A stretch of DNA of 64,000 bases, from the NCBI RefSeq assembly GCF_026015985.1, contig NZ_CP110389.1, forward strand, positions 5,116,001-5,180,000. Direction: 5' to 3'. Of the stretch, positions 1 to 64,000 are shown one piece after another. The stretch comes from Rhodopseudomonas sp. P2A-2r (GTDB lineage Bacteria > Pseudomonadota > Alphaproteobacteria > Rhizobiales > Xanthobacteraceae). How positions within the stretch are numbered: position 1 is the stretch's first letter; each line of letters starts with the position of its first letter. The translations under genes were made by a program, and so were the position numbers. Under the pieces are notes generated by a model, which ran no database searches, had not been told where the DNA came from, and saw nothing but the letters and a program-made list of their open reading frames with translations.

Positions 1-1
1 G

Positions 2-2935
2 AATGACAATGGCTTTACCGTCACGCGCGACACTGTGACGACTTTCTCCGCCGCGCAGCTCCTTGCGAACGATACCGATCCGAATGGCGATATCCTGACG
101 ATCACCGGCGTCGGCTCGGCCTCGGGCGGAACGGTCAGTTTCGACAGCCAGACCAACATCATCACCTTCACGCCTAACGCCGGCTATACCGGTTCGGCCA
201 TGTTCGGCTATGCCATTTCCGACGGTCGGGGCGGCACAGGCTCGGCGATCGTCAACATGTCCGTCGCTGCGCCGTCGAACAACGCCACGCTGTTCAGCGC
301 ATCCGACACGCCGGCGACGCTCGGCGATACCGACACGTCCCAGGTCAATCTCGGCGTCCGGGTTATGTCGTCGTCATCGGGCTTCATCACCGGGATCAAG
401 TATTATAAAGGCGTCAACGACACCGGCACTCATACAGGCTCCCTCTGGAGCATCAACGGCACCCTGCTCGCCACCGCGACATTCACGAACGAAACCGCGA
501 GCGGCTGGCAGACGGTGACGTTTTCCAGTCCCGTGGAGATCACGGCGCAGACGACCTATGTCGCTAGCTTCCACAGCAATGGTCACTATGTGTCCACCAG
601 TAACTACTTCACGTCCGATCATGTCAGCGGCGTGTTGACGGCAACCGGCGGCGCGAACGGTGTCTATGCCTATGGCAACGACAATCTGTTCCCCACCAGC
701 ACCTATGGCTCGACGAATTACTGGGTCGACGTCATCCTGAATTCGGGGTCGACTACAACGACGAACCATACACCTGTTGCGACGAACGACAGCGGCTTCA
801 CCACGCCGCAGGGCACGCAGCTTACCATCGCTGCCGTCAACCTGCTCGCTAATGATACCGACGCCGATGGCGACACCCTGACGATCACTGGCGCGGGCCT
901 CGGCGTCAACGGCACGGCAGCCTGGATCTCGAACACGAATTCGGTCACGTTCACGCCGACACCAGGCTATGCTGGCCCCGCCTCCTTCACCTATGCCGTC
1001 TCGGATGGTCAAGGCGGCGTGGCGAACGGCACCGTGAATCTTACTGTCACCGCTTCGTCCAACAATCCCCCGGTTGCAACCAACGACAACGGCTTCAGCA
1101 CGGTCCGGGACACAGTCGTGAGCATCGCCGCTTCCGCGTTGCTTGCGAACGACACCGACCTCGATGGCGACACGGTGACCATTGCCAGCGTCAGCGGTGG
1201 CGTTCATGGCACTGCAAGCTTTGATGCGCAGACCAACACCGTGACCTTCGCGCCCACAGCAGGATATACCGGTCTTGCGTCATTCATCTACACCATTTCC
1301 GACGGAAATGGCGGCATCGCAAGCGGTACGGTCAGCCTCAACATCACGGCGCCTCCGAACCATGCCCCGGTGGCAAACACTGACAACGGTTTCGCTACCG
1401 TTCAGGACGGTGCCCTCAACATCCAGGCAGCCAGCCTCCTGGCCAATGACACCGATGCGGATGGTGATGCGCTGACGATTACCGGCATCGTGTCCGGGAG
1501 CGGGACGAATGGTATCGCGACCTTCAATGCCCTAACTAACTCGATCACCTTTGTTCCGACCGCGGGATATGTTGGCCTCGCAAGCTTCAGCTACAGCGTG
1601 TCCGACGGAAATGGCGGCTCGGCGACCGCGAGTGTGAGCTTGAACGTCATTCCGCCCGCAACCGGCGTGAGCCTGTTCTCCAGTTCGGATACGCCCGCAA
1701 ACCTGTCCGATCCGGATTCGGTTCAGGTCAATCTGGGCATGCAATTCGTGACGTCACAGTCCGGCACCATCACGGGAATTCGATACTACAAGGGTGCTGG
1801 CGATACCGGAACGCATACCGGTTCGCTATGGACGAGCACTGGCACGCTGCTGGCGACCGCCACCTTCACCAACGAAACGTCCAGTGGCTGGCAGACAGTC
1901 ACATTCAGCAGTCCAGTCACGGTGACGGCTGGCACCACCTACTTGGCCAGCTATCACAGCAACGGGCATTACGCATCGACCAGCGGTTACTTCGCCGCTG
2001 CGCATACCACCGGTCCTCTGACAGCGCCGGCTTCCGGAAATGGCCTCTACTCCTATGGCAACGGTAACCTGTTTCCGACCTCCACTTACGGCGCAACGAA
2101 TTACTGGGTCGACGTCCTGTTCAGCGCCGCGAGCGGTGGCGCCAACCAGTCGCCCATCGCGATCAATGACGGCGGATTTACGATTGCAAAGAATGCGACT
2201 CTCTCCATCAATGCTTCCGCATTGCTTGCGAACGATAGCGATCCGAACAATGACAGCCTCGCGATTACGGGCATCAGCGACGTGGTGAACGGCTCGGCGG
2301 CTTTCGATGCGCAGACCCACATCATCACTTTCGTTCCCACCACGGGATATGTGGGAGCGGCCGGCTTCAGCTATACGATCTCGGACGGCCAGGGCGGCAC
2401 CGCTGGCGCTGGCGTGACGTTGAACGTCACCGATCCGTCGACCACCGTGAGCCTATTCAGCGCCAACTCGGCACCCAGCATAGTCTCCGTCAACGATCCT
2501 AACCCGGTCGAGCTCGGACTGAAATTCCAGGCATCGACGAACGGGGACATCACCGGCATCCGCTTCTACAAAAGCGAGCTCAATACCGGCACTCACATGG
2601 CCGATCTTTGGACCGCCACCGGCACGCTGCTCGCCACAGCGACATTTACCAACGAAACCGCGAGCGGCTGGCAACAGGTGGATTTCGCAACGCCAGTGTC
2701 GATTGCGCCGGGCTCCACATACATCGCGTCGTATCATACGTCCGGCAATTACTCTGCTGATCCGGGACTTTTCGCCAACTCGGTCGCTAATGGACCCCTT
2801 ACCGCTCCTTCGACGTCGTTAATCGGCGGCAACGGCGTATATGCATACGGGACCAATTCGCTCTTCCCGTCCAACACCTACAATTCCACGAGTTACGGTG
2901 TGGACGTGCTGTTCCGGCCCCAATTGGCGGCCTAA
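2..2935 (+). CDS. DUF4082 / cadherin-like (tandem-95) secreted repeat protein, 5' end outside window
   Basis: The reading frame is open from base 2, so the start lies upstream of the window; the GTG at 35 is internal. The visible part alternates two modules. Cadherin-like 'tandem-95' repeats carry the hallmark LLANDTD(x)DGD and GYxGxASFxYxxSDGxGG motifs (first one partial, then roughly residues 250-340, 345-440, 442-540 and 704-793). Three DUF4082 domains (about 84-240, 546-700 and 795-966) each carry a GxITGIxxYKGxxDTGTHxGSLW-like motif, a TFTNETxSGWQ motif and a YxASYHSNGHY motif. The protein ends on a DUF4082 domain (DVLFRPQLAA) with no RTX nonapeptides. A similar C-terminus is seen in the DUF4082 protein encoded at 43490-46023. 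It is probably an extracellular matrix or adhesin protein exported by one of the two type I systems here; that role is inference. Confidence 0.85.
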   Translation, partial: NDNGFTVTRDTVTTFSAAQLLANDTDPNGDILTITGVGSASGGTVSFDSQTNIITFTPNAGYTGSAMFGYAISDGRGGTGSAIVNMSVAAPSNNATLFSASDTPATLGDTDTSQVNLGVRVMSSSSGFITGIKYYKGVNDTGTHTGSLWSINGTLLATATFTNETASGWQTVTFSSPVEITAQTTYVASFHSNGHYVSTSNYFTSDHVSGVLTATGGANGVYAYGNDNLFPTSTYGSTNYWVDVILNSGSTTTTNHTPVATNDSGFTTPQGTQLTIAAVNLLANDTDADGDTLTITGAGLGVNGTAAWISNTNSVTFTPTPGYAGPASFTYAVSDGQGGVANGTVNLTVTASSNNPPVATNDNGFSTVRDTVVSIAASALLANDTDLDGDTVTIASVSGGVHGTASFDAQTNTVTFAPTAGYTGLASFIYTISDGNGGIASGTVSLNITAPPNHAPVANTDNGFATVQDGALNIQAASLLANDTDADGDALTITGIVSGSGTNGIATFNALTNSITFVPTAGYVGLASFSYSVSDGNGGSATASVSLNVIPPATGVSLFSSSDTPANLSDPDSVQVNLGMQFVTSQSGTITGIRYYKGAGDTGTHTGSLWTSTGTLLATATFTNETSSGWQTVTFSSPVTVTAGTTYLASYHSNGHYASTSGYFAAAHTTGPLTAPASGNGLYSYGNGNLFPTSTYGATNYWVDVLFSAASGGANQSPIAINDGGFTIAKNATLSINASALLANDSDPNNDSLAITGISDVVNGSAAFDAQTHIITFVPTTGYVGAAGFSYTISDGQGGTAGAGVTLNVTDPSTTVSLFSANSAPSIVSVNDPNPVELGLKFQASTNGDITGIRFYKSELNTGTHMADLWTATGTLLATATFTNETASGWQQVDFATPVSIAPGSTYIASYHTSGNYSADPGLFANSVANGPLTAPSTSLIGGNGVYAYGTNSLFPSNTYNSTSYGVDVLFRPQLAA

Positions 2936-3038
2936 AGCGATCCAGTTGGGAGATGTCGGCTGCAGATGTCGGAGGTCTGCGAACTAAGCGGCGATCTCAG
3001 GCGCGATCGGATACAGCAAGGTCGCGGCAGGCGAAATG

Positions 3039-3670
3039 CTAGGGCGCCGGCGCAAGCGCCAGCGCGATTTTGTCGAGCACTTTTTCATCCTCGCGATCCT
3101 GATTCAGTGCAGGTCGGAACGACGCTGGGGCCGGATCTGGAGGGGCGAATGCGCGCGCGTCGATCTCTATGGACGATGCCAAACCGCTTCCCGCGTCGGC
3201 ATCATCGCCGTGAGAGGCTAGTTGAACCGCATGACGGTGCAGGCTGCCGAGTACCAGGGCAAGCTCGTGGATGCGCTGCGTCGTCTCGCCATCGCGCCCG
3301 TTCAGATACGCATGGGATTGGACTTCCGCAGCCCGATCACTCAAGGGATGGCGATCGTCCATCCCCGCCATGGATATCGCTTCCGGGGCTGGAGCCGGCG
3401 CTGGCCGCTGCTGCAAACGGCTCGCGCTAGAGGGGCTGGCTGGCTTGCACGAAAGACCTTGCCCGCCTCTAGTTCAACCAGGCGCGACGCCAGTTCATCG
3501 GACAGCCGCTCCAGCCGGCCGAGCATTGCAAGTGCGGTCAGCGCATCGGACTGCTGCACGCGCCGCGCATAATTGGCAAGAAACGCGCGGCCCCGCGCTG
3601 TTTCCTTCACGGCGGCTTCGATCGCAAGGAACCCCTGATGCTGCGCGTCAGATGCTGTCGACATTGTCAT
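3039..3670 (-). CDS. small hypothetical protein, frameshifted
   Basis: I do not recognise a function. The N-terminal part (3670 down to about 3430) reads FLAIEAAVKETARGRAFLAN then YARR, a pattern I associate with small alphaproteobacterial proteins of unknown role. A second frame (3416-3039) continues with IHELALVLGSLHRHAVQLA and ends in VLDKIALALAPAP. Neither half is complete alone, and the switch between about 3390 and 3432 is what one missing base would produce, so I treat them as one gene of about 210 residues. No catalytic motif or membrane segment is visible. It is transcribed away from the phosphatase gene, across an AT-rich spacer at 3671-3887. Confidence 0.45.
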
Positions 3671-3887
3671 ACCAGTACCAAGTGACCAAGTTGCGACGCA
3701 CCGAGTATGGCCATTAACCCTTAACCGAAATTTAAATGGCGCATTCGCACCAAGGACGCCACCTATTCAGGCTCATCATTTAAATTCTTGAGCTCGGCTT
3801 ATTTGATATTATATTGACATATGATCCGTTAGATTTGATTTGTTGCCGATATCGGGCTGAACGCCCCCATGCCGACAGGAACCGACT

Positions 3888-4757
3888 GTGTGGAAACGTT
3901 CCCGCGAAACGAAAATTTCGAGGAAAGCAAGCCTGCCGGACGGTATTCGCGTCTACGCGATCGGCGACATCCACGGGCGCACCGACCTTCTCACACTTCA
4001 ACTCGCGCAGATCGAAGCCGATGCTTCGCTTTATCTGTGCGCTCGTTCGATCATCGTCTTCCTCGGTGACTATATCGACCGCGGACCGGACTCCGGGGGA
4101 CAATCGATCTGCTACTGGCCTGTGCGCGGTTGCGAGAAGTCGTGTTCCTGAAGGGTAATCACGAGACCTTCATCCGGCGCTTCCTCGACGTGCCTGAGTC
4201 TTTGAGCGACTGGCGATCTCTGGGCGGTCTCGAGACGCTGGTATCATACGGGCTGAGACCTTCCCTTAGTCAGCGCAGTGGCGACCATAAGCGACTGTCG
4301 CAGGAACTGCTGGCTGCATTACCACCGCAGCATCTCTCTTTCTTCGATTCGCTGCCCCTGTCCTTCACCTGTGGCGATTTCTTTTTCGTCCATGCGGGAA
4401 TTCGTCCGGAAATCGCATTGCGCAAGCAGACCGAGGACGACCTGCTTTGGATTCTGCGAAGACTTCCTGCATCACGGCTCGCCGTTCGAGAAATTCGTCG
4501 TCCATGGACATACGCCGGTCAACGAACCCGACGTCCGGTCAAATCGGGTGAACATCGATACCGGAGCCTTCGCCACGGGACGTTTGAGCTGCGTCATGAT
4601 CGAAGGGCCGGATATCGTGCCGCTAGTCGATATCCGCGACTGGACTGCAGGCAGCAGAACGCGAGTCAAGGACGTGCAAGCAAAGCATGACGACGGTATC
4701 GAAGCGATGCCTTGGAGGCACCGTAGCCCGCAGGCTCCGCAAGGAGCCATGCGCTAG
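3888..4757 (+). CDS. PPP-family serine/threonine protein phosphatase (metallophosphoesterase), two frameshifts
   Basis: All PPP-family metal-binding motifs are present but spread over three reading stretches: GDIHGR and GDYIDRGPDS (3888 to about 4095), GNHE and HAGIRPE (about 4104-4450), and VVHGHTPV (about 4455-4757). One added base in the CCGGGGG run at 4092-4099 restores a continuous DRGPDSRG-IDLLLA sequence. Removing one base near 4453-4456 restores LLWIRED followed by FLHHGSPF. The product would be a cytosolic bimetallic phosphoesterase of about 290 residues. Such phosphatases occur beside EPS genes and may act on phosphoproteins, but the substrate here is unknown. The start is taken as GTG at 3888. 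It converges on the HlyD-type adaptor gene. Confidence 0.75.
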
Positions 4758-4817
4758 GGAACGATGCGTCACCTCTAGCTACGGCTGCGGTCGGGGGCCG
4801 GAGGCGCCGCCCCAGCA

Positions 4818-6131
4818 TCATCGTTCCTTGAGCGCGCGCTCGGCCTGCTCCTTGAGCGGTTTGATCAGATAGGCGAACGCAGTCCGGCCGGGCGTCTGGA
4901 TGAAGACGTCGACCGGCATGCCCGGCACCAGCTTGGCCTCTCCCAACCGTGCGACCTGATCGGGTTTGAGCGAGACGCGCGCAGTATAGTAGCTCGTGCC
5001 GGTGCGCTGATCCTGAGTGAGATCCGCCGAAACCAGGACGACATCGCCTTCGATCTCCGGCGTGGTCCTCTGATTGAGGGCGGCAAAACGCAGGAACGCC
5101 GATTGCCCGATATAGAGCTGGTCGATATCGCGCGGCGTAATCTTCACCTCGACCGCCAGCGTGTCGTTGTCGGGCACTATGAGCATGATCTGCTCGCCGG
5201 GCGAGATGACGCCACCTACCGTATGGACCGTCAACTGGTGAACACGTCCGTTCTGAGGCGCCCTAATGTCGATGCGATTCAGCTGATCCACTGCGGCGGT
5301 CCTCCGCTCGGAGAGCTCCGAGATCTTGGAGCGTGTCTCGATCAGGTCCTTGCCGACTTCGGTGCGGAGATCCTGATCGATCTGAATGGTCTGGAGTCCG
5401 ATCTCCGAGATCTTGCCCTTCGCCTGCGCGATCATTCCGGACAACTGGCTGCGTTCGCCTTCAATGCGTGCGGTATCTCGCTCGAGTGCGGTCAAGCGTG
5501 TAATCGGCACCAGACTTTTCTGCCAGAGCGTGCGAACGCCCTCAAGCTCCTGATAGACGAAGTTCACTTCCCTCTGCTTGGCCTCGAGCTGACCCGTATA
5601 ACCTGAAATTTCGTTCTGGAGCTGGGAGCTGCGTTCCTTGAGCTGGGCCTTCTGTCCGCTACGCGCCAGCCGCCGCAGATCGAACAGGCTCCGCTCGGCA
5701 GCGATCGCGCGCGCTGCCTCAGATGCCGGATCCTTTGCGCGTTCGACGAGCACACCCGGGAAAATGATCTGGTCTGCGCCATCGCGCTCCGCTTCCAGAC
5801 GGGCCTGCCGCGCCTGCAATTCATCGAAGTTCTTGATGATGATAGTCGCATTGGCAAGGGTCTGGGTCTCGTCGAGGCGCACTAGGATATCGCCGGCCTT
5901 GACCCGGCCGCCTTCCTTTACACGCAATTCGCTGACGATGCCGCCCGTCGGATGTTGGACCTTCTTCACGCTCGAATCGACGACGATCACGCCCTGCGCG
6001 ACGACCGCACCCGACAGCTCGGTGGTAGAGGCCCATCCGCCGATCCCGAAGGTGACCAGGACGACCAAGATCGCGCCGCCGATGATGTAACGCTGGATCG
6101 AATGCAGCGCCGGAGTACCCGCATTAGTCAT
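4818..6131 (-). CDS. prtE: type I secretion membrane fusion protein, HlyD/PrtE family
   Basis: This 437-residue protein has the architecture of a type I secretion periplasmic adaptor. A short cytosolic N-terminus is followed by one membrane segment (about residues 14-32), a biotinyl-lipoyl-like half-motif (VQHPTGGIVSELRVKEGGRV then KAGDILVRLDE), a long coiled-coil region (about 90-290) and a C-terminal barrel region (IRAPQNGRVHQLTVHTVGGV, about 300-430). It would link the inner-membrane ABC transporter to an outer-membrane TolC-type channel; no tolC gene is in the window. It starts 19 bases after the stop of the PrtD-type gene and belongs to the same operon as the transporter and the 1036-aa substrate. 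Confidence 0.9.
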   Translation of the reverse strand: MTNAGTPALHSIQRYIIGGAILVVLVTFGIGGWASTTELSGAVVAQGVIVVDSSVKKVQHPTGGIVSELRVKEGGRVKAGDILVRLDETQTLANATIIIKNFDELQARQARLEAERDGADQIIFPGVLVERAKDPASEAARAIAAERSLFDLRRLARSGQKAQLKERSSQLQNEISGYTGQLEAKQREVNFVYQELEGVRTLWQKSLVPITRLTALERDTARIEGERSQLSGMIAQAKGKISEIGLQTIQIDQDLRTEVGKDLIETRSKISELSERRTAAVDQLNRIDIRAPQNGRVHQLTVHTVGGVISPGEQIMLIVPDNDTLAVEVKITPRDIDQLYIGQSAFLRFAALNQRTTPEIEGDVVLVSADLTQDQRTGTSYYTARVSLKPDQVARLGEAKLVPGMPVDVFIQTPGRTAFAYLIKPLKEQAERALKER

Positions 6132-6150
6132 CCGCGATCTCCCACCACCT

Positions 6151-8069
6151 TCAACGGAGGTGCCCCCGAAGTACCTTCGTCAGCACGTCATCCTTGCTGC
6201 CAAAGGACTGCACTTTGCCCCCTGCAATCACCAGAACGTGGTCGACGCCATCCAGCGCCTTCGGCCGATGCGCAATCACCACGACGATGCCGTTGCGACG
6301 ACGCACGTTCAGGATGGCCTCGGTCAATGCGGCTTCGCCATCGGCGTCCAGATTGGACGTCGGCTCATCTAGAACGACGAGGAACGGGTCGCCGTAGAAC
6401 GCGCGCGCGAGCCCGATGCGCTGTCGCTGGCCAGCCGAGAGCGCCATACCGTTCTCCCCGATCTTCGTGCCATAGCCCTCAGGGAATGAAAGGATCAGCT
6501 CATGCGCGCCTGCGGCGCGCGCTGCGGCGAGGACGGCCTTGGGATTGGCATTGGGATCGAAGCGCGCGATATTGACGGCGATACTGCCGTCGAACAGCTC
6601 CACATCCTGCGGCAGATAACCGATATGCTTGCCCAGCGCTTCCGAGGACCACTGCCCCAGGGCGGCATTGTCCAAGGTGATCTTGCCCCGCATCTGCGGC
6701 CACACGCCGACGAGCGCTCGTGCCAGTGACGACTTGCCGGATCCGCTCGGGCCGATGATGCCGAGGCCCTCGCCCCTTTTCAGGCTGAAAGAGACGTCGT
6801 GGAGCAGGGCCCGATCAGACGCCGGCGCGTTGACATAGACGTGTTCCATTGCAATCGCCTCGACGGGGGCCGGCAACGCCAGCGGCTCCTCCTCCTTCGG
6901 CAACAGCGTCAGAAGCTGTTCGAGCCGCTGTCCCGATTGCCGCGCGCTCACAAATCCCTTCCAATTGGCGATCGCTAATTCGACGGGCGCCAAAGCTCGC
7001 GATGTCAGGATCGAGCCGGCGATGATGATGCCTGCCGTCGATTCTTGATTAATGACGAGATACGCTCCGACCGCCAGAACGGCGGACTGCAAGATCGCCC
7101 TAAACGCCTTCGACGTACCGCCCAGCCCACTGGCGACGTCGCTCGCAGCTTCGTTGGCCGCAAGATATCTCTGATTAGCCTCACGCCAGCGTGCAGCAGC
7201 CAGCCGGCGCATACCCATGGCGTGAAGGGCCTCGGCATTGCGCCGCCCCTCGGTCGCCAACGAGTTGCGCACGACGGCGAACCGCGCCGAGGCCTTGGCG
7301 GGCTCCTGGGAGCGAATTTCGGTCAGTATCGTGATGGCGACAAGAACCAGAGCGCCGACCGATGCGGTCACGCCGATCCAGAAATGGAATAGGAAACAGA
7401 TCCCGAGATAAACCGGCATCCATGGCATGTCGAACAGCGCAGATGGACCGCCGCTCGCCAGGAAGCTCCGCACCTGATCGAGATCACGGACAGGCTGCAG
7501 GCCATCGCCATCCCCCGCGTCTTCAGCGGGAGACGAATAACGGCATCGAATATGCGGCCGCTGAGCATCTCGTCGAGGTGGCGCCCCATGCGCGCGCTGA
7601 TGCGGGCGCGAATGAGATCAAGCCCGCTCTGGAAAAGATAGAGCAGGATCGCGAGCGCGAGCAGGGCGATCAGCGTCGGCACGCTCCGGCTGGGCAGGAC
7701 ACGATCATAGACCTGCAGCATGAAAAACGAGCCTGTCAGCATCAAGATATTGCTGACGCCGCTGAATATCGTCAGGGCCCAGAAAATCTGGCGGCACGAG
7801 CTCAGAAAGCCCGCGAGCTCCGACCTTGGCACGGCATAGTCGTCCCCCGGCCGGGCTTTGCCCGAGAATATTTTCAGCCGGGCCATTTCGATCACATTCA
7901 GGAATGTCTTGCGCTTCGAAGGCGGCTTGGGGATTGCCCCATTCGAAGGCATCGGCGACTTCCGATCGGCTGGCTGCTTCGCTTTCGCGTTGTTACCCGC
8001 GCCGAAAAATCGCGAGAACTCTGCAAAGCGAGGAGCCTTTCTAAATCGTGCCCGCTCCGGCGGGGGCAT
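6151..8069 (-). CDS. prtD: type I secretion permease/ATPase, PrtD family, one frameshift
   Basis: The N-terminal reading stretch (8069 to about 7515) carries the membrane segments of a PrtD-type exporter, including MLTGSFFMLQVYDRVLPSRS. The second stretch (about 7515-6151) continues with ALFDMPWMPVYLGICFLFHF and the ATPase domain: Walker A GPSGSGKSS, signature LSAGQRQRIGLARA, Walker B VVLDEPTSNLD and the switch histidine in IAHRP. The break sits in a run of five C (plus strand) at 7512-7516. A sixth base would give one continuous protein of about 639 residues. The first 75 residues, before SELAGFLSSCRQ, are longer than I expect for the family, so the true start may be internal. It would pump the protein encoded immediately upstream out of the cell. 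Confidence 0.88.
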
Positions 8070-8182
8070 CTCCCCCGCCTTCCAAAGGTGGTCATCATGG
8101 TCCCCCTCACGATAGATCGATCCAGAGCCCCTCAGATCGATGCGTCAGCTAGTCTATCGGGCAAAACGAGCGCCCAAGATAA

Positions 8183-11100
8183 TCAAGCGAAGTGGAAGTC
8201 CGACCTATCCAGCGCCCCTAGCTGCGTGTTCTTCAGCGTAAGCGTGTCGTGGCCCGACGTGATAACGACATCCTGGGCGCTTTGCGTAGCATGAGACAAA
8301 ATATCGGCGAAGTTGTCGAACATGCTCTTGCTGAATTGCACGACGTCATGCGCCGAACCGCTCGCCTGGAAATCCTTGATAGTATCGTTCCCGAAATTCG
8401 GCGTGAAAACGAATGTATCGGGATGTCCGTTGCCGGTGAAAATATCGTCGCCCGACGTCCCCTTGAGCGTATTTGCGCCGTAAGTTCCGACAATTGCACT
8501 TCCCGAAGTTGAAACCACATGTCCGGAATTATCAAGCTCCTTGGCCGAGAACGTGTGCACGTAGCTCGGTGACACTGCACCGGTACCGAAACACCAATTA
8601 CCGTCCGCATTCGCCTTCACCGTGCCTATTTCCTTGGACGCGTCGAAGATCTTGATCTGACTGTAGGCATCGGCCGTTCCCTTGATAACAAACGAGTTAT
8701 TCGACCCTTGATACACTTTGGTCAAGTCGATCCCTTCCGAGGATGCCGGAGGATCGATCACGGAGATCGCTTTCGTCGCCGATGCCGCGCTTGCATTGCC
8801 AGCGAGATCCGAGGCGATCGCCGCATATTTGTGATCGCCGTCCGACAAATGCCCCGTATCGAAGCTCCAAGTGCCGTCGCTCTTGGTATTCGCTGAACCG
8901 ACCAGCTTGCCTGCATCGTAGAGCTTGACGAGGCTGTTCGCCTCGGCCGTGCCCTTCAGCAGGAAGTCGTCCACCGTCGTCGAGCCGCTGAGCGCCTTGC
9001 CGTCCGACGAGAAGACTCCCAGCGTCGGCGCGTTAGGCGCATGAGTATCGATCGTGACTTTGGTCACCGACGATGCCGCGCCGGTCTGGCCTGCGCTATC
9101 GGTTGCCTTGGCGGTCAGGTTATGCGAGCCGTCGCTCACTGCGGCAGTCGTGAAGCTCCACGCGCCGCTGCCGTCGGACATGACCGTACCGAGCTTCTGC
9201 ACGCCGTCGTAGATCGTGACCTTGACGTTGCCAGCCGCGGTGCCATCCAGCTTCAGAGTATTGTCGCTGGTGATGCCATCGCCCGCTTTGCCAGTATCAT
9301 TCGAAAAGGACGCGATCTTGGGCGCCGCTGGCGGAGTTGGGGTCGGCGCGCTGACGCTGACCTTCACTGCGGCAGACGTCGCCCCGGCATTGCCGGCGAC
9401 GTCGGTCGCCTTTGCCGTCAGCGTATGCTGGCCGGCGGAAAGGCTATCGGTGGAAAAACTCCAGACGCCATCCGTGCCGGCCGTAACGTTACCGATCTTA
9501 GTAGCGCCCTCATAGATGGCGACCGAGCTCTTGGCTTCCGCCGTGCCTTTCAGGTTCACGGTCGTCCCGCTGGCAATGGACGTTGATTGCGCGCTGGCCG
9601 CAGTCGCCGCGCTCACCGATCCGACTGCGGCGATCGTCGGAGCGCCTGGAGCCTTGGTATCGATTGTAATCGCGACGGCCGAAGACGCGGCACTGGTCTG
9701 TCCCGAGCTGTTCGTCGCCGTCGCGGTCAATGTATGCTTCGCATCGGTCAAGACCGACGTGATATAGCTCCAGGATCCACTGGAATCTGCCTTTACACTG
9801 CCCATCTGGGTGGAACCGTCGGAGATTTTCACCGTGCTGTTAGCTGCGGCGGTCCCGGTCAGCGTGATCGTATTGTCGTTGGTGATGCCATCTCCCTTCG
9901 TACCGCTATCGTTGGAGAAGGAGGTGACCGTCGGAGCGTCCGGCTTCGGTGTCGTCGGGGTCGAAATGGTCACGGGGACAGCCGCCGAGGCGTTTCCGGT
10001 ATTGCCGGCCGCATCCATCGCCCTGGCAATGAAACTGTGGCTGCCCGTGGCAAGATTCCCCGTGGTGAAGGTCCAAGCACCGTTGCTGCCCACCGTCGCA
10101 GTGCCGATCTGCGTGGCGCCGTCGAACACCTTCACAGTGCTGTTGGCTTCCGCATTGCCGGTGAGCACTGCCACATGGGAGGAGGCGAGCGCCGCGGCCG
10201 AAGTGGACACGGCCATCGTCGGCGCGACCGGAGCGGCTGTATCTATCACCACAGTACGCGCAACCGATGAGGCGCTCGTTCCTGCGGAAGTCGTCGCGGT
10301 TGCCGAGAATTTATGGCTCCCGTCGGTCAATGCGGAACTGCTGAACGTCCAATTCCCGCTGGCGTCAGCAGTGGAGGTGCCGATTTGCTTGGTGCTGTCG
10401 AGTATCTTGATCGTGCTGTTTGGAACCGCCGTGCCGTTCAGAGTGACGGTATTGTCGTTGGTGATCCCGTCACCCTGCACTCCGCTGTCATTCGAGAACG
10501 ACGAAATGACCGGCGTACCCGGTGTTTGGCCTGTCGAGGCCGGTGGCTGGCCGTCCATTGTCAACCCGGCGACGATTGTCGCACCGTCACTCACGTTTCC
10601 GCTCATCTTCGGCTGATTGCCAAGTTGGGTAACGAGATTTAGATCACCCCAATAGCCATTGCCTACATGATTGTTGCTATACGTGACATTGGTTACGGCA
10701 CCGCCCTGATTGAGCATTTCGTTGATATAAACTGTGTAGCCGCCGCCAATCAGGAGGTTATTATCGATAAGGACGTTGTTGATCGCCCCCCAATAATTGT
10801 CCAACATGATCGCTGAGGTCTGGCCTTCCTCGTTGATCACGGTGTTGTGCTGGATAACGAGGTTCGAAAAGCCACCATCAGCCTGAATACCATCGAAATG
10901 AGAATCCGGCGTGCCTCGCATATTGTGGATGAAGTTGTCCTGGATGACCGTGTTATCGCCGCGAACGTCAATGCCATCCGCACAATCATGGATATTGTTA
11001 GCGACAAATGTCCCCTGGCCGCCAATTCCCTGCCCGCCGGATCCAAGACCGTCAATGTCGCAGTTCTTGATAACTGCGCCGGTGACACCTTCCTTGATCA

Positions 11101-11293
11101 GCACGACATCAAAGGCGTTAGAAGCGATCTTACAATTCAGAAGGGTGACGTTCGCGGCGTTGATGATCACCTGACCCTTGATATCCAGGTTCTGGATCAC
11201 AGCACCCGGCGTGTTGATGATGAGGTCCCCAGACGGCGTCAGCGTCACACCCGCCGGAACGCCGGTATTCGTTGCATCAGGAAATAAAGCCAA
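8183..11293 (-). CDS. large type I secreted protein: beta-helix domain, seven Ig-like repeats, C-terminal RTX-like secretion domain
   Basis: This 1036-residue protein starts at a TTG (11293) with GGAG seven bases upstream. Residues 1-240 form a right-handed parallel beta-helix, starting FPDATNTGVPAGVTLTPSG and followed by N/D-rich coils such as NNIHDCADGIDVRGDNTVIQ. Residues 260-935 hold seven bacterial Ig-like repeats (GTAxxNSTVKIxDGxxxIGT... GxWxF... DGxHxxxAxAxDxAG); three of them open with SFSNDSG and GDGITNDNT. The last 100 residues (NTLKGTSGDDIFTGNG then DTFVFTPNFGNDTIKDF) are a calcium-binding, M10/RTX-type C-terminal domain typical of type I substrates. There is no N-terminal signal peptide. 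It is encoded 113 bases upstream of its probable transporter. Matrix binding or polysaccharide modification by the beta-helix is inference. Confidence 0.88.
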   Translation of the reverse strand: MALFPDATNTGVPAGVTLTPSGDLIINTPGAVIQNLDIKGQVIINAANVTLLNCKIASNAFDVVLIKEGVTGAVIKNCDIDGLGSGGQGIGGQGTFVANNIHDCADGIDVRGDNTVIQDNFIHNMRGTPDSHFDGIQADGGFSNLVIQHNTVINEEGQTSAIMLDNYWGAINNVLIDNNLLIGGGYTVYINEMLNQGGAVTNVTYSNNHVGNGYWGDLNLVTQLGNQPKMSGNVSDGATIVAGLTMDGQPPASTGQTPGTPVISSFSNDSGVQGDGITNDNTVTLNGTAVPNSTIKILDSTKQIGTSTADASGNWTFSSSALTDGSHKFSATATTSAGTSASSVARTVVIDTAAPVAPTMAVSTSAAALASSHVAVLTGNAEANSTVKVFDGATQIGTATVGSNGAWTFTTGNLATGSHSFIARAMDAAGNTGNASAAVPVTISTPTTPKPDAPTVTSFSNDSGTKGDGITNDNTITLTGTAAANSTVKISDGSTQMGSVKADSSGSWSYITSVLTDAKHTLTATATNSSGQTSAASSAVAITIDTKAPGAPTIAAVGSVSAATAASAQSTSIASGTTVNLKGTAEAKSSVAIYEGATKIGNVTAGTDGVWSFSTDSLSAGQHTLTAKATDVAGNAGATSAAVKVSVSAPTPTPPAAPKIASFSNDTGKAGDGITSDNTLKLDGTAAGNVKVTIYDGVQKLGTVMSDGSGAWSFTTAAVSDGSHNLTAKATDSAGQTGAASSVTKVTIDTHAPNAPTLGVFSSDGKALSGSTTVDDFLLKGTAEANSLVKLYDAGKLVGSANTKSDGTWSFDTGHLSDGDHKYAAIASDLAGNASAASATKAISVIDPPASSEGIDLTKVYQGSNNSFVIKGTADAYSQIKIFDASKEIGTVKANADGNWCFGTGAVSPSYVHTFSAKELDNSGHVVSTSGSAIVGTYGANTLKGTSGDDIFTGNGHPDTFVFTPNFGNDTIKDFQASGSAHDVVQFSKSMFDNFADILSHATQSAQDVVITSGHDTLTLKNTQLGALDRSDFHFA

Positions 11294-11756
11294 GACAATT
11301 CTCCATATGTCTGCACTTGGTAAAAGAGGGACTACATTCCCTTTTCGTATTTATTTACCCGGGTCCCTCCGGGCATACGATGAATGTGCAACCAGTCCCT
11401 ACGCGGCTCGATCGGATAGCTTGGTCGAAGTGACCGAGCAGCGGCGGCTTTTTTGGGACCACAGAACGGCCTCAGAAGGGTCATTTTAGAACTATCGAGT
11501 GTTTAGACCACGTCGGAATTAAACGATATTTCAATTTTATAATGCGCCCGATTATTTCATGATATCTCACAAAAAAGCCGGTCCAAATACTTGGGACAAA
11601 CGGATTGCGACGGTCAGACTAGCGGCTTCTCTTTTATAAGAGCTTAAACTTTAACCGGCTCAACTTAGTATGGCAGACACTTCTTACTTGCACTTTAAAT
11701 TCAATTCGTCATCTAGGTCGTATTTTATTCACCTTCGACATTTTTTCAGGGTGACC
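11294..11756. other. intergenic region, probable promoter of the type I secretion operon
   Basis: I see no gene here. The stretch is AT-rich relative to its surroundings (for example 11510-11560 and 11630-11745), as is usual for the promoter regions of this window. It lies between the 5' end of the secreted beta-helix/Ig-like gene and the left end of the IS3-family element. Confidence 0.4.
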
Positions 11757-11832
11757 TGCCCCCGCCAAATTAGGCCAGTCTGAACTGGAATTTTCCATTT
11801 ATGATCCCCTGACCGGGGACGAGGAGAGTCCC

Positions 11833-12099
11833 ATGAAGGCATCGAAATTTCCAGAGGCACAGATCGTATTCGTTTTGAAGCAGGCGGACGACGGCTCGGC
11901 AGTTGCAGAGGTCTGCCGCAAGGCCGGGATCAGCGAGGCGACGTTTTACAACTGGCGGAAGAAGTATGCGGGCCTGATGCCCTCAGAGATGAAGCGACTG
12001 CGTCAGCTTGAGGAGGAGAACAGCAAGCTGAAGCGGATTGTCGCCGATCTGTCGTTGGACAAAGCCATGCTGCAGGATGTGCTCTCAAAAAAGCTCTGA
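11833..12099 (+). CDS. IS3-family transposase OrfA (helix-turn-helix)
   Basis: The 88-residue protein begins MKASKFPEAQIVFVLKQADD and contains a helix-turn-helix (GSAVAEVCRKAGISEATFYNWRKKY) followed by a leucine-zipper-like stretch (RLRQLEEENSKLKRIVADLS). This is the standard OrfA layout. It would bind the terminal repeats and, when fused by frameshifting to OrfB, form the active transposase. AGGAG lies eight bases upstream of the ATG. Confidence 0.92.
   Translation: MKASKFPEAQIVFVLKQADDGSAVAEVCRKAGISEATFYNWRKKYAGLMPSEMKRLRQLEEENSKLKRIVADLSLDKAMLQDVLSKKL
12087..12093 (+). promoter_or_regulatory. programmed -1 ribosomal frameshift heptamer A AAA AAG
   Basis: The heptamer lies in the OrfA frame (tca aaa aag) just before its stop. 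A -1 slip here continues into the OrfB frame as K-A-L-K-P-G-R-K-R-E-L-V-D-K-V-R, joining smoothly to the OrfB start region. This is the usual way IS3-family elements make the OrfAB transposase. It differs from the single-base breaks elsewhere in the window because it is a known slippery site inside a mobile element. Confidence 0.8.
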
Positions 12100-12131
12100 A
12101 GCCTGGCCGCAAGCGTGAGCTTGTCGACAAG

Positions 12132-12932
12132 GTGCGGGGCGACTGGAAGGTCTCGATCAGGCGAGGCTGTTCGACGCTCCGGATCGATCGCGCACTTTAC
12201 GTCTGCAAATCGAAGCGCGGCGACCAGGCCGCTCTCAAGAGCCGGATCAGGGAGATCTGCGAGACGCGGGTGCGATACGGCTATCGCCGGGTCCATGTCC
12301 TCCTGCTGCCTGAGGGCTGGGACGTCAACGTCAAGCGTGTCTACCGCCTTTATAGGGAGTTAAGCCTGCAATTGCGCAACAAAACGCCGAAGCGTCGCGT
12401 GAAGGCCAAGCTGCGTGAGGATCGAACAGATGCTGTCCAGGTCAACGAGAGCTGGGCAATGGACTTCGTTCACGACCAGCTCGCCACTGGCCGCAAGATC
12501 CGCGTGCTGACGATCGTCGATACCTTCAGTCGTTTTTCGCCCGCCGTCGATCCGCGTTTCAGTTATCGTGGCGAGGACGTTGTGCTGACGCTGGAACGCA
12601 TCTGCAAGACCGTTGGCTACCCCAAGACCATCCGTGTCGACCAGGGATCAGAGTTCATCTCTCGCGATCTCGATATCTGGGCTTACCAGAAGGGCGTCGT
12701 GCTGGACTTCTCGCGGCCAGGCAAGCCGACGGACAACAGCTTCATCGAATCCTTCAACGGCAAGTTCAGAAGCGAATGCCTGAACACGCACTGGTTCCTG
12801 AGCCTTGACGACGCACGGCAGAAAATGGAGGATTGGCGTAGAGACTACAACGAAGTCCGGCCACATAGCGGGATCGGTAACAAGGCGCCGATATCGCTGT
12901 TGAATGGCTCATCGGCGCCCCCGCCGGCATGA
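12132..12932 (+). CDS. IS3-family transposase OrfB (DDE integrase core)
   Basis: The 266-residue frame holds the rve-type integrase core. The catalytic acidic residues are recognisable: the first in WAMDFVHDQL, the second in TIRVDQGSEFIS, and the Glu in DNSFIESFNGKFRSECLN. The C-terminal WRRDYNEVRPHSGIG is the family hallmark. It is read as the -1 extension of OrfA, with readable sequence from about 12088, so independent initiation at 12132 may not be used. Confidence 0.92.
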   Translation: MRGDWKVSIRRGCSTLRIDRALYVCKSKRGDQAALKSRIREICETRVRYGYRRVHVLLLPEGWDVNVKRVYRLYRELSLQLRNKTPKRRVKAKLREDRTDAVQVNESWAMDFVHDQLATGRKIRVLTIVDTFSRFSPAVDPRFSYRGEDVVLTLERICKTVGYPKTIRVDQGSEFISRDLDIWAYQKGVVLDFSRPGKPTDNSFIESFNGKFRSECLNTHWFLSLDDARQKMEDWRRDYNEVRPHSGIGNKAPISLLNGSSAPPPA

Positions 12933-12981
12933 GCCTAACCCCGGAAAATTCCAGCTCCGGCTGGCCTAGTTTTGGGGAGCA

Positions 12982-13299
12982 CTTCAATCCCGCCGAGACT
13001 CTAATCGCCGCTGGATGAAAGTTCAGGGGCGGGTCATTCGGATCATGCGAATAAGCCTTGGCATCCATGCTAGCCCCCAAATAGCCACCACTCGAATAAG
13101 ACCTCGCCCTGAATTCTAAACGTTTCAATAGAACGGAAATCGGACTCTAGCGAAGGTGCTGTCCGTCGATTTGCGAAACCACTGTCCCGCCGGTTTGAAA
13201 TACGCACCGTAAGATCGCGGATGCCCCTCAACGCCACACTCCGCGCGCCGTCCCATTGCAAATGCCCCGGTAGTGTTTGCAGAGTTGCTCACACGAGGT
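12982..13299. other. intergenic region between IS3 element and beta-helix gene
   Basis: I see no convincing gene. Short frames on the minus strand (for example 13125-13310 and 13070-13261) have no recognisable motif. The stretch probably holds the 3' flank of the beta-helix gene, whose C-terminal residues after SGNLD diverge from the paralogue. Confidence 0.4.
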
Positions 13300-14172
13300 T
13301 CATCGAGCAAACCGTACCTGACCGGGCAGTAGCCGACCGGATACCCTATCCAGATTTCCTGACAAAGTCGGCCTGTTGCCGAGCTGAGATCTCAGATCCC
13401 AATATCCCCAGCGCCCCTTCCCGAGGACGTTATTGACAAAAACGACATTCGTCATCGGGCCGCCACCCGGTTGCCCCTTCCCTACCTCGTTCAAATACAC
13501 AGTATACCCGCCCCCAATCAGAAGGTTGTTCTCAATCCTGACATTATCAATCGGCCCCCAATAATTGTCGAGCATCAACGCAGAGGTTTGCGCGAACTCG
13601 TTGATGACAGTGTTGTGTTCTATGATCAGATCCGAAATTTTTCCATCTGCTTGAATGCCATCAAAATGCGAGTTCTCCGTTCCGCGCATACTATGGATGA
13701 AGTTATCTTGGATGCGCGTATGGTTGCCGCGAACATCGATACCATCTGCGCAGTCGTGAATATTATTGGCAACAAATGTTCCCTGCCCCGCAATCCCCTG
13801 ACCACCAGCGCCCTGACCATCGATCTCGCAATTCTTGATCAGCGTCCCGCTGATCTCATCCTTGATGAGGATCACGGCGAACGAATTCGATGTGACTTTG
13901 CAGTTGCGCAGCGTCACATTGGGCGCATTGATAACGACCTGCCCGACAATGTTGAGTCCCTCGATCATCGCACCAGCCGTTGTGACCGTTAGTCCGCCTG
14001 ACTGCCTGAGCGATATGCCAGCAGGTACACCGGCACTCGTCGCGTCGGGAAAGTTCCGCGCCTCGATTGCGCCCTCATGATCGCGTTCCTGGCCTGCTTC
14101 GACGACCGTAGCAACCACGGCGACAATACCAATGGTCAACCAGCGCAAAGCCGCTTGAATCGGACCACTCAT
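13300..14172 (-). CDS. right-handed beta-helix protein with N-terminal signal segment
   Basis: This 290-residue protein begins MSGPIQAALRWLTIGIVAVV, a membrane or Sec-signal segment. After about 38 residues it is co-linear with the first 240 residues of the type I substrate at 8183-11293 (FPDATSAGVPAGISLRQSGG; NNIHDCADGIDVRGNHTRIQ; ALMLDNYWGPIDNVRIENNL). It lacks the Ig-like repeats and the RTX-like tail. The two genes look like a duplication whose products leave the cell by different routes. The fold suggests a polysaccharide-binding, lyase or epimerase-like activity, but no catalytic residues can be assigned by eye. The final 20 residues differ from the paralogue and might reflect another uncorrected shift. 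Confidence 0.8.
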   Translation of the reverse strand: MSGPIQAALRWLTIGIVAVVATVVEAGQERDHEGAIEARNFPDATSAGVPAGISLRQSGGLTVTTAGAMIEGLNIVGQVVINAPNVTLRNCKVTSNSFAVILIKDEISGTLIKNCEIDGQGAGGQGIAGQGTFVANNIHDCADGIDVRGNHTRIQDNFIHSMRGTENSHFDGIQADGKISDLIIEHNTVINEFAQTSALMLDNYWGPIDNVRIENNLLIGGGYTVYLNEVGKGQPGGGPMTNVVFVNNVLGKGRWGYWDLRSQLGNRPTLSGNLDRVSGRLLPGQVRFAR

Positions 14173-14216
14173 AGCGATCGTCTCCTAGGATTTTTATCAA
14201 CAATGCCCCCGTAACG

Positions 14217-15441
14217 TTAGCTCACTTCTCGCGCAAGGCATTGCAGGATCTGGCACTTCCGTCGCTCGGCGACCGCATCCCAGCAAAACAGCTGCGCACG
14301 CTGTTCGGCAGATCGCCCCATCCGCGTGCGGAGATCTGCATCACTGGCCAAGGCATCGAGGGCTGCCACCCAGCCGGACCGATCATATGGATCGAGAACA
14401 AATCCCTCAATGCCGTGGCGAACAACCCTGCCCGCGCCCATCGGGGTCGTGATCGTAGGTAATCCACAGCCACATGCTTCATAGGTGACCTGAGGCCCCC
14501 CTCCTCCAGTGAGGCAAAGACGAACACGTCTGCTGAACGATAAAGCGCGCCGATATCATCCACAAAATCGAGTACGATGACATCCTCGCGATCCAGCAAG
14601 GTCGAAAATCTAGTTCGGATTACTGGCTCGATCTCGCCAGCCAGGACCAATTGCCCCTTCACTTTACTCCGCGTCCAATATTCCAGCAGAAGGTGGCACC
14701 CTTTTCGTACGCAAATCGATCCGACAAAGACGAATGTTATTCCATCAGATGGCGGCAGCAGACGATGTTGACCCGAGAACCTCTGCGGATCCCAGCCGTA
14801 GCTGGCGCTAAGTATCTTCTTGCCTTCGATTCCGTGGTCGACCATCGACTGCTCGGCCATAACGTTCGAGCAAAAAATATAATCCGCCGCTTCCAGCAAT
14901 TCCTGCTCGCGATCTACTGAAAATCCGGAAATGCCATGACTGGGAGTAATACCAATGCGGCGATACGCGTCGTCGAGTACCTGCTTTGCGGTTCCTCGAT
15001 GACAATTGATCATCTCACGAAAAATCTTCAAGCCGGCATCGCGCAATTTGGTAACTGTCTCCAATTTGGCGTCGGGCCACACGTAAACTCCTGCGTGTCA
15101 TGTTCACGCATATCAAACTGCGAAAGAAACCGGCTGTCGAACTCATCGATGGCGCGCTGCTTAACCCACCGATATGGAACGCACCTCGCCCATAGGGGTA
15201 GGGTCTGCGATATCGTTGCAGGATACACCGGAAGAGACCGGGCGCGTGGAGTAACAATTCGAATCTGAAGGTCATCTCCGGCCATCTCACGCGCCAACAT
15301 TCCGCATGTATATGCGGGACCACGCTTCGTCAGAGGTAGCGGCAGAAATACATCGAGTGCAGCAACCATTCGACCAGGGCTCACTATTCGATTGGACTTA
15401 AGGGGATCCCTCGGGCCGAAGCCCATCGCCGCACCTCTCAT
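14217..15441 (-). CDS. glycosyltransferase family 4, two frameshifts
   Basis: Three reading stretches join into one GT-B glycosyltransferase of about 408 residues. The first (15441 to about 15087) contains PLPLTKRGPAYTCGMLAREM. The second contains SHGISGFSVDREQELLEAAD and the nucleotide-sugar region TFVFVGSICVRKGCHLLLEY, and reaches FVFASLEEGG. The third, from about 14496, gives MGAGRVVRHGIEGFVLDPYD. One added base in AAA at 15085-15087 and one in the six-C run at 14496-14501 restore DTQEF-WPDAKLE and EEGGPQVTYEACGCGLP. The start at 15441 overlaps the stop of the upstream GT2 gene as ATGA. It probably adds one sugar of the EPS repeat unit at the inner membrane. Confidence 0.8.
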
Positions 15442-16463
15442 CCTGGCTCGCTGTGCCATTTTGGCCGACCGGTTTCGCCGCGTAAACCCGCGACCAATCC
15501 CGAAATTACAAATCCAAAATTACGTGGCGATCCCGCCAGAAGAAATCTGAGCGCATAGCAACAGGAAATCGCAAGCCTCAACCAAACCGTGTGCGGGAAA
15601 TGCCGCCGCACGAAGCGAATCCCATTACGATGCTCTAGATAGACCGAAAGCCCCGAAACCGATTTCAGCGTTCCAGAAGATCCTGTCGTCGTACCGCGCT
15701 TGTGGCCGACAACAGAGTTGCTCGCGTATCCCAGTCCAAGTGGTTTGGCCCTGACACCCCAATCGATGTCCTCATAGAAGAGAAAGTACGCGTCATCCAT
15801 CAGCCCGATGTGCTCGACACATGATCGTGTCACATACATCGACGCGCCTGACGGGCTGTCCATCACCGCTTCGATAGCCGAAGGATCGTGTGCCGCGGAC
15901 AGCGAGTCACCCAATCCAATCGCCACAACCCTTGCCAATGACGTCTGCCAGCGGAGCCCTCCTCTGAAGCGAACGCGGCTGTCCTCTCCAGCTTCCAGAA
16001 TCGTGCTGCCTACCATCGCTTTGCCTCCACCCTCGGCGCGTTCGACGAGTTCCGCCAGGGCATTCGGCTGTGGCACAGTGTCGGGATTCAGCACCCATAT
16101 TCCGTTCCAACCCGCAACTAAGGTCAATGGGCGCAGCCAGGCATTGATCCCGCCAGCGTAGCCAAGGTTTGAATGCGCACGGGCCACCCAAACCTTGGCC
16201 GCGCGTGCCCGCAGTCTGAGACACTCGACCTCTGCGAACTCGTGATTCAGGTCGCACGGCTTCGAAGACCGTTCACATATCCGCGCCGCGGTCAGTTGTT
16301 CGACCAGCTGCAGAAAGGGGTCTCGACCTCCGTTCTCGCAAATGAAAACATCGAACCGTGGAGAGATCGCCGCTTCGGACAGCGCGGCCAGGCAGCCGAC
16401 AATATCCGCTGCATTACGGTAGCCGACGACGAGGATGGCGACTTCCGCCACATCTGGGCACAT
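15438..16463 (-). CDS. glycosyltransferase family 2 (rhamnosyltransferase-like)
   Basis: The protein opens with EVAILVVGYRNAADIVGCLA, the nucleotide-binding strand of GT-A enzymes. It contains ARAHSNLGYAGGINAWLRPL, a DxD-like WVLNPDTVPQPNALAELVE and the acceptor-side motif FYEDIDWGVRAKPLGLGYA. These features place it with dTDP-Rha:PP-lipid type family 2 transferases. I choose ATG 16463 (MCPDVAEV) over GTG 16478 because of the AAGG upstream. It is translationally coupled to the following GT4 gene and diverges from the FkbM gene across an AT-rich spacer. Confidence 0.88.
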   Translation of the reverse strand: MCPDVAEVAILVVGYRNAADIVGCLAALSEAAISPRFDVFICENGGRDPFLQLVEQLTAARICERSSKPCDLNHEFAEVECLRLRARAAKVWVARAHSNLGYAGGINAWLRPLTLVAGWNGIWVLNPDTVPQPNALAELVERAEGGGKAMVGSTILEAGEDSRVRFRGGLRWQTSLARVVAIGLGDSLSAAHDPSAIEAVMDSPSGASMYVTRSCVEHIGLMDDAYFLFYEDIDWGVRAKPLGLGYASNSVVGHKRGTTTGSSGTLKSVSGLSVYLEHRNGIRFVRRHFPHTVWLRLAISCCYALRFLLAGSPRNFGFVISGLVAGLRGETGRPKWHSEPG

Positions 16464-16552
16464 GATTTCACCTTCCACCCGCGAAGCTTCGAAACCGATG
16501 CGTCAGCGCGAACGACGCTGTCCCCCCGCTCAAACTCCGGAGCGATGTGTAT

Positions 16553-16612
16553 GATACCGTAAATTAAATATTTATTCACATTAATTTTCGTATATTAATA
16601 TTGGCGCGCTCG
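16553..16612. promoter_or_regulatory. AT-rich divergent promoter island
   Basis: A run of A/T-dominated sequence (taaattaaatatttattcac and attaattttcgtatattaat) lies between the divergent GT2 and FkbM genes. Similar islands punctuate most intergenic gaps here and contrast with the GC-rich coding DNA. They are candidate promoters and H-NS-type binding sites (inference). Confidence 0.45.
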
Positions 16613-16655
16613 ACGAATTCCGCGACGCACGCCGCCGCAATACAGGGCCAATTGC

Positions 16656-17419
16656 ATGAGTACCAAGGCTCTCGCACGTTACCTATATGCCCATGTCCCG
16701 GGATTGGCTCGGCTGCGCTTCGGTGCAATGGATGTGACTGCATCGGCCTTTGCGAAGCCCGAATATGCCGGCGCCGCCCACCTCCGGATCGATACGGGTC
16801 TGATCATCGACGTCGGCGCCAATCGCGGACAAAGTATCTCCGCTCTAAGAAAATGGGCACCGAAGAGCAGGATTGTCGCGTTTGAGCCAGATCCGAACTG
16901 CGCGCAGAGGCTCAGTCAGCGCTACCGCAACGACCCATCCGTTACATTTTTCGACCGCGCCCTTGGCAGCAAAAGCTCGAGCATTACATTTTTTCGCCCA
17001 GATACGGTAGATGGAATTGCGACGGAATGGCTGCGACAAGTCTGAAAATGGCCACCGACTGGCTGGACGACCCAGGTCGCATGTATAAGTTCGACGCTGG
17101 AAAGCTGTCGGTAGAAGAATATTCTGTAAGGTGCGACACTCTTGATTCATACGAATTCGCTCCGAGTCTCATCAAGATTCACGCGCAGGGCGCTGAACTC
17201 GATATTCTGAGAGGTGCCCGGCACACTTTACAGGCATGCAATCCAGTATTGCTGTGCGCTTTCCCGTCGCATGAAGTCACCAAACTCCTTTCAGAACAGG
17301 GCTATGCGCCCTTTACTTTCATCAATGGAGCGTTTCGCCCCGGCGAGGCAAAGCGGCCCATGACCTTCACGTGGTTTTTGAACGTTCGTCAACGTGACAC
17401 ACTCGTTCGTCCCGTGTAG
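16656..17419 (+). CDS. FkbM-family SAM-dependent methyltransferase, one frameshift
   Basis: The first stretch contains the SAM-binding motif LIIDVGANRGQSISALRKWA and IVAFEPDPNCAQRLSQRYRN. The second contains DSYEFAPSLIKIHAQGAELD and ILRGARHTL, the C-terminal FkbM signature, where KIDVEG is usual and KIHAQGAE stands here. Adding one G to the pair at 17029-17030 joins GIATEW to AATSLKMATDWLDDPGRMYK and gives a protein of about 254 residues. It probably O-methylates a sugar of the EPS. Its 3' end overlaps the convergent gene at 17367-18452 by about 50 bases. H in place of D in the KIDxxG motif is odd and worth noting. Confidence 0.8.
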
Positions 17420-18452
17420 CTTTTGGCGCGGTCGCTCGGAAATATAGCTGTTTCGCGACTTTCAGATCCGCGAGCCGGATCACATCGGCGATGAACGCGA
17501 TGGGAAAGCCGACCAATGGCGGATAGAAGAGCCCCGCGAACCTCAGCACACGCGCCAATATGGAATGCGGCCGGGCCCATGCGCGCATCTGCTTTATTTC
17601 GTGCTGATAGCGAGCTGCGGCGAGCGTATACGGCGATAGATCGAGATACAGGAGATCCATCGACGTCCGCCAGTCATACGGCTTCTCGGAGCTTTGGAAT
17701 TTGATCCACGGCTTAAACACTTGGGAGTGAACGAAGCGAGGAGGACCGCGAAGGATGTTCCGCGCCCTTTCCGCGCAGGTATACCCACTGGGACCGAAAT
17801 ACTGCAAAATGTCGGTGCCACGCATTAGAAACTTCAGCTTGATATGTGAAAATTCGGCGCTGGTCAGAAGAGCAGACAATACGTCTTGGTCTCCAAACAA
17901 GTGATCCGGCCGATCGGCCGGCTTTAGCTGTTGCGCCTGATGATAAACATCGTCAGCAAGCAGCGAACGCCAGCGCTCCAACAGGGGAATATGGGCGGGA
18001 GTCGTGCGCAGGACCGCTGTATTTACCGTGAAAGGCAGATTTCTTCCGACCTCGAACCCCCACGCCCTAGCGCGTCTGGCGTCGCTGTCCAAATAGCTCC
18101 CCCAGAGCGCCTCCTCAGTCGCGACCAATGTCTCTGGCTCAAGGTGATCGAAGAAGTCAAGGAAGTCACGCGTCACGATGATGTCAGAGTCGACCCACAG
18201 GACGTCCTGATGTCCTCTGTTGAGCAAATCAAGCAGGGCGTCCGGCTTTATGTTCCAGCCACCGCGCTGGCTGAGACTCCTGGTCTCCAATTGCACGTTC
18301 GGAAAGTCTTTCAGCCAATCCTTGATGCAGTCGTCCGCGGGTGGATAGAACAATACAGTCGGTAGCGCGCCGCAGTGCTCCGCCATGCTGCGTATCAGCA
18401 ATTTTACGGCTACCTCCGAAGCAGCACGGTCCTCTGCGATACAGACTATCAT
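17367..18452 (-). CDS. putative glycosyltransferase (GT-A, GT8-like)
   Basis: This 361-residue protein has an N-terminal GT-A-like fold: MIVCIAEDRAASEVAVKLLI, a sugar-nucleotide region with GGWNIKPDALLDLL, and a DxD motif in DVLWVDSDIIVTRDFLDFFD. The middle contains FTVNTAVLRTTPAHIPLLER and HLFGDQDVLSALLTSAEF, typical of GT8-like enzymes. The C-terminus has a hydrophobic stretch (FYPPLVGFPIAFIADVI) that may attach it to the membrane. Its ATG overlaps the stop of the Wzy-like gene as ATGA, so the two are coupled. The exact sugar is unknown. Confidence 0.7.
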   Translation of the reverse strand: MIVCIAEDRAASEVAVKLLIRSMAEHCGALPTVLFYPPADDCIKDWLKDFPNVQLETRSLSQRGGWNIKPDALLDLLNRGHQDVLWVDSDIIVTRDFLDFFDHLEPETLVATEEALWGSYLDSDARRARAWGFEVGRNLPFTVNTAVLRTTPAHIPLLERWRSLLADDVYHQAQQLKPADRPDHLFGDQDVLSALLTSAEFSHIKLKFLMRGTDILQYFGPSGYTCAERARNILRGPPRFVHSQVFKPWIKFQSSEKPYDWRTSMDLLYLDLSPYTLAAARYQHEIKQMRAWARPHSILARVLRFAGLFYPPLVGFPIAFIADVIRLADLKVAKQLYFRATAPKATRDERVCHVDERSKTT

Positions 18453-19744
18453 GTTAGCGCCGATCCCACCCGTAGAGGCGTTTCACGTCGGTCTCGCCAA
18501 GGCTCACCTGCCTCGACATGGTCGGCCCACTCGCCCAGCGACGTTCGGATGCCCAGGCAGACTCCCCAGAATATCCAGATATAGTTCCAGAAGTAGACAG
18601 TCAGCCCCGCGAACATAAATATGATGAGCACGATGCTAAACGCCAGACGCATGCGAGCCTGAAGTGGACCCGTCTTCGCGGTATGCTTCCCGCCCGCGGC
18701 AATGGACGCGACATTGGTCAGGAACAGGAGGACGACCATCGGTACGCCATACCCCAATGAAAAGACCAACCAGATCGAGTCGATCGTCGCGTCCAGAATC
18801 TGATCGCCAAACGGACCGGTATGGCCGGTGATTGGGTTGTATGAGATGAACTGGAACGCCTTTTCCCAAATGAGAATACGATAATAGCCTGTCTCGGGAT
18901 CCAGTGTCAGATGGGAGATGATCCAGCCCAGAGGACTATCCGTCACGACGATCACGGCAACGAACAACGCGAACACAAACAACCAGAATGCGGTCCACCG
19001 TGCGGGTACATCACCCATGACCTGATCGTACGAATAAGCCGCAATGATCAGCATGAGGCACATGAAAGACGCCGATGACTGCGATAGCACGCACCCAGCC
19101 AAGCAGAGGCTTACCCACATGATTCGCCGCGCCGACGTCTTCTCCCAGAACAGCAAGATGCCGGCGACGATCGAGCAGAAGACTCCGAACAGAATGGGAT
19201 GGTCGAAGCTCGCCGTCGCCCTGATCATGCCGCCACGGAAGACGGGTTGCAGCGCGGGCATCCCGAATACCTTGCCCGCGATATCATGGGTTATCCAGCT
19301 ATTGGTAACATTGTCCCCGAGCGCCAAGACCAACGCCGCCAGCATCAGGATCTTGAGGATCCGAATGAACGTCGCGAGTGAGCGCACATTGGTCAAATAT
19401 GCGCGGCCCGCAACATACCCTCCAAAGAATTCCAGGCTCACGGCCCCGGCCGTCGCCAAATAGGTGAAACCGTGGGAATAGACGGAGACTGCGATACCCC
19501 AGGCAGCAGTCATGGCGGCGAACCAGTCTGCCACCAGGAAGCGGCGGTTACGCCGCAACAACAGGAAAAGCGCGGGAATGAGGAGAATTGCGACTCCTGC
19601 CCTTCCAACTGTAAACTTTCCTCCGGCAATCTGAACCTGCATTTCCCAAGCAGGCAGGATCATTCCTATCAGCAGGAGCCAGATCGCAACGTCATGCCTC
19701 TCACGTTTGACATCCGAGCGATGTCGAACACCCCCGAGCGACAT
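18449..19744 (-). CDS. Wzy-like O-antigen/EPS polymerase, multi-pass membrane protein
   Basis: The 431-residue protein is hydrophobic almost throughout, with about ten to twelve membrane segments beginning at IWLLLIGMILPAWEMQVQIA. The WzyC/O-antigen ligase-type region is recognisable in GYYRILIWEKAFQFISYNPI followed by TGHTGPFGDQIL and DSIWLVFSLGYGVPMVVLLF. It would polymerise lipid-linked repeat units in the periplasm. It is one of two polymerase or ligase-like genes in the window; the other is at 51589-53573. Confidence 0.8.
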   Translation of the reverse strand: MSLGGVRHRSDVKRERHDVAIWLLLIGMILPAWEMQVQIAGGKFTVGRAGVAILLIPALFLLLRRNRRFLVADWFAAMTAAWGIAVSVYSHGFTYLATAGAVSLEFFGGYVAGRAYLTNVRSLATFIRILKILMLAALVLALGDNVTNSWITHDIAGKVFGMPALQPVFRGGMIRATASFDHPILFGVFCSIVAGILLFWEKTSARRIMWVSLCLAGCVLSQSSASFMCLMLIIAAYSYDQVMGDVPARWTAFWLFVFALFVAVIVVTDSPLGWIISHLTLDPETGYYRILIWEKAFQFISYNPITGHTGPFGDQILDATIDSIWLVFSLGYGVPMVVLLFLTNVASIAAGGKHTAKTGPLQARMRLAFSIVLIIFMFAGLTVYFWNYIWIFWGVCLGIRTSLGEWADHVEAGEPWRDRRETPLRVGSALT

Positions 19745-19834
19745 CGCGGATGGTTCAGATGAAGCCCGACCGAGTGGGAGCGTTGTGCGATCATGACCAC
19801 TCCGTTCCCACCAATCGCGATATCATCACCGGGC

Positions 19835-21314
19835 TCACGGATTCCCGCCTCCGATTTGCCTCGCCGTGATGACTAACTCTGGCGACATCAATAGATCGGA
19901 AAAGCTGCCGGCCCTCCCGCGAAGCCCAGCGAATGGCCTACCGTTCACTCCCTTTGTTCGCTCCACCGCATAGCCCGCCGATCGACACCAGTCGTGGACT
20001 ATAGCGGCCGACGTTCTGTGAGCGCGCGACGTGGCAAAGTCAGGCGAGCTGAACAAATGCCGATCGCGAAGATTCCGTCGAAGCGCTTGAGCGCTTAGCA
20101 TATTGGGGCATTGCACGACGATGGACGCGCCCGGATCGCACACAGATCGAAGGAGCGAGATGATCTGAGGTGGATTCTCCGAGAGATGGAGCACGTTGAG
20201 ATACAGTACGCAATCGAATTTTTCGGAGCCAAGGCTAGAGCATGCTTCTTCCAAACTTCCCTCGACTACGCGCACACCGTTTGCGACAGCGTTTGCCGCA
20301 CAAATCGCATCAAGAGGAATGGCCGTGACATCTACGCCTCGCTCGGTCAGCGCAAGTTCGTTACCCCCGAACAATAGCCCACCGACAAGACGCGTTTCAC
20401 CGACGGCGGGACTGCGGAGAGAACATCGCTGCTCCGGGGCTCGTAGTAGCCTTTTGAATACAATCCATTAGTAAGCCTGGTATCAGTGTTGACAAGCGAA
20501 ACGGAGTGTTTTCGGTCGCGCTCAATCGTCAATAGCGCGGTCAGTTGACGTTTGAACTCAACCGATCCGATGCCAATGAGTTTAAAATACCTGTTTGACA
20601 TGTGATGGACAATGAAATCATCGACATGCGACACGGGAATTAATTTTTTCATCCCGCACTGGGTGTATGGGTCCGTCGCAGCAGTACAAAGAAGATCATA
20701 TCTCCCTTCATGCGGCGCGACCAAATAGCCGCCAGAACCTATTGCCGCCTTCAACTGCGATCGTGTGAGAACGTAGCAAGCGGCATGTTCATTGGTGAAG
20801 TGCGCGAGGACATACTCCCCCGTGATCGAACGGACGCACAATCCCAATGGAAATACCCCTGCCAATCGGGGTAGTTCACATGGCCATCCGCATCTTGCTC
20901 AATGCGCAGAAAGCCGGGGATCTCGTCCGGAGGCAGCGCCTGGGATACTTCGAGGAACGCGCGGATATTCCGTTCCGTAACGAGAATGTCATCCTCAGAA
21001 TACAGGAAAAGATCATATCGGTCGACATTCTCAGCAAACAGCTTCTTGTGCCCGAAAGGCAATGACCACGGGTTCTTGGTCGGCAGCCCCACCAGACAAC
21101 GGACGCCATCACCAGCGTTCTTGCTAACGTTCGAGAGCACAACAATATCGACGTCGATCGTCATCGAGCGATAGGTCGATATCAGTTTCTGAAGATATTG
21201 GTCATTGCCGGTCCCATAGCTTGCGACAGCGACAAGCATACGGATTGATCGCGCCAGATCAGGCCAGGCGCCGGCAGTCATCACCCTTAAGGAAACAGCC
21301 ATCCCCGGAACCAC
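19835..21314 (-). CDS. glycosyltransferase-methyltransferase fusion, two frameshifts
   Basis: Three reading stretches form one protein of about 493 residues. The N-terminal part (LVAVASYGTGNDQYLQKLIS; DLFLYSEDDILVTERNIRAF) is a GT-A-type domain with an EDD metal-binding motif. The middle continues the GT domain (LCVRSITGEYVLAHFTNEHA). The C-terminal part is a class I methyltransferase: SVGYCSGGNELALTERGVDV as motif I, then FDCVLYLNVLHLSENPPQII. Adding one base to CCC at 20843-20845 joins YFHW to GLCVRS. Adding one base to CCCCC at 20364-20368 restores the GxxSGG motif. Several starts are possible (21314, 21302, 21239). It may transfer and then methylate a sugar, possibly as a chain cap (inference). 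Confidence 0.72.
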
Positions 21315-21470
21315 TCGTTCGTCTCACCAATTAACTAGATTATTAAAGCTATTAATCGGGCGTGAAAAGCGATAATTTAATCAAGCGGATGAAATTTAAT
21401 GGCAACATCGAGCATTTGCGCAAGAGTCAGCTGTTTTCCTTAGCATTTTCATAATATAGAGGATTAACCA

Positions 21471-22739
21471 ATGCTGCGAATTGCTTTATATCCGCATTCG
21501 ATGGAGCTGGGCGGGTCGCAGCTCAATGCGATTCAGTTGGCAGGCGAGCTACGGGACCGCGGACACCAATTGACGGTCGTCGCAGAGCCAGGTCCGCTGG
21601 TTGCGCACGTGAGGGCATTGGGACTGGAGCACGTCGGAATTCCATCCCATCGGCGTCGTCCCGATTTCACCGTAGCCCGGATGCTTAGCCGACTCGTGCG
21701 GGAGCGAGAGATCGACGTCGTTCATGGCCATGAATGGCCCCCAATCTTGGAGGCCTTTGCCGGACCTGGCCTGAGCGGATGTCCGGTGATCGGGACGGTG
21801 ATGTCGATGTCGGTTGCGCCCTTCATCCCGAAGAAAGTGCCTCTGACGGTCGGCACCGAACTGATCCGTCAGTCGGCCCTGGCCGCGGGTCACAAACAGG
21901 TCTTTCTCCTGGAGCCGCCCGTGGATACCAGCGCGGATAGCCCATTCGTAGATGGACACGGTTTTCGCGAGCAGTCCGGTATCCAGCCAAGCGAGATTTT
22001 GATCGCGATCATTTGCCGCCTCGTTCCCGATCTCAAACTAGAAGGCATCTTGTCGACCTGCGATGCTGTGGGCGAACTTTGCCGGGCAGGGAAACCTGTA
22101 CGGCTTCTCATCGTTGGGGATGGCAGAGCAAGGGCTGAAGTCGACCAGCGAGCGGCCAACATCAATTCGTCGGTCGGTCGCGAACTCATTATGCTGACCG
22201 GGGAACTCTCAAACCCTCGCCCCGCCTATGCGGCTGCCGATGTGATCGTCGGCCAGGGCGGTTCGGCGCTGAGAGGCATTGCGTTTGCCAAGCCGCTCCT
22301 TGTTGTCGGCGAGAACGGCTTCAGCGAACTTCTTACCCCCGAGAGTTGTGCGACGTTCCTGCAGCAGGGTTGGTACGGACTTGGTCCTGGTTCACTCGGC
22401 GGAGGCCCAGCCGCCATCCGCCGTGCGCTCGAAGGCTTGGTGGATTCTGGCCAAATGCGTTCCGAGCTCGGAGAGTTCGGCCGGAATCTGGCGGAGAGCC
22501 GCTTCAGCCTCCGGCAGGCCGCAAAAACGCTCGAACGCGCCTATGCGGCGGCCATCGAACAACGGGACCATGCGGGCAGCAGGCTTTCTGAAGCCGCATG
22601 CTGCGCGACAGCGCTTGCGGCCTACAAGATCAACCGAAAATATCAAAAATGGCTGGGGACCGCGCGGGTCGACGACAGCAACTCGCGTAGTCGGGTTGCG
22701 GCCGTCCTGAATCAAGTCCGCGGTAGCAGAACTCCCTGA
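21471..22739 (+). CDS. glycosyltransferase family 4
   Basis: This 422-residue GT-B enzyme begins MLRIALYPHSMELGGSQLNA, the GGxxxxxxxLA acceptor-domain motif. It continues with HEWPPILEAFAGPG and the nucleotide-sugar domain LIVGDGRARAEVDQRAAN and AADVIVGQGGSALRGIAFAK. A CE-x7-E-like end (ELLTPESCATFLQQ) is degenerate. GAGG lies upstream of the ATG. It is an isolated plus-strand gene between minus-strand operons, with its own AT-rich leader at 21330-21470, so it is probably transcribed alone. Confidence 0.85.
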   Translation: MLRIALYPHSMELGGSQLNAIQLAGELRDRGHQLTVVAEPGPLVAHVRALGLEHVGIPSHRRRPDFTVARMLSRLVREREIDVVHGHEWPPILEAFAGPGLSGCPVIGTVMSMSVAPFIPKKVPLTVGTELIRQSALAAGHKQVFLLEPPVDTSADSPFVDGHGFREQSGIQPSEILIAIICRLVPDLKLEGILSTCDAVGELCRAGKPVRLLIVGDGRARAEVDQRAANINSSVGRELIMLTGELSNPRPAYAAADVIVGQGGSALRGIAFAKPLLVVGENGFSELLTPESCATFLQQGWYGLGPGSLGGGPAAIRRALEGLVDSGQMRSELGEFGRNLAESRFSLRQAAKTLERAYAAAIEQRDHAGSRLSEAACCATALAAYKINRKYQKWLGTARVDDSNSRSRVAAVLNQVRGSRTP

Positions 22740-22789
22740 TCCCTATCTTCTGTAGGACAAACCTATGTCGCCGCCTTATGCAACCGCGG

Positions 22790-23929
22790 TCAGCGCTCGA
22801 CCTCAGCTCTGAAGGCCCGAACGACCTCAAGCTGATCGGATTTTTTCATCTGCGCATAGAGCGGGAGGAGTATCGAGTGTTTCTGGGCCCGCTCGGATTG
22901 CCGCAGCGTGTGGCGGGTCTCGGCATCGCGATAGGGAGCCTCGAGATGTGAGCACATGATCCCGCGCCGTGTAGCGATCCCCTGATCGAGCATATTCTGC
23001 ATTACGGCTTTCTGATCGAGCCTATCGGGAAGTCCCACGCAATAGCTCTGCCAGTTGGAGCGTGCCCAGGCGGGTTCGTACGGCAGCCGCACGCCCTCGA
23101 TGTTCCCGAGCAATTCGGCATATGCCGATGCAAGTTTGCGCCGGCTCGCAATGATGCCTGACAATTTCGCCAATTGCTGCCGCCCGATGGAGGCCTGCAC
23201 GTCAGTCATACGATAATTGAATCCGACTTGTAGATAATTCTCGAAAATGACCTGCGACGCACCGTGGCGGACCGTGTCGGGCACGCTCATCGCGTGTTGT
23301 CGCAGCAGCTTGAACTTGCGATCAAGCTCCGGGTCGGACGTGGTCAGCATACCGCCCTCCCCAGTGGTAATGACCTTGCGTGGATGAAACGAAAAGCACG
23401 TAATCCGACCGTGAGCCATTCCAATCCGCTCCCACTCGCCGCCAATCGAGATCTCGCTCCCTGCAGCACAAGCGGCATCTTCAATCAGAACGATGTTGTG
23501 CCGCCGGGCAATATCGACCAGAGCGGACAGATCACAAGGCATGCCCATCTGATGAACAGCAATGATGGCGCGCGTCCGGCTGGTGATCGCCTCTTCGACT
23601 CGCACGGGGTCAATGTTGTAAGTATCCGGGTCGATGTCCACGAATACCGGTATGGCACCAACATATCTGACGCAGTTCGCTGTCGCAATAAACGAATGGC
23701 TAGCGGTGATAACCTCGTCGTCCGGCTCGACGTTGGCGGCAACCAGCGCCAAGTGCAGCGCGGTGGTGCAGTTCGACACCGCCGTCGCATAGCGTGCACC
23801 TACAAATGCTGCAAATTCGCATTCGAAGGCCGCCACTTGCGGGCCCTGCGAGACCCAGCCCGACAGAACGGCGTCGCGAGCAGCGTCGGCTTCTTCTGTT
23901 CCGAGAAACGGCAAAGCGATTGGTATCAC
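22790..23929 (-). CDS. DegT/DnrJ/EryC1/StrS aminotransferase (sugar-nucleotide)
   Basis: The PLP-dependent fold is clear: LSGWVSQGPQVAAFECEFAA, NCTTALHLALVAANVEPDDE, IVLIEDAACAAGSEI, and the Schiff-base lysine in CFSFHPRKVITTGEGGML. The last region, LQVGFNYRMTDVQASIGRQQ, is a family hallmark. I take GTG 23929 as the start because it overlaps the epimerase stop (GTGA); this gives 379 residues. It would aminate a keto-sugar nucleotide, probably that made by the coupled epimerase/dehydratase-type enzyme. It differs clearly from the second aminotransferase of the same operon, so two amino sugars are likely. Confidence 0.88.
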   Translation of the reverse strand: MIPIALPFLGTEEADAARDAVLSGWVSQGPQVAAFECEFAAFVGARYATAVSNCTTALHLALVAANVEPDDEVITASHSFIATANCVRYVGAIPVFVDIDPDTYNIDPVRVEEAITSRTRAIIAVHQMGMPCDLSALVDIARRHNIVLIEDAACAAGSEISIGGEWERIGMAHGRITCFSFHPRKVITTGEGGMLTTSDPELDRKFKLLRQHAMSVPDTVRHGASQVIFENYLQVGFNYRMTDVQASIGRQQLAKLSGIIASRRKLASAYAELLGNIEGVRLPYEPAWARSNWQSYCVGLPDRLDQKAVMQNMLDQGIATRRGIMCSHLEAPYRDAETRHTLRQSERAQKHSILLPLYAQMKKSDQLEVVRAFRAEVER

Positions 23930-24930
23930 GACGCCAATGCCTCCCGTCGATCTTCTTTCACCAAAGCACCGTGCTGTGCGCGCCACCAATCGACCAGTTC
24001 GCGGAGGCCCTGCTCAAGGGGAATGGAAGCAACGAAGCCAAGCTTCTGTTCGGACTTTGTGGTCGACGCAAGACGGCGCGGCACCGGATTGACAGACCGC
24101 TCGGGCCCGAACTCCGGCACCAGATCGCCGCGCCCCATGACGGACGCCAGTGTAGCTGCGAGCTGGGTCAGACTCGTTTCGGTCCCGCTTGCAATATTGA
24201 ACACCTCGTCAGAAACCTTGGCCTTGGCCCCCAGGATGTTCGCCCGAGCGACGTCGCGAACATGGACGAAGTCCATCGTCTGCTGACCATCGCCGAAAAT
24301 GATGGGCGGAAATCCGGCTTCCAGGCGTTCCATCCAGCGAATGAGGACTTCGGTGTAGCGGCCGTGGATGTCCATCCGATCCCCGTAGACATTGAAATAG
24401 CGGAAGGCGACGTAATCGAGCCCATACATGTCCTTGAATGTACGAAATAGACCCTCGTTGAACGCCTTGGCGGCGCCATAGAGCGTTCTGTTATCGTACG
24501 GATTCTGATGCTCCGTCGTCGGGAATTCACTGGCCATCCCGTACACCGACGCCGACGAGGCAGCGATGACCTTCTCGATCTTGTGCTTCTCGCACAGTTC
24601 AAGCAAGTCGAAGGTCGCCTGCACCATCACATTCATGGCCAGACGCGGTTCTACCGCACAATGTGTGATCCGTAGTGCCGCCTGATGGAAGACGATGTCC
24701 GTCGCTTGCACGAGCGCGCCCATAAGCTTCTGATCGCAGATGTCTCCCTGAACAAGTCTTACAGGGCCCCGCGCCATCGCCCGGCCCAGGTTGTCTGCGC
24801 GACCGCGAACCATGTTATCGATCGCAACGATTTCGATGCACTCTTCATCGCAAAGCAGGTCGACGATGTGAGACCCAATGAATCCGGCACCGCCAGTAAC
24901 GAGTACGCGCTTTCCTCTCAAGCTTACCAC
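23926..24930 (-). CDS. NAD-dependent epimerase/dehydratase (GalE-like, extended SDR)
   Basis: The protein begins RGKRVLVTGGAGFIGSHIVD, the GxxGxxG dinucleotide-binding motif. The active site is ASSASVYG, with the Tyr-x-x-x-Lys pair in TLYGAAKAFNEGLFR; FRYFNVYG and MDFVHVRDVARAN follow. I choose GTG 24930 with GGGAG upstream; an earlier ATG at 25080 would run into the preceding gene. That gives 334 residues. The likely reaction is 4-epimerisation or related oxidation of a UDP-sugar. It is coupled to the aminotransferase downstream. Confidence 0.87.
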   Translation of the reverse strand: MVSLRGKRVLVTGGAGFIGSHIVDLLCDEECIEIVAIDNMVRGRADNLGRAMARGPVRLVQGDICDQKLMGALVQATDIVFHQAALRITHCAVEPRLAMNVMVQATFDLLELCEKHKIEKVIAASSASVYGMASEFPTTEHQNPYDNRTLYGAAKAFNEGLFRTFKDMYGLDYVAFRYFNVYGDRMDIHGRYTEVLIRWMERLEAGFPPIIFGDGQQTMDFVHVRDVARANILGAKAKVSDEVFNIASGTETSLTQLAATLASVMGRGDLVPEFGPERSVNPVPRRLASTTKSEQKLGFVASIPLEQGLRELVDWWRAQHGALVKEDRREALAS

Positions 24931-24974
24931 GGCATTCTCCCGTTCGATTGTTTTTCTGGAGGTGACATTGCGGC

Positions 24975-26105
24975 TCACGCCGCTTCGGCCATCAGGAATT
25001 TCTCGAGTACCGAAACTACTTTCGCAGCCTGTTCTGCCTTCAATTCCGGAAACATCGGGAGCGACAGAAACTCTGCACACAACATCTCAGTCACAGGCAG
25101 ACTGCCCTCACCGCCGCCAAGGTGGGCATAAGCCTTCTGAAGATGTACGGGTACTGGGTAGTGAATGCCGAAGCCTATTCCCGCGGATTGCAGCGCATCA
25201 AGGGCGGCGCCCCGCTGCGGCAGCCCGACGGCATAGACATGATAGACGTGCCGACTGTGGTCTGGCGAGACGGGGCGCCGGCACGGATAGCGACCGAGGA
25301 GCTCGTGATATCGGGTTGCTGCGCGCCTACGCGCCTCGGTCCATTCCTCGATATACTTCATCTTCACGCTCAGGACCGCACCCTGGACACCATCCATGCG
25401 ATAGTTGAAACCGGGAACGACGTGATTGTATTTGCTCTCCTGACCCCAGTCGCGCAGCAGGGACACCCGCTTGGCGGCAGCCACATCGTTCGTGACAACA
25501 GCGCCGCCCTCGCCAAACGCGCCCAGATTCTTGCCGGGGTAGAAGCTGAAACAGCCGAAGTCTCCGATCGAGCCCGCGCGCCGGCCTTTGTATTCTGCTC
25601 CATGAGCTTGAGCAGCATCTTCGATCACGATCAGGCCATGCCGGCGGGCGATCTCCATGATCGGATCCATGTCGGCCATCAAACCGTGAAGGTGGACCGG
25701 CATGATCGCCTTTGTACGGGGTGTGATCGCGGCCTCTACGAGACTTGGATCCATCGTCCAGCTTGCCGGATCGACATCCACGAAAACCGGCGTGGCGCCG
25801 CTGTAAAGAATGGCTGCCGTGGTCGCCACGAATGTCAGAGAGACGGTAATGACCTCATCGCCAGGACCGATATTCGCCGCCACCAGCGCAAGGTGCAACG
25901 CCGACGTGCCGCTGTTCACTGCACGGCAATGAGGGACCTGGCAATAATTGGCAAACCGCCCCTCGAAGGCCACGACCTCCGGCCCGAGCACAAAATTGGT
26001 ACTCTCCAATGCCCTCAGGACCGCGGCTTCGATCTCTGGTTTAATCTGGCGGTATTGCGCTTTTAGATCAAGAAAAGGAACGGGGTCGTTCACGCCTGCA
26101 CCCAA
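24975..26105 (-). CDS. DegT-family aminotransferase, WbpE/WlbC-like
   Basis: The 376-residue protein begins with NDPVPFLDLKAQYRQIKPEI, typical of the 3-amino-sugar branch of the family. It contains NSGTSALHLALVAANIGPGD, LIVIEDAAQAHGAEYKGRRA, the PLP lysine in CFSFYPGKNLGAFGEGGAVV, and FNYRMDGVQGAVLSVKMKYI. Next to an NAD-dependent 3-oxidoreductase and a hexapeptide acetyltransferase, the simplest reading is 3-amination of a UDP-HexNAc-uronate, as WbpE does in Pseudomonas. The assignment to a specific sugar is inference. Confidence 0.85.
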   Translation of the reverse strand: MGAGVNDPVPFLDLKAQYRQIKPEIEAAVLRALESTNFVLGPEVVAFEGRFANYCQVPHCRAVNSGTSALHLALVAANIGPGDEVITVSLTFVATTAAILYSGATPVFVDVDPASWTMDPSLVEAAITPRTKAIMPVHLHGLMADMDPIMEIARRHGLIVIEDAAQAHGAEYKGRRAGSIGDFGCFSFYPGKNLGAFGEGGAVVTNDVAAAKRVSLLRDWGQESKYNHVVPGFNYRMDGVQGAVLSVKMKYIEEWTEARRRAATRYHELLGRYPCRRPVSPDHSRHVYHVYAVGLPQRGAALDALQSAGIGFGIHYPVPVHLQKAYAHLGGGEGSLPVTEMLCAEFLSLPMFPELKAEQAAKVVSVLEKFLMAEAA

Positions 26106-26186
26106 TCGTTTAATAAGTCATTTTTAAATTAAATCACACAATATAATATAAATAAACAAAAATCTTTTTATATACTAAGCAAGCGC
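26106..26186. promoter_or_regulatory. AT-rich island inside the sugar-nucleotide operon
   Basis: About 75 bases of very AT-rich sequence (ttaaattaaatcacacaata; taaataaacaaaaatctttt) separate the acetyltransferase stop from the aminotransferase start. Most other genes of this operon overlap or are close, so this gap may hold an internal promoter or H-NS-type site (inference). Confidence 0.4.
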
Positions 26187-26696
26187 TCAGATCTCACTAG
26201 CGTCCAGCTCGGCGCCAGCCCGCTCCGTCCCCGTGCTAAGGAGAATGCGAGCCGGAACACCAACGACAGTCGTGTTCGGAGGCACATCGCGGGTCACAAC
26301 GGCGCCGGCCCCGACGACGGCCCCTTCGCCGATCGTCAAGCCGCAAAGAATGGTGACATTGGACCCGATCGATGCCCGGGTTCCGACCCTCGTATGTACC
26401 ACCAGCCAATCGGCAGCGCTCTGAGGCCGCCCATCCTCGGTCGTGGCGCGCGGAACCTTGTCATTCGTGAACATGACGCCGTGCCCGACAAAGACTTCGT
26501 CCTCTATCGTGACCCCCTCACAAATGAACGTATGGGACGAGATTTTGCAGCGGGCACCGACGGTCGCTCCCGCCTGGATTTCCACGAACGTTCCCAAACG
26601 GGTCTCGTCGCCAACCGTGCAACCATAAAGGTTCACCAAATCGGGGTGAAAAATACGTACGTCCTTTCCAAGTTTCACGTCTTTCGAGATCGGCAT
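26187..26696 (-). CDS. hexapeptide-repeat acetyltransferase, WbpD/WlbB-like
   Basis: The 169-residue protein is a left-handed beta-helix acyltransferase with repeated [LIV]Gxxxx hexads (CTVGDETRLGTFVEIQAGAT; VTIEDEVFVGHGVMFTNDKV; TIGEGAVVGAGAVVTRDVPP). Size, layout and neighbours fit the acetyl-CoA-dependent N-acetylation of a 3-amino sugar nucleotide in the cytosol. It overlaps the flippase gene by 22 bases. Confidence 0.85.
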   Translation of the reverse strand: MPISKDVKLGKDVRIFHPDLVNLYGCTVGDETRLGTFVEIQAGATVGARCKISSHTFICEGVTIEDEVFVGHGVMFTNDKVPRATTEDGRPQSAADWLVVHTRVGTRASIGSNVTILCGLTIGEGAVVGAGAVVTRDVPPNTTVVGVPARILLSTGTERAGAELDASEI

Positions 26697-28219
26697 TCTA
26701 CACTCCTATCAAACATTCCGCCCCTGCTCGGCGGAGCGAATTTTTGCGTATTGCGCCTGTCAAACAAGCGATTCAATCGCCGGTCCCACAATCCGTTCGA
26801 GGCGTTCGCAATCTTCTCCAGGAGAGGATGCCGGGTAACCGTCATACCGGTCAACCACGCCCCAGCGGCACAAGCGGATCCTGCGGCCAATCCCGACACC
26901 ATGCCGATCTCGTCGAGACTGATCATAACCGCAAACAACAGAGCTGCAATCGACGACATCAGCGACACGAGCGCGCTTTTCCACAGCGCAGCGAACAATT
27001 CGGACCAGGTCAAGCCCAGCCGTTTGGCGATGAACCCGATCGCAACCGCGGCCTGGAACGGGAGCGTCACGAGCATCGAAGCAGCCACCCATGTCACGCC
27101 CCAGAACGATGCCGCGAAGACGAGACAAAGCGAGGGCGGCAGTGAGATGAGCGAGGACAACAATGCATCATGAACCCTGCCGGCAGCCACCAGAACCGGG
27201 TAAGTGAGGCATGCCGCGAACAACGCGAGATATCCAATGCATATCAATCTCACTAACGGGACGATCTCGAGCCATGAAGAACCGAGCCAAATCAAGATTA
27301 TCGGCTCAGCCATGATCGCCATGAAAGCCAATGACGGCCAATACACCGCGGTCAATGACCGGATCGCATCAAGATAAATTAGACGCAGTTCGCCGCCCGC
27401 GCCAATCTGCTGAAAAATAGCAGGCATCATCACGGGGCCAAGCACCTGCCCTATGAGCTTGTCGAAGACTTGAGTTACGCCGAGCGCGCGGCTGTAGAGG
27501 CCAACCGCACTAAAATCCAGAATGCGTGCTAGAAATATCTGGGGCGCAAGATTGTAGAAAACGTTGATGAGACTAATTCCGCTCGAGTAAAGGCCAAACC
27601 CCATCACTTCTGTCGCACCGGCGAGCGAGGGCCGGAACAGCTTGATGTCCCGCCGCGCGGTCGCCAAGAGCGCGGCGAGAACGAAATTGCCCGCAACGCC
27701 TCCCCACACAGGCGCCATGAAACTGTAGTGCAAGGCGGCCAAAAGAATGGCCACGATCATCGAGGCTGTATTTGCAATCAGGTTGCAGACCGCCAGCTTG
27801 CCAAATTGCATTTCTCGCCGGTATAGCGCCGTGATCGTTGCCGAAAAGGGCGTCAGGACGAAACTGATTGCAGCGACTGCGAGCCCGGTGCCTAGACTTT
27901 CCTGGCCATAGAACCTGGCAATTAGCACGCCTGCTACAACAACTGCCATCGTAACGGCGACAGAGAACATAAGCGTGACGGTAAAGGCAGTGCGGACGTC
28001 GGCTGCGGACAGCGCTATCTTCTGAATCAAGTAGTTCGCACCGCCGATTTCTTGATATGACGCACTGATCACCGCGAGGATCGCGCTGATGACGGCATAG
28101 ACGCCGAATTCGGCCGGAGACAGCAGCCGCGAAAGCACAGCCATGGCCGCGAAAACAAGCAGAATGCTTCCGTACCGCTCCAATGCCGAGAACAATACCG
28201 ATCTATGCACTGAGCTCAT
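26675..28219 (-). CDS. wzx: Wzx-type oligosaccharide flippase
   Basis: The 514-residue protein is a multi-pass membrane protein of the MOP/polysaccharide transporter family. It begins with LERYGSILLVFAAMAVLSRL followed by LSPAEFGVYAVISAI, the typical N-terminal Wzx signature, and has around twelve to fourteen hydrophobic segments. It would flip the undecaprenyl-linked repeat unit to the periplasmic face. It lies within the sugar-nucleotide operon, 39 bases after the oxidoreductase. Confidence 0.88.
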   Translation of the reverse strand: MSSVHRSVLFSALERYGSILLVFAAMAVLSRLLSPAEFGVYAVISAILAVISASYQEIGGANYLIQKIALSAADVRTAFTVTLMFSVAVTMAVVVAGVLIARFYGQESLGTGLAVAAISFVLTPFSATITALYRREMQFGKLAVCNLIANTASMIVAILLAALHYSFMAPVWGGVAGNFVLAALLATARRDIKLFRPSLAGATEVMGFGLYSSGISLINVFYNLAPQIFLARILDFSAVGLYSRALGVTQVFDKLIGQVLGPVMMPAIFQQIGAGGELRLIYLDAIRSLTAVYWPSLAFMAIMAEPIILIWLGSSWLEIVPLVRLICIGYLALFAACLTYPVLVAAGRVHDALLSSLISLPPSLCLVFAASFWGVTWVAASMLVTLPFQAAVAIGFIAKRLGLTWSELFAALWKSALVSLMSSIAALLFAVMISLDEIGMVSGLAAGSACAAGAWLTGMTVTRHPLLEKIANASNGLWDRRLNRLFDRRNTQKFAPPSRGGMFDRSVECRSRKT

Positions 28220-28258
28220 CGACCCCCTCTAGGACTATATCAAAACTGCAAGGACGCA

Positions 28259-29314
28259 CTAATACGCCGGCTGTCGGAGCCGCAGGTTCGTTCGTCCAAT
28301 TCTCACGGGCCGCCCCTGCTCGGTCATTGATTGCGATGCGGCCTCGAGGATCTCGATCACTTGCAAGCCCGACTCGCCGCCGGAAATCGGCTGGCTACCG
28401 CTCCTGATGCAATGTGCAAAGTGCTCCACCTCGGTCTGCAGCGCTTCCTTGGAAGAAATATGCGGGGCCAACATATCGCCTGCGCGATACCCGATACGAA
28501 GCTGATAGGCATTTTCGGCCGACCCGTTCAGCGTTATGCCCTTGTCATAGACCTTGATCTTCTCGGTCGGCTCTACATCGTCGTAGACAATCATCTTTCG
28601 GCTCCCGCCGATGAAAGTCTGCCTGACCTTGATCGGAGATAGCCAGTTCACGCTGACATGCGCAACGCAACTGCTTTGGAAGAACAGCGTGATATGGGCC
28701 ATATTTTCCGGAGCACCTGCTACGTGGCTTGACCCGGTTGTCGAGACCGCTACCGGTCTCTCATTCAGGATGTGCTGGATGATTGAGAGATCATGAACGG
28801 CGAGGTCCCATATGACATTCACATCACTTTGGAACAATCCAAGGCTGGAACGGATGCTGTCGTAGTAATAAATCTCGCCCAATTCGCCCTGGCTAACCAG
28901 TTCGCGGATCTTCTGGACCGCAGGCGTATAAAGGAACGTATGGTCGACCATCAGCGTCAGGTTGCGCCGAGCCGCTTCATCGATCAGCCGTCGCACCTGG
29001 TCTGATGTAGGCGCCAGCGGCTTCTCGACGAACACATGCTTTCCGGCATTCAAAGCGGCCAAAGCCAATTCGTAATGCGTGTGGACAGGCGTTGCGATCG
29101 CGATCGCATCGATATCAGGATTTCTGAATAAGTCACGTACGTCAGTCGTCGTCTCAATTTCCGGATGAAGGCGTTTGCCGATCGCAAGCCTTAACGGATC
29201 GCGATCGCTCAACCCGACAACACGCGCGCACTCGCTGGCTGCAAAATTGCGGACAAGGTTCGGGCCCCAATAGCCGTAACCGATGACGCCTACTCCCAAA
29301 CGACCGCCTTGCAT
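28259..29314 (-). CDS. Gfo/Idh/MocA oxidoreductase, WbpB/WlbA-like
   Basis: This 351-residue protein opens with the NAD-binding motif GVGVIGYGYWGPNLVRNFAA. It has IATPVHTHYELALAALNAGK followed by HVFVEKPLA, the EKP motif carrying the catalytic lysine, then LMVDHTFLYTPAVQKIRELV and VIWDLAVHDLSIIQHIL. In the context of a WbpE-like aminotransferase and a WbpD-like acetyltransferase it probably oxidises C3 of a UDP-HexNAc-uronate. The downstream gene is the flippase. Confidence 0.86.
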   Translation of the reverse strand: MQGGRLGVGVIGYGYWGPNLVRNFAASECARVVGLSDRDPLRLAIGKRLHPEIETTTDVRDLFRNPDIDAIAIATPVHTHYELALAALNAGKHVFVEKPLAPTSDQVRRLIDEAARRNLTLMVDHTFLYTPAVQKIRELVSQGELGEIYYYDSIRSSLGLFQSDVNVIWDLAVHDLSIIQHILNERPVAVSTTGSSHVAGAPENMAHITLFFQSSCVAHVSVNWLSPIKVRQTFIGGSRKMIVYDDVEPTEKIKVYDKGITLNGSAENAYQLRIGYRAGDMLAPHISSKEALQTEVEHFAHCIRSGSQPISGGESGLQVIEILEAASQSMTEQGRPVRIGRTNLRLRQPAY

Positions 29315-29392
29315 GGTGTCCTCGCCAAAACGATTAAGAATACTGCGTTCGCGCGCCGTGCCCCGCCATCGACCAGGACAAGTATAACGCCC

Positions 29393-30657
29393 TCAAGTAC
29401 GTGCCGGCATATCGAGCCAGATTCCGCGCGTGTCGATCACGTCCAGATGACGGCGCTCGGAAATCGGCACCATTTTGAACTCGTCGTGATCAACCAAAAC
29501 GATCGCAATTTCGCACGTCCGCAGCGCCTCATCGATGCTCACGAGGTCCGCTCCGAGCCCCTGCAACGCCTCCGGCACCGCACGAATGTTCGGCTCAACG
29601 ATCTTGATCCTCGATCCGTATTTCGACACCAGATGATGCGTGACTTCCATCGCCGGGCTTTCGCGCAAGTCATCGACGTTCGCCTTGAACGCGAGCCCGC
29701 AGCAGGCAATCGTGGCATAGGGGTGATCGTCGATCAGTTGTTCAGCCCGCTCGATCACCTTCCTTGTTTTTGCGACATTCACCTCGCGGCTGGTGCGCAT
29801 CACTCTCGCAAGATCGGGGGCCGAATCGATGATAAACCACGGATCAACGGCGATGCAGTGACCTCCGACGCCAGGTCCCGGGCGCAACACATTGACGCGC
29901 GGGTGTCGGTTGGCCAGGTCAATGACTTCCCAGACATTTATGTTGAACCGGTCACAGATAAGAGACAGCTCATTCGCGAAGGCGATGTTGGTGTCTCGAA
30001 ATGCGTTTTCAGTGAGTTTGACCAATTCTGCCGCCCGCGCCGTGGTCGGGACGCAGGCGCCGCGGACGAAGGTCTTGTAGAACCGCTGTGCCCGCCGCGT
30101 GCACCAGGGCGTTATTCCACCGATACACCGGTCATTGTTCACGATCTCAGTGAGAATTCGCCCAGGCAATACCCGTTCCGGACAATAGGCGACAGCGACA
30201 CCGGTCACCCCTCCCGATCGCTGCCTCCGATCTCGAGGTCGGGGCGACGTTCGGTGATCGTTTTGGTGATCATCTCCGTGGTGCCGATTGGCGATGTCGA
30301 TTCCAGAATGACGAGATTTCCCGGAGCCAGAAACTCGACGATACTCTCGATTGCGGCCTTGACGTGAGTGAGCTCTGGACGATTTGCGTCATCGATCGGC
30401 GTGGGAACCGCGATGATGAAGACGTCGGCCGATTCCGGTTTGGTCGAGGTGCGGAGGGCGCCGCTCGAGACGACCTTCTGCACGAGACCGTCCAGATCGG
30501 GCTCCGCGATATGGATCGCGCCCGATGCAACGGTCTCCACCACGCTGGCTTTGGTATCTACGCCTAGAACCTTCATCCCCTTGCTGGCGATCACCGCCGC
30601 GGTAGGCAAACCGATATAACCCAGTCCCAGGACAACGACTTTTCCGAATTCAAGCAT
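29393..30657 (-). CDS. wecC: UDP-N-acetyl-D-mannosamine dehydrogenase, one frameshift
   Basis: The first part has the Rossmann motif [20 protein letters not shown] and [16 protein letters not shown]. The second has IAYC-type [33 protein letters not shown], and the active site with catalytic cysteine [20 protein letters not shown]. This is strikingly like E. coli WecC. The break lies in CCCC at 30208-30211 (plus strand); one more base gives a continuous protein of about 421 residues. ATG 30657 overlaps the end of wecB. It converts UDP-ManNAc to UDP-ManNAcA with two NAD. A WbpA-type role on UDP-GlcNAc is the alternative. Confidence 0.87.
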
Positions 30658-31766
30658 TGAGCAGAACCTTTGCAATTCGCTCGCTCGCGCGCCCATCCCC
30701 GAACGGATTGTGTGATCGCGCCATACACGCGTAGGCGTCCTCGTCGTCTAGCAAGCGAAATGTTTCTTCGACGATCCTGCAGGTGTTCGCACCGACCAAC
30801 CGCGCGGTGCCGGCTTCTATCCCCTCGGGGCGTTCCGTTGTCTCGCGCATGACCAGGACTGGCTTTCCGAAGGTCGGTGCCTCTTCCTGCACCCCCGGAG
30901 TCGGTGAGGACCAGATACGCAAGCGATAGCAGTCCCACGAAGTCAGTGTATCCTTGCGGCGCGATCAGCGTCACCCGCGGATGATTGGATAAGCGCTCAG
31001 CGAAGATGTCCCGTACGTTCGGGTTCGGATGAACGGGAAGAACCATCGCCACGTCGTCTCGCTGCAGAATTGCCAGCAAAGCGTCGACGATGTTGTGAAC
31101 GCCCTGGCCGAAGTTCTCTCTCCGGTGACACGTCACCAAAATGATCCGCCGATTGCCGTGTTGCTGCCGAACGCTTTCCCAGCGCGTGGACATTCGCGGG
31201 TCCGCCTCGACCACCGCTTTCGCGGCGATGAGTGCGTCGATCACAGTATTGCCGGTGACATGGATCCGTTCCTTTGGAACGTTCTCGGCCTGGAGCGCCT
31301 TGGAGGCACGGTCCGTCGGGGCAAAGTGCTGGTCTGCGATGGAGCCGACGATCTTCCGGTTCACTTCCTCCGGCCATGGCGCATAGATATCGCCGCTTCT
31401 TAGACCGGCCTCGACGTGCGAGACGGGGATTCGCCGATAATACGCAGCCAACGAACCGACCATTGCGGTGGCCGTGTCCCCCTGCACCACAACACGAGTC
31501 GGACGTGACCGATCCAGTACATCGCCAATGCTGTCAAGCAAGCGTGCGCTCAGCCTATCTAGGCTTTGGTTCGCTGTCATGATGTCCAGGTCGAAATCCG
31601 GAACAATATTCGACAGCTTCAAGACCTGATCGAGCAATTCCCGATGCTGAGCCGTGGCACACACCGTAACGGTTGCACGCTTATCGCTTTTCAGCTGGTT
31701 GATAACCGGAAACAGTTTGATGGCTTCAGGACGCGTTCCGAGCAGCACTAAAAAATGCTTTTGCAC
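30650..31766 (-). CDS. wecB: UDP-N-acetylglucosamine 2-epimerase (non-hydrolysing), one frameshift
   Basis: Typical motifs are present in order: [71 protein letters not shown] and LTDSGG. After the run of five C at 30892-30896 the other frame continues with [20 protein letters not shown] followed by RPEG. One added base makes a protein of about 372 residues, the family's usual length. I choose GTG 31766 with GGAGG just upstream; it lies 3 bases after the wecG-like stop. The enzyme makes UDP-ManNAc for wecC. Confidence 0.88.
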
Positions 31767-31768
31767 GG

Positions 31769-32563
31769 TTACCTCCCACCGCGTGTAGGCTTTGGTGACC
31801 CAAGCCGGCCAACGCCGCTGACCGCCAAGACACCCCGGCGCAGTATCTCCGTGGAGATAATGCCTGCAAAAATGCTGTTCGTTCTGAGGTAGCGCCACCA
31901 CATGCGGCGCGGCTCCTGATAGATCCGATAGAGCCATTCGAGGCCGAGCCGCTGCACGGTCACGGGAGCACGACGGGTGCGCCCGGCTATGATGTCAAAA
32001 GAGCCACCGACCCCCATGATGAAGGAGACGTCGACGTCATCGCGGTGCGCCGCCAGGAACCGCTCCTTGCGCGGCGTCGGCATCCCAATGAACAGACAGT
32101 CGGCGCGACTGCTCCTGATGTCTGCCACGACCTGCGCTTCAGCGGCTGCACTGAAATAACCATCATGCCATCCGGCAAATTTAATCTCTGGATACTTGTC
32201 CTGCGTGCGCCTCACGGCGAGGTCAAGAATCTCGCGTGTCGCGCCGAGAAAATACGGCCTGAATCCCTCTTTCGCGCATACCGCGAGAACCTCGACAAGC
32301 AAATCTACGCCGCTCACGCGGGTCGTCGCCGGAATTCCGAGACAGCGCGCCCCCCACACGATTCCCATGCCATCGAGGCCAACGATATCGCTTCCAGCAA
32401 CATCATCAGCCAACACCAAATCGGTGCGCATATTGACGAGTTTCGCGACATTCAATGCAACGTGGTGCAATCGCTTCCGATTGCACATCGCGTCGCGGGC
32501 GCGCTCGACCGTCTCTGCCATGGTCAGCAAATCAATCGGACACCCTAAGAACGTTTCCCTCAT
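31769..32563 (-). CDS. WecG/TagA/CpsF-family glycosyltransferase
   Basis: The protein contains HHVALNVAKLVNMRTD, DIVGLDGMGIVWGARCLGI followed by PATTRVSGVDLL, YFLGATREILDLAVR, FIGMPTPRKERFLAAHRDDV and FIMGVGGSFDIIAGRTRRAP, the full signature of the family. I prefer ATG 32563 (MRETFLGCPIDLLTM) with GAGGG upstream; a longer frame to 32644 reads into the AT-rich leader. Members transfer ManNAc or ManNAcA to lipid-linked sugars. With wecB and wecC directly downstream, ManNAcA transfer is the natural reading. Confidence 0.88.
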   Translation of the reverse strand: MRETFLGCPIDLLTMAETVERARDAMCNRKRLHHVALNVAKLVNMRTDLVLADDVAGSDIVGLDGMGIVWGARCLGIPATTRVSGVDLLVEVLAVCAKEGFRPYFLGATREILDLAVRRTQDKYPEIKFAGWHDGYFSAAAEAQVVADIRSSRADCLFIGMPTPRKERFLAAHRDDVDVSFIMGVGGSFDIIAGRTRRAPVTVQRLGLEWLYRIYQEPRRMWWRYLRTNSIFAGIISTEILRRGVLAVSGVGRLGSPKPTRGGR

Positions 32564-32589
32564 TGGGCCCTCATCGACGGAATGATTTC

Positions 32590-32712
32590 TTCGACGCCGC
32601 AGAACGAGTAAATTAATTGATTGGTCGAATTTAATGTTAGACAAGCATTATATTTATTATTATCAATTGCAATAGTTAAATTAATTAATATGAAATAATG
32701 CGCGGGCATGGA
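32590..32712. promoter_or_regulatory. AT-rich divergent promoter region of the wec-type operon
   Basis: Between the minus-strand wecG-like gene and the plus-strand GT2 gene lies an AT-dominated block (tttaatgttagacaagcatt; attattatcaattgcaatag; taaattaattaatatgaaat). It is probably the main promoter region of the nine-gene sugar-nucleotide operon and a good candidate site for an AT-binding regulator. Confidence 0.45.
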
Positions 32713-32720
32713 GAGAGCGA

Positions 32721-33719
32721 ATGCCGGCCGAGCTTGCCGCGGTTGTGAACTTCACCGGCGGCGCCGTGAGCGAATGCGGATCGGCGACAGACGGAACTAA
32801 ATCGGAGCAGCAGCACCTGCTGATCACGGTGATCATTCCGCATCTGAATCAGCCTGAAGGTTTGCGGGAATGCTTGGAGAGCCTCGCGGAGCAATCTCTG
32901 TCCGCCGACAGGTTCGAAGTCATCGTCATCGACAATGGCTCAACGTCCTTGCCGACGACGATCGTCGCCAGCTACACCGGCGCGCGCCTTCTGCATGAGG
33001 CGAGACCCGGACCAGGACTGGCGAGGAATGCCGGCGCACGTGCCGCTGGCGGCGAAATCCTTGCATTTATCGATGCCGACTGCCGGGCCCATCCCGACTG
33101 GCTTGCATCGATCCAGGCAGCCTTCAGGCACGCCGGTCCAGGCCAAATCCTTGGCGGCGATGTCCAGATCTGGCGCGACCCCAGCCAACCGATCACTGGC
33201 ATCGAAGCCTATGAGAGCATCTTTGCCTACCGGTTCAAACTCTATATCGAGCAGCATGGCTATTGCGGCACGGGCAATCTTGCCGTGCGTCGGACCGAAT
33301 TCGACGAAGTTGGACCCTTTGCCGGACTCTGCGTGGCCGAAGACATGCAGTGGGGGCAGCGCGCCAGCGCCCGCGGTTTTAAGTTCAATTACGTGTCGGA
33401 CATGATCGTTTATCATCCGGCAAGAAGGACATTGGAAGAACTTCGACTTAAATGGGACCGTCAAATTTGCCACTATTTCAATATGGCGGAAGGCACCCCG
33501 GCTTGGCGCTGGCGCTGGGCCTTGCGTGCATTGCTGATCTTGATATCGCCGTTCCGCGATTTCCCGAAGGTGCTGTTGACTAGCCGGATCCAGGGATTTC
33601 CCGCCCGTCTGAAAGGTTGCGCTATTCTCTGCGCAATCCGGGTCCACCGGGCTCGGAGGATGCTCCAAATGCTATTCGGCGATCGCGCGATCGTCTGGAA
33701 TCGCGAAACAAAAATCTAG
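32721..33719 (+). CDS. glycosyltransferase family 2
   Basis: The 332-residue protein has the GT-A core ITVIIPHLNQPEGLRECLES, FEVIVIDNGSTSLPTTIV, GPGLARNAGARAAGGEILAF and the DxD motif IDADCRAHPDWLASIQAAF. The acceptor-side motif VAEDMQWGQRASARGFKFNY is also clear. A C-terminal hydrophobic segment (RALLILISPFRDFPKVLL) may anchor it to the membrane. It is the only gene on this side of the divergent promoter region. It probably builds the EPS repeat unit; donor unknown. Confidence 0.87.
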   Translation: MPAELAAVVNFTGGAVSECGSATDGTKSEQQHLLITVIIPHLNQPEGLRECLESLAEQSLSADRFEVIVIDNGSTSLPTTIVASYTGARLLHEARPGPGLARNAGARAAGGEILAFIDADCRAHPDWLASIQAAFRHAGPGQILGGDVQIWRDPSQPITGIEAYESIFAYRFKLYIEQHGYCGTGNLAVRRTEFDEVGPFAGLCVAEDMQWGQRASARGFKFNYVSDMIVYHPARRTLEELRLKWDRQICHYFNMAEGTPAWRWRWALRALLILISPFRDFPKVLLTSRIQGFPARLKGCAILCAIRVHRARRMLQMLFGDRAIVWNRETKI

Positions 33720-34120
33720 GTGTCAAATCCGGTGCGGCAGTATCAGCCACGCTGCCTCCGACCGGAGCGCCTTCTTTCAGCCAGCAATGGGCAGAGTCCT
33801 GCTTGCAGTGCAGTGAGACCGAACTTTGGACCACCCAGAATTAGATTTTGCGCCGGGGCACGTCACCTTCAACCCGCGCCCCGAGCTGGCCGTTGCGCTA
33901 TGCCAAGGCCTCCGCGCAAGTTCGCGGCGCCTCCACCACCAGAACCGGAAAACACTTGGGGCAAGGTCAGCTAGTCGAAAAGTTAGCCCAGCTCGATCTC
34001 TGAGGGCTCTCCCTCTTGTCAGAATAGCCATATTAATATTAATTATTTTATTAATTGAACCACTAAACGGGTTGTTCAATTTCCAGTTTTTACGCTTTTG
34101 ATTATTTAAAGGAATCCAAT
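33720..34120. other. intergenic region with AT-rich block
   Basis: I see no recognisable gene. The first 300 bases are GC-rich without a convincing frame. A strongly AT-rich block (33998-34110, for example attaatattaattattttat) precedes the acyltransferase and probably holds its promoter. Confidence 0.4.
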
Positions 34121-35212
34121 TTGCGGCAGAATAAATTAGATTCGCTGAGGGGAATCGCGTCGTTGGCGGTTGTGCTTCACCACGCCTGCTTGACCATTCT
34201 GCCGCACTACCCTTGGATAGAGATATTTTCATCATGGTGGTCTCCGATCAGGCTGATTTTTGTCGGACGACCTGCAGTAATTTTGTTTTTTATTTTAAGC
34301 GGCTTCGTCCTTGCGATCTCTATCGAGCGCGAGATGACCTGGAATTATACCATTTTCGCCTTCCGGCGTATTTGCCGAATATACATCCCAGCGATCGCTG
34401 CCATAGCGTTTTCTGCCACGCTTTATTACATTGTACATCCGGTCGATATTGCTCACCAAACAAGTTGGTTTAAAGAAAACTGGACCGAGCATTTGGATTT
34501 CACCAAGCTTCTGAACCAGGCATTCTTCCTTGGGCGAAAACAAGACGCGTCACTAAACATCGTTTTTTGGAGCCTAATTATCGAGCTCAGAATATCACTA
34601 GTCTTTCCAGCGCTTTATTTTTTGAGCAAGCATCTTTCAACATCGCGTTCAGTGTTCGCAATGCTCATCTGGATAGTGGGCACTGAGACGGCAGTTCGAT
34701 TGTTCGGATTTGATACTTTGCCGTACTTTTCAGATTCCCCTTCGCAAGCTATTCTTGCTTGGTGTCATTTTATCCCATTTTTCTACTTCGGCGCGATGCT
34801 GGCATCGCATCGCGAAACGATAAAATTCGAGTTGAATCGCTCATCGAGATTAGTTTTCTTGCTGGCGCTAGCGGTTGCTTTAGCGGCCATGACACGCGTG
34901 AACGATTTCATCGCCGGCGTCGGGAGTGGGATCATCATCGCTCTTTCACTTTCGGATCGCGCAGTTCTTCTTGAACACAAGATATTCTGCTGGTTGGGCC
35001 GCATCTCGTACAGTCTATATCTGGTGCACGTACCGATTATTTTTGCTATGTATTACTCACTTTGGCAGCGCCTGCCGCCAGTATTGGTCATTGTTTTGGC
35101 CGTCGCGGTATCGATCTGCTTCGCAGCAGTATTTCATGCCCTAGTTGAGCGTCCGTCCCAACTGTTAGGCAAGACGCGATGGCCATCATCGGACCGACCC
35201 CAACGCGTTTAG
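34121..35212 (+). CDS. acyltransferase family 3 (OafA/YrhL-like O-acetyltransferase)
   Basis: The 363-residue integral membrane protein starts RQNKLDSLRGIASLAVVLHH, the acyltransferase-3 signature with its conserved histidine, followed by VILFFILSGFVLAIS and FRRICRIYIPAIAAIAFSAT. About ten membrane segments follow. The start is a TTG at 34121. The gene is visibly richer in A/T than its neighbours, suggesting separate acquisition. It probably O-acetylates the exopolysaccharide at or across the inner membrane. Confidence 0.85.
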   Translation: MRQNKLDSLRGIASLAVVLHHACLTILPHYPWIEIFSSWWSPIRLIFVGRPAVILFFILSGFVLAISIEREMTWNYTIFAFRRICRIYIPAIAAIAFSATLYYIVHPVDIAHQTSWFKENWTEHLDFTKLLNQAFFLGRKQDASLNIVFWSLIIELRISLVFPALYFLSKHLSTSRSVFAMLIWIVGTETAVRLFGFDTLPYFSDSPSQAILAWCHFIPFFYFGAMLASHRETIKFELNRSSRLVFLLALAVALAAMTRVNDFIAGVGSGIIIALSLSDRAVLLEHKIFCWLGRISYSLYLVHVPIIFAMYYSLWQRLPPVLVIVLAVAVSICFAAVFHALVERPSQLLGKTRWPSSDRPQRV

Positions 35213-35416
35213 GTTTGGCGAAGAGCCTCAATCATTGGAGAGCGCCGCCGCCTGGCAGAACTCGTCACGATGGTGACCTGACCGGTTCGCACGAATCTAC
35301 CGAGCTTTTCGATGTCGACATGGATCAGCTCGCAGGAGTGGCCGCGCACGTAGCGACGCACTGGCTCTGCCGCAGCGGCGCCCTGAGAACGCGCGTAAGC
35401 ATCCCGCGAGGAGCGC

Positions 35417-35424
35417 GTAGCAGT
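35417..35424 (+). repeat. left copy of 8-bp target-site duplication (gtagcagt)
   Basis: The octamer gtagcagt directly precedes the left IS66 end and is repeated exactly at 37921-37928 after the right end. Eight-base duplications are the known signature of IS66-family insertion. Confidence 0.92.
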
Positions 35425-35504
35425 GTAAGCGTCGTCCCGGCCGCACCTTTCGGTTGACGTGCTGATCTGCGACGTTTCGGTTCGTTCGAACCGCTAGGCT
35501 TAGA

Positions 35505-35945
35505 ATGGACACAGTGGATAGTGCTATCACCAAGCCGGTTCGGCGACTGGAGGTGTTCACCGGTGCGGGGCGCCGGCGGACGTGGAGCGCCGAGGACAAG
35601 GCGCGGGTCGTTGCGGAGATCGAAGCCAGTGGCGACTCTGTTTCCGGCGTGGCGCGGCGGCACGGATTGTCACCGCAGCAATTGTTTGGCTGGCGCCGGC
35701 GAGTCAGGGAAGCTCAGGCGGTCGTTTCCAAGGATGATGAACCACGGTTCGTCCCGGCGGTGGTTACCGCGGCACTGTGCGAGACTGCGGGATCTCGACA
35801 GCGCAAGGCGCGGCGGCAGCAGCGGGACGAACCGCTTGGCGGAATGATCGAGGTTGCGATCGACGGCGTGACGGTGCGCATCGGCGCGGGCGCTCCGTCG
35901 GACACCATCGCCGCGGTGTTGCGGGCGCTGAAAGCCGGAGCGTGA
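35505..35945 (+). CDS. tnpA: IS66-family accessory protein TnpA (helix-turn-helix)
   Basis: The 146-residue protein has the typical opening RRLEVFTGAGRRRTWSAEDK, a helix-turn-helix (SGDSVSGVARRHGLSPQQLF then GWRRRV), and the C-terminal MIEVAIDGVTVRIGAGA block. It is needed for IS66 transposition, although its exact step is not well defined. Its stop overlaps the tnpB start (GTGA). Confidence 0.93.
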   Translation: MDTVDSAITKPVRRLEVFTGAGRRRTWSAEDKARVVAEIEASGDSVSGVARRHGLSPQQLFGWRRRVREAQAVVSKDDEPRFVPAVVTAALCETAGSRQRKARRQQRDEPLGGMIEVAIDGVTVRIGAGAPSDTIAAVLRALKAGA

Positions 35946-36298
35946 TCGGCCCGACGGGCGCGGTCCGGGTGATGGTGGCGACCAGGCCTGTGGACTTCCG
36001 CAAGGGCGCCGATGGGTTGGCGGCCCTGGTGCGGGAGAGCATGGCGGCGGATCCGTTCTCGGGCGCGGTCTACGTGTTCCGTGCCAAGCGCGCGGATCGG
36101 ATCAAGCTGGTGTATTGGGATGGCACGGGTCTGTGCCTGTTCGCCAAGCGGCTGGAGGACGGCATCTTCCGCTGGCCGAAGATCGAAGATGGCGTGATCC
36201 ATTTGTCGGCCGCGCAATTGTCGGCGCTGCTCGAAGGGTTGGATTGGCGGCGTGTCCACGCGGCGCGCGAGACGGTGACGCCGGCACAGCCCGGCTAA
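35942..36298 (+). CDS. tnpB: IS66-family accessory protein TnpB (Orf2)
   Basis: The 118-residue protein, from GTG 35942 overlapping the tnpA stop, contains VMVATRPVDFRKGADGLAAL and VYVFRAKRADRIKLVYWDGT followed by GLCLFAKRLE, the unmistakable Orf2 signature. It is an accessory factor of unknown mechanism. A longer open frame from 35777 overlaps tnpA and is not the real start. Confidence 0.93.
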   Translation: MIGPTGAVRVMVATRPVDFRKGADGLAALVRESMAADPFSGAVYVFRAKRADRIKLVYWDGTGLCLFAKRLEDGIFRWPKIEDGVIHLSAAQLSALLEGLDWRRVHAARETVTPAQPG

Positions 36299-36383
36299 CG
36301 CCTGGACGTTTGTTGCTGTGGCAAAGTGAATCAGCAGCATCGAGCACGTCGCAAAATGCTGGTAAATATGATCTGATTTGATC

Positions 36384-37907
36384 ATGCCGCGCGACGCATT
36401 GCCCGATGATTCCGAGACCTTGAAAGCGATGCTGCTCGCCGAGCGGGTGCAGAACGAACGGCTGCGTCAGATCATCAGGGACCTGCAGCGCCACCAGTTT
36501 GGCCGCCGGGCGGAGACGCTGCCCGAGGACCAGATGCAGCTCGGTTTGGAAGACGTCGAGCAGGCGGCGGCGCGTGACGTCGCGGAAGCTGAGCAGGCGA
36601 CACCGGCCGCACGACAGGCCGGAGCTGCGAAGCGTCGGGCCAATCGCGGCGCGCTGCCGGCGCATCTGCCGCGGATCGAGACCACCATCGATATCGACGA
36701 CAAGACCTGCCGCTGCTGCCAGGGCGCGTTGCACCGGATCGGCGAAGACAAGAGCGAGCGGCTGGATATCGTGCCGGCGAAGTTCCGGGTGCTGGTCACG
36801 ATCCGGCCGAAATACGCTTGTCGCCAATGTGAGGATGGCGTCGTGCAGGCCCCAGTGCCGGCGCGGCTGATCGAGGGTGGGCTTCCGACCGAAGCCACCA
36901 TCGCCCAGGTGCTGGTCTCCAAATATGCGGATCATCTGCCGCTGTATCGGCAGGCCCAGATCTATGGCCGCCAGGGCGTCAACCTAGACCGCTCGACGCT
37001 GGCAGACTGGGTGGGCCATGCCGCCTGGCATCTGCGTCCGCTGCACCAACGCCTGCTCGACAAGCTCAGAGAGCGGCCAAAACTGTTTGCCGATGAGACG
37101 ACGTTGCCGGTACTGGATCCTGGTCGTGGTCGCACCAAGACCGGGCAGTTGTGGGCCTATGCCGCCGACGACCGGCCATGGAACGGATCCGAGCCGCCAG
37201 GCGTGGCCTATGTCTACGCGCCGGACCGCAAGGCCGAGCGGCCGATCGCCCATCTCGACAGCTTCAGGGGCATCTTGCAGGTCGATGGCTATGCCGGCTA
37301 CCGCCGGCTGGCCGAGCGCGGCGACGTGCAGCTGGCGTTCTGCTGGGTCCATGTGCGGCGCAACTTCTACAAGCTCGCCACACCCGGACCTGCGCCGATC
37401 GCCAGCGAAGCGCTGCAGCGCATCGCCGCGCTCTATGCGATCGAGAACGACATCCGCGGCCGCACCGCCGAGGAGCGTCGGACCGTGCGGCAGCAGAAAA
37501 GCCGCTCGCTGGTCGACGCATTGGAGAGTTGGCTGCGCGCAAAACTCGGGCTGATCAGCCAGAAGGGCAAGCTCGCCGAGGCAATCCGCTATGCGCTGTC
37601 GCGCTGGGAGGGCCTCACCCGCTTCCTCGACGATGGCCGCATCGAACTCGACAACAACGCCGTCGAGCGTTCTATCCGCCCGATCACACTGAACCGGAAA
37701 AATGCCTTGTTCGCGGGCTCCGACGGAGGTGCCGAGCACTGGGCCACCATCGCCTCGCTGATCGAGACCTGTAAACTCAATGATATCGATCCGCTCGGCT
37801 ACCTGACAGACGTCCTTACCAGGATCGCCAGCGGTCATCCCAACCGCGACATCGACGCGCTCTTGCCGTGGGCCTACCAAAAGCAAGACCTCAGAGCCGT
37901 GGCCTGA
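36384..37907 (+). CDS. tnpC: IS66-family transposase TnpC (DDE)
   Basis: The protein has an N-terminal coiled-coil/leucine-zipper region, a zinc-binding segment (IDDKTCRCCQGALHRIGEDK) and the DDE domain: first Asp in KLFADETTLPVLDPGRGRTK, second in ILQVDGYAGYRRLAE, Glu in DNNAVERSIRPITLNRKNAL. The C-terminal insertion includes LIETCKLNDIDPLGYLTDVL. I use ATG 36384; a TTG six bases earlier is also possible. The length (507 residues) is normal and there is no sign of damage. Confidence 0.94.
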   Translation: MPRDALPDDSETLKAMLLAERVQNERLRQIIRDLQRHQFGRRAETLPEDQMQLGLEDVEQAAARDVAEAEQATPAARQAGAAKRRANRGALPAHLPRIETTIDIDDKTCRCCQGALHRIGEDKSERLDIVPAKFRVLVTIRPKYACRQCEDGVVQAPVPARLIEGGLPTEATIAQVLVSKYADHLPLYRQAQIYGRQGVNLDRSTLADWVGHAAWHLRPLHQRLLDKLRERPKLFADETTLPVLDPGRGRTKTGQLWAYAADDRPWNGSEPPGVAYVYAPDRKAERPIAHLDSFRGILQVDGYAGYRRLAERGDVQLAFCWVHVRRNFYKLATPGPAPIASEALQRIAALYAIENDIRGRTAEERRTVRQQKSRSLVDALESWLRAKLGLISQKGKLAEAIRYALSRWEGLTRFLDDGRIELDNNAVERSIRPITLNRKNALFAGSDGGAEHWATIASLIETCKLNDIDPLGYLTDVLTRIASGHPNRDIDALLPWAYQKQDLRAVA

Positions 37908-37920
37908 GAACGACGCTTAC

Positions 37921-37928
37921 GTAGCAGT
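37921..37928 (+). repeat. right copy of 8-bp target-site duplication (gtagcagt)
   Basis: Exact copy of the octamer at 35417-35424, directly after the right IS66 end. Confidence 0.92.
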
Positions 37929-38328
37929 CACTCAGGCGGCCGGATCAACTTGTAGGATGTTGTGCCAATTCCACGGCAAACAACTCATCGAGCCTTTGGA
38001 CGAGATGCTCGGCGATGCGCCAGGACATCGGCAAGCCAAGCCTTCAGATCTCGTCATCCATCCAGCGACGGCGCCGACCAGTCCCGACCATGGCCAGCCG
38101 AGAGTCCTTGTGGATGTTCATCCGGGGCCCCTCGCGGACCGCTAAAGCTTCGACGCCCCCAGCTTCCCCGACCGGGACCGGACGGACAACCTATTGAAAG
38201 CTCGCAGCTAAGCCTCGCTCGGCTCGGTCCGCTCCACTTGACTTCGGGACCGAGCTACCACTCAGAGTCAATCGTCAGTGATCGCATCGATGCGTCTTTC
38301 TTCGCCACGGCACTTAGCGTGACCGCCC

Positions 38329-39507
38329 TCATCGCAAGGCGCTGCTGAACACCAAATTATGCGTCAATTGGTCAAGATCGTATCGCTCTCCGAACGACCA
38401 CAGGATCCATCCGAGTTCGTAGCTTCGGCACTCCATCCGGAGCGTAAGGCTGGCAGGCGGGATCAACTGGGTTTTACGACCAAGATAGGCGTTCGCGACA
38501 GCGCGAACCACGCGCCTGTCCTTCGAATGCAGTTCGTTCACACGCACCTGCGACCGATAGCTCAGCTGCGACGCCGGCAGCAGCATCGATCGCCTCAGTT
38601 GGTTCTCACCAAAGATCCAGTTGAATCCCTTCACCAACGCCTTGGTTGCTCCCTCCACATTGTGGCGTTCCGCAAATTCAAGCAACGCAGGTGCCATTCC
38701 GTACTGATGAACCGAATAGACCTCGTAAAAATCGACCACCTCGCCACGCTTCGCGTCGAAGAACCACGGCCATTCACCTTGGGGGCCCTGTAACTCAATC
38801 AAGCGGCGTACGCATGAATTGGCCAGCTCGATTGCCTCCGGCTCGCCGGCAAACTCACCATAGCTGTAGCAGGCGATGGCGAGATATGTCTGGGTCGCGA
38901 ATGACGCGAAGCGGCGCCGGAACCCGGTAGCAGTGTCACAGAACAGTGCGGAATCCGTTGCGTAGGACTCGCTCAGAAAGTTGAACAGAAGCGCAGCGTG
39001 ATGGGAAAATTCGGTCCTGCCTTCCACCGCTTGGGCAACGATCCCTATCAGGAGCATTCCTAGATCCTGCGCCCGGAACGTCGTCCACCTGCCTCTGTTT
39101 TCAAGCAATTGTCTAATCACTTTAGAAACGCTGAACGGCACCTCAAGTTTCAGTTTCGCCGCAGCCCAAAGGGCCATGCCGAACGCATAGGTCGGCACGG
39201 GCAGACGCGTAAGCAGATCGACATTGGTCGAGAACACTTCTGGAATGTTGATAGCCTGCGGCACGGCCCGGATGCGTGACATTCCCAAGAGAACATTTAG
39301 CGAATAGAAGACGTCGCTATGAGGAACGGATTCGTTGGGATTCTCGCGCCCGTCGAGATGGTAAATATGAGACCATCGCTGCTTATCTGGGAGCCAGCAT
39401 TTCTGCAAGCCGCTCAGCGCGTAATTGACCAGCGGCGAATTCCCCATGACCCCGCTTGCTGCAACGGACCTCGGAGCGACAACATCCTGCCCACCTGCGT
39501 TGCTCAT
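38329..39507 (-). CDS. unrecognised 392-aa protein, last gene of the second type I secretion operon
   Basis: I do not recognise this protein. It has no signal peptide or membrane segment. Helical repeats rich in aromatic residues (PTYAFGMALWAAAKLKLEV; FASFATQTYLAIACYSYGEF; GPQGEWPWFFDAKRGEVVDF; YEVYSVHQYGMAPALLEFAE) suggest an alpha/alpha toroid such as those of glycoside hydrolases, polysaccharide lyases or terpene-cyclase-like proteins. The ATG has GAGAGG upstream and follows the hlyD-type stop by 12 bases, so it is co-transcribed with the exporter. It could act on the polysaccharide or on the secreted DUF4082 protein; this is inference only. Confidence 0.7.
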   Translation of the reverse strand: MSNAGGQDVVAPRSVAASGVMGNSPLVNYALSGLQKCWLPDKQRWSHIYHLDGRENPNESVPHSDVFYSLNVLLGMSRIRAVPQAINIPEVFSTNVDLLTRLPVPTYAFGMALWAAAKLKLEVPFSVSKVIRQLLENRGRWTTFRAQDLGMLLIGIVAQAVEGRTEFSHHAALLFNFLSESYATDSALFCDTATGFRRRFASFATQTYLAIACYSYGEFAGEPEAIELANSCVRRLIELQGPQGEWPWFFDAKRGEVVDFYEVYSVHQYGMAPALLEFAERHNVEGATKALVKGFNWIFGENQLRRSMLLPASQLSYRSQVRVNELHSKDRRVVRAVANAYLGRKTQLIPPASLTLRMECRSYELGWILWSFGERYDLDQLTHNLVFSSALR

Positions 39508-39519
39508 ACAACCTCTCGT

Positions 39520-40946
39520 TCAATATTCACGAATGCTCTCATCCAGGCCACGGAGAAGTGGATAGAGAAAATAGGACATCACGCTCCGTTGCCCGACTTT
39601 GAGCTCCGCGGTCACGGCCATGCCAGGGATGAGTTGAACCTGCCCCAACGGAGTTCGCAGCTTGCCGTCGGTCACGTCGACCAACACGCGGTAATAAGGA
39701 GCGGGATTGCGGCGCGACGCGTCAGTCTTCGTGTCCGGGTTAAACGCATCCTCGCTGACGACGCGCACCATTCCCGTTGCCGTTCCATATTTCTGGAAGG
39801 GAAAGGCGTCGAACTTGAGACGGGCGGCTTGTCCGAGGACAATCTGGCCGATATCTCGGCCCTCGACGTTGACCTCCACCTGCAACGGCACGTTGCGAGG
39901 CACGAGTACGAACAAGGTCTCGGCCTCCTTAACCACTGACCCGACGGTGCGGTTCGCGAGTTCCAATACAACCGCATCAGCTGGAGCCGACAGGACGATG
40001 AGTTGCCTGCGCAGCTCCGCCTTCTTCAGGTCTTCTGCCGCACCGCTCCGCTTGGCCAGTGTCTCGACCAGTTCCTGATATGTCGCGCGCTTGAACTCCT
40101 CAATGAAAACCTGTCGATCCGCTTCGGCCTTCTCGATCTTGTGCGCGCTATCTACTTGGTTTCCCCGCGCTCTCGACAGGCTGCTTTCCACCTCGAGACG
40201 CGCATCCCGCGAGAGCAGGAAGTTCAGCCTGGATCCGACTTCCCGGTCCATCAGGGTGGTCCGCATCGACTCGATGGACTTCATCGTTTCAAGGCGCTGA
40301 GCCAGCACCGTCGCATCGTCTTGACCTGTCTTCAAATTCGCGCGGGCGCTGGCAATCTGCGCGTCAAAAGTCGCCAATTGGGCGCTATAGAACGACCTAC
40401 GTTGTGCGAACAACTTGCTCTGCAAGATAGCATCGGGGTTGTTCGGCTCCGTCAGAACGTAGTCGCGCCCTTCGAGTTCGGCCTTGAGGCGTTCAATCGC
40501 CGCATCGAACGCCGCGACTTTAACGCGCAATTGGTCGAGGTCAGCCTGCGAAAATGTCGGGTCGAGGGTCGCCAGCGGATCGCCCTTCTTGACCACGTCC
40601 CCAGCGCGGACATGCATCTGCCGTATGACAGACGTTTCGAGCGGCTGAAGGACGAGATTCGGGCGGGTCGTCGTGAGCTTTCCCTGCGCCGAGACGATCG
40701 TTTCGACGTGAGAAAGCGAGGCCCACAGAACGGAAGCGAATATCAGGGCCACCACGCAGTAGAGAGTGAGACGAGCAACGTTCGGCGGCGTACTCTGTTC
40801 GATCTCCACAGCATCGGACTGGAACTCGCGGACGACGTCGGGGCGACGCATCCTCGCGGACCGTAACGCCGTTGGCTTCCGCCTTTCGGAGCTCGCCGGA
40901 CTTGCTCCCCCGCGGCAGGCGAGTTCGCGCGCTCATTGATGTCCAT
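39520..40946 (-). CDS. hlyD: type I secretion periplasmic adaptor, HlyD family, probable frameshift near the 5' end
   Basis: The main frame (40851-39520) has the N-terminal transmembrane segment LTLYCVVALIFASVLWASLS, the HlyD signature LVLQPLETSVIRQMHVRAGD followed by VVKKGDPLATLDPTF, a long coiled coil (about 75-280) and the conserved C-terminal LIPGMAVTAELKVGQRSVMS. Upstream, an ATG at 40946 lies two bases after the hlyB-like stop and reads MDINERANSPAAG in another frame. One extra base in the five-C run at 40907-40911 would join the two and add about 32 residues, the natural operon start. Without it, translation would have to begin at 40851. Confidence 0.88.
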
Positions 40947-40948
40947 CG

Positions 40949-43162
40949 TCAGGCCGCCTTCATCTGCTGATTCCACAAGTGCCGATATATGCTGCATTTG
41001 GCGATGAGCTTGTCGTGCCTATCGACATCGACGACACGGCCGCCCTCGATCACAAGGATAGAGTCCGCCTCCGCCAGCATCGACAGCCTGTGCGAGACGA
41101 TAACCACGGTTCGGCCGGACGCGATGCGACGGAGATTGCGACGAATGATAGTTTCGCTCTCCGAATCGAGGGCACTTGTCGCTTCATCAAGGATGAGAAT
41201 GCGCGGGTTGACGATCAGCGCGCGCGCGATCGCCAGCCTTTGCTTCTGCCCGCCGGAGAGATTGGACGCGCCCTCCTCGAGCAGAGTGTCATAACCTCGC
41301 GGCAGTCGCTGGATGAAATCGTCCGCGCCCGCGAGTTGTGCCGCCTGGACGACCTCAGCAAAGGTCGCATCGCGTTTGACGCGTGCGATATTCTCCCGAA
41401 TAGTCCCGCGGAACAGGAAGCTGTCCTGCAGAACGACGCCGAGATTCTTCCGGAGGTGAACAAGGTCGACCTCGCGCACATCATAGCCGTCGATCCGCAC
41501 CAGCCCCTGCTGGATGGGGTACAGGCCTGACATCAGACGCGTGAGCGTCGTTTTTCCGGAACCACTGCGTCCGACGATCCCAAAGACCTGCCCTGGCGCA
41601 ATTGAAAAGGACACGTCGTCGAGAGCTGCGGCTCCTTCGGCGCCATAGCGGAAGGAGACGCTTTCGAATTCGATGCTTCCCTTAATGTCCGGTCGCAATC
41701 CGCTGCGCAACGCCTCACGCTCTGGAGCCTGGTTCATGACTTCACCAAGCATCCTGACGGCGAGCGCGACTTCTTGATACTCATGCACCATCGTGACCAT
41801 CTGCACCAGCGGCCCTGAGACACGACCAGCGAGCATGTTGAACGCAACCAATGCGCCGATCGTCAATTCGCCGCCGAAGACGTCCAACGCACCGAGGCCG
41901 ATGATGCCGAGCGTCATCAGCTTCTCGAGGAACCCGGTCGTGGATTGAGCAGCGGCCGAAATCTTCTCCACGTTGAAGCGCATGGAGACCGACTGTGCGC
42001 AGCAGTCGTCCCAAACCTTGCGCTGCAACGGTTCCATCGCCAGCGACTTTACTGTCCGCATGCCATGGACGGTCTCGACCAACAATGCCTGCCGCGTGCC
42101 TTCGGCTTGGTACAAACTAAAGAGGCGGCGCCGGAACGGCCCCATGAGAAGCACGACGATCGTGCCACTGAGAAAGGTGAATGCCAGCACGATTCCCGTC
42201 AGCTTGAGGCTGTACATCGCCAAGACAGGAATGAAGACGAGAAGCGAGAGCGCGTCCAGGAAGGTGAGAAACAGCCGGCCGGTGAGGAATTCCCGGATGC
42301 GGCTGGCCTGCTGCATATGTTTGACCAATATGCCTGCGGAGATGTGTTCAAAGAACGTCACCGGCAAACCCAACATATGGCCGAACGTCTTCGTGGCTAC
42401 CCGTATATCGACTTTGTTGGTCGCATACAGCATCAGATATCGGCGCAGGAAGCTGAAGATCGCATCGAATATCAGGGCAACGACGGCTCCGGCTGCAAGG
42501 ACGTACAAGGTGGTGAAGCTTTCATGCACCAGAACCTTGTCGATGACTAGCTGGAAGAAAATAGGAACCACGAGACCGAGTCCGTAGAGCAGAATGGCGG
42601 CGACGGCGACATCGACGAAGAGGCGCCGCTCGCACAGAAGCTCCGGGACGAACCAGCGGAAGCCGAACGTCTTCTCGGACGCGGCGCCCTTCTGATCCTG
42701 CTTGATGAGCAGAACATCGCCGTTCCAATTGGTACAAAATCGATCCTCGTTCACCAGCAAAGGCTCGTTACGCCGGTCCGCGAGCGGATCGATGACGTTG
42801 ACGCATGGGGCATCGCTCCCACCGCCGGCGCCCGCGACCACCACCCAATTGCCGTTCGCGAGTTGAACCATCGCGGGGAACGCCTCCCCGAGGTTTACCA
42901 GAGCCTGCCAGTCGATCTTCGCAATCTTCGCTCTTAGCCCAGCCTGTCGGGCCATACGCACGACGTCCGAGACCGGGAGCGCGGCGCCATCGACCGCATG
43001 AGCATGCATCAACTGTTCGACGGACAGATCTACGCCGTGGCGCGCCGCAACGAATTCCAGGCACTGGAGTGCCGTCTGGACTTCGACGCGCCTCGCGGCG
43101 ACGGGCTCGGTCTCCTGAGGAGGCGCTTGAACTTCGTCGTTAACGGAAATTTGATGAAGCAT
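40949..43162 (-). CDS. hlyB: type I secretion ABC transporter, HlyB-like with degenerate C39 domain
   Basis: The 737-residue protein has three parts. An N-terminal C39-like domain (about 25-150; TALQCLEFVAARHGVDLSVE) lacks the catalytic cysteine at the usual spot, as in HlyB. The membrane domain follows (about 170-460; FGFRWFVPELLCERRLFVDV at its entry). The ATPase has Walker A GRSGSGKTT, signature LSGGQKQRLAIARA, Walker B ILILDEATSALD and the switch histidine in VSHRL. Such degenerate C39 domains bind RTX-type substrates rather than cleaving leader peptides. Start and end overlap or abut the small upstream gene and hlyD, so the operon is tightly coupled. Confidence 0.92.
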   Translation of the reverse strand: MLHQISVNDEVQAPPQETEPVAARRVEVQTALQCLEFVAARHGVDLSVEQLMHAHAVDGAALPVSDVVRMARQAGLRAKIAKIDWQALVNLGEAFPAMVQLANGNWVVVAGAGGGSDAPCVNVIDPLADRRNEPLLVNEDRFCTNWNGDVLLIKQDQKGAASEKTFGFRWFVPELLCERRLFVDVAVAAILLYGLGLVVPIFFQLVIDKVLVHESFTTLYVLAAGAVVALIFDAIFSFLRRYLMLYATNKVDIRVATKTFGHMLGLPVTFFEHISAGILVKHMQQASRIREFLTGRLFLTFLDALSLLVFIPVLAMYSLKLTGIVLAFTFLSGTIVVLLMGPFRRRLFSLYQAEGTRQALLVETVHGMRTVKSLAMEPLQRKVWDDCCAQSVSMRFNVEKISAAAQSTTGFLEKLMTLGIIGLGALDVFGGELTIGALVAFNMLAGRVSGPLVQMVTMVHEYQEVALAVRMLGEVMNQAPEREALRSGLRPDIKGSIEFESVSFRYGAEGAAALDDVSFSIAPGQVFGIVGRSGSGKTTLTRLMSGLYPIQQGLVRIDGYDVREVDLVHLRKNLGVVLQDSFLFRGTIRENIARVKRDATFAEVVQAAQLAGADDFIQRLPRGYDTLLEEGASNLSGGQKQRLAIARALIVNPRILILDEATSALDSESETIIRRNLRRIASGRTVVIVSHRLSMLAEADSILVIEGGRVVDVDRHDKLIAKCSIYRHLWNQQMKAA

Positions 43163-43478
43163 TTGGATTCCGTGACAGGTTCGGGGCTGATGCAGTCATA
43201 TCCGCGTTGGTCGGGCTCGACATCGAGGGGTCCGACGACGGTCGCGGTTGGTTGCGTTTCACCACACCCGCGTCGACCAGCCCCTGCAGCGCGTTCTGCA
43301 TGACTTCGACGGAGTTGGCGAACGCCTCGATCGGAAAGATCAGTCGCTGGCGAAAGACCTTCTTGGGCGCATTGTTCGCGTCGCGTTCGGTCGGCGAAAG
43401 ACTGACGATGTCGACGCGAACGATCGACCCGCCTACCGTGATTTCGTCGATTCCATCGGTATATATTTCGGAATGCAT
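43140..43478 (-). CDS. small conserved protein of the type I secretion operon
   Basis: The 112-residue protein has an ordered N-terminal domain (DGIDEITVGGSIVRVDIVSL; KVFRQRLIFPIEAFANSVEV followed by MQNALQGLVDAGVVKR) and a disordered Pro/Ser/Asn-rich tail. I recall similar small proteins beside alphaproteobacterial type I exporters, but know no function. The ATG has GGGAG upstream, and the gene overlaps the hlyB-like start by 23 bases. It has no signal or membrane segment, so it probably stays in the cytosol, possibly as a chaperone or regulator of export (inference). Confidence 0.75.
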   Translation of the reverse strand: MHSEIYTDGIDEITVGGSIVRVDIVSLSPTERDANNAPKKVFRQRLIFPIEAFANSVEVMQNALQGLVDAGVVKRNQPRPSSDPSMSSPTNADMTASAPNLSRNPNASSNFR

Positions 43479-43489
43479 GGTAGTTCTCC

Positions 43490-46023
43490 CTAGCCTGTGA
43501 GATTCGCCTTGAACAAGACATCGACGCCGTAACCGGTGGCGTTGAAGCTACTGGTCGGAAAAAGGCTCGCCGAGCCATAGGCATAGAGTCCGTTCGCGCT
43601 GCCGGACGTGCTTGCAGGCGCAATCAGCAACCCGCTGGTGTGCGAGTCGGCAAAGAAGCCAGGATCTGCGGAGTAATTGCCGTCGGTGTGATACGAAGCG
43701 ATATAGGTCACGCCAGCGGTCAAAGAGACCGGGGTCGAGAACATCACTTGCTGCCAACCCTCCGCCGTTTCATTGGCAAACGTCGCCGTTGCGAGAAGGT
43801 CGCCCGTGGCGCTCCAGAAGTTTCCGACGTGAGTACCGGTGTTGTCGACGCCTTTGAAGAAGCGCAGTCCGACCACATCGCCATCCATCATGCTGTAAAA
43901 TTTGAAGCCCAGTTCGACGGAATTGCTGTCGTTCGCTGTGACCACGCTCGGCACAGCCGCCGAGTCGAAGAACGTGGTCGGCTGCGCCCCCGCAACCCAG
44001 AGCTTCACATCCGCCGTAGCGGACATGCCGAGGCTATTGGTTACCGTGTAAGAAAATCCGGCGGCGCCGGAATACCCTGACGCAGGGGTGAATATCACCG
44101 CTTGCGTAAGCGGGTCATACGAGACCGTTCCGTTGACTGCGCTCCCGGCCGCCGTCACGGAAAGAGGAAGATCATCCGGATTCTGGTCGTTCGCGAGAAG
44201 CCGCGACGAGGCGATGGACGTCGAGCGCCCGGCGGCGATCGCCCCGACGACATCGTCGAGCGGTCCTGGCGGCGCGGGCGGCCTGCTGTAGACCACATCG
44301 ACCCAGTAGTTGTTGGCATTGTAGCTGTTCGTCGGAAACACGCTCGAAGAGCCGTATGCGTAAACGCTGCCGAACGCCGTCAGGTCTCCGCTCGTCACCG
44401 GGCTTGCGAAATAGCCTGGATCGGCGGAGTACAGGCCGTCGGTGTGATAGGAGGCGACATAGGTGACGCCCGCGCGAATTGCGACCGGGTTCGACAACGC
44501 AACCTGTTGCCATCCGCTGCCGGTCTCGCCACTGAACGTGGCTGTCGCGAGCAATGTGCCGGAGGAGTCCCAAAGGCTCGCCGTGTGATTTCCGACGTTA
44601 TCCGCGCCCTTGTAGAAGCGAAGACCCGTAATCACCCCGTCCGAGGCGCTGACAAATCTGACGCCAAGTTCGACCGCATTGGGATCGTTCACCGGATCCA
44701 TGACCGGTTGCCCGCCGCTATCGAACAGATGCTCGTCCGGCACCACGAACAGCGTGACGGTCGCTGGCGCGCTGCGCCCCTCGTCGTCCTTGACGGTGTA
44801 GGAGAAGCTCGCATTGCCACGATATCCGGCCGATGCGACGAAAGTGATCTGCTGGCTGAACGCGTCGTAGGTGACAGTCCCTTGCTGGGCCGCGAAAACC
44901 GCATCTACCGAGACGTGCGAGCCAGGCGACGCCGTGTCGTTCGTCAGCAAGGCGGTTGCCTGGATCGTCCTCTTGCCGCCAAGAACCAGAAAACCTCCGT
45001 CATTTCCGGCCACAGGTCGCGCAGTTGCCGGCGTAGCGACGGGCGGAGCCGCGGGCCCTGTTGTCGAGGCTCCGCCGTCATTCCCAGCGACCGGTCCGGC
45101 AATTGGGGACGAGGCAGCAGGCATAGCCGCGGACTCTGTCGCTGGGGCTCCGCTCATGGCCAGCGGCAAGGATCGTCCCGCCGGCGCCAAGTCGAACCAT
45201 CCAACCGCGGCGGGAACTGCGAGGCGCTCTTCTTCGAAGCCGACGGCGGGGGGCGAGACGGCGCCGTCAGTTGCTCGAAATGCTCGGCCGTCGATTTCTC
45301 TATGGCAGTCTCCCCGCTATGCCAACTGTCGGGTGGGGTACCCGATCCAATCCAGCGTCGGCGCGCATCGGGACTCCGCGCGCCCTGCGCGTCACTCTTC
45401 GGGACGCTCCCCGTCACCAAAGGCTCCTCGGTTGCCGGGTCCGGCGCCGGCTCGTCGCCTTTCGGAGCCAAATCGGCGCGCGTCTGGCTATCGACACGGT
45501 CACCCACCAAACCAGCGTCAATGGACGGTGTGGGCAGCGCAGCAGCAGCGGAGGTACTCAAGGACGCGGTCAGGGCCGATATCAGACCGAACGCGAGCGG
45601 ATCCACCTGCACCGCCGGCGCATCCTTGCATTGTGCCTGAACGGCACGACCGGATACGCGACGCTCGGCCACGATCGTCACGCGGACGATGAACGGCTCG
45701 CCATCTGTTCCGATGGTTCGCAACTCGAACTCGGGGTCTGAGACCGAAGCGCGCGGGGACGCCAAAAATAGCAGCGTCGCCAGATTGGCGGCGAGGATGA
45801 TGTCCCCGACCTTGAGGCCTTGCGGCGCGGCTGCTGTCCACATACGACCGTTGCGGGGCAGCGACATCACCTCAAGCGCCTGCTCCGGGCTCATGCCCAG
45901 AACGGCAGAGTCCAGGTCCATCCGGACCGGACCCCGGTCCTGCTGTAGACGGAGCTGAATCGCAAGGATTGTCACACGGGATCGGACGGACGATTTAATT
46001 CCGATTTTGCCCGTCGCGCGCAT
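43490..46023 (-). CDS. DUF4082 / cadherin-like protein, probable substrate of the second type I system, one frameshift
   Basis: Two reading stretches join into one protein of about 844 residues. The first (46023 to about 45250) starts at an ATG with GGAGG upstream and has a domain ending in a disordered Pro/Ala/Asp-rich segment. The second (to 43490) contains two cadherin-like repeats (TIQATALLTNDTASPGSHV; SRLLANDQNPDDLPLSV) and two DUF4082 domains (GVITGLRFYKGADNVGNHTA; GDVVGLRFFKGVDNTGTHVG), ending in GVDVLFKANLTG. One base added to the six-G run at 45248-45253 restores ...AVGFEEERLAVPAAVGWF. No RTX repeats or signal peptide are visible. It is the first gene of the hlyB/hlyD operon, which is the main evidence for its export route. 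Confidence 0.82.
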
Positions 46024-47059
46024 CGCCTCCTCCCGGGGCGAGCAACCGATATCTTCCGCCTTGCGACCAACAACATGGGAAAATCGCGCGGAGATTTCAC
46101 ATGCCGTTGAATAATATAGCAAATCTTCAACGTGACCGTGCTGCGGGGTAGTCTCCGGATATGGAATCGGTCTCCGATTTGACATGATCAACGCATCGCC
46201 CACTAAGGAGGACAGATCTCAATAGCGAAATAAATAATATTAAATAAAACCAATGGTCAATTGAATTATGGAAATTTAAATATATTGGCTAACGACGATA
46301 TCGCCGCCCGTTGGCGAAGATCGTGAAAACTGGGCCCGTAACCGCCTTTCTCCGCCCGGCGCGCCAGCTTGAGCGACCGATCGCTCGAGATCCCTCACGT
46401 GATACACGAACACCGTGGCGCCACGCTCGCGCTCCGCCGCCCCGGCCGTTCAACTCCGAGAAATACTCCCGTGGCCGCAAGCGCAATGCAGGACTGCCCC
46501 ATTCGTGATAAATTAGGATCGGCGATCGACGGATCGGCGCGACTTCGAAGCTAGATGAACGACGCCCTCGGACTCCTGGGCCGCCGAAGCCCGGTCAAGA
46601 CAGTACCGGTTACAAACGTCGAGCCGCGGCCCCCGGAATTCGGGTGTGCGGCCGCCGGATCGAACGACCTTGGACTCGATGCTTAGGTCTGTGGGCGGTA
46701 CCGCATTTATGCGGTCCGTCGTCGTGGCGCATTGGTCAGACGAATATCGATTAGTGACGCGTACGCTGCTCGAACACCCCATATTAGGGCTTGTCGATTG
46801 CACAAAACTGTACAGAGCGCGCATCACTCGGCGCCAAATCCGTTTTGCATCGATAAATCAAGCCGGTACGACGTGGAAGAATTGGCCGACACCGCTGACA
46901 AACGCCAAAATTAATTATATATATTTAATTTCCCGCCCCGCTTTCTTTATTCAGTACAATGATATTAAATGCTGCCTCACGCGATCGACGGTACTGAGGT
47001 CATTCGCGTGAGCACAGCTCTTTTCTTCCCGGCACAACCGAGGGGCTTGGTGGCTTTCG
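46024..47059. other. 1-kb intergenic region between divergent secretion and EPS-export operons
   Basis: I see no convincing gene, only short frames without motifs. Two AT-rich blocks stand out: 46200-46290 (aaataaataatattaaataa) next to the DUF4082 gene, and 46905-46970 (ccaaaattaattatatatat) ahead of the wzc gene. These are the likely promoters of the two divergent operons. The middle (46330-46880) is GC-rich and may be a decayed gene. Confidence 0.45.
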
Positions 47060-49381
47060 ATGCTTCAAAGTAACATTCTGCAGACGGACAGGATGCTTCC
47101 GCTGTTCGATGGCCCTCACGACGAGGAAGGTGCCGGCGGAAACTTGGGACAGATCGTCGAATTCGTCATCGGATTCGTTAGGCGACAGTATGCGGTCATC
47201 ATATTCTGCACGGTCCTGACGGTCGTCGCCGCCGGCATCTATCTGAAGACGGCGACCCCAACCTATATGGGCCAGGTCAAGATCCTTCTCAGCAACCAAA
47301 AGACCCCTTTCGTGCAGCAACAGTCGTTGGTGGCTGAGGCCGCCATCGATTCAGTCCAAATCGAGACCCAGCTTCAGGTGCTGAAATCGAAAGCAGTCGC
47401 GACGTCGGTTATCCAGAATTTGAAACTGTATGATGACAGCGAATTCCAGCCTTCGTCGCAAGTGCACGCGCTCATCCGCAAGGTACGGAGCTGGTTGTCG
47501 ATGGCCCCGCTCGACACGGGTGCGCATGAGGCGGCCACGGCGGACGACCTCGTTCTGGCATTCGGAAACCGGCTTACAGCCAATCGCGTCGGCATGAGCA
47601 ATGTCATCGAGCTCAGCTACAACGCAAGCACGGCAAAGCGGGCCGCGGAAATCGCCAATGCGGTCGCCGACACCTATATCCTCGATCAGTTGAATGCGAA
47701 ATTCGAGGCGAACAAAAGCGCCACGGCGTGGCTGCAAAGCCGGCTGCGCGAACTGGGACAACAAGCGCTCACAGCCGAACACGCGGTGAACGCGTTCAAG
47801 TCGGAGAACAATATCGTCGTCAGCGACGGCAAACTGATCGACGACCAGCAGATCGTCGAACTCAACAGCCGTCTCGTCGCAGCCCGCGCACTTACCTCGG
47901 ATAGTCTGGCGCGGCTGAACCGATACGACGAGGTCCTCCGGGCCATCGCGCCGGACAGCCTTAGTCTTGCCGGCATCGACACGCCAGGTTCGGAAGTTCT
48001 GCTCAGCCCCATCATCAATTCACTGCGACAGCAGTATCTCGATTATGCGCGGCGCGAGGTCGACTGGTCTTCGCGGTTCGGCAAGGGCCACCTAGCCGTC
48101 ATCAACCTACGCAACCGCATGCGCGATATCCGCACCTCGATCGTGGACGAAGTCCGGCGCCTCGCTGAGACCAACCGAAGCGACTACGAGATTGCAAAGC
48201 AGAAGCAGAAGCAGATCGAGGATCAGCTCGCATCCGCAGTGTCGCGGTCCCGGGGCAGCAGCTCGGCCGAGCTGACGATGCGCGAGCTCGAGACGAGTGC
48301 GAAAAGCTATCGCAGCCTCTACGACAGCTTTCTGCAACGTTACATGGGTTCGGTGCAGCAGGAGTCGTTTCCGAGCGCCGATGCGCGCGTCATCGCCTCG
48401 GCCTCGCCGCCACCCGGCAAGAGCAAGCCCAAATCGTCACTTGTCATCGCGCTTGGTCTCGCAGCCGGCCTGGGCCTGGGCGTGGGGCTCGGCCTGCTGC
48501 GCGACGTGATGGACCGCGTATTCCGCACGTCGGCTCAGCTCGAGGCGGCGCTGCGCCTGCCCTGCCTGTCACTCGTTCCATTGCTCAAGGACATCAACCC
48601 ACCCGGATCGGCGAGCCTGCCGTCGTCGGGAAACGACGCCCGGATGATATCACGCCGATCGACTGCCTATTGGGCCGCGACTGCGATGCCGCTGTCGAGA
48701 TTCGCAGAGTCGATCCGCGCTCTCAAGCTCGCCATCGATCTGAACCAAAGCCTGGCGGACAACAAGACCATCGGCATCACGTCGTCGCTTCCGAACGAGG
48801 GAAAATCGACCATTGCAGCGTCTCTCGCTCAGCTCATCGCCCACGCCGGCAAGCGCGTCATCTTGGTGGATTGCGATCTGAGGAACCCGTCGTTGTCGAT
48901 GAATCTCGCTCCCTCCGCAACGAGCGGCTTAATCGAGATCATCTCCGGAGCCAAGCAGCTCGACGAGGTGACATGGCAAGACAAGAGCACGGGGCTCACG
49001 CTGCTCCCCATCGCGAAGAAGGGTCCGCTGTTCCACACGAGCGAACTCCTGTCCGCCCAGCCGACCCGCGCTCTGTTCGACAAGCTAAGGGCCAGCTACG
49101 ACTACGTCATCGTCGACCTACCTCCGCTCGCCCCGATCGTCGACGTCCGCGCGACGACTCCTCTGGTGGATTGCTACATTCTGGTGGTGGAGTGGGGACG
49201 AACCAAGATCGACGTCGTCCAGCACGCTTTGCACACCGCTCCAAACATAAGAGAAGCGTTGCTCGGTGCCGTGCTCAACAAGACCGACATGAACCTCATG
49301 AAGCGCTACGATAGCTATCACAGCGACTATTATAATAGCGAGCACTACGGTCGGTATGGCTACGTCGACCATGATAACTAA
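47060..49381 (+). CDS. wzc: Wzc-type polysaccharide co-polymerase / tyrosine autokinase
   Basis: The 773-residue protein has an N-terminal Wzz domain with a first membrane segment (YAVIIFCTVLTVVAAGIYLK, about 55-75), a long periplasmic coiled coil (about 190-410), and a second membrane segment (SLVIALGLAAGLGLGVGLGL, about 460-485). The kinase domain follows, with Walker A ITSSLPNEGKSTIAASLAQL (about 577), Walker A' ILVDCDLRNPSLS and Walker B YVIVDLPPLAPIVD. The tail has a tyrosine cluster (RYDSYHSDYYNSEHYGRYGY), the autophosphorylation site of this family. It controls chain length and export together with the Wza protein downstream. No low-molecular-weight tyrosine phosphatase (Wzb) gene is in the window. 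Confidence 0.93.
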   Translation: MLQSNILQTDRMLPLFDGPHDEEGAGGNLGQIVEFVIGFVRRQYAVIIFCTVLTVVAAGIYLKTATPTYMGQVKILLSNQKTPFVQQQSLVAEAAIDSVQIETQLQVLKSKAVATSVIQNLKLYDDSEFQPSSQVHALIRKVRSWLSMAPLDTGAHEAATADDLVLAFGNRLTANRVGMSNVIELSYNASTAKRAAEIANAVADTYILDQLNAKFEANKSATAWLQSRLRELGQQALTAEHAVNAFKSENNIVVSDGKLIDDQQIVELNSRLVAARALTSDSLARLNRYDEVLRAIAPDSLSLAGIDTPGSEVLLSPIINSLRQQYLDYARREVDWSSRFGKGHLAVINLRNRMRDIRTSIVDEVRRLAETNRSDYEIAKQKQKQIEDQLASAVSRSRGSSSAELTMRELETSAKSYRSLYDSFLQRYMGSVQQESFPSADARVIASASPPPGKSKPKSSLVIALGLAAGLGLGVGLGLLRDVMDRVFRTSAQLEAALRLPCLSLVPLLKDINPPGSASLPSSGNDARMISRRSTAYWAATAMPLSRFAESIRALKLAIDLNQSLADNKTIGITSSLPNEGKSTIAASLAQLIAHAGKRVILVDCDLRNPSLSMNLAPSATSGLIEIISGAKQLDEVTWQDKSTGLTLLPIAKKGPLFHTSELLSAQPTRALFDKLRASYDYVIVDLPPLAPIVDVRATTPLVDCYILVVEWGRTKIDVVQHALHTAPNIREALLGAVLNKTDMNLMKRYDSYHSDYYNSEHYGRYGYVDHDN

Positions 49382-49470
49382 GGTTGCATACCCGCCGGGC
49401 ACATCCGCCCATTGTGGCCAAGATGCAACAGTGCGAATCTCTATTTAAAAGCGACTAATAAGCCGCTGGT

Positions 49471-50766
49471 TTGAATCGGCAAGGGATGCGAGTCTTGGTT
49501 TCAGCATTAGTCGTGTGCCTGGGGGCTTTCCTGAAACCTTTCCCGCATCATCTGGCGATACTATCGATCGCGGCCCTTTCATCGCTTGGCGCCGGCTGTT
49601 CGATCATGCCAGCAAGCGGTCCTCAGAGCATGGATATCAGGAGCGGCCAAAACCCCGAATCGGACAGCCTCCCCTATGCGCTCGTGCGCCTCAATCCCGA
49701 TGTGGTCCAGATTCTCGGGCGCTACACGCCACGGCTGTCCACCGCATTTGCCAATCGCACGCCGCCCAAAGCGTTCCGCTTCGGCATCGGCGACATCCTG
49801 AGCGTGACGATATTCGAGGCCGCGGCGGGCGGCCTGTTCATCCCGGCCGAAGCCGGCGTTCGTCCCGGCAACTACGTCGTCATCCCAAACCAGGCCGTCG
49901 ATGATGGCGGCAACATTACCGTGCCCTATGCTGGCGCTATCAGGGCCAGCGGGCGGACGCCCGCGGAAGTCCAGCGGGCGATCGTCGATACGCTAAAGAA
50001 CCGGGCCATTGAGCCGCAGGTCCTTGTGTCCGTAGTCGAGCAGCGGACGTCGCTGATCAGCGTGCTGGGCGACGTCAAGGCATCGGGGCGCTTCCCGGCC
50101 AGCCCGTCCGGCGAACGTATCGTCGACGTCATCGCCCGCGCCGGCGGCCCCGCCTCCCAGGGCTACGACATGTGGGTCACACTGGAGCGTCAGGGCCATC
50201 GCGCCAGTGTACCGTTCGGCGCTCTCCTTTATGAGCCGTCCAACAATATCTTCGTGCTCCCGGCCGACGTCATCTATCTCTACAACCAGGCCCAGACCTT
50301 CGTCGCCTTCGGTGCCGCCGGCAACCAGGGACAGTTCAAGTTCGACGCGTGGCGCATTTCGCTGGCCGAGGCGGTGGGCAAGGTCGGCGGCCTGGCCGAT
50401 GGTCAGGCGGATCCAGCCTCCGTTTTCCTCTATCGCGGCGAGACCAAGGAAGTCGCGCGCCAGATCGGCGTCGACATCTCCCGTTTCAACGGCCCCATCG
50501 TGCCGGTGATCTATTCCGTAAACTTGCGGGATCCTAGCGGGTATTTCCTCTCGCAGTCCTTCGAGATGCGCAATAAAGACGTAATCTTCGTCTCGAATGC
50601 GGCTGCGGTTGAGACGACTAAATTCCTAAATTTCTTGCGCACAATCATGGCCACCGCCAACGATCCCATCCTCTACGCGACCAACGGATATGCTCTGAAG
50701 GCTGCGATCAACGGGGGCACGTCGACGATAATCACCACGCCGACTCCGATCACTTCGGGCCGGTAG
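49471..50766 (+). CDS. wza: polysaccharide export outer-membrane protein, Wza/GumB-like
   Basis: The protein contains the export domain FRFGIGDILSVTIFEAAAGG, NYVVIPNQAVDDGGNITVPY followed by AGAIRASGRTPAEVQRAIV, and SLBB-type repeats (SLISVLGDVKASGRFPASPS; TFVAFGAAGNQGQFKFDAWR). The N-terminus ends in ALSSLGAGC, an approximate lipobox with Cys about residue 43 when read from TTG 49471; ATG 49486 is an alternative start. It forms the outer-membrane channel for the polysaccharide. It follows wzc by 90 bases and is presumably in the same operon. Confidence 0.92.
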   Translation: MNRQGMRVLVSALVVCLGAFLKPFPHHLAILSIAALSSLGAGCSIMPASGPQSMDIRSGQNPESDSLPYALVRLNPDVVQILGRYTPRLSTAFANRTPPKAFRFGIGDILSVTIFEAAAGGLFIPAEAGVRPGNYVVIPNQAVDDGGNITVPYAGAIRASGRTPAEVQRAIVDTLKNRAIEPQVLVSVVEQRTSLISVLGDVKASGRFPASPSGERIVDVIARAGGPASQGYDMWVTLERQGHRASVPFGALLYEPSNNIFVLPADVIYLYNQAQTFVAFGAAGNQGQFKFDAWRISLAEAVGKVGGLADGQADPASVFLYRGETKEVARQIGVDISRFNGPIVPVIYSVNLRDPSGYFLSQSFEMRNKDVIFVSNAAAVETTKFLNFLRTIMATANDPILYATNGYALKAAINGGTSTIITTPTPITSGR

Positions 50767-51588
50767 GCTGATCCCCTAGTGTGGAAACCAGCCAAACTGT
50801 CCCTTCATTCCGAGAAGGGTTCTGAGATAGCGACGCCGTGACAACGCACGCATCCGTGCGGCGATGCAGCGATCGAAGGCTCAGCTCGGGAAGTTGATCG
50901 CACAACGCGGTCTAAATCGGAAGAGGTCTGCCAGAGCGCAAGTGGATCTTTGTCCATGATGCCCGATGCGCCCGAAGACCGTGCGCCTGACGGCAGTCCG
51001 CCGGGCAGGACGCGAAGATCGTCCTTTCCCCGGACACACGCTTTTGCTCCCTGATGACTGCATCCAGTCCGGTAGGCGACGATAACGCACCTGACGCGGT
51101 CATCCTAGCGCCGTCGCCTGCAGTGCCGCGGGGTCAGTGATCTGCCGGATGTCGCAGGTGAAAACCAGCCGAAGGCCGCTTAGGCATAAGCGTTGTTCCG
51201 ATCCCACCTTTCGGCTGATGTCCTGACCTGTGTTTCGGCGTGGATCCGATGCCGATTGACAGTAGCGCGCCACTCTTTGATCGGAGTCTTCGAGAGCAGG
51301 TCATCGGGCTCCGGCAAAAGACCCTATGTGGGTCCGCCCGACGTAGCCATCGCACGGCCTCGGCAAACGAGCCGGATCGCTTCGGGCTCCAATCCACTTG
51401 TCCTCGGGACTGAACACCTCGGCCGAAGTCTGGCTTCGGCCACACGTCGGCTCTCAATATGCCAGACGGGCGGAATAAAAATCTAGATTTGCATAAAAAC
51501 GCATTATCTGATATTTAATATTTAATTAATTGCCAAGTTTTTATATGCGGGTTCGCCGCCGTTTCGTCACGTTTTCCTAGGAGCGGCA
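50767..51588. other. intergenic region with insertion-sequence debris
   Basis: No intact gene is visible. A short inverted repeat (cccttc...gaaggg, 50808-50826) follows wza but has no T tract, so I do not call it a terminator. The segment from 51187 resembles an IS66 end. The last 100 bases (51485-51545) are AT-rich (atttaatatttaattaattg) and probably hold the promoter of the next gene. Confidence 0.45.
51187..51240 (+). repeat. solo IS66-type left-end remnant
   Basis: The stretch taagcgttgttccgatccca and its continuation through cacctttcggctgatgtcct closely follow the left end of the intact IS66 element (taagcgtcgtcccggccgca; cacctttcggttgacgtgct). I count most positions matching over about 50 bases. 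No tnp genes follow, so it is a relic of a related, not identical, element. Confidence 0.6.
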
Positions 51589-53573
51589 ATGGCGACGACC
51601 GTCGTTTTTCTACTGTATTGCGGCATGATCGCGTCTGTCCCGGTGCTGCTTCTTTCACAGAGCGCCATCGGTGACGGCATCGTCTCGATCTTGGGCGCGA
51701 TGGCCGTGGCCATCGTCGCTGCGACGTCGGTATCACGCGATCTGTACAGGCTGCCGCGCCTTTTCAGCCCGGTCCTTCTCGCCGGATTGGCCGGAGCCTT
51801 CCTCGTCATGCTGCTGCAGATCCTGCCCTTGCCGAGCGGCCCGCTGATGCATCCGATCTGGAGCAGTGCCGCGGCGGCCGTTGGCGAGAAGCTGGCGGGC
51901 TCGATCACGATCGATACGGGCATGACCCTGCTGGTCCTCTGCCGCCTCACTTGTATGGTCGGGGTCGCCCTGCTCGCAGTCCTGCTCGGGCAACACCGAC
52001 GACGCGCCGAGAGACTCCTGTGGACGCTTGCAGGGATCGCGACGTTGGTGTCGCTGGAGCGTATCGCAAGCCCCTTCTGGCTGCCGGAGACCTTCCAGAT
52101 TCTGCCGCCCACGGCGAATGGCGTTGCCGAGACAATCGGCATATTCGGCTTCGTGCTAACCGTTGCAGTGATCGTTCGCAGATATGACTCGCCTCCGACG
52201 CGGTCAAAGAGCCGCAAGCCAAGAGGGACCTTCACAATTGACATGGCGGCGCTGGCGGCCTGCCTCATCAATCTCGGTGCGGCTTTCTGCAGTGCGAATC
52301 CCACTACACTATTTTCTGCCTTCTTCGGAGGAGGCCTCCTGGTTGCCGTCCTGGTCGTCCGCAAAAGCCGCCTCGGCGCCTGGGGGCAGGCCGGAACGGC
52401 CGCGGTGCTGGCACTTGCGCTGACGACGTTTTTAGCCTTCATGCCTGGCCGCGCCGAAAGCGAGATGATCGTGCACATGATGGACGACGCGCGACTGCTG
52501 GGCGTCGGCGCCGGAACTCTTTCGGCGCTGGCGCCGATCTATGGCCATGCGTTAGCAGGTCCGTCCCTTGAGATTCCCGTCGTTGCGATGGTTGCCATAG
52601 AAATGGGGCGGCCGTTTCTTTGGTTGATCGCCCTGATGGTCATGACATGGGCTGCGATCGTGCTACGGGCCTCGCTGATGCGTGGTCGGGATTACGTCTA
52701 TCCCGCTGCCGGCGCGGGGTGTATTGCCGCGTTTCTCATATCCGCGCTGTCGAATGGAGGCGGTCTCGCGCTCGCGTCATCCGTCATCCTGAGCGCAGTG
52801 CTCGGATTGGCCATTGCGCAGAGCAAAGGTGAAACCCCCGCCTCTGATGCCTTCCCCCTGGACCGGCGCCCGCTGCATCGCTCGATCCCCATTCGTTTGG
52901 ATGTTATCTGCGCAGCGCATCAGCGATTTTCGCGCTGATCCTCACGGCGCAGGGAGCATGGATCCTGTTGCCGGAAATGCTGCGCCCGACGCCCATCGGC
53001 TTCCCCAGCGACGACCGACACGCCACGGTCGCGCGGCTGGACAAGGAGAGGGCGACGAGGTCTGCCGCAATTGCGGCCGTCCGCGGCGACCTGTGGGCAG
53101 AGAGCGCCTTCAGCGAGGCCGGCATGGTATGGACCGACGAGGCATTTGAACTCGAGGCAAGTGGTGCCCGCAACGCGGCGACCCTGAAGAGCCTGCTCCA
53201 GACACTGCATCACTCGCCGCACCGCGGCGATGCTTGGCTGATGCTGGCCTCGACCTGCGAACGGCTGAAGCTGCAGGCCTGTAATGTCGGCGCGCTCCTG
53301 AAAATGTCGTATTATACGGCTCCCAATCAAGCCGGATTGCTGCCATTGCGACTGGCGCAGGCATTGCGCGCGAAGGACATCTTCAGCGACGAAGAACTCG
53401 CCGACATGGTCCGTCGCGACGTCCGCTTGGTGATCATGCGGTTCACGGCCTTGCGCCCCGCCCTGATCGCCGCCTACCGGTCAGGGTCCCCCTCGGGGCG
53501 GAAGTTGGTGGAGCAGACGGTGACGTCATTCGACCCCGTCTATCTGACCATACTGCGCGCGCAACTCACCTAG
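51589..53573 (+). CDS. O-antigen ligase/polymerase-like membrane protein with C-terminal soluble domain, one frameshift
   Basis: The first stretch (to about 52900) has around ten membrane segments and a WzyC-like core: LLGVGAGTLSALAPIYGHAL then GPSLEIPVVAMVAIEMGRPF. The second stretch adds a last membrane segment (SASAIFALILTAQGAWILLP) and about 190 soluble residues (ESAFSEAGMVWTDEAFELEA; WLMLASTCERLKLQACNVGA) of helical, TPR-like character. One G added to the pair at 52899-52900 gives RLGCYLRSASAIF and a continuous protein of about 661 residues; otherwise the second part has no good start. It may ligate or polymerise the EPS and is coupled in position to wzc and wza. Confidence 0.75.
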
Positions 53574-53639
53574 GTTCTGCACTCAAACCTCTTGCAAGTG
53601 ACGATGCGGAGTCATTCGAGGCTCTCATAAGGAGGCCTT

Positions 53640-54345
53640 GACGTCACGTTCGATCTGGCGACGTCAGGTGGTCTGTCCATCATTGCTCCTCTGTTGCCCG
53701 GCGGAGGGGCAAAAGAACGGCCGCCCGTGGCCGGACGATAGCAAGCCTCTCAATGGGATCCTCTTTATGTTGCGCACAGGGATGCTTAAGCGCGATCTGT
53801 TGCAGCGCCACGATCCGTAGAAGACGATATCAAATCGCTTCAATGCCTTCGCCGATGCAGGTATCTCGGTTCGGATATTCGCGGCCCTGCAGCGAAGTCG
53901 CCGCAGTCGCCGCAATTAATCAACTCGTCCATCATTCGCGCTCACCATCACGCGGCCAGCGGAAGAAAGGGGGCCGGATAACGCAATTGGTCGTTCCCGT
54001 CGAGGAGAGAGCACCAAGACCAACGCGACTGTTACCAGGCCGGCATGCCGATCCGCATCGTTGTGTTCCCGCGCCAGTCGTGCGCTAAGGGCTGGCTCCT
54101 GACCGCGACCTCATCGTGGACGGAGCCTACCACGACGCCGTGCGATCATTGATCTGGTCGAAGGCCGCGGCGGCCGGCTTACATCCCGTCCTGCCGGGAC
54201 CCCGAGGTCCGACGTTCAGTCGATCCAGTACACAACTGCGGGCACCACCCCATCGAACGCTTCTTAAACAAGCTGAGGCGCTTCCGCCGCATCGTTACGA
54301 CAGACGGCTCGAAACTTCTTCGCAGCGCCCCGTCTATGGATACGG
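53640..54345 (+). pseudogene. IS5-family transposase remnant
   Basis: Fragments in several frames recall an IS5-type transposase in the right order: DDSKPLNGILFMLRTGMLKR near 53730, a HHHA-containing piece near 53940, and IERFLNKLRRFRRIVTTDGS near 54260. Many stops and shifts separate them, far more than a single sequencing slip would cause. The gene is therefore decayed. It lies directly upstream of the priming glycosyltransferase promoter. Confidence 0.65.
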
Positions 54346-54379
54346 TTTGAACCCACCCACAAATCACGCGTTCGCACAC

Positions 54380-54480
54380 CTAAATTATTTAATTTTCTCT
54401 TAATATATTTAACAAAACGCTTGCCAGCTACGCTTCCGAATATAATAGTTAAATTATTATTTAATTTAATTAACCGGGTG
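54380..54480. promoter_or_regulatory. AT-rich promoter island upstream of the priming transferase
   Basis: Two AT-rich blocks (ttatttaattttctcttaat and attatttaatttaattaacc) lie between the IS5 debris and the start codon. Composition and position suggest the promoter region; I could not define -35 and -10 boxes. Confidence 0.4.
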
Positions 54481-54486
54481 GCGGGC

Positions 54487-55938
54487 ATGCAGTCCATGCG
54501 GAGACAGTTCGAGTTGAATGCCGCGTCTGTTCCAGACCTGGCCAACGGCCGGGCCCAGGACAAGAGGTGGCCGGTCCAATACGATTCCGTGGAGATCCTG
54601 GCCTTGCTTGCGGACATCGCGACTATCTTCGTCGCGAGCCTCGTGGCCGCATTCGCTCACATGCTGCTGCACGGAACGTCGCAGGAAATCACGCGGCTTG
54701 CCAGCGTAGCGCTGCCGACTTCGGTGGTTTTCACGGCCGTAGCGAAGTCATTTAAAATGTATGTGCCCAAGGCCCTGCTCGACCTGCGTAATCAGGTGCG
54801 AGCGGTGTGCGCGATCTGGCTGGGCGTGTTTTTAATCCTCGTGGCGACCACCTTCACCTTACAGATGAAGAGCGAGATTCCGTGGGATTTCGCCCTCATT
54901 TTCGGTGTCGGCGGGCTTGCGATCCTGATCGCCCAGCGCGCGCTGCTACGCGACGCGCTGCGCAAGGGGCTCGCAGAGCGGCGCTTCTCCGGCCGCAAGA
55001 TCGTCCTGATCACCGATGAAGCCGGCCGCGACTTGGTCAATACACTGAGCGACCTCGGCTTCTTCGTAGAACGGCATTTTGCGCTGCCGCCAGCCCGCTC
55101 GTCCCTCCAGGAGGAACTCATCGGAAAGGTAATCAATTATACACGTGAGACCGAGATCCGCGAGATCTTCTTCGGAGTGACTCCGGACCATTGGTCGCGG
55201 CTGAAGCATGCCGTCGCCGGGCTGGGCGTGCTGCCCCTGCGCGTCAGGCTAGTCCCGACCGGAGCGAGTTCAGATCTGTTTCACAGGCCGTCTACGGAGC
55301 TTGGCGGCGCGCGCTGCGTCGAACTCCAGCGCGGACCGTTGTCGCCAGTCGCGCTGCTCACAAAGCGTGCCCTCGATATCTGCCTGGCTGTCGCCGTACT
55401 GACGGTGCTGTCACCCTTGCTCCTGCTCGTGGCGGTTGCCATCAAACTGGATTCGAACGGCCCCGTTCTGTTCAAGCAGCAGCGCTGCGGGTTCAACGGC
55501 CGCATTTTTACGATTTACAAATTCCGCTCGATGTCGGTGCTTGAAGACGGGCCGACTGTCGTGCAGGCAAGGGCAAACGATGCGAGGCTGACGCGGCTGG
55601 GTGGATGGCTCCGCAGGATGAGCATCGATGAAATTCCCCAGCTCCTCAACGTGCTTGAGGGTAGCATGTCCGTCGTCGGGCCACGACCGCACGCCGTTGC
55701 TCATGACAACGAGTTCGACAAAGCGGTCAGAAACTATGCCTATCGACGTAGGGTGAAGCCCGGTCTGACCGGCCTCGCCCAGATCAGGGGCTTTCGAGGC
55801 CCGACCTCAACGCCCGCTTCGATCGAACTACGCGTGAAACAGGACTTGCGCTACATCGACAACTGGAGCTTGGGATTGGATCTCTTGATCCTGCTCCAAA
55901 CACCCTATGAGCTGATCCGCGGAAGAAATGCGGTCTGA
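54487..55938 (+). CDS. priming polyprenyl glycosylphosphotransferase (WbaP/GumD/PssY type)
   Basis: The protein has four or five N-terminal membrane segments (for example ILALLADIATIFVASLVAAF), a nucleotide-binding-like central region (GRKIVLITDEAGRDLVNTL), a further membrane helix (ICLAVAVLTVLSPLLLLVAV) and the catalytic bacterial sugar transferase domain: FKQQRCGFNGRIFTIYKFRS, LRRMSIDEIPQLLNVLEGSM, SVVGPRPHAVAHDNEF and RRVKPGLTGLAQIRGFRG. It transfers a sugar phosphate from a UDP-sugar to undecaprenyl phosphate, the first step of the EPS pathway. I use ATG 54487 because the longer frame from 54421 reads through the AT-rich leader. Confidence 0.92.
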   Translation: MQSMRRQFELNAASVPDLANGRAQDKRWPVQYDSVEILALLADIATIFVASLVAAFAHMLLHGTSQEITRLASVALPTSVVFTAVAKSFKMYVPKALLDLRNQVRAVCAIWLGVFLILVATTFTLQMKSEIPWDFALIFGVGGLAILIAQRALLRDALRKGLAERRFSGRKIVLITDEAGRDLVNTLSDLGFFVERHFALPPARSSLQEELIGKVINYTRETEIREIFFGVTPDHWSRLKHAVAGLGVLPLRVRLVPTGASSDLFHRPSTELGGARCVELQRGPLSPVALLTKRALDICLAVAVLTVLSPLLLLVAVAIKLDSNGPVLFKQQRCGFNGRIFTIYKFRSMSVLEDGPTVVQARANDARLTRLGGWLRRMSIDEIPQLLNVLEGSMSVVGPRPHAVAHDNEFDKAVRNYAYRRRVKPGLTGLAQIRGFRGPTSTPASIELRVKQDLRYIDNWSLGLDLLILLQTPYELIRGRNAV

Positions 55939-55981
55939 ACGTCATTCCGTGAAATGGGAGGACCGTTTGACCGTCCTGGTT

Positions 55982-56257
55982 TCAGCTCGACTGATCATCG
56001 CGATCGGCAAGCGCCTTGGCGATATGCTCGAGCAGCGCATCCGTATGGTCGACATTTACCCGATCGGAGTCGGGGACCGTCGACGAATGCTGCGCGTCGG
56101 ACTGAGTAACAGGTCCTTGCCCAGCCATGACGCTTGCCGCGGCGACGGGAAGCCGTTGCCAACCGCCCGTCAATTCCATCCGAACCCGATCCCAGTGGGA
56201 ATGAACCATCGGCGCTCTCCGGTTGCGTATGAGAGCAAGCTTAAGCCTGTTCTGCAA
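55982..56257 (-). CDS. small hypothetical protein, doubtful
   Basis: The 91-residue frame contains PMVHSHWDRVRMELTGGWQR and DHTDALLEHIAKALADRDDQ, which read like protein rather than chance sequence. There is no motif I recognise and no strong ribosome site. It lies between the priming transferase and the H-NS gene, on the H-NS strand. The surrounding 390 bases otherwise hold nothing I can identify. Confidence 0.3.
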   Translation of the reverse strand: MQNRLKLALIRNRRAPMVHSHWDRVRMELTGGWQRLPVAAASVMAGQGPVTQSDAQHSSTVPDSDRVNVDHTDALLEHIAKALADRDDQSS

Positions 56258-56317
56258 ACGGCGGGCGTCAGGTTGAGCAGATGGTTAACCGGAAGACACC
56301 GCAGATAACCATGGAAA

Positions 56318-56695
56318 TCAAGCGTATTGCCGCCGTCCTTTGGCGTTCGCCTCGTCGCGGATGCGAAAATCTTCGATCTTGCGGCCTGACTTGAGGGCGG
56401 CAACCAGCCACCGGGGCTGCTTGCCGCGACCGGACCATGTCTCGGACGGGGTGGTCGGGTTGCGATATTTGGGGAACACCCGTGGATACTTCCGCCGAAC
56501 TTTGTCTTGGTCATCAGAGGCTCGCTCCGCCCCAACATCGAAAGCACTGTGGCCCCGGTTCAAGACTGCCAAGCGCTTCTCTAGCCCCTCCTTTTCGGAC
56601 GTGATCCGGGCCGACAAGATTCGGCTGATCGTCTCATAGAGCGACCATAGGTCATCAACAGACATCGATTCCAGCTCAAGCTTCTTAGTCGACAT
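56318..56695 (-). CDS. H-NS family nucleoid-associated regulator (copy 1)
   Basis: The 125-residue protein has an N-terminal oligomerisation helix region (MSVDDLWSLYETISRILSAR...KEGLEKRLAVLN) and the C-terminal H-NS DNA-binding domain YRNPTTPSETWSGRGKQPRW, where the SGRG loop contacts the AT-rich minor groove. It would silence or tune AT-rich promoters, for instance the islands spread through this cluster. It is divergent from a second H-NS gene with an AT-rich region between them. Confidence 0.9.
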   Translation of the reverse strand: MSTKKLELESMSVDDLWSLYETISRILSARITSEKEGLEKRLAVLNRGHSAFDVGAERASDDQDKVRRKYPRVFPKYRNPTTPSETWSGRGKQPRWLVAALKSGRKIEDFRIRDEANAKGRRQYA

Positions 56696-57162
56696 AAGAT
56701 AGTCCCAACCGGTCCATTAAAATTCACCGTTCGCCACACACCAGATATTTGTTCCCGAAATAAGGCGAAATCACCGAGTCGAACAAGACCAAAATTGACC
56801 TGTTTCACCGACTTTCGGCATAAAAAATATTAATTACGCCAGCCAGGCTGGAATTTAACAACCTTCATAAACGGCTAGAAGGCCCTGCTGCCCGTTCTGC
56901 ACAGCCGAAAACTTGAAAAGACGAGCTTCCAGGTCGGAACGCCGCGGTGCCAACAATGTTCCCTATTGTTTAATTTTAATCGACAAATCAAATTCAAAGT
57001 ATTACAATACAATGTCGCATGACGTAGTTAATATAATAATTTCTATATTAATTGCGGCCTTATGCAGAATGGCTCAACCGATTACTCAGCGGGTAGCGCG
57101 TCAGAGATGTGATCGCCTTGCCTGTTCGATCTTTCGAAGTCCGGCCTGATCCGAATTTTTCA
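56696..57162. promoter_or_regulatory. AT-rich divergent region between two H-NS genes
   Basis: The region holds no gene I can identify. It contains AT-rich stretches at 56820-56850 and 56955-57060 (taatataataatttctatat). It is a natural site for autoregulation by the two H-NS proteins (inference). Confidence 0.45.
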
Positions 57163-57561
57163 ATGGTGCGGAGAATTATGCGCAAGCCAGACCTACCAGA
57201 TTTGGAGGCCATGCAAGTCGACGAGCTCTGGACCATCCATGAGGAGCTCACGAAGATCCTGTCCGACCGAATTCTTGGTGAAAAACGCGAGCTCGAAAAC
57301 AGGCTCTCGAAGTTGAACCAGACCGCCCCCTTGACGGCCGACGGGCTGCGGAAACGCCCCTCCCGTCGCAAGTATCCCAAGGTCCTACCCAAGTATTTCA
57401 ATCCCTTGGCGCCGAGCGAAACATGGTCGGGCCGGGGAAAGAGACCTCGCTGGCTCGCTTTGGCGCTCCAGGCTGGACATGTCCTAGAAGAGCTGAAAAT
57501 CAAGAGAAACGACGACGACAACGATCCTGAATTGGTTCCCGCGGAGCAGTCGTCATCCTGA
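57163..57561 (+). CDS. H-NS family nucleoid-associated regulator (copy 2)
   Basis: From ATG 57163 (57178 is possible) the protein has an N-terminal helical segment (LEAMQVDELWTIHEELTKIL then RILGEKRELENRLSKL) and the DNA-binding motif YFNPLAPSETWSGRGKRPRW. The C-terminal tail is acidic (NDDDNDPELVPAEQ), unlike copy 1. The two copies clearly differ in sequence, so they may form hetero-oligomers or have different targets. Confidence 0.88.
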   Translation: MVRRIMRKPDLPDLEAMQVDELWTIHEELTKILSDRILGEKRELENRLSKLNQTAPLTADGLRKRPSRRKYPKVLPKYFNPLAPSETWSGRGKRPRWLALALQAGHVLEELKIKRNDDDNDPELVPAEQSSS

Positions 57562-58443
57562 CCGTGACGCAATCGCTAGAGATCGCAACAGTTCGGCTTG
57601 GCGCGCGGTGTCACGCAGCGCCACTTCGCGAATGCGCCGTCGCTGCGAGAGGCCCACAAAGGGACTTGTCAGCGCTAGCCACCATCGTCGCGAAGGGCAA
57701 CACTCTTCTGAACACCTCCAATGTCCCGAGGATCACCATCCCTTCGCGAGCCATCGTTGCGAAAGGCGACGCCGATCCGCGCGCCACGTGCATTCGACGA
57801 CAGCTGCCTGAGATCTCGATCGATCTCTCCGACCCTGTGGATCAATTCGTCGCAGATATCGATCCGCGCTTCAACCGTGGATTTGTCGCGCGGCTGCGCC
57901 GTTCGCGCCAGTCTAGCCCTGGCATTCCTCAAACAGAAGATCGACACGACAATTCTATCGGCGGGCATTTCGCGGGTCGGCATCCGTTGGCGCTCCCAAT
58001 GTCCAGGTCCGTTGATCTATCTGAAGTTGGATAGTCGACCGAGCAATTGGTTCAACGCCATGAAGAGTTTTTCTTGGAAAAAATAAAAAAATATCCTGAC
58101 GAACACGCACGCGAGCCGTCGGTTCAGCAATGTGCCCAGCGCTCGTTCGACGGGACGTAGATTTCACCGTGAAGGCTGTCGCCGCAACGGGCCCCTCAAC
58201 GCTGAAAGACCGTGTGATCGATTCCTCGACGTAGTCGGATGGCAAACATGACCCGGTGGCCGAACCTTCGTAGGACGCGCTGGGAGGCGCGTGGCGGGCA
58301 CTCTAAGCGCAGCCAGATAGGCACCTCGCGCCGATCGGCCCAACACGGGCAAATTCCGGAACGCCCCTGAGCCCCGGCGCCCCTGCATCGCCGCATCTCG
58401 ACCGCCGCCGTTGCTCTCGCCCCAGCCGATACGGTCTCACGCC
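57562..58443. other. gene-poor region
   Basis: Several frames are open on both strands (for example 57564-58034 plus and 57675-57983 minus), but none shows a motif, membrane segment or convincing ribosome site. A short imperfect repeat (catcgtcgcgaagggcaa at about 57687 and catcgttgcgaaaggcga at about 57752) is present. I see no further structure. Confidence 0.4.
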
Positions 58444-58701
58444 TCAGAAGAATTTACTCAGCAACTTGTCCAGCCACTCAAGCAGATCGCGATCCCGGTC
58501 GCCGCGCGGAGGACCGTCACGGCCGCCACCGGACTTCGCGACGGCCTCCGAATTCAACGACGTCGACAGGAGCATCGTCAATGCCGGTGGCGTAACGGCC
58601 GCGAATTTCCCGCACGCGGCCAGAAACTTGCGCCGGTCTTCGTCGAGTTGATCTTGTAACGGATCTTGACCTTCCACTTTTGGATCGTTGTCAGCAGACA
58701 T
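58444..58701 (-). CDS. small Tat-signal protein, candidate partner of the PqqD-HprK module
   Basis: The 85-residue protein has an acidic N-terminus, a twin-arginine motif DRRKFLAACGKFA (Arg 23-24), a hydrophobic stretch VTPPALTMLLSTSLNSEAVA, then a Gly-rich hinge (SGGGRDGPPRGDRDRD) and an amphipathic C-terminal helix LLEWLDKLLSKFF. GGGGA lies upstream of the ATG. Similar small RRxFL...TPP proteins occur in alphaproteobacteria, but I know no proven role. It is divergent from the PqqD-HprK fusion with an AT-rich shared promoter. It could be exported folded, or be the peptide that the neighbouring enzymes act on (inference). Confidence 0.75.
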   Translation of the reverse strand: MSADNDPKVEGQDPLQDQLDEDRRKFLAACGKFAAVTPPALTMLLSTSLNSEAVAKSGGGRDGPPRGDRDRDLLEWLDKLLSKFF

Positions 58702-58822
58702 GTCACGTCCCCGCGTTTAATTAAAATGAAAGATTGCCGTTTATTTAAATCGAATTAAATATAGAGTCAAGTTTACGTCGAACCGGCCGCTTGTGCGCCA
58801 CATCGGCGTAATAACTGGAGAA
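58702..58822. promoter_or_regulatory. AT-rich divergent promoter
   Basis: The stretch ttaattaaaatgaaagattg and tttatttaaatcgaattaaa lies between the Tat-signal protein gene and the PqqD-HprK gene, which face apart. Both genes probably start transcription here. Confidence 0.45.
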
Positions 58823-59965
58823 ATGATGGATTCAATTGCGCCTCAAGGATCCAAGCCAACGTTCGGCGGTCTTCGACCGGCAACCGGCACGTCGTTCGCG
58901 CTCATCGGACAGTTGCCGGTACTGTTCAGCGAATACGCGCAAGAGCTTTTCGAGTTGACTGACGTGGCTGCCTTCATCTGGTGCAGCATGCAGGACGAGG
59001 TGTCGTTGGAGACAATCCGCGATCGACTCATCGATCGCGGTCTGAGCGCCACAGGGGCGCGCCAGACCTTGCGAGACGCTCTTAATCAATGGCTGAGAGC
59101 TGGACTGCTTGTGCCCCATATCGACGCTGCCGATTTCGCGTTCACCGCGCTGATCGGCCTGCGGCCTCTCGAAGTCCGCGCATCGGATGCCGGGGTCCTC
59201 GACCTCCTGAAGTCGTTGTTCGTCTCAACGGCGGCCCCCGCCAGCAAAGCGGAGGCGACCTTCACGGTTCATCGGTTTGGCGACTCCTCCATCTTGATGC
59301 ACGACGGCCGCATGATCCTCCATTGCTCCTTAAAAGAGCTTGCTCCTAGCTTCAGGGCCTATGCCGTCAAGCATCTGCTGCTCGCTGCCGGTGCCCGCGA
59401 TGTGATCTTCCACGCTGCCGCCGTGACGTCAGGCGATCGCGGAATGCTGATCAGCGCGCCGCCGGGAGTGGGCAAGAGTACGATCACCATGCATCTGCTG
59501 CATGCTGGTCTCCGATTTGCGACTGACGATATCGTGTTCATCGCGCCCGATGGCTCGATCAGGGGCGCGCCATTTGCGCCGACGCTGAAGTCCGGTGCCT
59601 GGCCGCTTATCGGAGACTTCAGGCCCGATCTATTCAGTGTCCCGAGCCATGACCGGTTTGACGGCAAGGCGGTCCGCTATCTGGACGTCGGGTCCAATCT
59701 GCACAAAGGCGCAATGCGGGCGAGCTGGTTCATCTTTCTCGAACGTACGACCCGCTGCGCGCCGCCGGTGCTGGAGGAACTGAGCGCTCTGGAAACCCTC
59801 AAGCGGATCGTCGGCGCCTCTTACGCGAGCCATGGCAAGCTGACCAGCGACGGCTTCGGCATGCTAAAGAACATGGTGTCCCGTACGCGCTCCTTTGTGC
59901 TCCATTACACGGAAGCTGAGGAGGCCGTCGACAAGCTGTTGGAGCTCTGCGATGGCAAGCTATAG
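58823..59965 (+). CDS. PqqD-like domain fused to HprK-related kinase
   Basis: The protein has about 380 residues from ATG 58823 (GGAG upstream; an ATG at 58826 is equally possible). Residues about 20-100 resemble PqqD peptide chaperones (FSEYAQELFELTDVAAFIWC; IRDRLIDRGLSATGARQTLR). From about 175 an HPr kinase-like domain follows: DVIFHAAAVTSGDRGMLISA, Walker A APPGVGKSTITMHLLHAG, and the DD motif of HprK in LRFATDDIVFIAPDG. In the HPr-rel-A systems I know of, PqqD-like and HprK-related proteins are usually separate, so the fusion is notable. No HPr or PTS gene is near. Its stop overlaps the nucleotidyltransferase start. Confidence 0.82.
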   Translation: MMDSIAPQGSKPTFGGLRPATGTSFALIGQLPVLFSEYAQELFELTDVAAFIWCSMQDEVSLETIRDRLIDRGLSATGARQTLRDALNQWLRAGLLVPHIDAADFAFTALIGLRPLEVRASDAGVLDLLKSLFVSTAAPASKAEATFTVHRFGDSSILMHDGRMILHCSLKELAPSFRAYAVKHLLLAAGARDVIFHAAAVTSGDRGMLISAPPGVGKSTITMHLLHAGLRFATDDIVFIAPDGSIRGAPFAPTLKSGAWPLIGDFRPDLFSVPSHDRFDGKAVRYLDVGSNLHKGAMRASWFIFLERTTRCAPPVLEELSALETLKRIVGASYASHGKLTSDGFGMLKNMVSRTRSFVLHYTEAEEAVDKLLELCDGKL

Positions 59966-61019
59966 CCGCGCACTGCTGCCGCTCTGCGCGTGTTTCCGGG
60001 GCGACGATCCCGGGCGCACCGATTGGACGGCACTTCTAGCCCTCGCCAACCACACATTGACGACACCGTCGCTGGCCGTCTTCGTCAGGTCGCAGCTCGC
60101 TACGATTCCGGCCGACGTCGCCGCCTATGTCCGGGAACTCCATGAACGCAACGCGATCCGCAACGATCGCCTGAACGCTCAACTCGAAGAGGCCGTTCTC
60201 TCGCTGAACCGCGTCGGGATAACTCCCGTCCTCGTGAAGGGGACAGCCACGCTCGCAACTATTCCACTGTCCGATCGCGCACTTCGATTGATGTCCGATC
60301 TGGATCTTGTTGTCGGCCCCAACGAGATCGCCGCCGCCATGAAGGCACTGGCGGCGATCGGCTACAGCATCGATTATGAGTCGGACAGGCGACACACGAA
60401 GAAATGGTACGCCGACCTCAAACGCTCCCAAGACGTCGGAACTATCGACTTGCATGAGGCGTTTCCTGGCCAGCCTTTTTACGATCAAACACCGGACGAG
60501 CTTCGTCTCCACCTGCAGCTGATCCGCCTGGGCGGCGCCAGTGCACTGGTTCCCTCCCCGGAGCTTCAGGCGCTAATGTTGGTGGTGCACGATCAGTTTC
60601 AGGACTACGACTACTGGACCGGCTGCATCGACCTGCGGCATCTGCTCGACTTGAAGGCGATTTTTGCAGCGCCCGGTGGCTTCCGTTGGGAACTCCTCGA
60701 GACGATGACATCTAGTGCGATCGCGCGAAACGCCCTTGAAACACAGCTCTTGCTGCTCACTACGCTTTTCGACGTCCAATTTCCTGTCCGTCATCGGCGA
60801 CGGATGCCGAAGCTCCGGGCATGGCGCCAACTGTATCAGGCGAGGTTTCCTGCCGTCCGCTATCTGCTTCTTCCGATGGGGCTGCTCGACCTTCGAAGAC
60901 ATCGCGCACGCCCGGGACCGGCAGGATCGGGCGGGGCGAAGAAGCGCTGGTTTCCCAAGGTCAGCACCTTTCTCTTTCTGCTCTCGCTGTCGCGCCGGTA
61001 CCGCGCCGGAAAACTGTAA
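59952..61019 (+). CDS. nucleotidyltransferase family protein (NTP_transf_5-like)
   Basis: The 355-residue protein has the core GITPVLVKGTATLATIPLSD and RALRLMSDLDLVVGPNEIAA, where SDLDL supplies the two metal-binding Asp of the nucleotidyltransferase fold, and a later DLHEAF for the third. Helical C-terminal regions follow (ELQALMLVVHDQFQDYDYWT then GCIDLRHLLDL). The ATG overlaps the PqqD-HprK stop by 14 bases, so the two are coupled. The family is known as a partner of PqqD/HprK-related genes; the substrate is unknown. Confidence 0.85.
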   Translation: MASYSRALLPLCACFRGDDPGRTDWTALLALANHTLTTPSLAVFVRSQLATIPADVAAYVRELHERNAIRNDRLNAQLEEAVLSLNRVGITPVLVKGTATLATIPLSDRALRLMSDLDLVVGPNEIAAAMKALAAIGYSIDYESDRRHTKKWYADLKRSQDVGTIDLHEAFPGQPFYDQTPDELRLHLQLIRLGGASALVPSPELQALMLVVHDQFQDYDYWTGCIDLRHLLDLKAIFAAPGGFRWELLETMTSSAIARNALETQLLLLTTLFDVQFPVRHRRRMPKLRAWRQLYQARFPAVRYLLLPMGLLDLRRHRARPGPAGSGGAKKRWFPKVSTFLFLLSLSRRYRAGKL

Positions 61020-61199
61020 GGCATTAAGCGCTCTCCCATTTGGGTGATACACTTAAGCAACATTTGATAACTATTATTAGTTGAAAAAAGGATGTCGAGA
61101 GATTTCAGTTTGTATCCGGCAGCATTTTCTGTAACTTCATCATCGCCGGGTATTTGAGATATGCGTGACTACTAGATCGCCAACGACAATTGCAAATCG

Positions 61200-61550
61200 G
61201 TGACAACCGTGAGTTCATTGGTTCGAAGTGCTGTTGCGACACAACGTTTGGCTGACGTTTCTATCCATATAAGGAACCTCATGAGGGACCTCTATGAACT
61301 ACGGGAGGCCGTAGCCCAAGCCGAGGGCCGCGCCCGTGTCGCGGAGGGTACGCGACGATGGCAAAAGTTCCCGCCGCGCGCAGAGATCGCTTGCGACGGG
61401 CAGCAAACCATATCAAGGCGGCATTGTCCGCATGCGGCGCGACGTGACGCCCCCTCTGCTAACCGACGTAAGCGGACGGGTCGAAGAGGTATTGTATCAC
61501 CCGCTGTCGGCGATCGACGACGTTCTGGCCCTCGACCGTTGCAGCCTTGA
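61200..61550 (+). CDS. small hypothetical protein, possibly interrupted
   Basis: The first 55 residues (SLVRSAVATQRLADVSIHIR; NLMRDLYELREAVAQAEGRA) read like a real helical protein; the rest of the frame is Arg/Pro-rich and looks like non-coding translation. The gene may end early through a shift near 61370. No function can be given. The wider region 61020-62030 otherwise shows only frames without motifs. Confidence 0.35.
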   Translation: MTTVSSLVRSAVATQRLADVSIHIRNLMRDLYELREAVAQAEGRARVAEGTRRWQKFPPRAEIACDGQQTISRRHCPHAARRDAPSANRRKRTGRRGIVSPAVGDRRRSGPRPLQP

Positions 61551-62030
61551 TCTGGCGGATTTCCGGAACGGGGGATCGCAGTTGCTCTCGCTCGACCGCG
61601 GTAGGATCTGATGAACGATTCTGGCCTATACGGCGACAGACCGCGCCGGGGGCGAGCGCGTTGTCGCCTCTCCATCATAAAGGAGCCGGGAGCCACAATC
61701 GCCCGGACGGCCGGCTACAGACTAACGCTCGCCCAATTTCTCCACCGACTTTGTTCGATGGCTCGGCGGTGCGAGGACGCGCAGCCAGCGTCGCAGTCGA
61801 TCAAGCAACCTTGCCGAACGCGCAATCCGGAACATCCTCGTCCAGCAGTATCAATCATGCGGAGACTGGAATCATTTGCCGATCCAAAATCGAATTATGC
61901 TCCCTCCAGTGAATCTCGCTGGTAATTCACATTAACAGCGTGACTGAATTTTCGAGATGGAGCGTGGACGCTCGATACCTCATGATTGATAGTCCGATAC
62001 ATGTCCGGCAACGTGATAGGAGCTCTCAAT

Positions 62031-62507
62031 ATGGCGAAAAAATCAGCGATCGACGAATTTTCCGCCGGAATCATCACTAGAGTTAGCGTCTACCTGACAG
62101 CATGTCTGGGCATGCTCCTCACGTTCGCGATGCTGGTTCGTACGCTTGATCCGCTAGAGGCAAAAAGGCTGACGCCGACCGATGAACTCCTCGTTCTATT
62201 TGTCACGCTGCTTTTCACGTACATTGCAGTATGGTGTGCCGGCTTCCTCGCCGTTACTTCGACAAAGAATAAGATGCTTCAATCGTCCAAAGGGAATTAT
62301 CGTCGCGACACCTCGCATAGCGAGAGCCGCAGGCTCGGCAAACGCACAACGGAAACAGCAAGATTGACGTCTGAAGAACGCGGATCTACCGCTCCGAAGA
62401 GACGAGCCATGCCATCTTTCTGGAGCAAGATCGACCAGATCACCTTTCCTTCAAAGGCGTCGGATTCGCCTCGCGAAAGCGTGCGTGACGACGCAAAGCG
62501 TGCGTGA
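62031..62507 (+). CDS. hypothetical membrane protein with two membrane segments
   Basis: From ATG 62031, with AGGAG eight bases upstream, the protein has 158 residues. Two hydrophobic helices are clear: VSVYLTACLGMLLTFAMLV and LLVLFVTLLFTYIAVWCAGF. The polar C-terminal tail is Ser/Arg/Lys-rich (RRDTSHSESRRLGKRTTETA). I recognise no family. It is a stand-alone gene. Confidence 0.55.
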   Translation: MAKKSAIDEFSAGIITRVSVYLTACLGMLLTFAMLVRTLDPLEAKRLTPTDELLVLFVTLLFTYIAVWCAGFLAVTSTKNKMLQSSKGNYRRDTSHSESRRLGKRTTETARLTSEERGSTAPKRRAMPSFWSKIDQITFPSKASDSPRESVRDDAKRA

Positions 62508-62739
62508 CGGCGTCATGAGGGAATACGAACGACCGAGATGATTAAGCCGGAGACCGACCTGATCATGATCTGGACAATTGCGAACATTCGGCAAGTTCGC
62601 CGCCCAAGCATTCCGATGTTCCGGGAATCAATTAACGAACCGCACTGCCAGCATGAGCCGATCGCTCCGGATAGAGGTGGAGTCGCCCGGTGAAAGCACG
62701 ACGTATCCTGAACGAAGCGGGTCCCAGATGCACTTTCTC

Positions 62740-62907
62740 TCATGATCTCATTTTCGCGCCCGCCCGCGGAACATTCGCTGCTTGCCGCGCAAACGCAGTC
62801 GCCAATCGGCGGACGCCGCTGTAGGTTTTGCGGACAATCCGAATCTGGCCAAGGACGTAGTGGAACTCTCTTTGATTGACTTTCCGCGCGATCGACTTGA
62901 GGTCCAT
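62740..62907 (-). CDS. small basic hypothetical protein
   Basis: An ATG at 62907 follows a strong ribosome site (GAGGAGG, seven bases away) and opens a 55-residue basic frame (MDLKSIARKVNQREFHYVLG; SGVRRLATAFARQAANVP). The Shine-Dalgarno match is the main reason to call it. Function unknown; a frame on the other strand (62782-63015) is less convincing. Confidence 0.4.
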   Translation of the reverse strand: MDLKSIARKVNQREFHYVLGQIRIVRKTYSGVRRLATAFARQAANVPRAGAKMRS

Positions 62908-63679
62908 AGCTGCCCTCCTCGCAGTGAGGTGAGACGGACGTTCAATGTGGCTCGCGAGGTGCCTGTCAGAACTCCGGTCACGCAATCATCCACAAGAGCC
63001 CTAGAAAATAAATAGTATTAAATCTATCTGTAAAATAATTAAATACTGCTAGCCGACGTTGTCAAGCCAAGGCCGATGAGCCTGCACGGAAGCCTCCGTC
63101 GGCCGCTCCAGCCACCACGACGTTGCCCATCACGGAAGGTTCTTGCCGGGCTCCCGAACAGACCATCCCGCAAAATTGGGCTTCGTTTGCATATCGCGCA
63201 ATTAAACGAGGCTCCATGTAGGAATTGCCTTCAAAGTTTCGTCCTCCGAGGGTGCGGCGTCGTTCACATCCGGTACTGTCCAAACTCGCAAAACCATCGA
63301 ACGGTCACAAGATGCCGGGAGCGACGGCCTTCGAACTCGTCTGGGAAGGTAGAAACTCCCGGCCCGGCATTAGGTCTGAAGATATTGGTGCGGGTCTGGG
63401 TCCCGAGGTGGGGCCACCACCGATCTCGCTTGATGTGGAAATACCCGACGCGTGGCCCGATATTTGCGTATGCTGATCTCTTAGCGCCGCCGCTTCAGAT
63501 TCGTGGGCGCGATGATCGATGTTGCGACCGGGTAGCGGCAATGTACGCGAATCCATTCATCCTTCCCGGAAGTTCAGAGAGCGACGAAATATCGACGGCT
63601 GACCCTTTCTCATGAGTTGACTTGACGTCCCCACCGACGTCGACATGATGCGGGCAAGCAAGAACAAGATCGGGTGGAA
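62908..63679. other. intergenic region upstream of the CoA-transferase
   Basis: An AT-rich block at 63008-63045 (taaataaatagtattaaatc; aaataattaaatactgctag) probably holds a promoter. The rest has only frames without recognisable motifs. Confidence 0.4.
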
Positions 63680-64000
63680 ATGCCGAAATTGCCGTTGTCG
63701 GACATGCGCGTCGTGGAAATCGGATCCGGCGACGCCCTGAGCTATTGTGGAAAACTGTTCGCCGATTTCGGCGCTGAGGTCATCAAGGTCGAACCAACAG
63801 GTGGCGATCCGCTGCGCGGCATCGCCCCGTTTGTCGATGCCGGCGATGGCCGCCGCGAGAGCGGGACCTTCGCCTGGCTCAACACCAGCAAGCGCAGCAT
63901 CATCGCCGATCTCGACCGGCCTGCCGATGTCGCAAGAATAAGCGCGTTGCTGGCCACCGCCGACCTGCTGCTCGACGGCCGCCCGCCGTCGGCGATCCAG
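63680..64000 (+). CDS. CaiB/BaiF-family CoA-transferase (family III), 3' end outside window
   Basis: The 107 visible residues start MPKLPLSDMRVVEIGSGDAL and contain KLFADFGAEVIKVEPTGGDP and GTFAWLNTSKRSIIADLD, the N-terminal signature of family III CoA-transferases. The gene continues beyond the window. It probably marks the end of the EPS/secretion locus, since it belongs to general CoA metabolism. The acyl substrate cannot be told from this fragment. Confidence 0.88.
   Translation, partial: MPKLPLSDMRVVEIGSGDALSYCGKLFADFGAEVIKVEPTGGDPLRGIAPFVDAGDGRRESGTFAWLNTSKRSIIADLDRPADVARISALLATADLLLDGRPPSAIQ

Follow-up and report, generated by a model that had tools for sequence, protein, structure and literature searches.

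A three-gene module in the 64-kb window (the whole stretch of DNA analysed), which comes from a soil bacterium, probably carries out phosphorylation of a RiPP-like precursor guided by a RiPP recognition element (RRE), followed by tailoring by a nucleotidyltransferase (NTase). The gene on the minus strand (58,444–58,701) encodes an 85-residue protein, here termed an RR peptide, which its open reading frame and translation, its dN/dS values and the position of its family next to the kinase in relatives mark as a candidate precursor. Facing it on the plus strand are a gene for a 380-residue RRE/PqqD-HprK fusion (58,823–59,965), assigned from its reading frame, profile matches and structure comparison, and a gene for a 355-residue NTP_transf_5 nucleotidyltransferase (59,952–61,019), which overlaps the kinase gene by 14 bp. 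The divergent spacer (58,702–58,822; 121 bp), whose AT content suggests that it holds the promoters, is 57.9% AT compared with 41.6% window-wide, a value reached by 2.6% of 121-bp windows, and the eight divergent spacers measured in relatives are 52–64% AT. The coordinates, strands and translations bear out the three-gene layout, motifs, AT-rich spacer and 14-base overlap described in the first-pass annotation. A fused docking-and-kinase enzyme together with a nucleotide- or sugar-adding enzyme looks like a small assembly line acting on a short partner peptide, and the recurrence of similar gene sets in related bacteria points tentatively to a modified peptide of a type not described before.

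Domains and catalytic residues of the two enzymes

The N-terminal domain of the fusion protein (approximately residues 15–98; 58,865–59,116, plus strand) matches the lasso-peptide RREs TbiB1 and TfuB1 in its predicted fold and in profile searches. In the AF2 model, strands (residues 16–44) are followed by three helices (residues 47–92), with pLDDT values of 84–92 in the 10-residue blocks of residues 21–90 and lower values at the edges (57 for residues 11–20 and 76 for residues 91–100). The top six Foldseek matches of this model are TbiB1 and TfuB1 chains, with target-normalised TM scores of 0.85–0.90 and two of them at E ≤ 0.001, while a profile search of the PDB with the domain retrieved 5v1u (E 1.3e-7) and 6jx3 (E 8e-6). 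The 23.4-bit cut-off of the PqqD model PF05402 was not reached by the fusion protein (19.0 bits) or in the genome search (22.8 bits). TIGR04353 (PqqD_rel_X; cut-off 35 bits) did not match the window fusion at E ≤ 1, and it gave 22.7 and 25.1 bits, both under the cut-off, for relatives at loci L134 and L138. We uphold the weak PqqD call because the PDB profile search and the fold comparison agree. The "peptide chaperone" of the first-pass annotation is retained as a PqqD-like domain, which the profile and fold matches to TbiB1 and TfuB1 suggest is better read as an RRE.

The fusion also carries the sequences APPGVGKST and FATDD, and its C-terminal domain shares, by alignment, its catalytic residues with RiPP peptide kinases of the PadeK/BsfK type. 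In particular, the motif H197–G215-x-G217-K218-S219–D235-D236 (59,411–59,530, plus strand), delineated by comparison with BsfK and by a close alignment, has exactly the spacing of BsfK H148-G166-G168-K169-S170-D186-D187, and all seven residues are kept in 20 of 20 sequences of the close alignment, the window included. According to the accessible portion of the BsfK literature, activity needs the His, the P-loop Lys-Ser and the Asp-Asp residues, which are matched here by H197, K218, S219, D235 and D236; the position of BsfK G163 is occupied by A212 in the window and by Gly in most homologues. The best NCBIfam match of the fusion is TIGR04352 (HprK_rel_A), with a score of 67.5 bits that nevertheless lies below the curated cut-off of 200. 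We rejected an ordinary HPr kinase because the TIGR00679 (HPr(Ser) kinase/phosphatase) score is low (23.2 bits; curated cut-off 240) and because an RRE is fused to the enzyme. A defence system was also rejected: PADLOC returned a single weak match for the kinase (mad8, E 0.0024) and did not match the NTase. In the AF2 model of the fusion, the P-loop half is of low confidence, and the model of the HprK half was for this reason excluded from the analysis. The RRE and kinase domains are separate in L138 and reversed in order in L139.

The NTase scores 103.9 bits with PF14907 (NTP_transf_5), above the curated cut-off of 31.2, and its AF2 model (mean pLDDT 79.8) matches nucleotidyltransferase folds in a structure search. 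The signature K96-G97...D116-L-D118 (60,237–60,305, plus strand) is invariant in alignments of 13 and 17 sequences that include the window. A search with the NTase profile among solved structures yielded no credible relative (best E 0.36).

The RR peptide family and its link to the kinase

The 85-residue protein contains DRRKFL, a Gly-rich stretch and a DLLEWLDKLLSKFF tail, and no Pfam or NCBIfam family matched it at E ≤ 1. The small reading frame is a real gene under purifying selection: comparison with three relatives gave dN and dS values of 0.075 and 1.29, 0.153 and 1.84, and 0.099 and 1.75, respectively, and dS was saturated in two of the seven pairs compared, while in the remaining five dN/dS did not exceed 0.130/0.786. 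A conserved leader-like segment (residues 23–55, RRKFLAACGKFAAVTPPALTMLLSTSLNSEAVA; 58,537–58,635, minus strand) emerged when 19 family members were aligned, mean pairwise identity being 78% over residues 22–58 compared with 25% upstream and 41% downstream. Within this segment VTPPAL (58,579–58,596, minus strand), a candidate RRE recognition motif, sits where YxxPxL is found in other members, and R24 and P39 are the only residues invariant across 25 diverse peptides. YxxPxL is the motif bound by lasso-type RREs, as stated in the accessible parts of two reports (PMC12710340, PMC10368454). The conserved segment of the RR peptides resembles this motif, from which the VTPPAL of the window differs, and the tails differ between peptides. 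Of 63 peptides, 17 contain strict YxxP and 40 the form [YFWLVI]xxPx[LIVM], compared with means of 1.3 and 6.2, respectively, in shuffles that ignore relatedness and match position. Ser57 (58,531–58,533, minus strand), invariant in the 19 aligned members, is a candidate phosphate acceptor; no Ser or Thr is conserved throughout the alignment of 25 diverse peptides. The variable tail (58,447–58,527, minus strand) comprises a Gly-rich hinge and the amphipathic DLLEWLDKLLSKFF end.

The genome-level link between the small protein and the kinase holds in silico. We asked whether the small protein occurs mostly without PqqD/HprK genes, the pattern named in the first-pass annotation as contrary to such a link, and found the kinase in 12 of 14 small-protein-positive genomes among 200 relatives, 11 of 11 among 397 genomes of the order and 5 of 7 among 376 of the class (hypergeometric probabilities 1e-15, 3e-15 and 8e-6, respectively, which ignore shared ancestry). 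With held-out profiles, in which each family group was left out in turn, 25 of 32 loci of the order have an RR peptide no more than 1.6 kb from the kinase (E ≤ 1e-4). At loci outside the profile training, the peptide was found beside the kinase at 11 of 21 class loci and at all eight plasmid loci fetched (29 records matched), including pSymB of Sinorhizobium meliloti strain Ak57; no peptide reached E 1e-4 at seven order loci and 10 class loci. The peptide profile gave one match in 570 kb far from kinases versus 47 in 185 kb near them, a comparison that is partly circular because many of the counted peptides trained the profile. An NTase gene was found no further than 2.2 kb from the kinase in 25 of 32 order loci and 15 of 21 class loci, with a profile for which 12 of the 13 training sequences come from these same 32 order loci; on plasmids, each of the 27 records with an NTase is also one of the 29 with a kinase.

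The three genes recur together in relatives, in support of the link made in the first-pass annotation, but many small-protein paralogues are unlinked to the kinase. Among 20 named close loci, 12, which are all from Bradyrhizobium, have no peptide in their 6-kb flanks, and each of the 11 searchable genomes of this group encodes peptides elsewhere. One further genome (G631) has the peptide and a kinase match that is only P-loop-sized (E 9.2e-8). In a contrast set of 60 named loci matching only part of the kinase domain (L167–L226), an RR peptide is nearby in one, L177; a match at L215 (E 0.0011) was discarded as not an RR peptide. A small-protein match in genome G146 (E 3.1e-4) was discarded as spurious because it falls within a long open frame with stops, at a place where a long unrelated protein is encoded.

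Proposed mechanism and competing explanations

We favor a mechanism in which the small protein would be a RiPP-like precursor with the conserved RR...(V/Y)xxP segment as its leader. The RRE domain of the fusion would bind the leader as a strand, and the fused HprK-like domain would phosphorylate a Ser or Thr within the variable tail or close to it, with Ser57 the best candidate. At the phosphate or beside it, the NTP_transf_5 enzyme would then attach a sugar or nucleotide, chemistry that is modelled on one lasso system, for which the accessible part of the report does not exclude a nucleotidyl intermediate. In some species the modified peptide may exit via Tat where a tail follows the AxA site. 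Post-translational modification of the small protein, already suggested in the first-pass annotation, is the best reading, which we infer from the gene set and its recurrence, the RRE fold match, the kinase residues and the genome-level link to the peptide. A more specific proposal, put forward tentatively, is an undescribed RiPP class in which an RRE-kinase fusion and an NTP_transf_5 enzyme, with no cyclase, would make phospho- or phosphoglyco-peptides from precursors with a shared RR-YxxP leader and highly variable cores, several encoded far from the enzymes, and with Tat export of the finished peptide in some lineages.

An unlikely competitor is that the peptide is Tat-exported, its conserved segment being mainly a signal peptide, while the kinase and NTase act elsewhere, for example on polysaccharide or lipid carriers of the neighboring EPS locus. 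By eye, the window peptide has a twin arginine, a hydrophobic stretch and then AxA (DRRKFL...SEAVA), and RRxFL fits the twin-arginine motif; however, the window protein matches no Tat signal model in Pfam or NCBIfam. Among 25 RR peptides searched at E ≤ 0.1, weak matches were found to the "formate dehydrogenase region TAT target" family (three peptides, best E 1.9e-5), TIGR01409 TAT_signal_seq (one, E 5.6e-4) and Pfam TAT_signal (one, E 0.081), whereas a score of 16 bits with the peptide profile was attained by only one of 19 Tat-like control N-termini, which belongs to the RR peptides. The signal-like region is also much better conserved than the remainder. Moreover, a "small exported protein", as the first-pass annotation had it, is not general, because the peptides of L134 and L136, three copies each, stop by eye at the would-be cleavage site or a few residues past it. 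EPS genes lie upstream in the window. Homologues of them, or of rmlA/C/D, were detected in 11 of 53 kinase regions, in none of 22 other regions and at one of eight plasmid loci; rmlC and rmlD are both present in five kinase regions (L044, L045, L047, L050 and L122), and L229 and L230 have annotated polysaccharide genes near the kinase. We keep the EPS-linked target of the first-pass annotation within this competitor because of that enrichment, which would fit another substrate as well, but 42 of the 53 regions are without an EPS or rml homologue, as searched with seven window or relative proteins, queries that other sugar genes escape.

The tail-less L134 and L136 peptides would also suit a model in which the peptide serves as carrier or scaffold for the assembly of a small molecule and is not itself the product. 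A cluster encoding an amidotransferase, an AMP-ligase and an ACP precedes the kinase in L127, and likewise in L128 as judged by resemblance of gene calls, but most listed peptides, that of the window included, have tails beyond AxA, and we regard such a role as distinctly improbable. Less probable by far is that the kinase and NTase form a toxin-antitoxin-like unit in which phosphorylation restrains a toxic NTase, as in Rv1045–Rv1044 (TglT–TakA), for which phosphorylation-based antitoxicity is reported in the accessible part of PMC7205606. The NTase model does match TglT/MenT3 among other NTases, but 4ok0, 5uvd, LnuA and ANT(2'') outrank TglT, the peptide gene travels along with the kinase, and the PADLOC result given above argues against such a unit. 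The kinase is also HprK-like with an RRE domain and not of the TakA type.

Comparison with known systems

Database names exist for HprK-like kinases and NTP_transf_5 proteins with PqqD partners. Our literature searches found no publications on the present module, on HPr-rel-A or on the HprK-related kinase, nor, outside lasso clusters, any published substrate for these enzymes. A peptide family that accompanies them, has a candidate RRE-type motif and is encoded in Sinorhizobium meliloti too, a species in laboratory use, opens the question of the enzymes' substrate to direct mass spectrometry. If the favored mechanism is true, peptide phosphorylation by HprK-like kinases extends beyond lasso peptides and a candidate RiPP family is added in rhizobia and their relatives.

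ScmC of the SynChlorMet cassette is likewise an HprK-like protein in a peptide-modifying setting, one that also has a PqqD-like protein (ScmD) and a radical-SAM context. However, the similarity to ScmC is marginal (E 0.031), and no radical SAM protein was found among 10 window proteins scanned or in the annotated plasmid stretches. The HPr-rel-A system (TIGR04352 HprK_rel_A, TIGR04353 PqqD_rel_X), which includes a nucleotidyltransferase, similarly combines PqqD-like and HprK-like functions, but the window module scores far under its curated cut-offs, has its domains fused and is accompanied by a peptide family outside its models. Closest, as far as the accessible parts of the literature describe them, are the lasso tailoring genes B1 (RRE), K (HprK-like kinase) and N (nucleotidyltransferase) of paeninodin, pseudomycoidin and Bradymonas bsf. 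A lasso cluster itself was rejected because the lasso leader peptidase B2 (PF13471) has no match in the whole genome; a tblastn search with the L127 Asn-synthase-like protein likewise detected no Asn-synthase-like cyclase in the window at E ≤ 1e-5. The module shares with the lasso genes a predicted B1-fold RRE, identically spaced kinase residues, a nucleotidyltransferase alongside and, possibly, a YxxP-like segment in the candidate precursor, whereas its RRE and kinase are fused and its candidate precursors belong to the RR peptide family, of which a genome often has several unlinked members.

The three-gene locus and its enzymes

ORF calls and translations bore out the gene layout described in the first-pass annotation. 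A gene for a small protein of 85 residues (58444–58701, minus strand) is divergent from the genes for a 380-residue fusion protein (58823–59965, plus strand) and a 355-residue nucleotidyltransferase, NTase (59952–61019, plus strand), and is separated from them by a 121-bp spacer that is 57.9% AT compared to 41.6% for the whole window (5116001–5180000), which sits on a single 6.74-Mb contig. As judged by its divergence, the small ORF is a genuine gene because dN is far below dS against three relatives (0.075 and 1.29, 0.153 and 1.84, and 0.099 and 1.75, respectively; seven pairs were compared and dS was saturated in two). Two H-NS-family genes (PF00816; 56318–56695, minus strand, and 57109–57561, plus strand) separate the module from the EPS genes, and their sequence cluster has members in 8 of 28 regions compared.

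Against curated models the fusion protein gave only sub-threshold scores (TIGR04352, 67.5 of 200 bits; PqqD, 19.0 of 23.4 bits). A profile built from 14 sequences and searched against solved structures matched the N-terminal part to the lasso RREs TbiB1 (E 1.3e-7) and TfuB1 (8e-6) and to two further lasso or PqqD-family entries, and the C-terminal part to HPr kinases, four at E 2.3e-6 to 2e-5 and a fifth at 0.0016. In the AF2 model, confidence is high over residues 21–90 (blocks 84–92) and poor in the P-loop half. TbiB1 and TfuB1 structures, solved with leader peptides, took the first six Foldseek places with target-normalised TM values of 0.85–0.90, two of these matches at E ≤ 0.001. Residues important for the RiPP kinase BsfK are reported in PMC10368454, and His197, Gly215, Gly217, Lys218, Ser219, Asp235 and Asp236 of the fusion have identical spacing. 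All seven are kept in 20/20 sequences of the close alignment; in the wider alignment of 14 sequences, Ser219 is replaced by Thr in six and the second Asp by Glu in the kinase of locus L054. The degenerate homologue at L056 (2434–3636, genome G128) has lost the His, Gly217, the Lys and the second Asp. The kinase and RRE domains are in reverse order at L139 and apart from each other at L138.

The NTase scores 103.9 bits with PF14907, and its Lys96-Gly97 and Asp116-Leu-Asp118 do not vary in either of two alignments, one of 13 and one of 17 sequences. The structure nearest to its model (pLDDT 79.8) is a Helicobacter NTase, followed by a fungal NTase-like protein, LnuA, ANT(2'') and TglT. A 13-sequence profile, with 12 of its sequences drawn from the 32 order loci themselves, detected an NTase no more than 2.2 kb from the kinase at 25/32 order loci and 15/21 class loci. 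All 27 plasmid records matched by the NTase query fall within the 29 matched by the kinase query.

Association of the peptide with the kinase

The first-pass annotation had proposed a genome search for co-occurrence of the small protein with the kinase, and the kinase was present in 12/14, 11/11 and 5/7 small-protein-positive genomes of three sets; hypergeometric values for the co-occurrence ignore ancestry and overstate its strength. Among 200 relatives (kinase E ≤ 1e-10, small protein E ≤ 1e-3) the kinase was present in 14. The two kinase-only genomes were G128, with a degenerate kinase on a 4-kb contig, and G144, where a divergent peptide adjoins the kinase; of the two small-only genomes, G007 is 77% complete, with a best kinase match of 1.9e-4, and G146 was set aside as spurious. 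The kinase was found in 24 of 397 order genomes (kinase E ≤ 1e-20, small protein E ≤ 1e-6) and in 22 of 376 class genomes. The class exceptions were G639, with a kinase match at E 1.2e-11 beside an RRE-like piece, and G631, whose match is only P-loop-sized (E 9.2e-8).

Many kinase loci lacking a window-family match still carry a short gene with the same overall architecture. We picked 35 such peptides by eye and tested them by leaving each family group out of the profile in turn; the profile of the remainder detected a peptide no more than 1.6 kb from the kinase at 25/32 loci (E ≤ 1e-4); at L050 the adjacent peptide was the second-best match. The misses comprise L051 and L123, with peptides elsewhere in the genome, L126, L135 and L139, with divergent candidates seen by eye, and L056 and L132, on contigs of ~4 kb. 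Outside profile training, a peptide was found at 11/21 class loci (E < 1e-4, with two more at 0.006) and at 8/8 plasmid loci fetched of the 29 matched (Sinorhizobium, Ensifer, two Rhizobium, Leisingera, Parasedimentitalea, Novosphingobium and Methylobacterium), compared to 1/60 contrast loci matching only part of the kinase domain. Near kinases, 185 kb of sequence contained 47 profile matches of at least 16 bits, spread over 35/48 loci (a partly circular count), versus one in 570 kb away from kinases, which is another peptide of the L135 locus. Of 19 control Tat-like N-termini, the only one to reach at least 16 bits is an RR peptide itself. The peptide adjoins the kinase in 8 of 20 named close loci, several of which coincide, judged by length, with genome contigs already searched and are not independent; it is absent in 12, all Bradyrhizobium, and all 11 searchable genomes of these 12 have peptide genes elsewhere.

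At L127 (3122–9272), the kinase and a peptide with a Thr-rich tail are preceded by genes for an XrtA-like amidotransferase, an AMP ligase, an ACP and a 256-residue protein without known family. L128 has a resembling gene set, and at L054 a similar gene precedes the kinase, by eye.

A leader-like segment in the small protein

The sequence of the small protein reads as a conserved leader with variable tails, because mean identity among 19 window-family members is 25% upstream of the RR...AVA segment, 78% inside it and 41% downstream. Across 25 diverse peptides Arg24 and Pro39 are the sole invariant residues. A YxxP motif near the Pro39 position occurs in 17/63 peptides versus a shuffle mean of 1.3, and a looser form in 40/63 versus 6.2. 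According to PMC12710340, W/Y/LxxP/L/I is bound by RREs of groups including lasso and PqqD ones, and PMC10368454 links BsfB1 with Tyr(-17), Pro(-14) and Leu(-12) of its own precursor. Ser57, invariant in 19/19 window-family members, is a candidate acceptor residue; no Ser or Thr is common to all 25 diverse peptides. The window protein matched no family, and a few of the 25 peptides gave weak matches to Tat-target or unrelated families. An exported mature peptide, a trait suggested by the first-pass annotation, cannot be general because the relatives at L134 and L136 end at AxA or just beyond.

Several tail types were seen. Tails like GNNG(W/Y/F)GNG followed by DG.P (L058, L060, L061, L065, L067, L068, L227, L231 and others), perhaps a core-peptide type, are carried by unlinked paralogues and some linked peptides. 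Peptides ending in GHSGC with one further tail Cys occur at L055 (10035–10280), L129 (7902–8174) and L130 (9553–9819). L135 represents a divergent branch, in which several peptides containing DRRQVLK and WVKPVVNAVIPPAHA are encoded close to HprK-like genes.

Polysaccharide context and comparison with lasso peptide tailoring

The kinase and NTase might instead act on an EPS-linked target. The EPS genes of the window (49471–55938) include one for an export protein matching PF02563 and SLBB and another whose product, a polyprenyl glycosylphosphotransferase, exceeds the TIGR03025 cut-off; the two genes between them matched no family. When three EPS proteins from the window, together with RmlA, RmlC and RmlD from relatives, served as search queries (E ≤ 1e-8), homologues were found in 11/53 kinase regions, 1/8 plasmid regions and 0/22 other regions; the polysaccharide context near the kinase is thus enriched, not general. 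Five kinase regions (L044, L045, L047, L050 and L122) have both rmlC and rmlD, which by gene calls adjoin the NTase, and annotated polysaccharide genes are also present at two plasmid loci. This context argues for either an EPS-linked target or a sugar donor for the NTase. A weak RmlD-like remnant lies at 61456–61755 (plus strand; 37.5% over 104 columns, E 2.6e-6).

What is established is limited to the set of genes present, the fold, the catalytic residues and the peptide–kinase association. The main texts of two RRE surveys do not mention kinases, and no paper was found under the names 'HprK-related kinase' or 'HPr-rel-A'. We file the module as a variant of RRE-kinase-NTase peptide tailoring, with a fair chance that it is a RiPP class of its own. 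In phosphorylated lasso peptides, as described in PMC9266682, PMC10368454, PMC8498205 and PMC7533575, kinases modify Ser residues of the precursor in a reaction sped up by an RRE, and an N enzyme puts hexose on the phosphate. Modelled by analogy with this lasso B1-K-N tailoring, the module most likely works by a similar sequence, in which the RRE part of the fusion would capture the peptide leader, the fused kinase would phosphorylate the peptide and the NTase would add a sugar or nucleotide.
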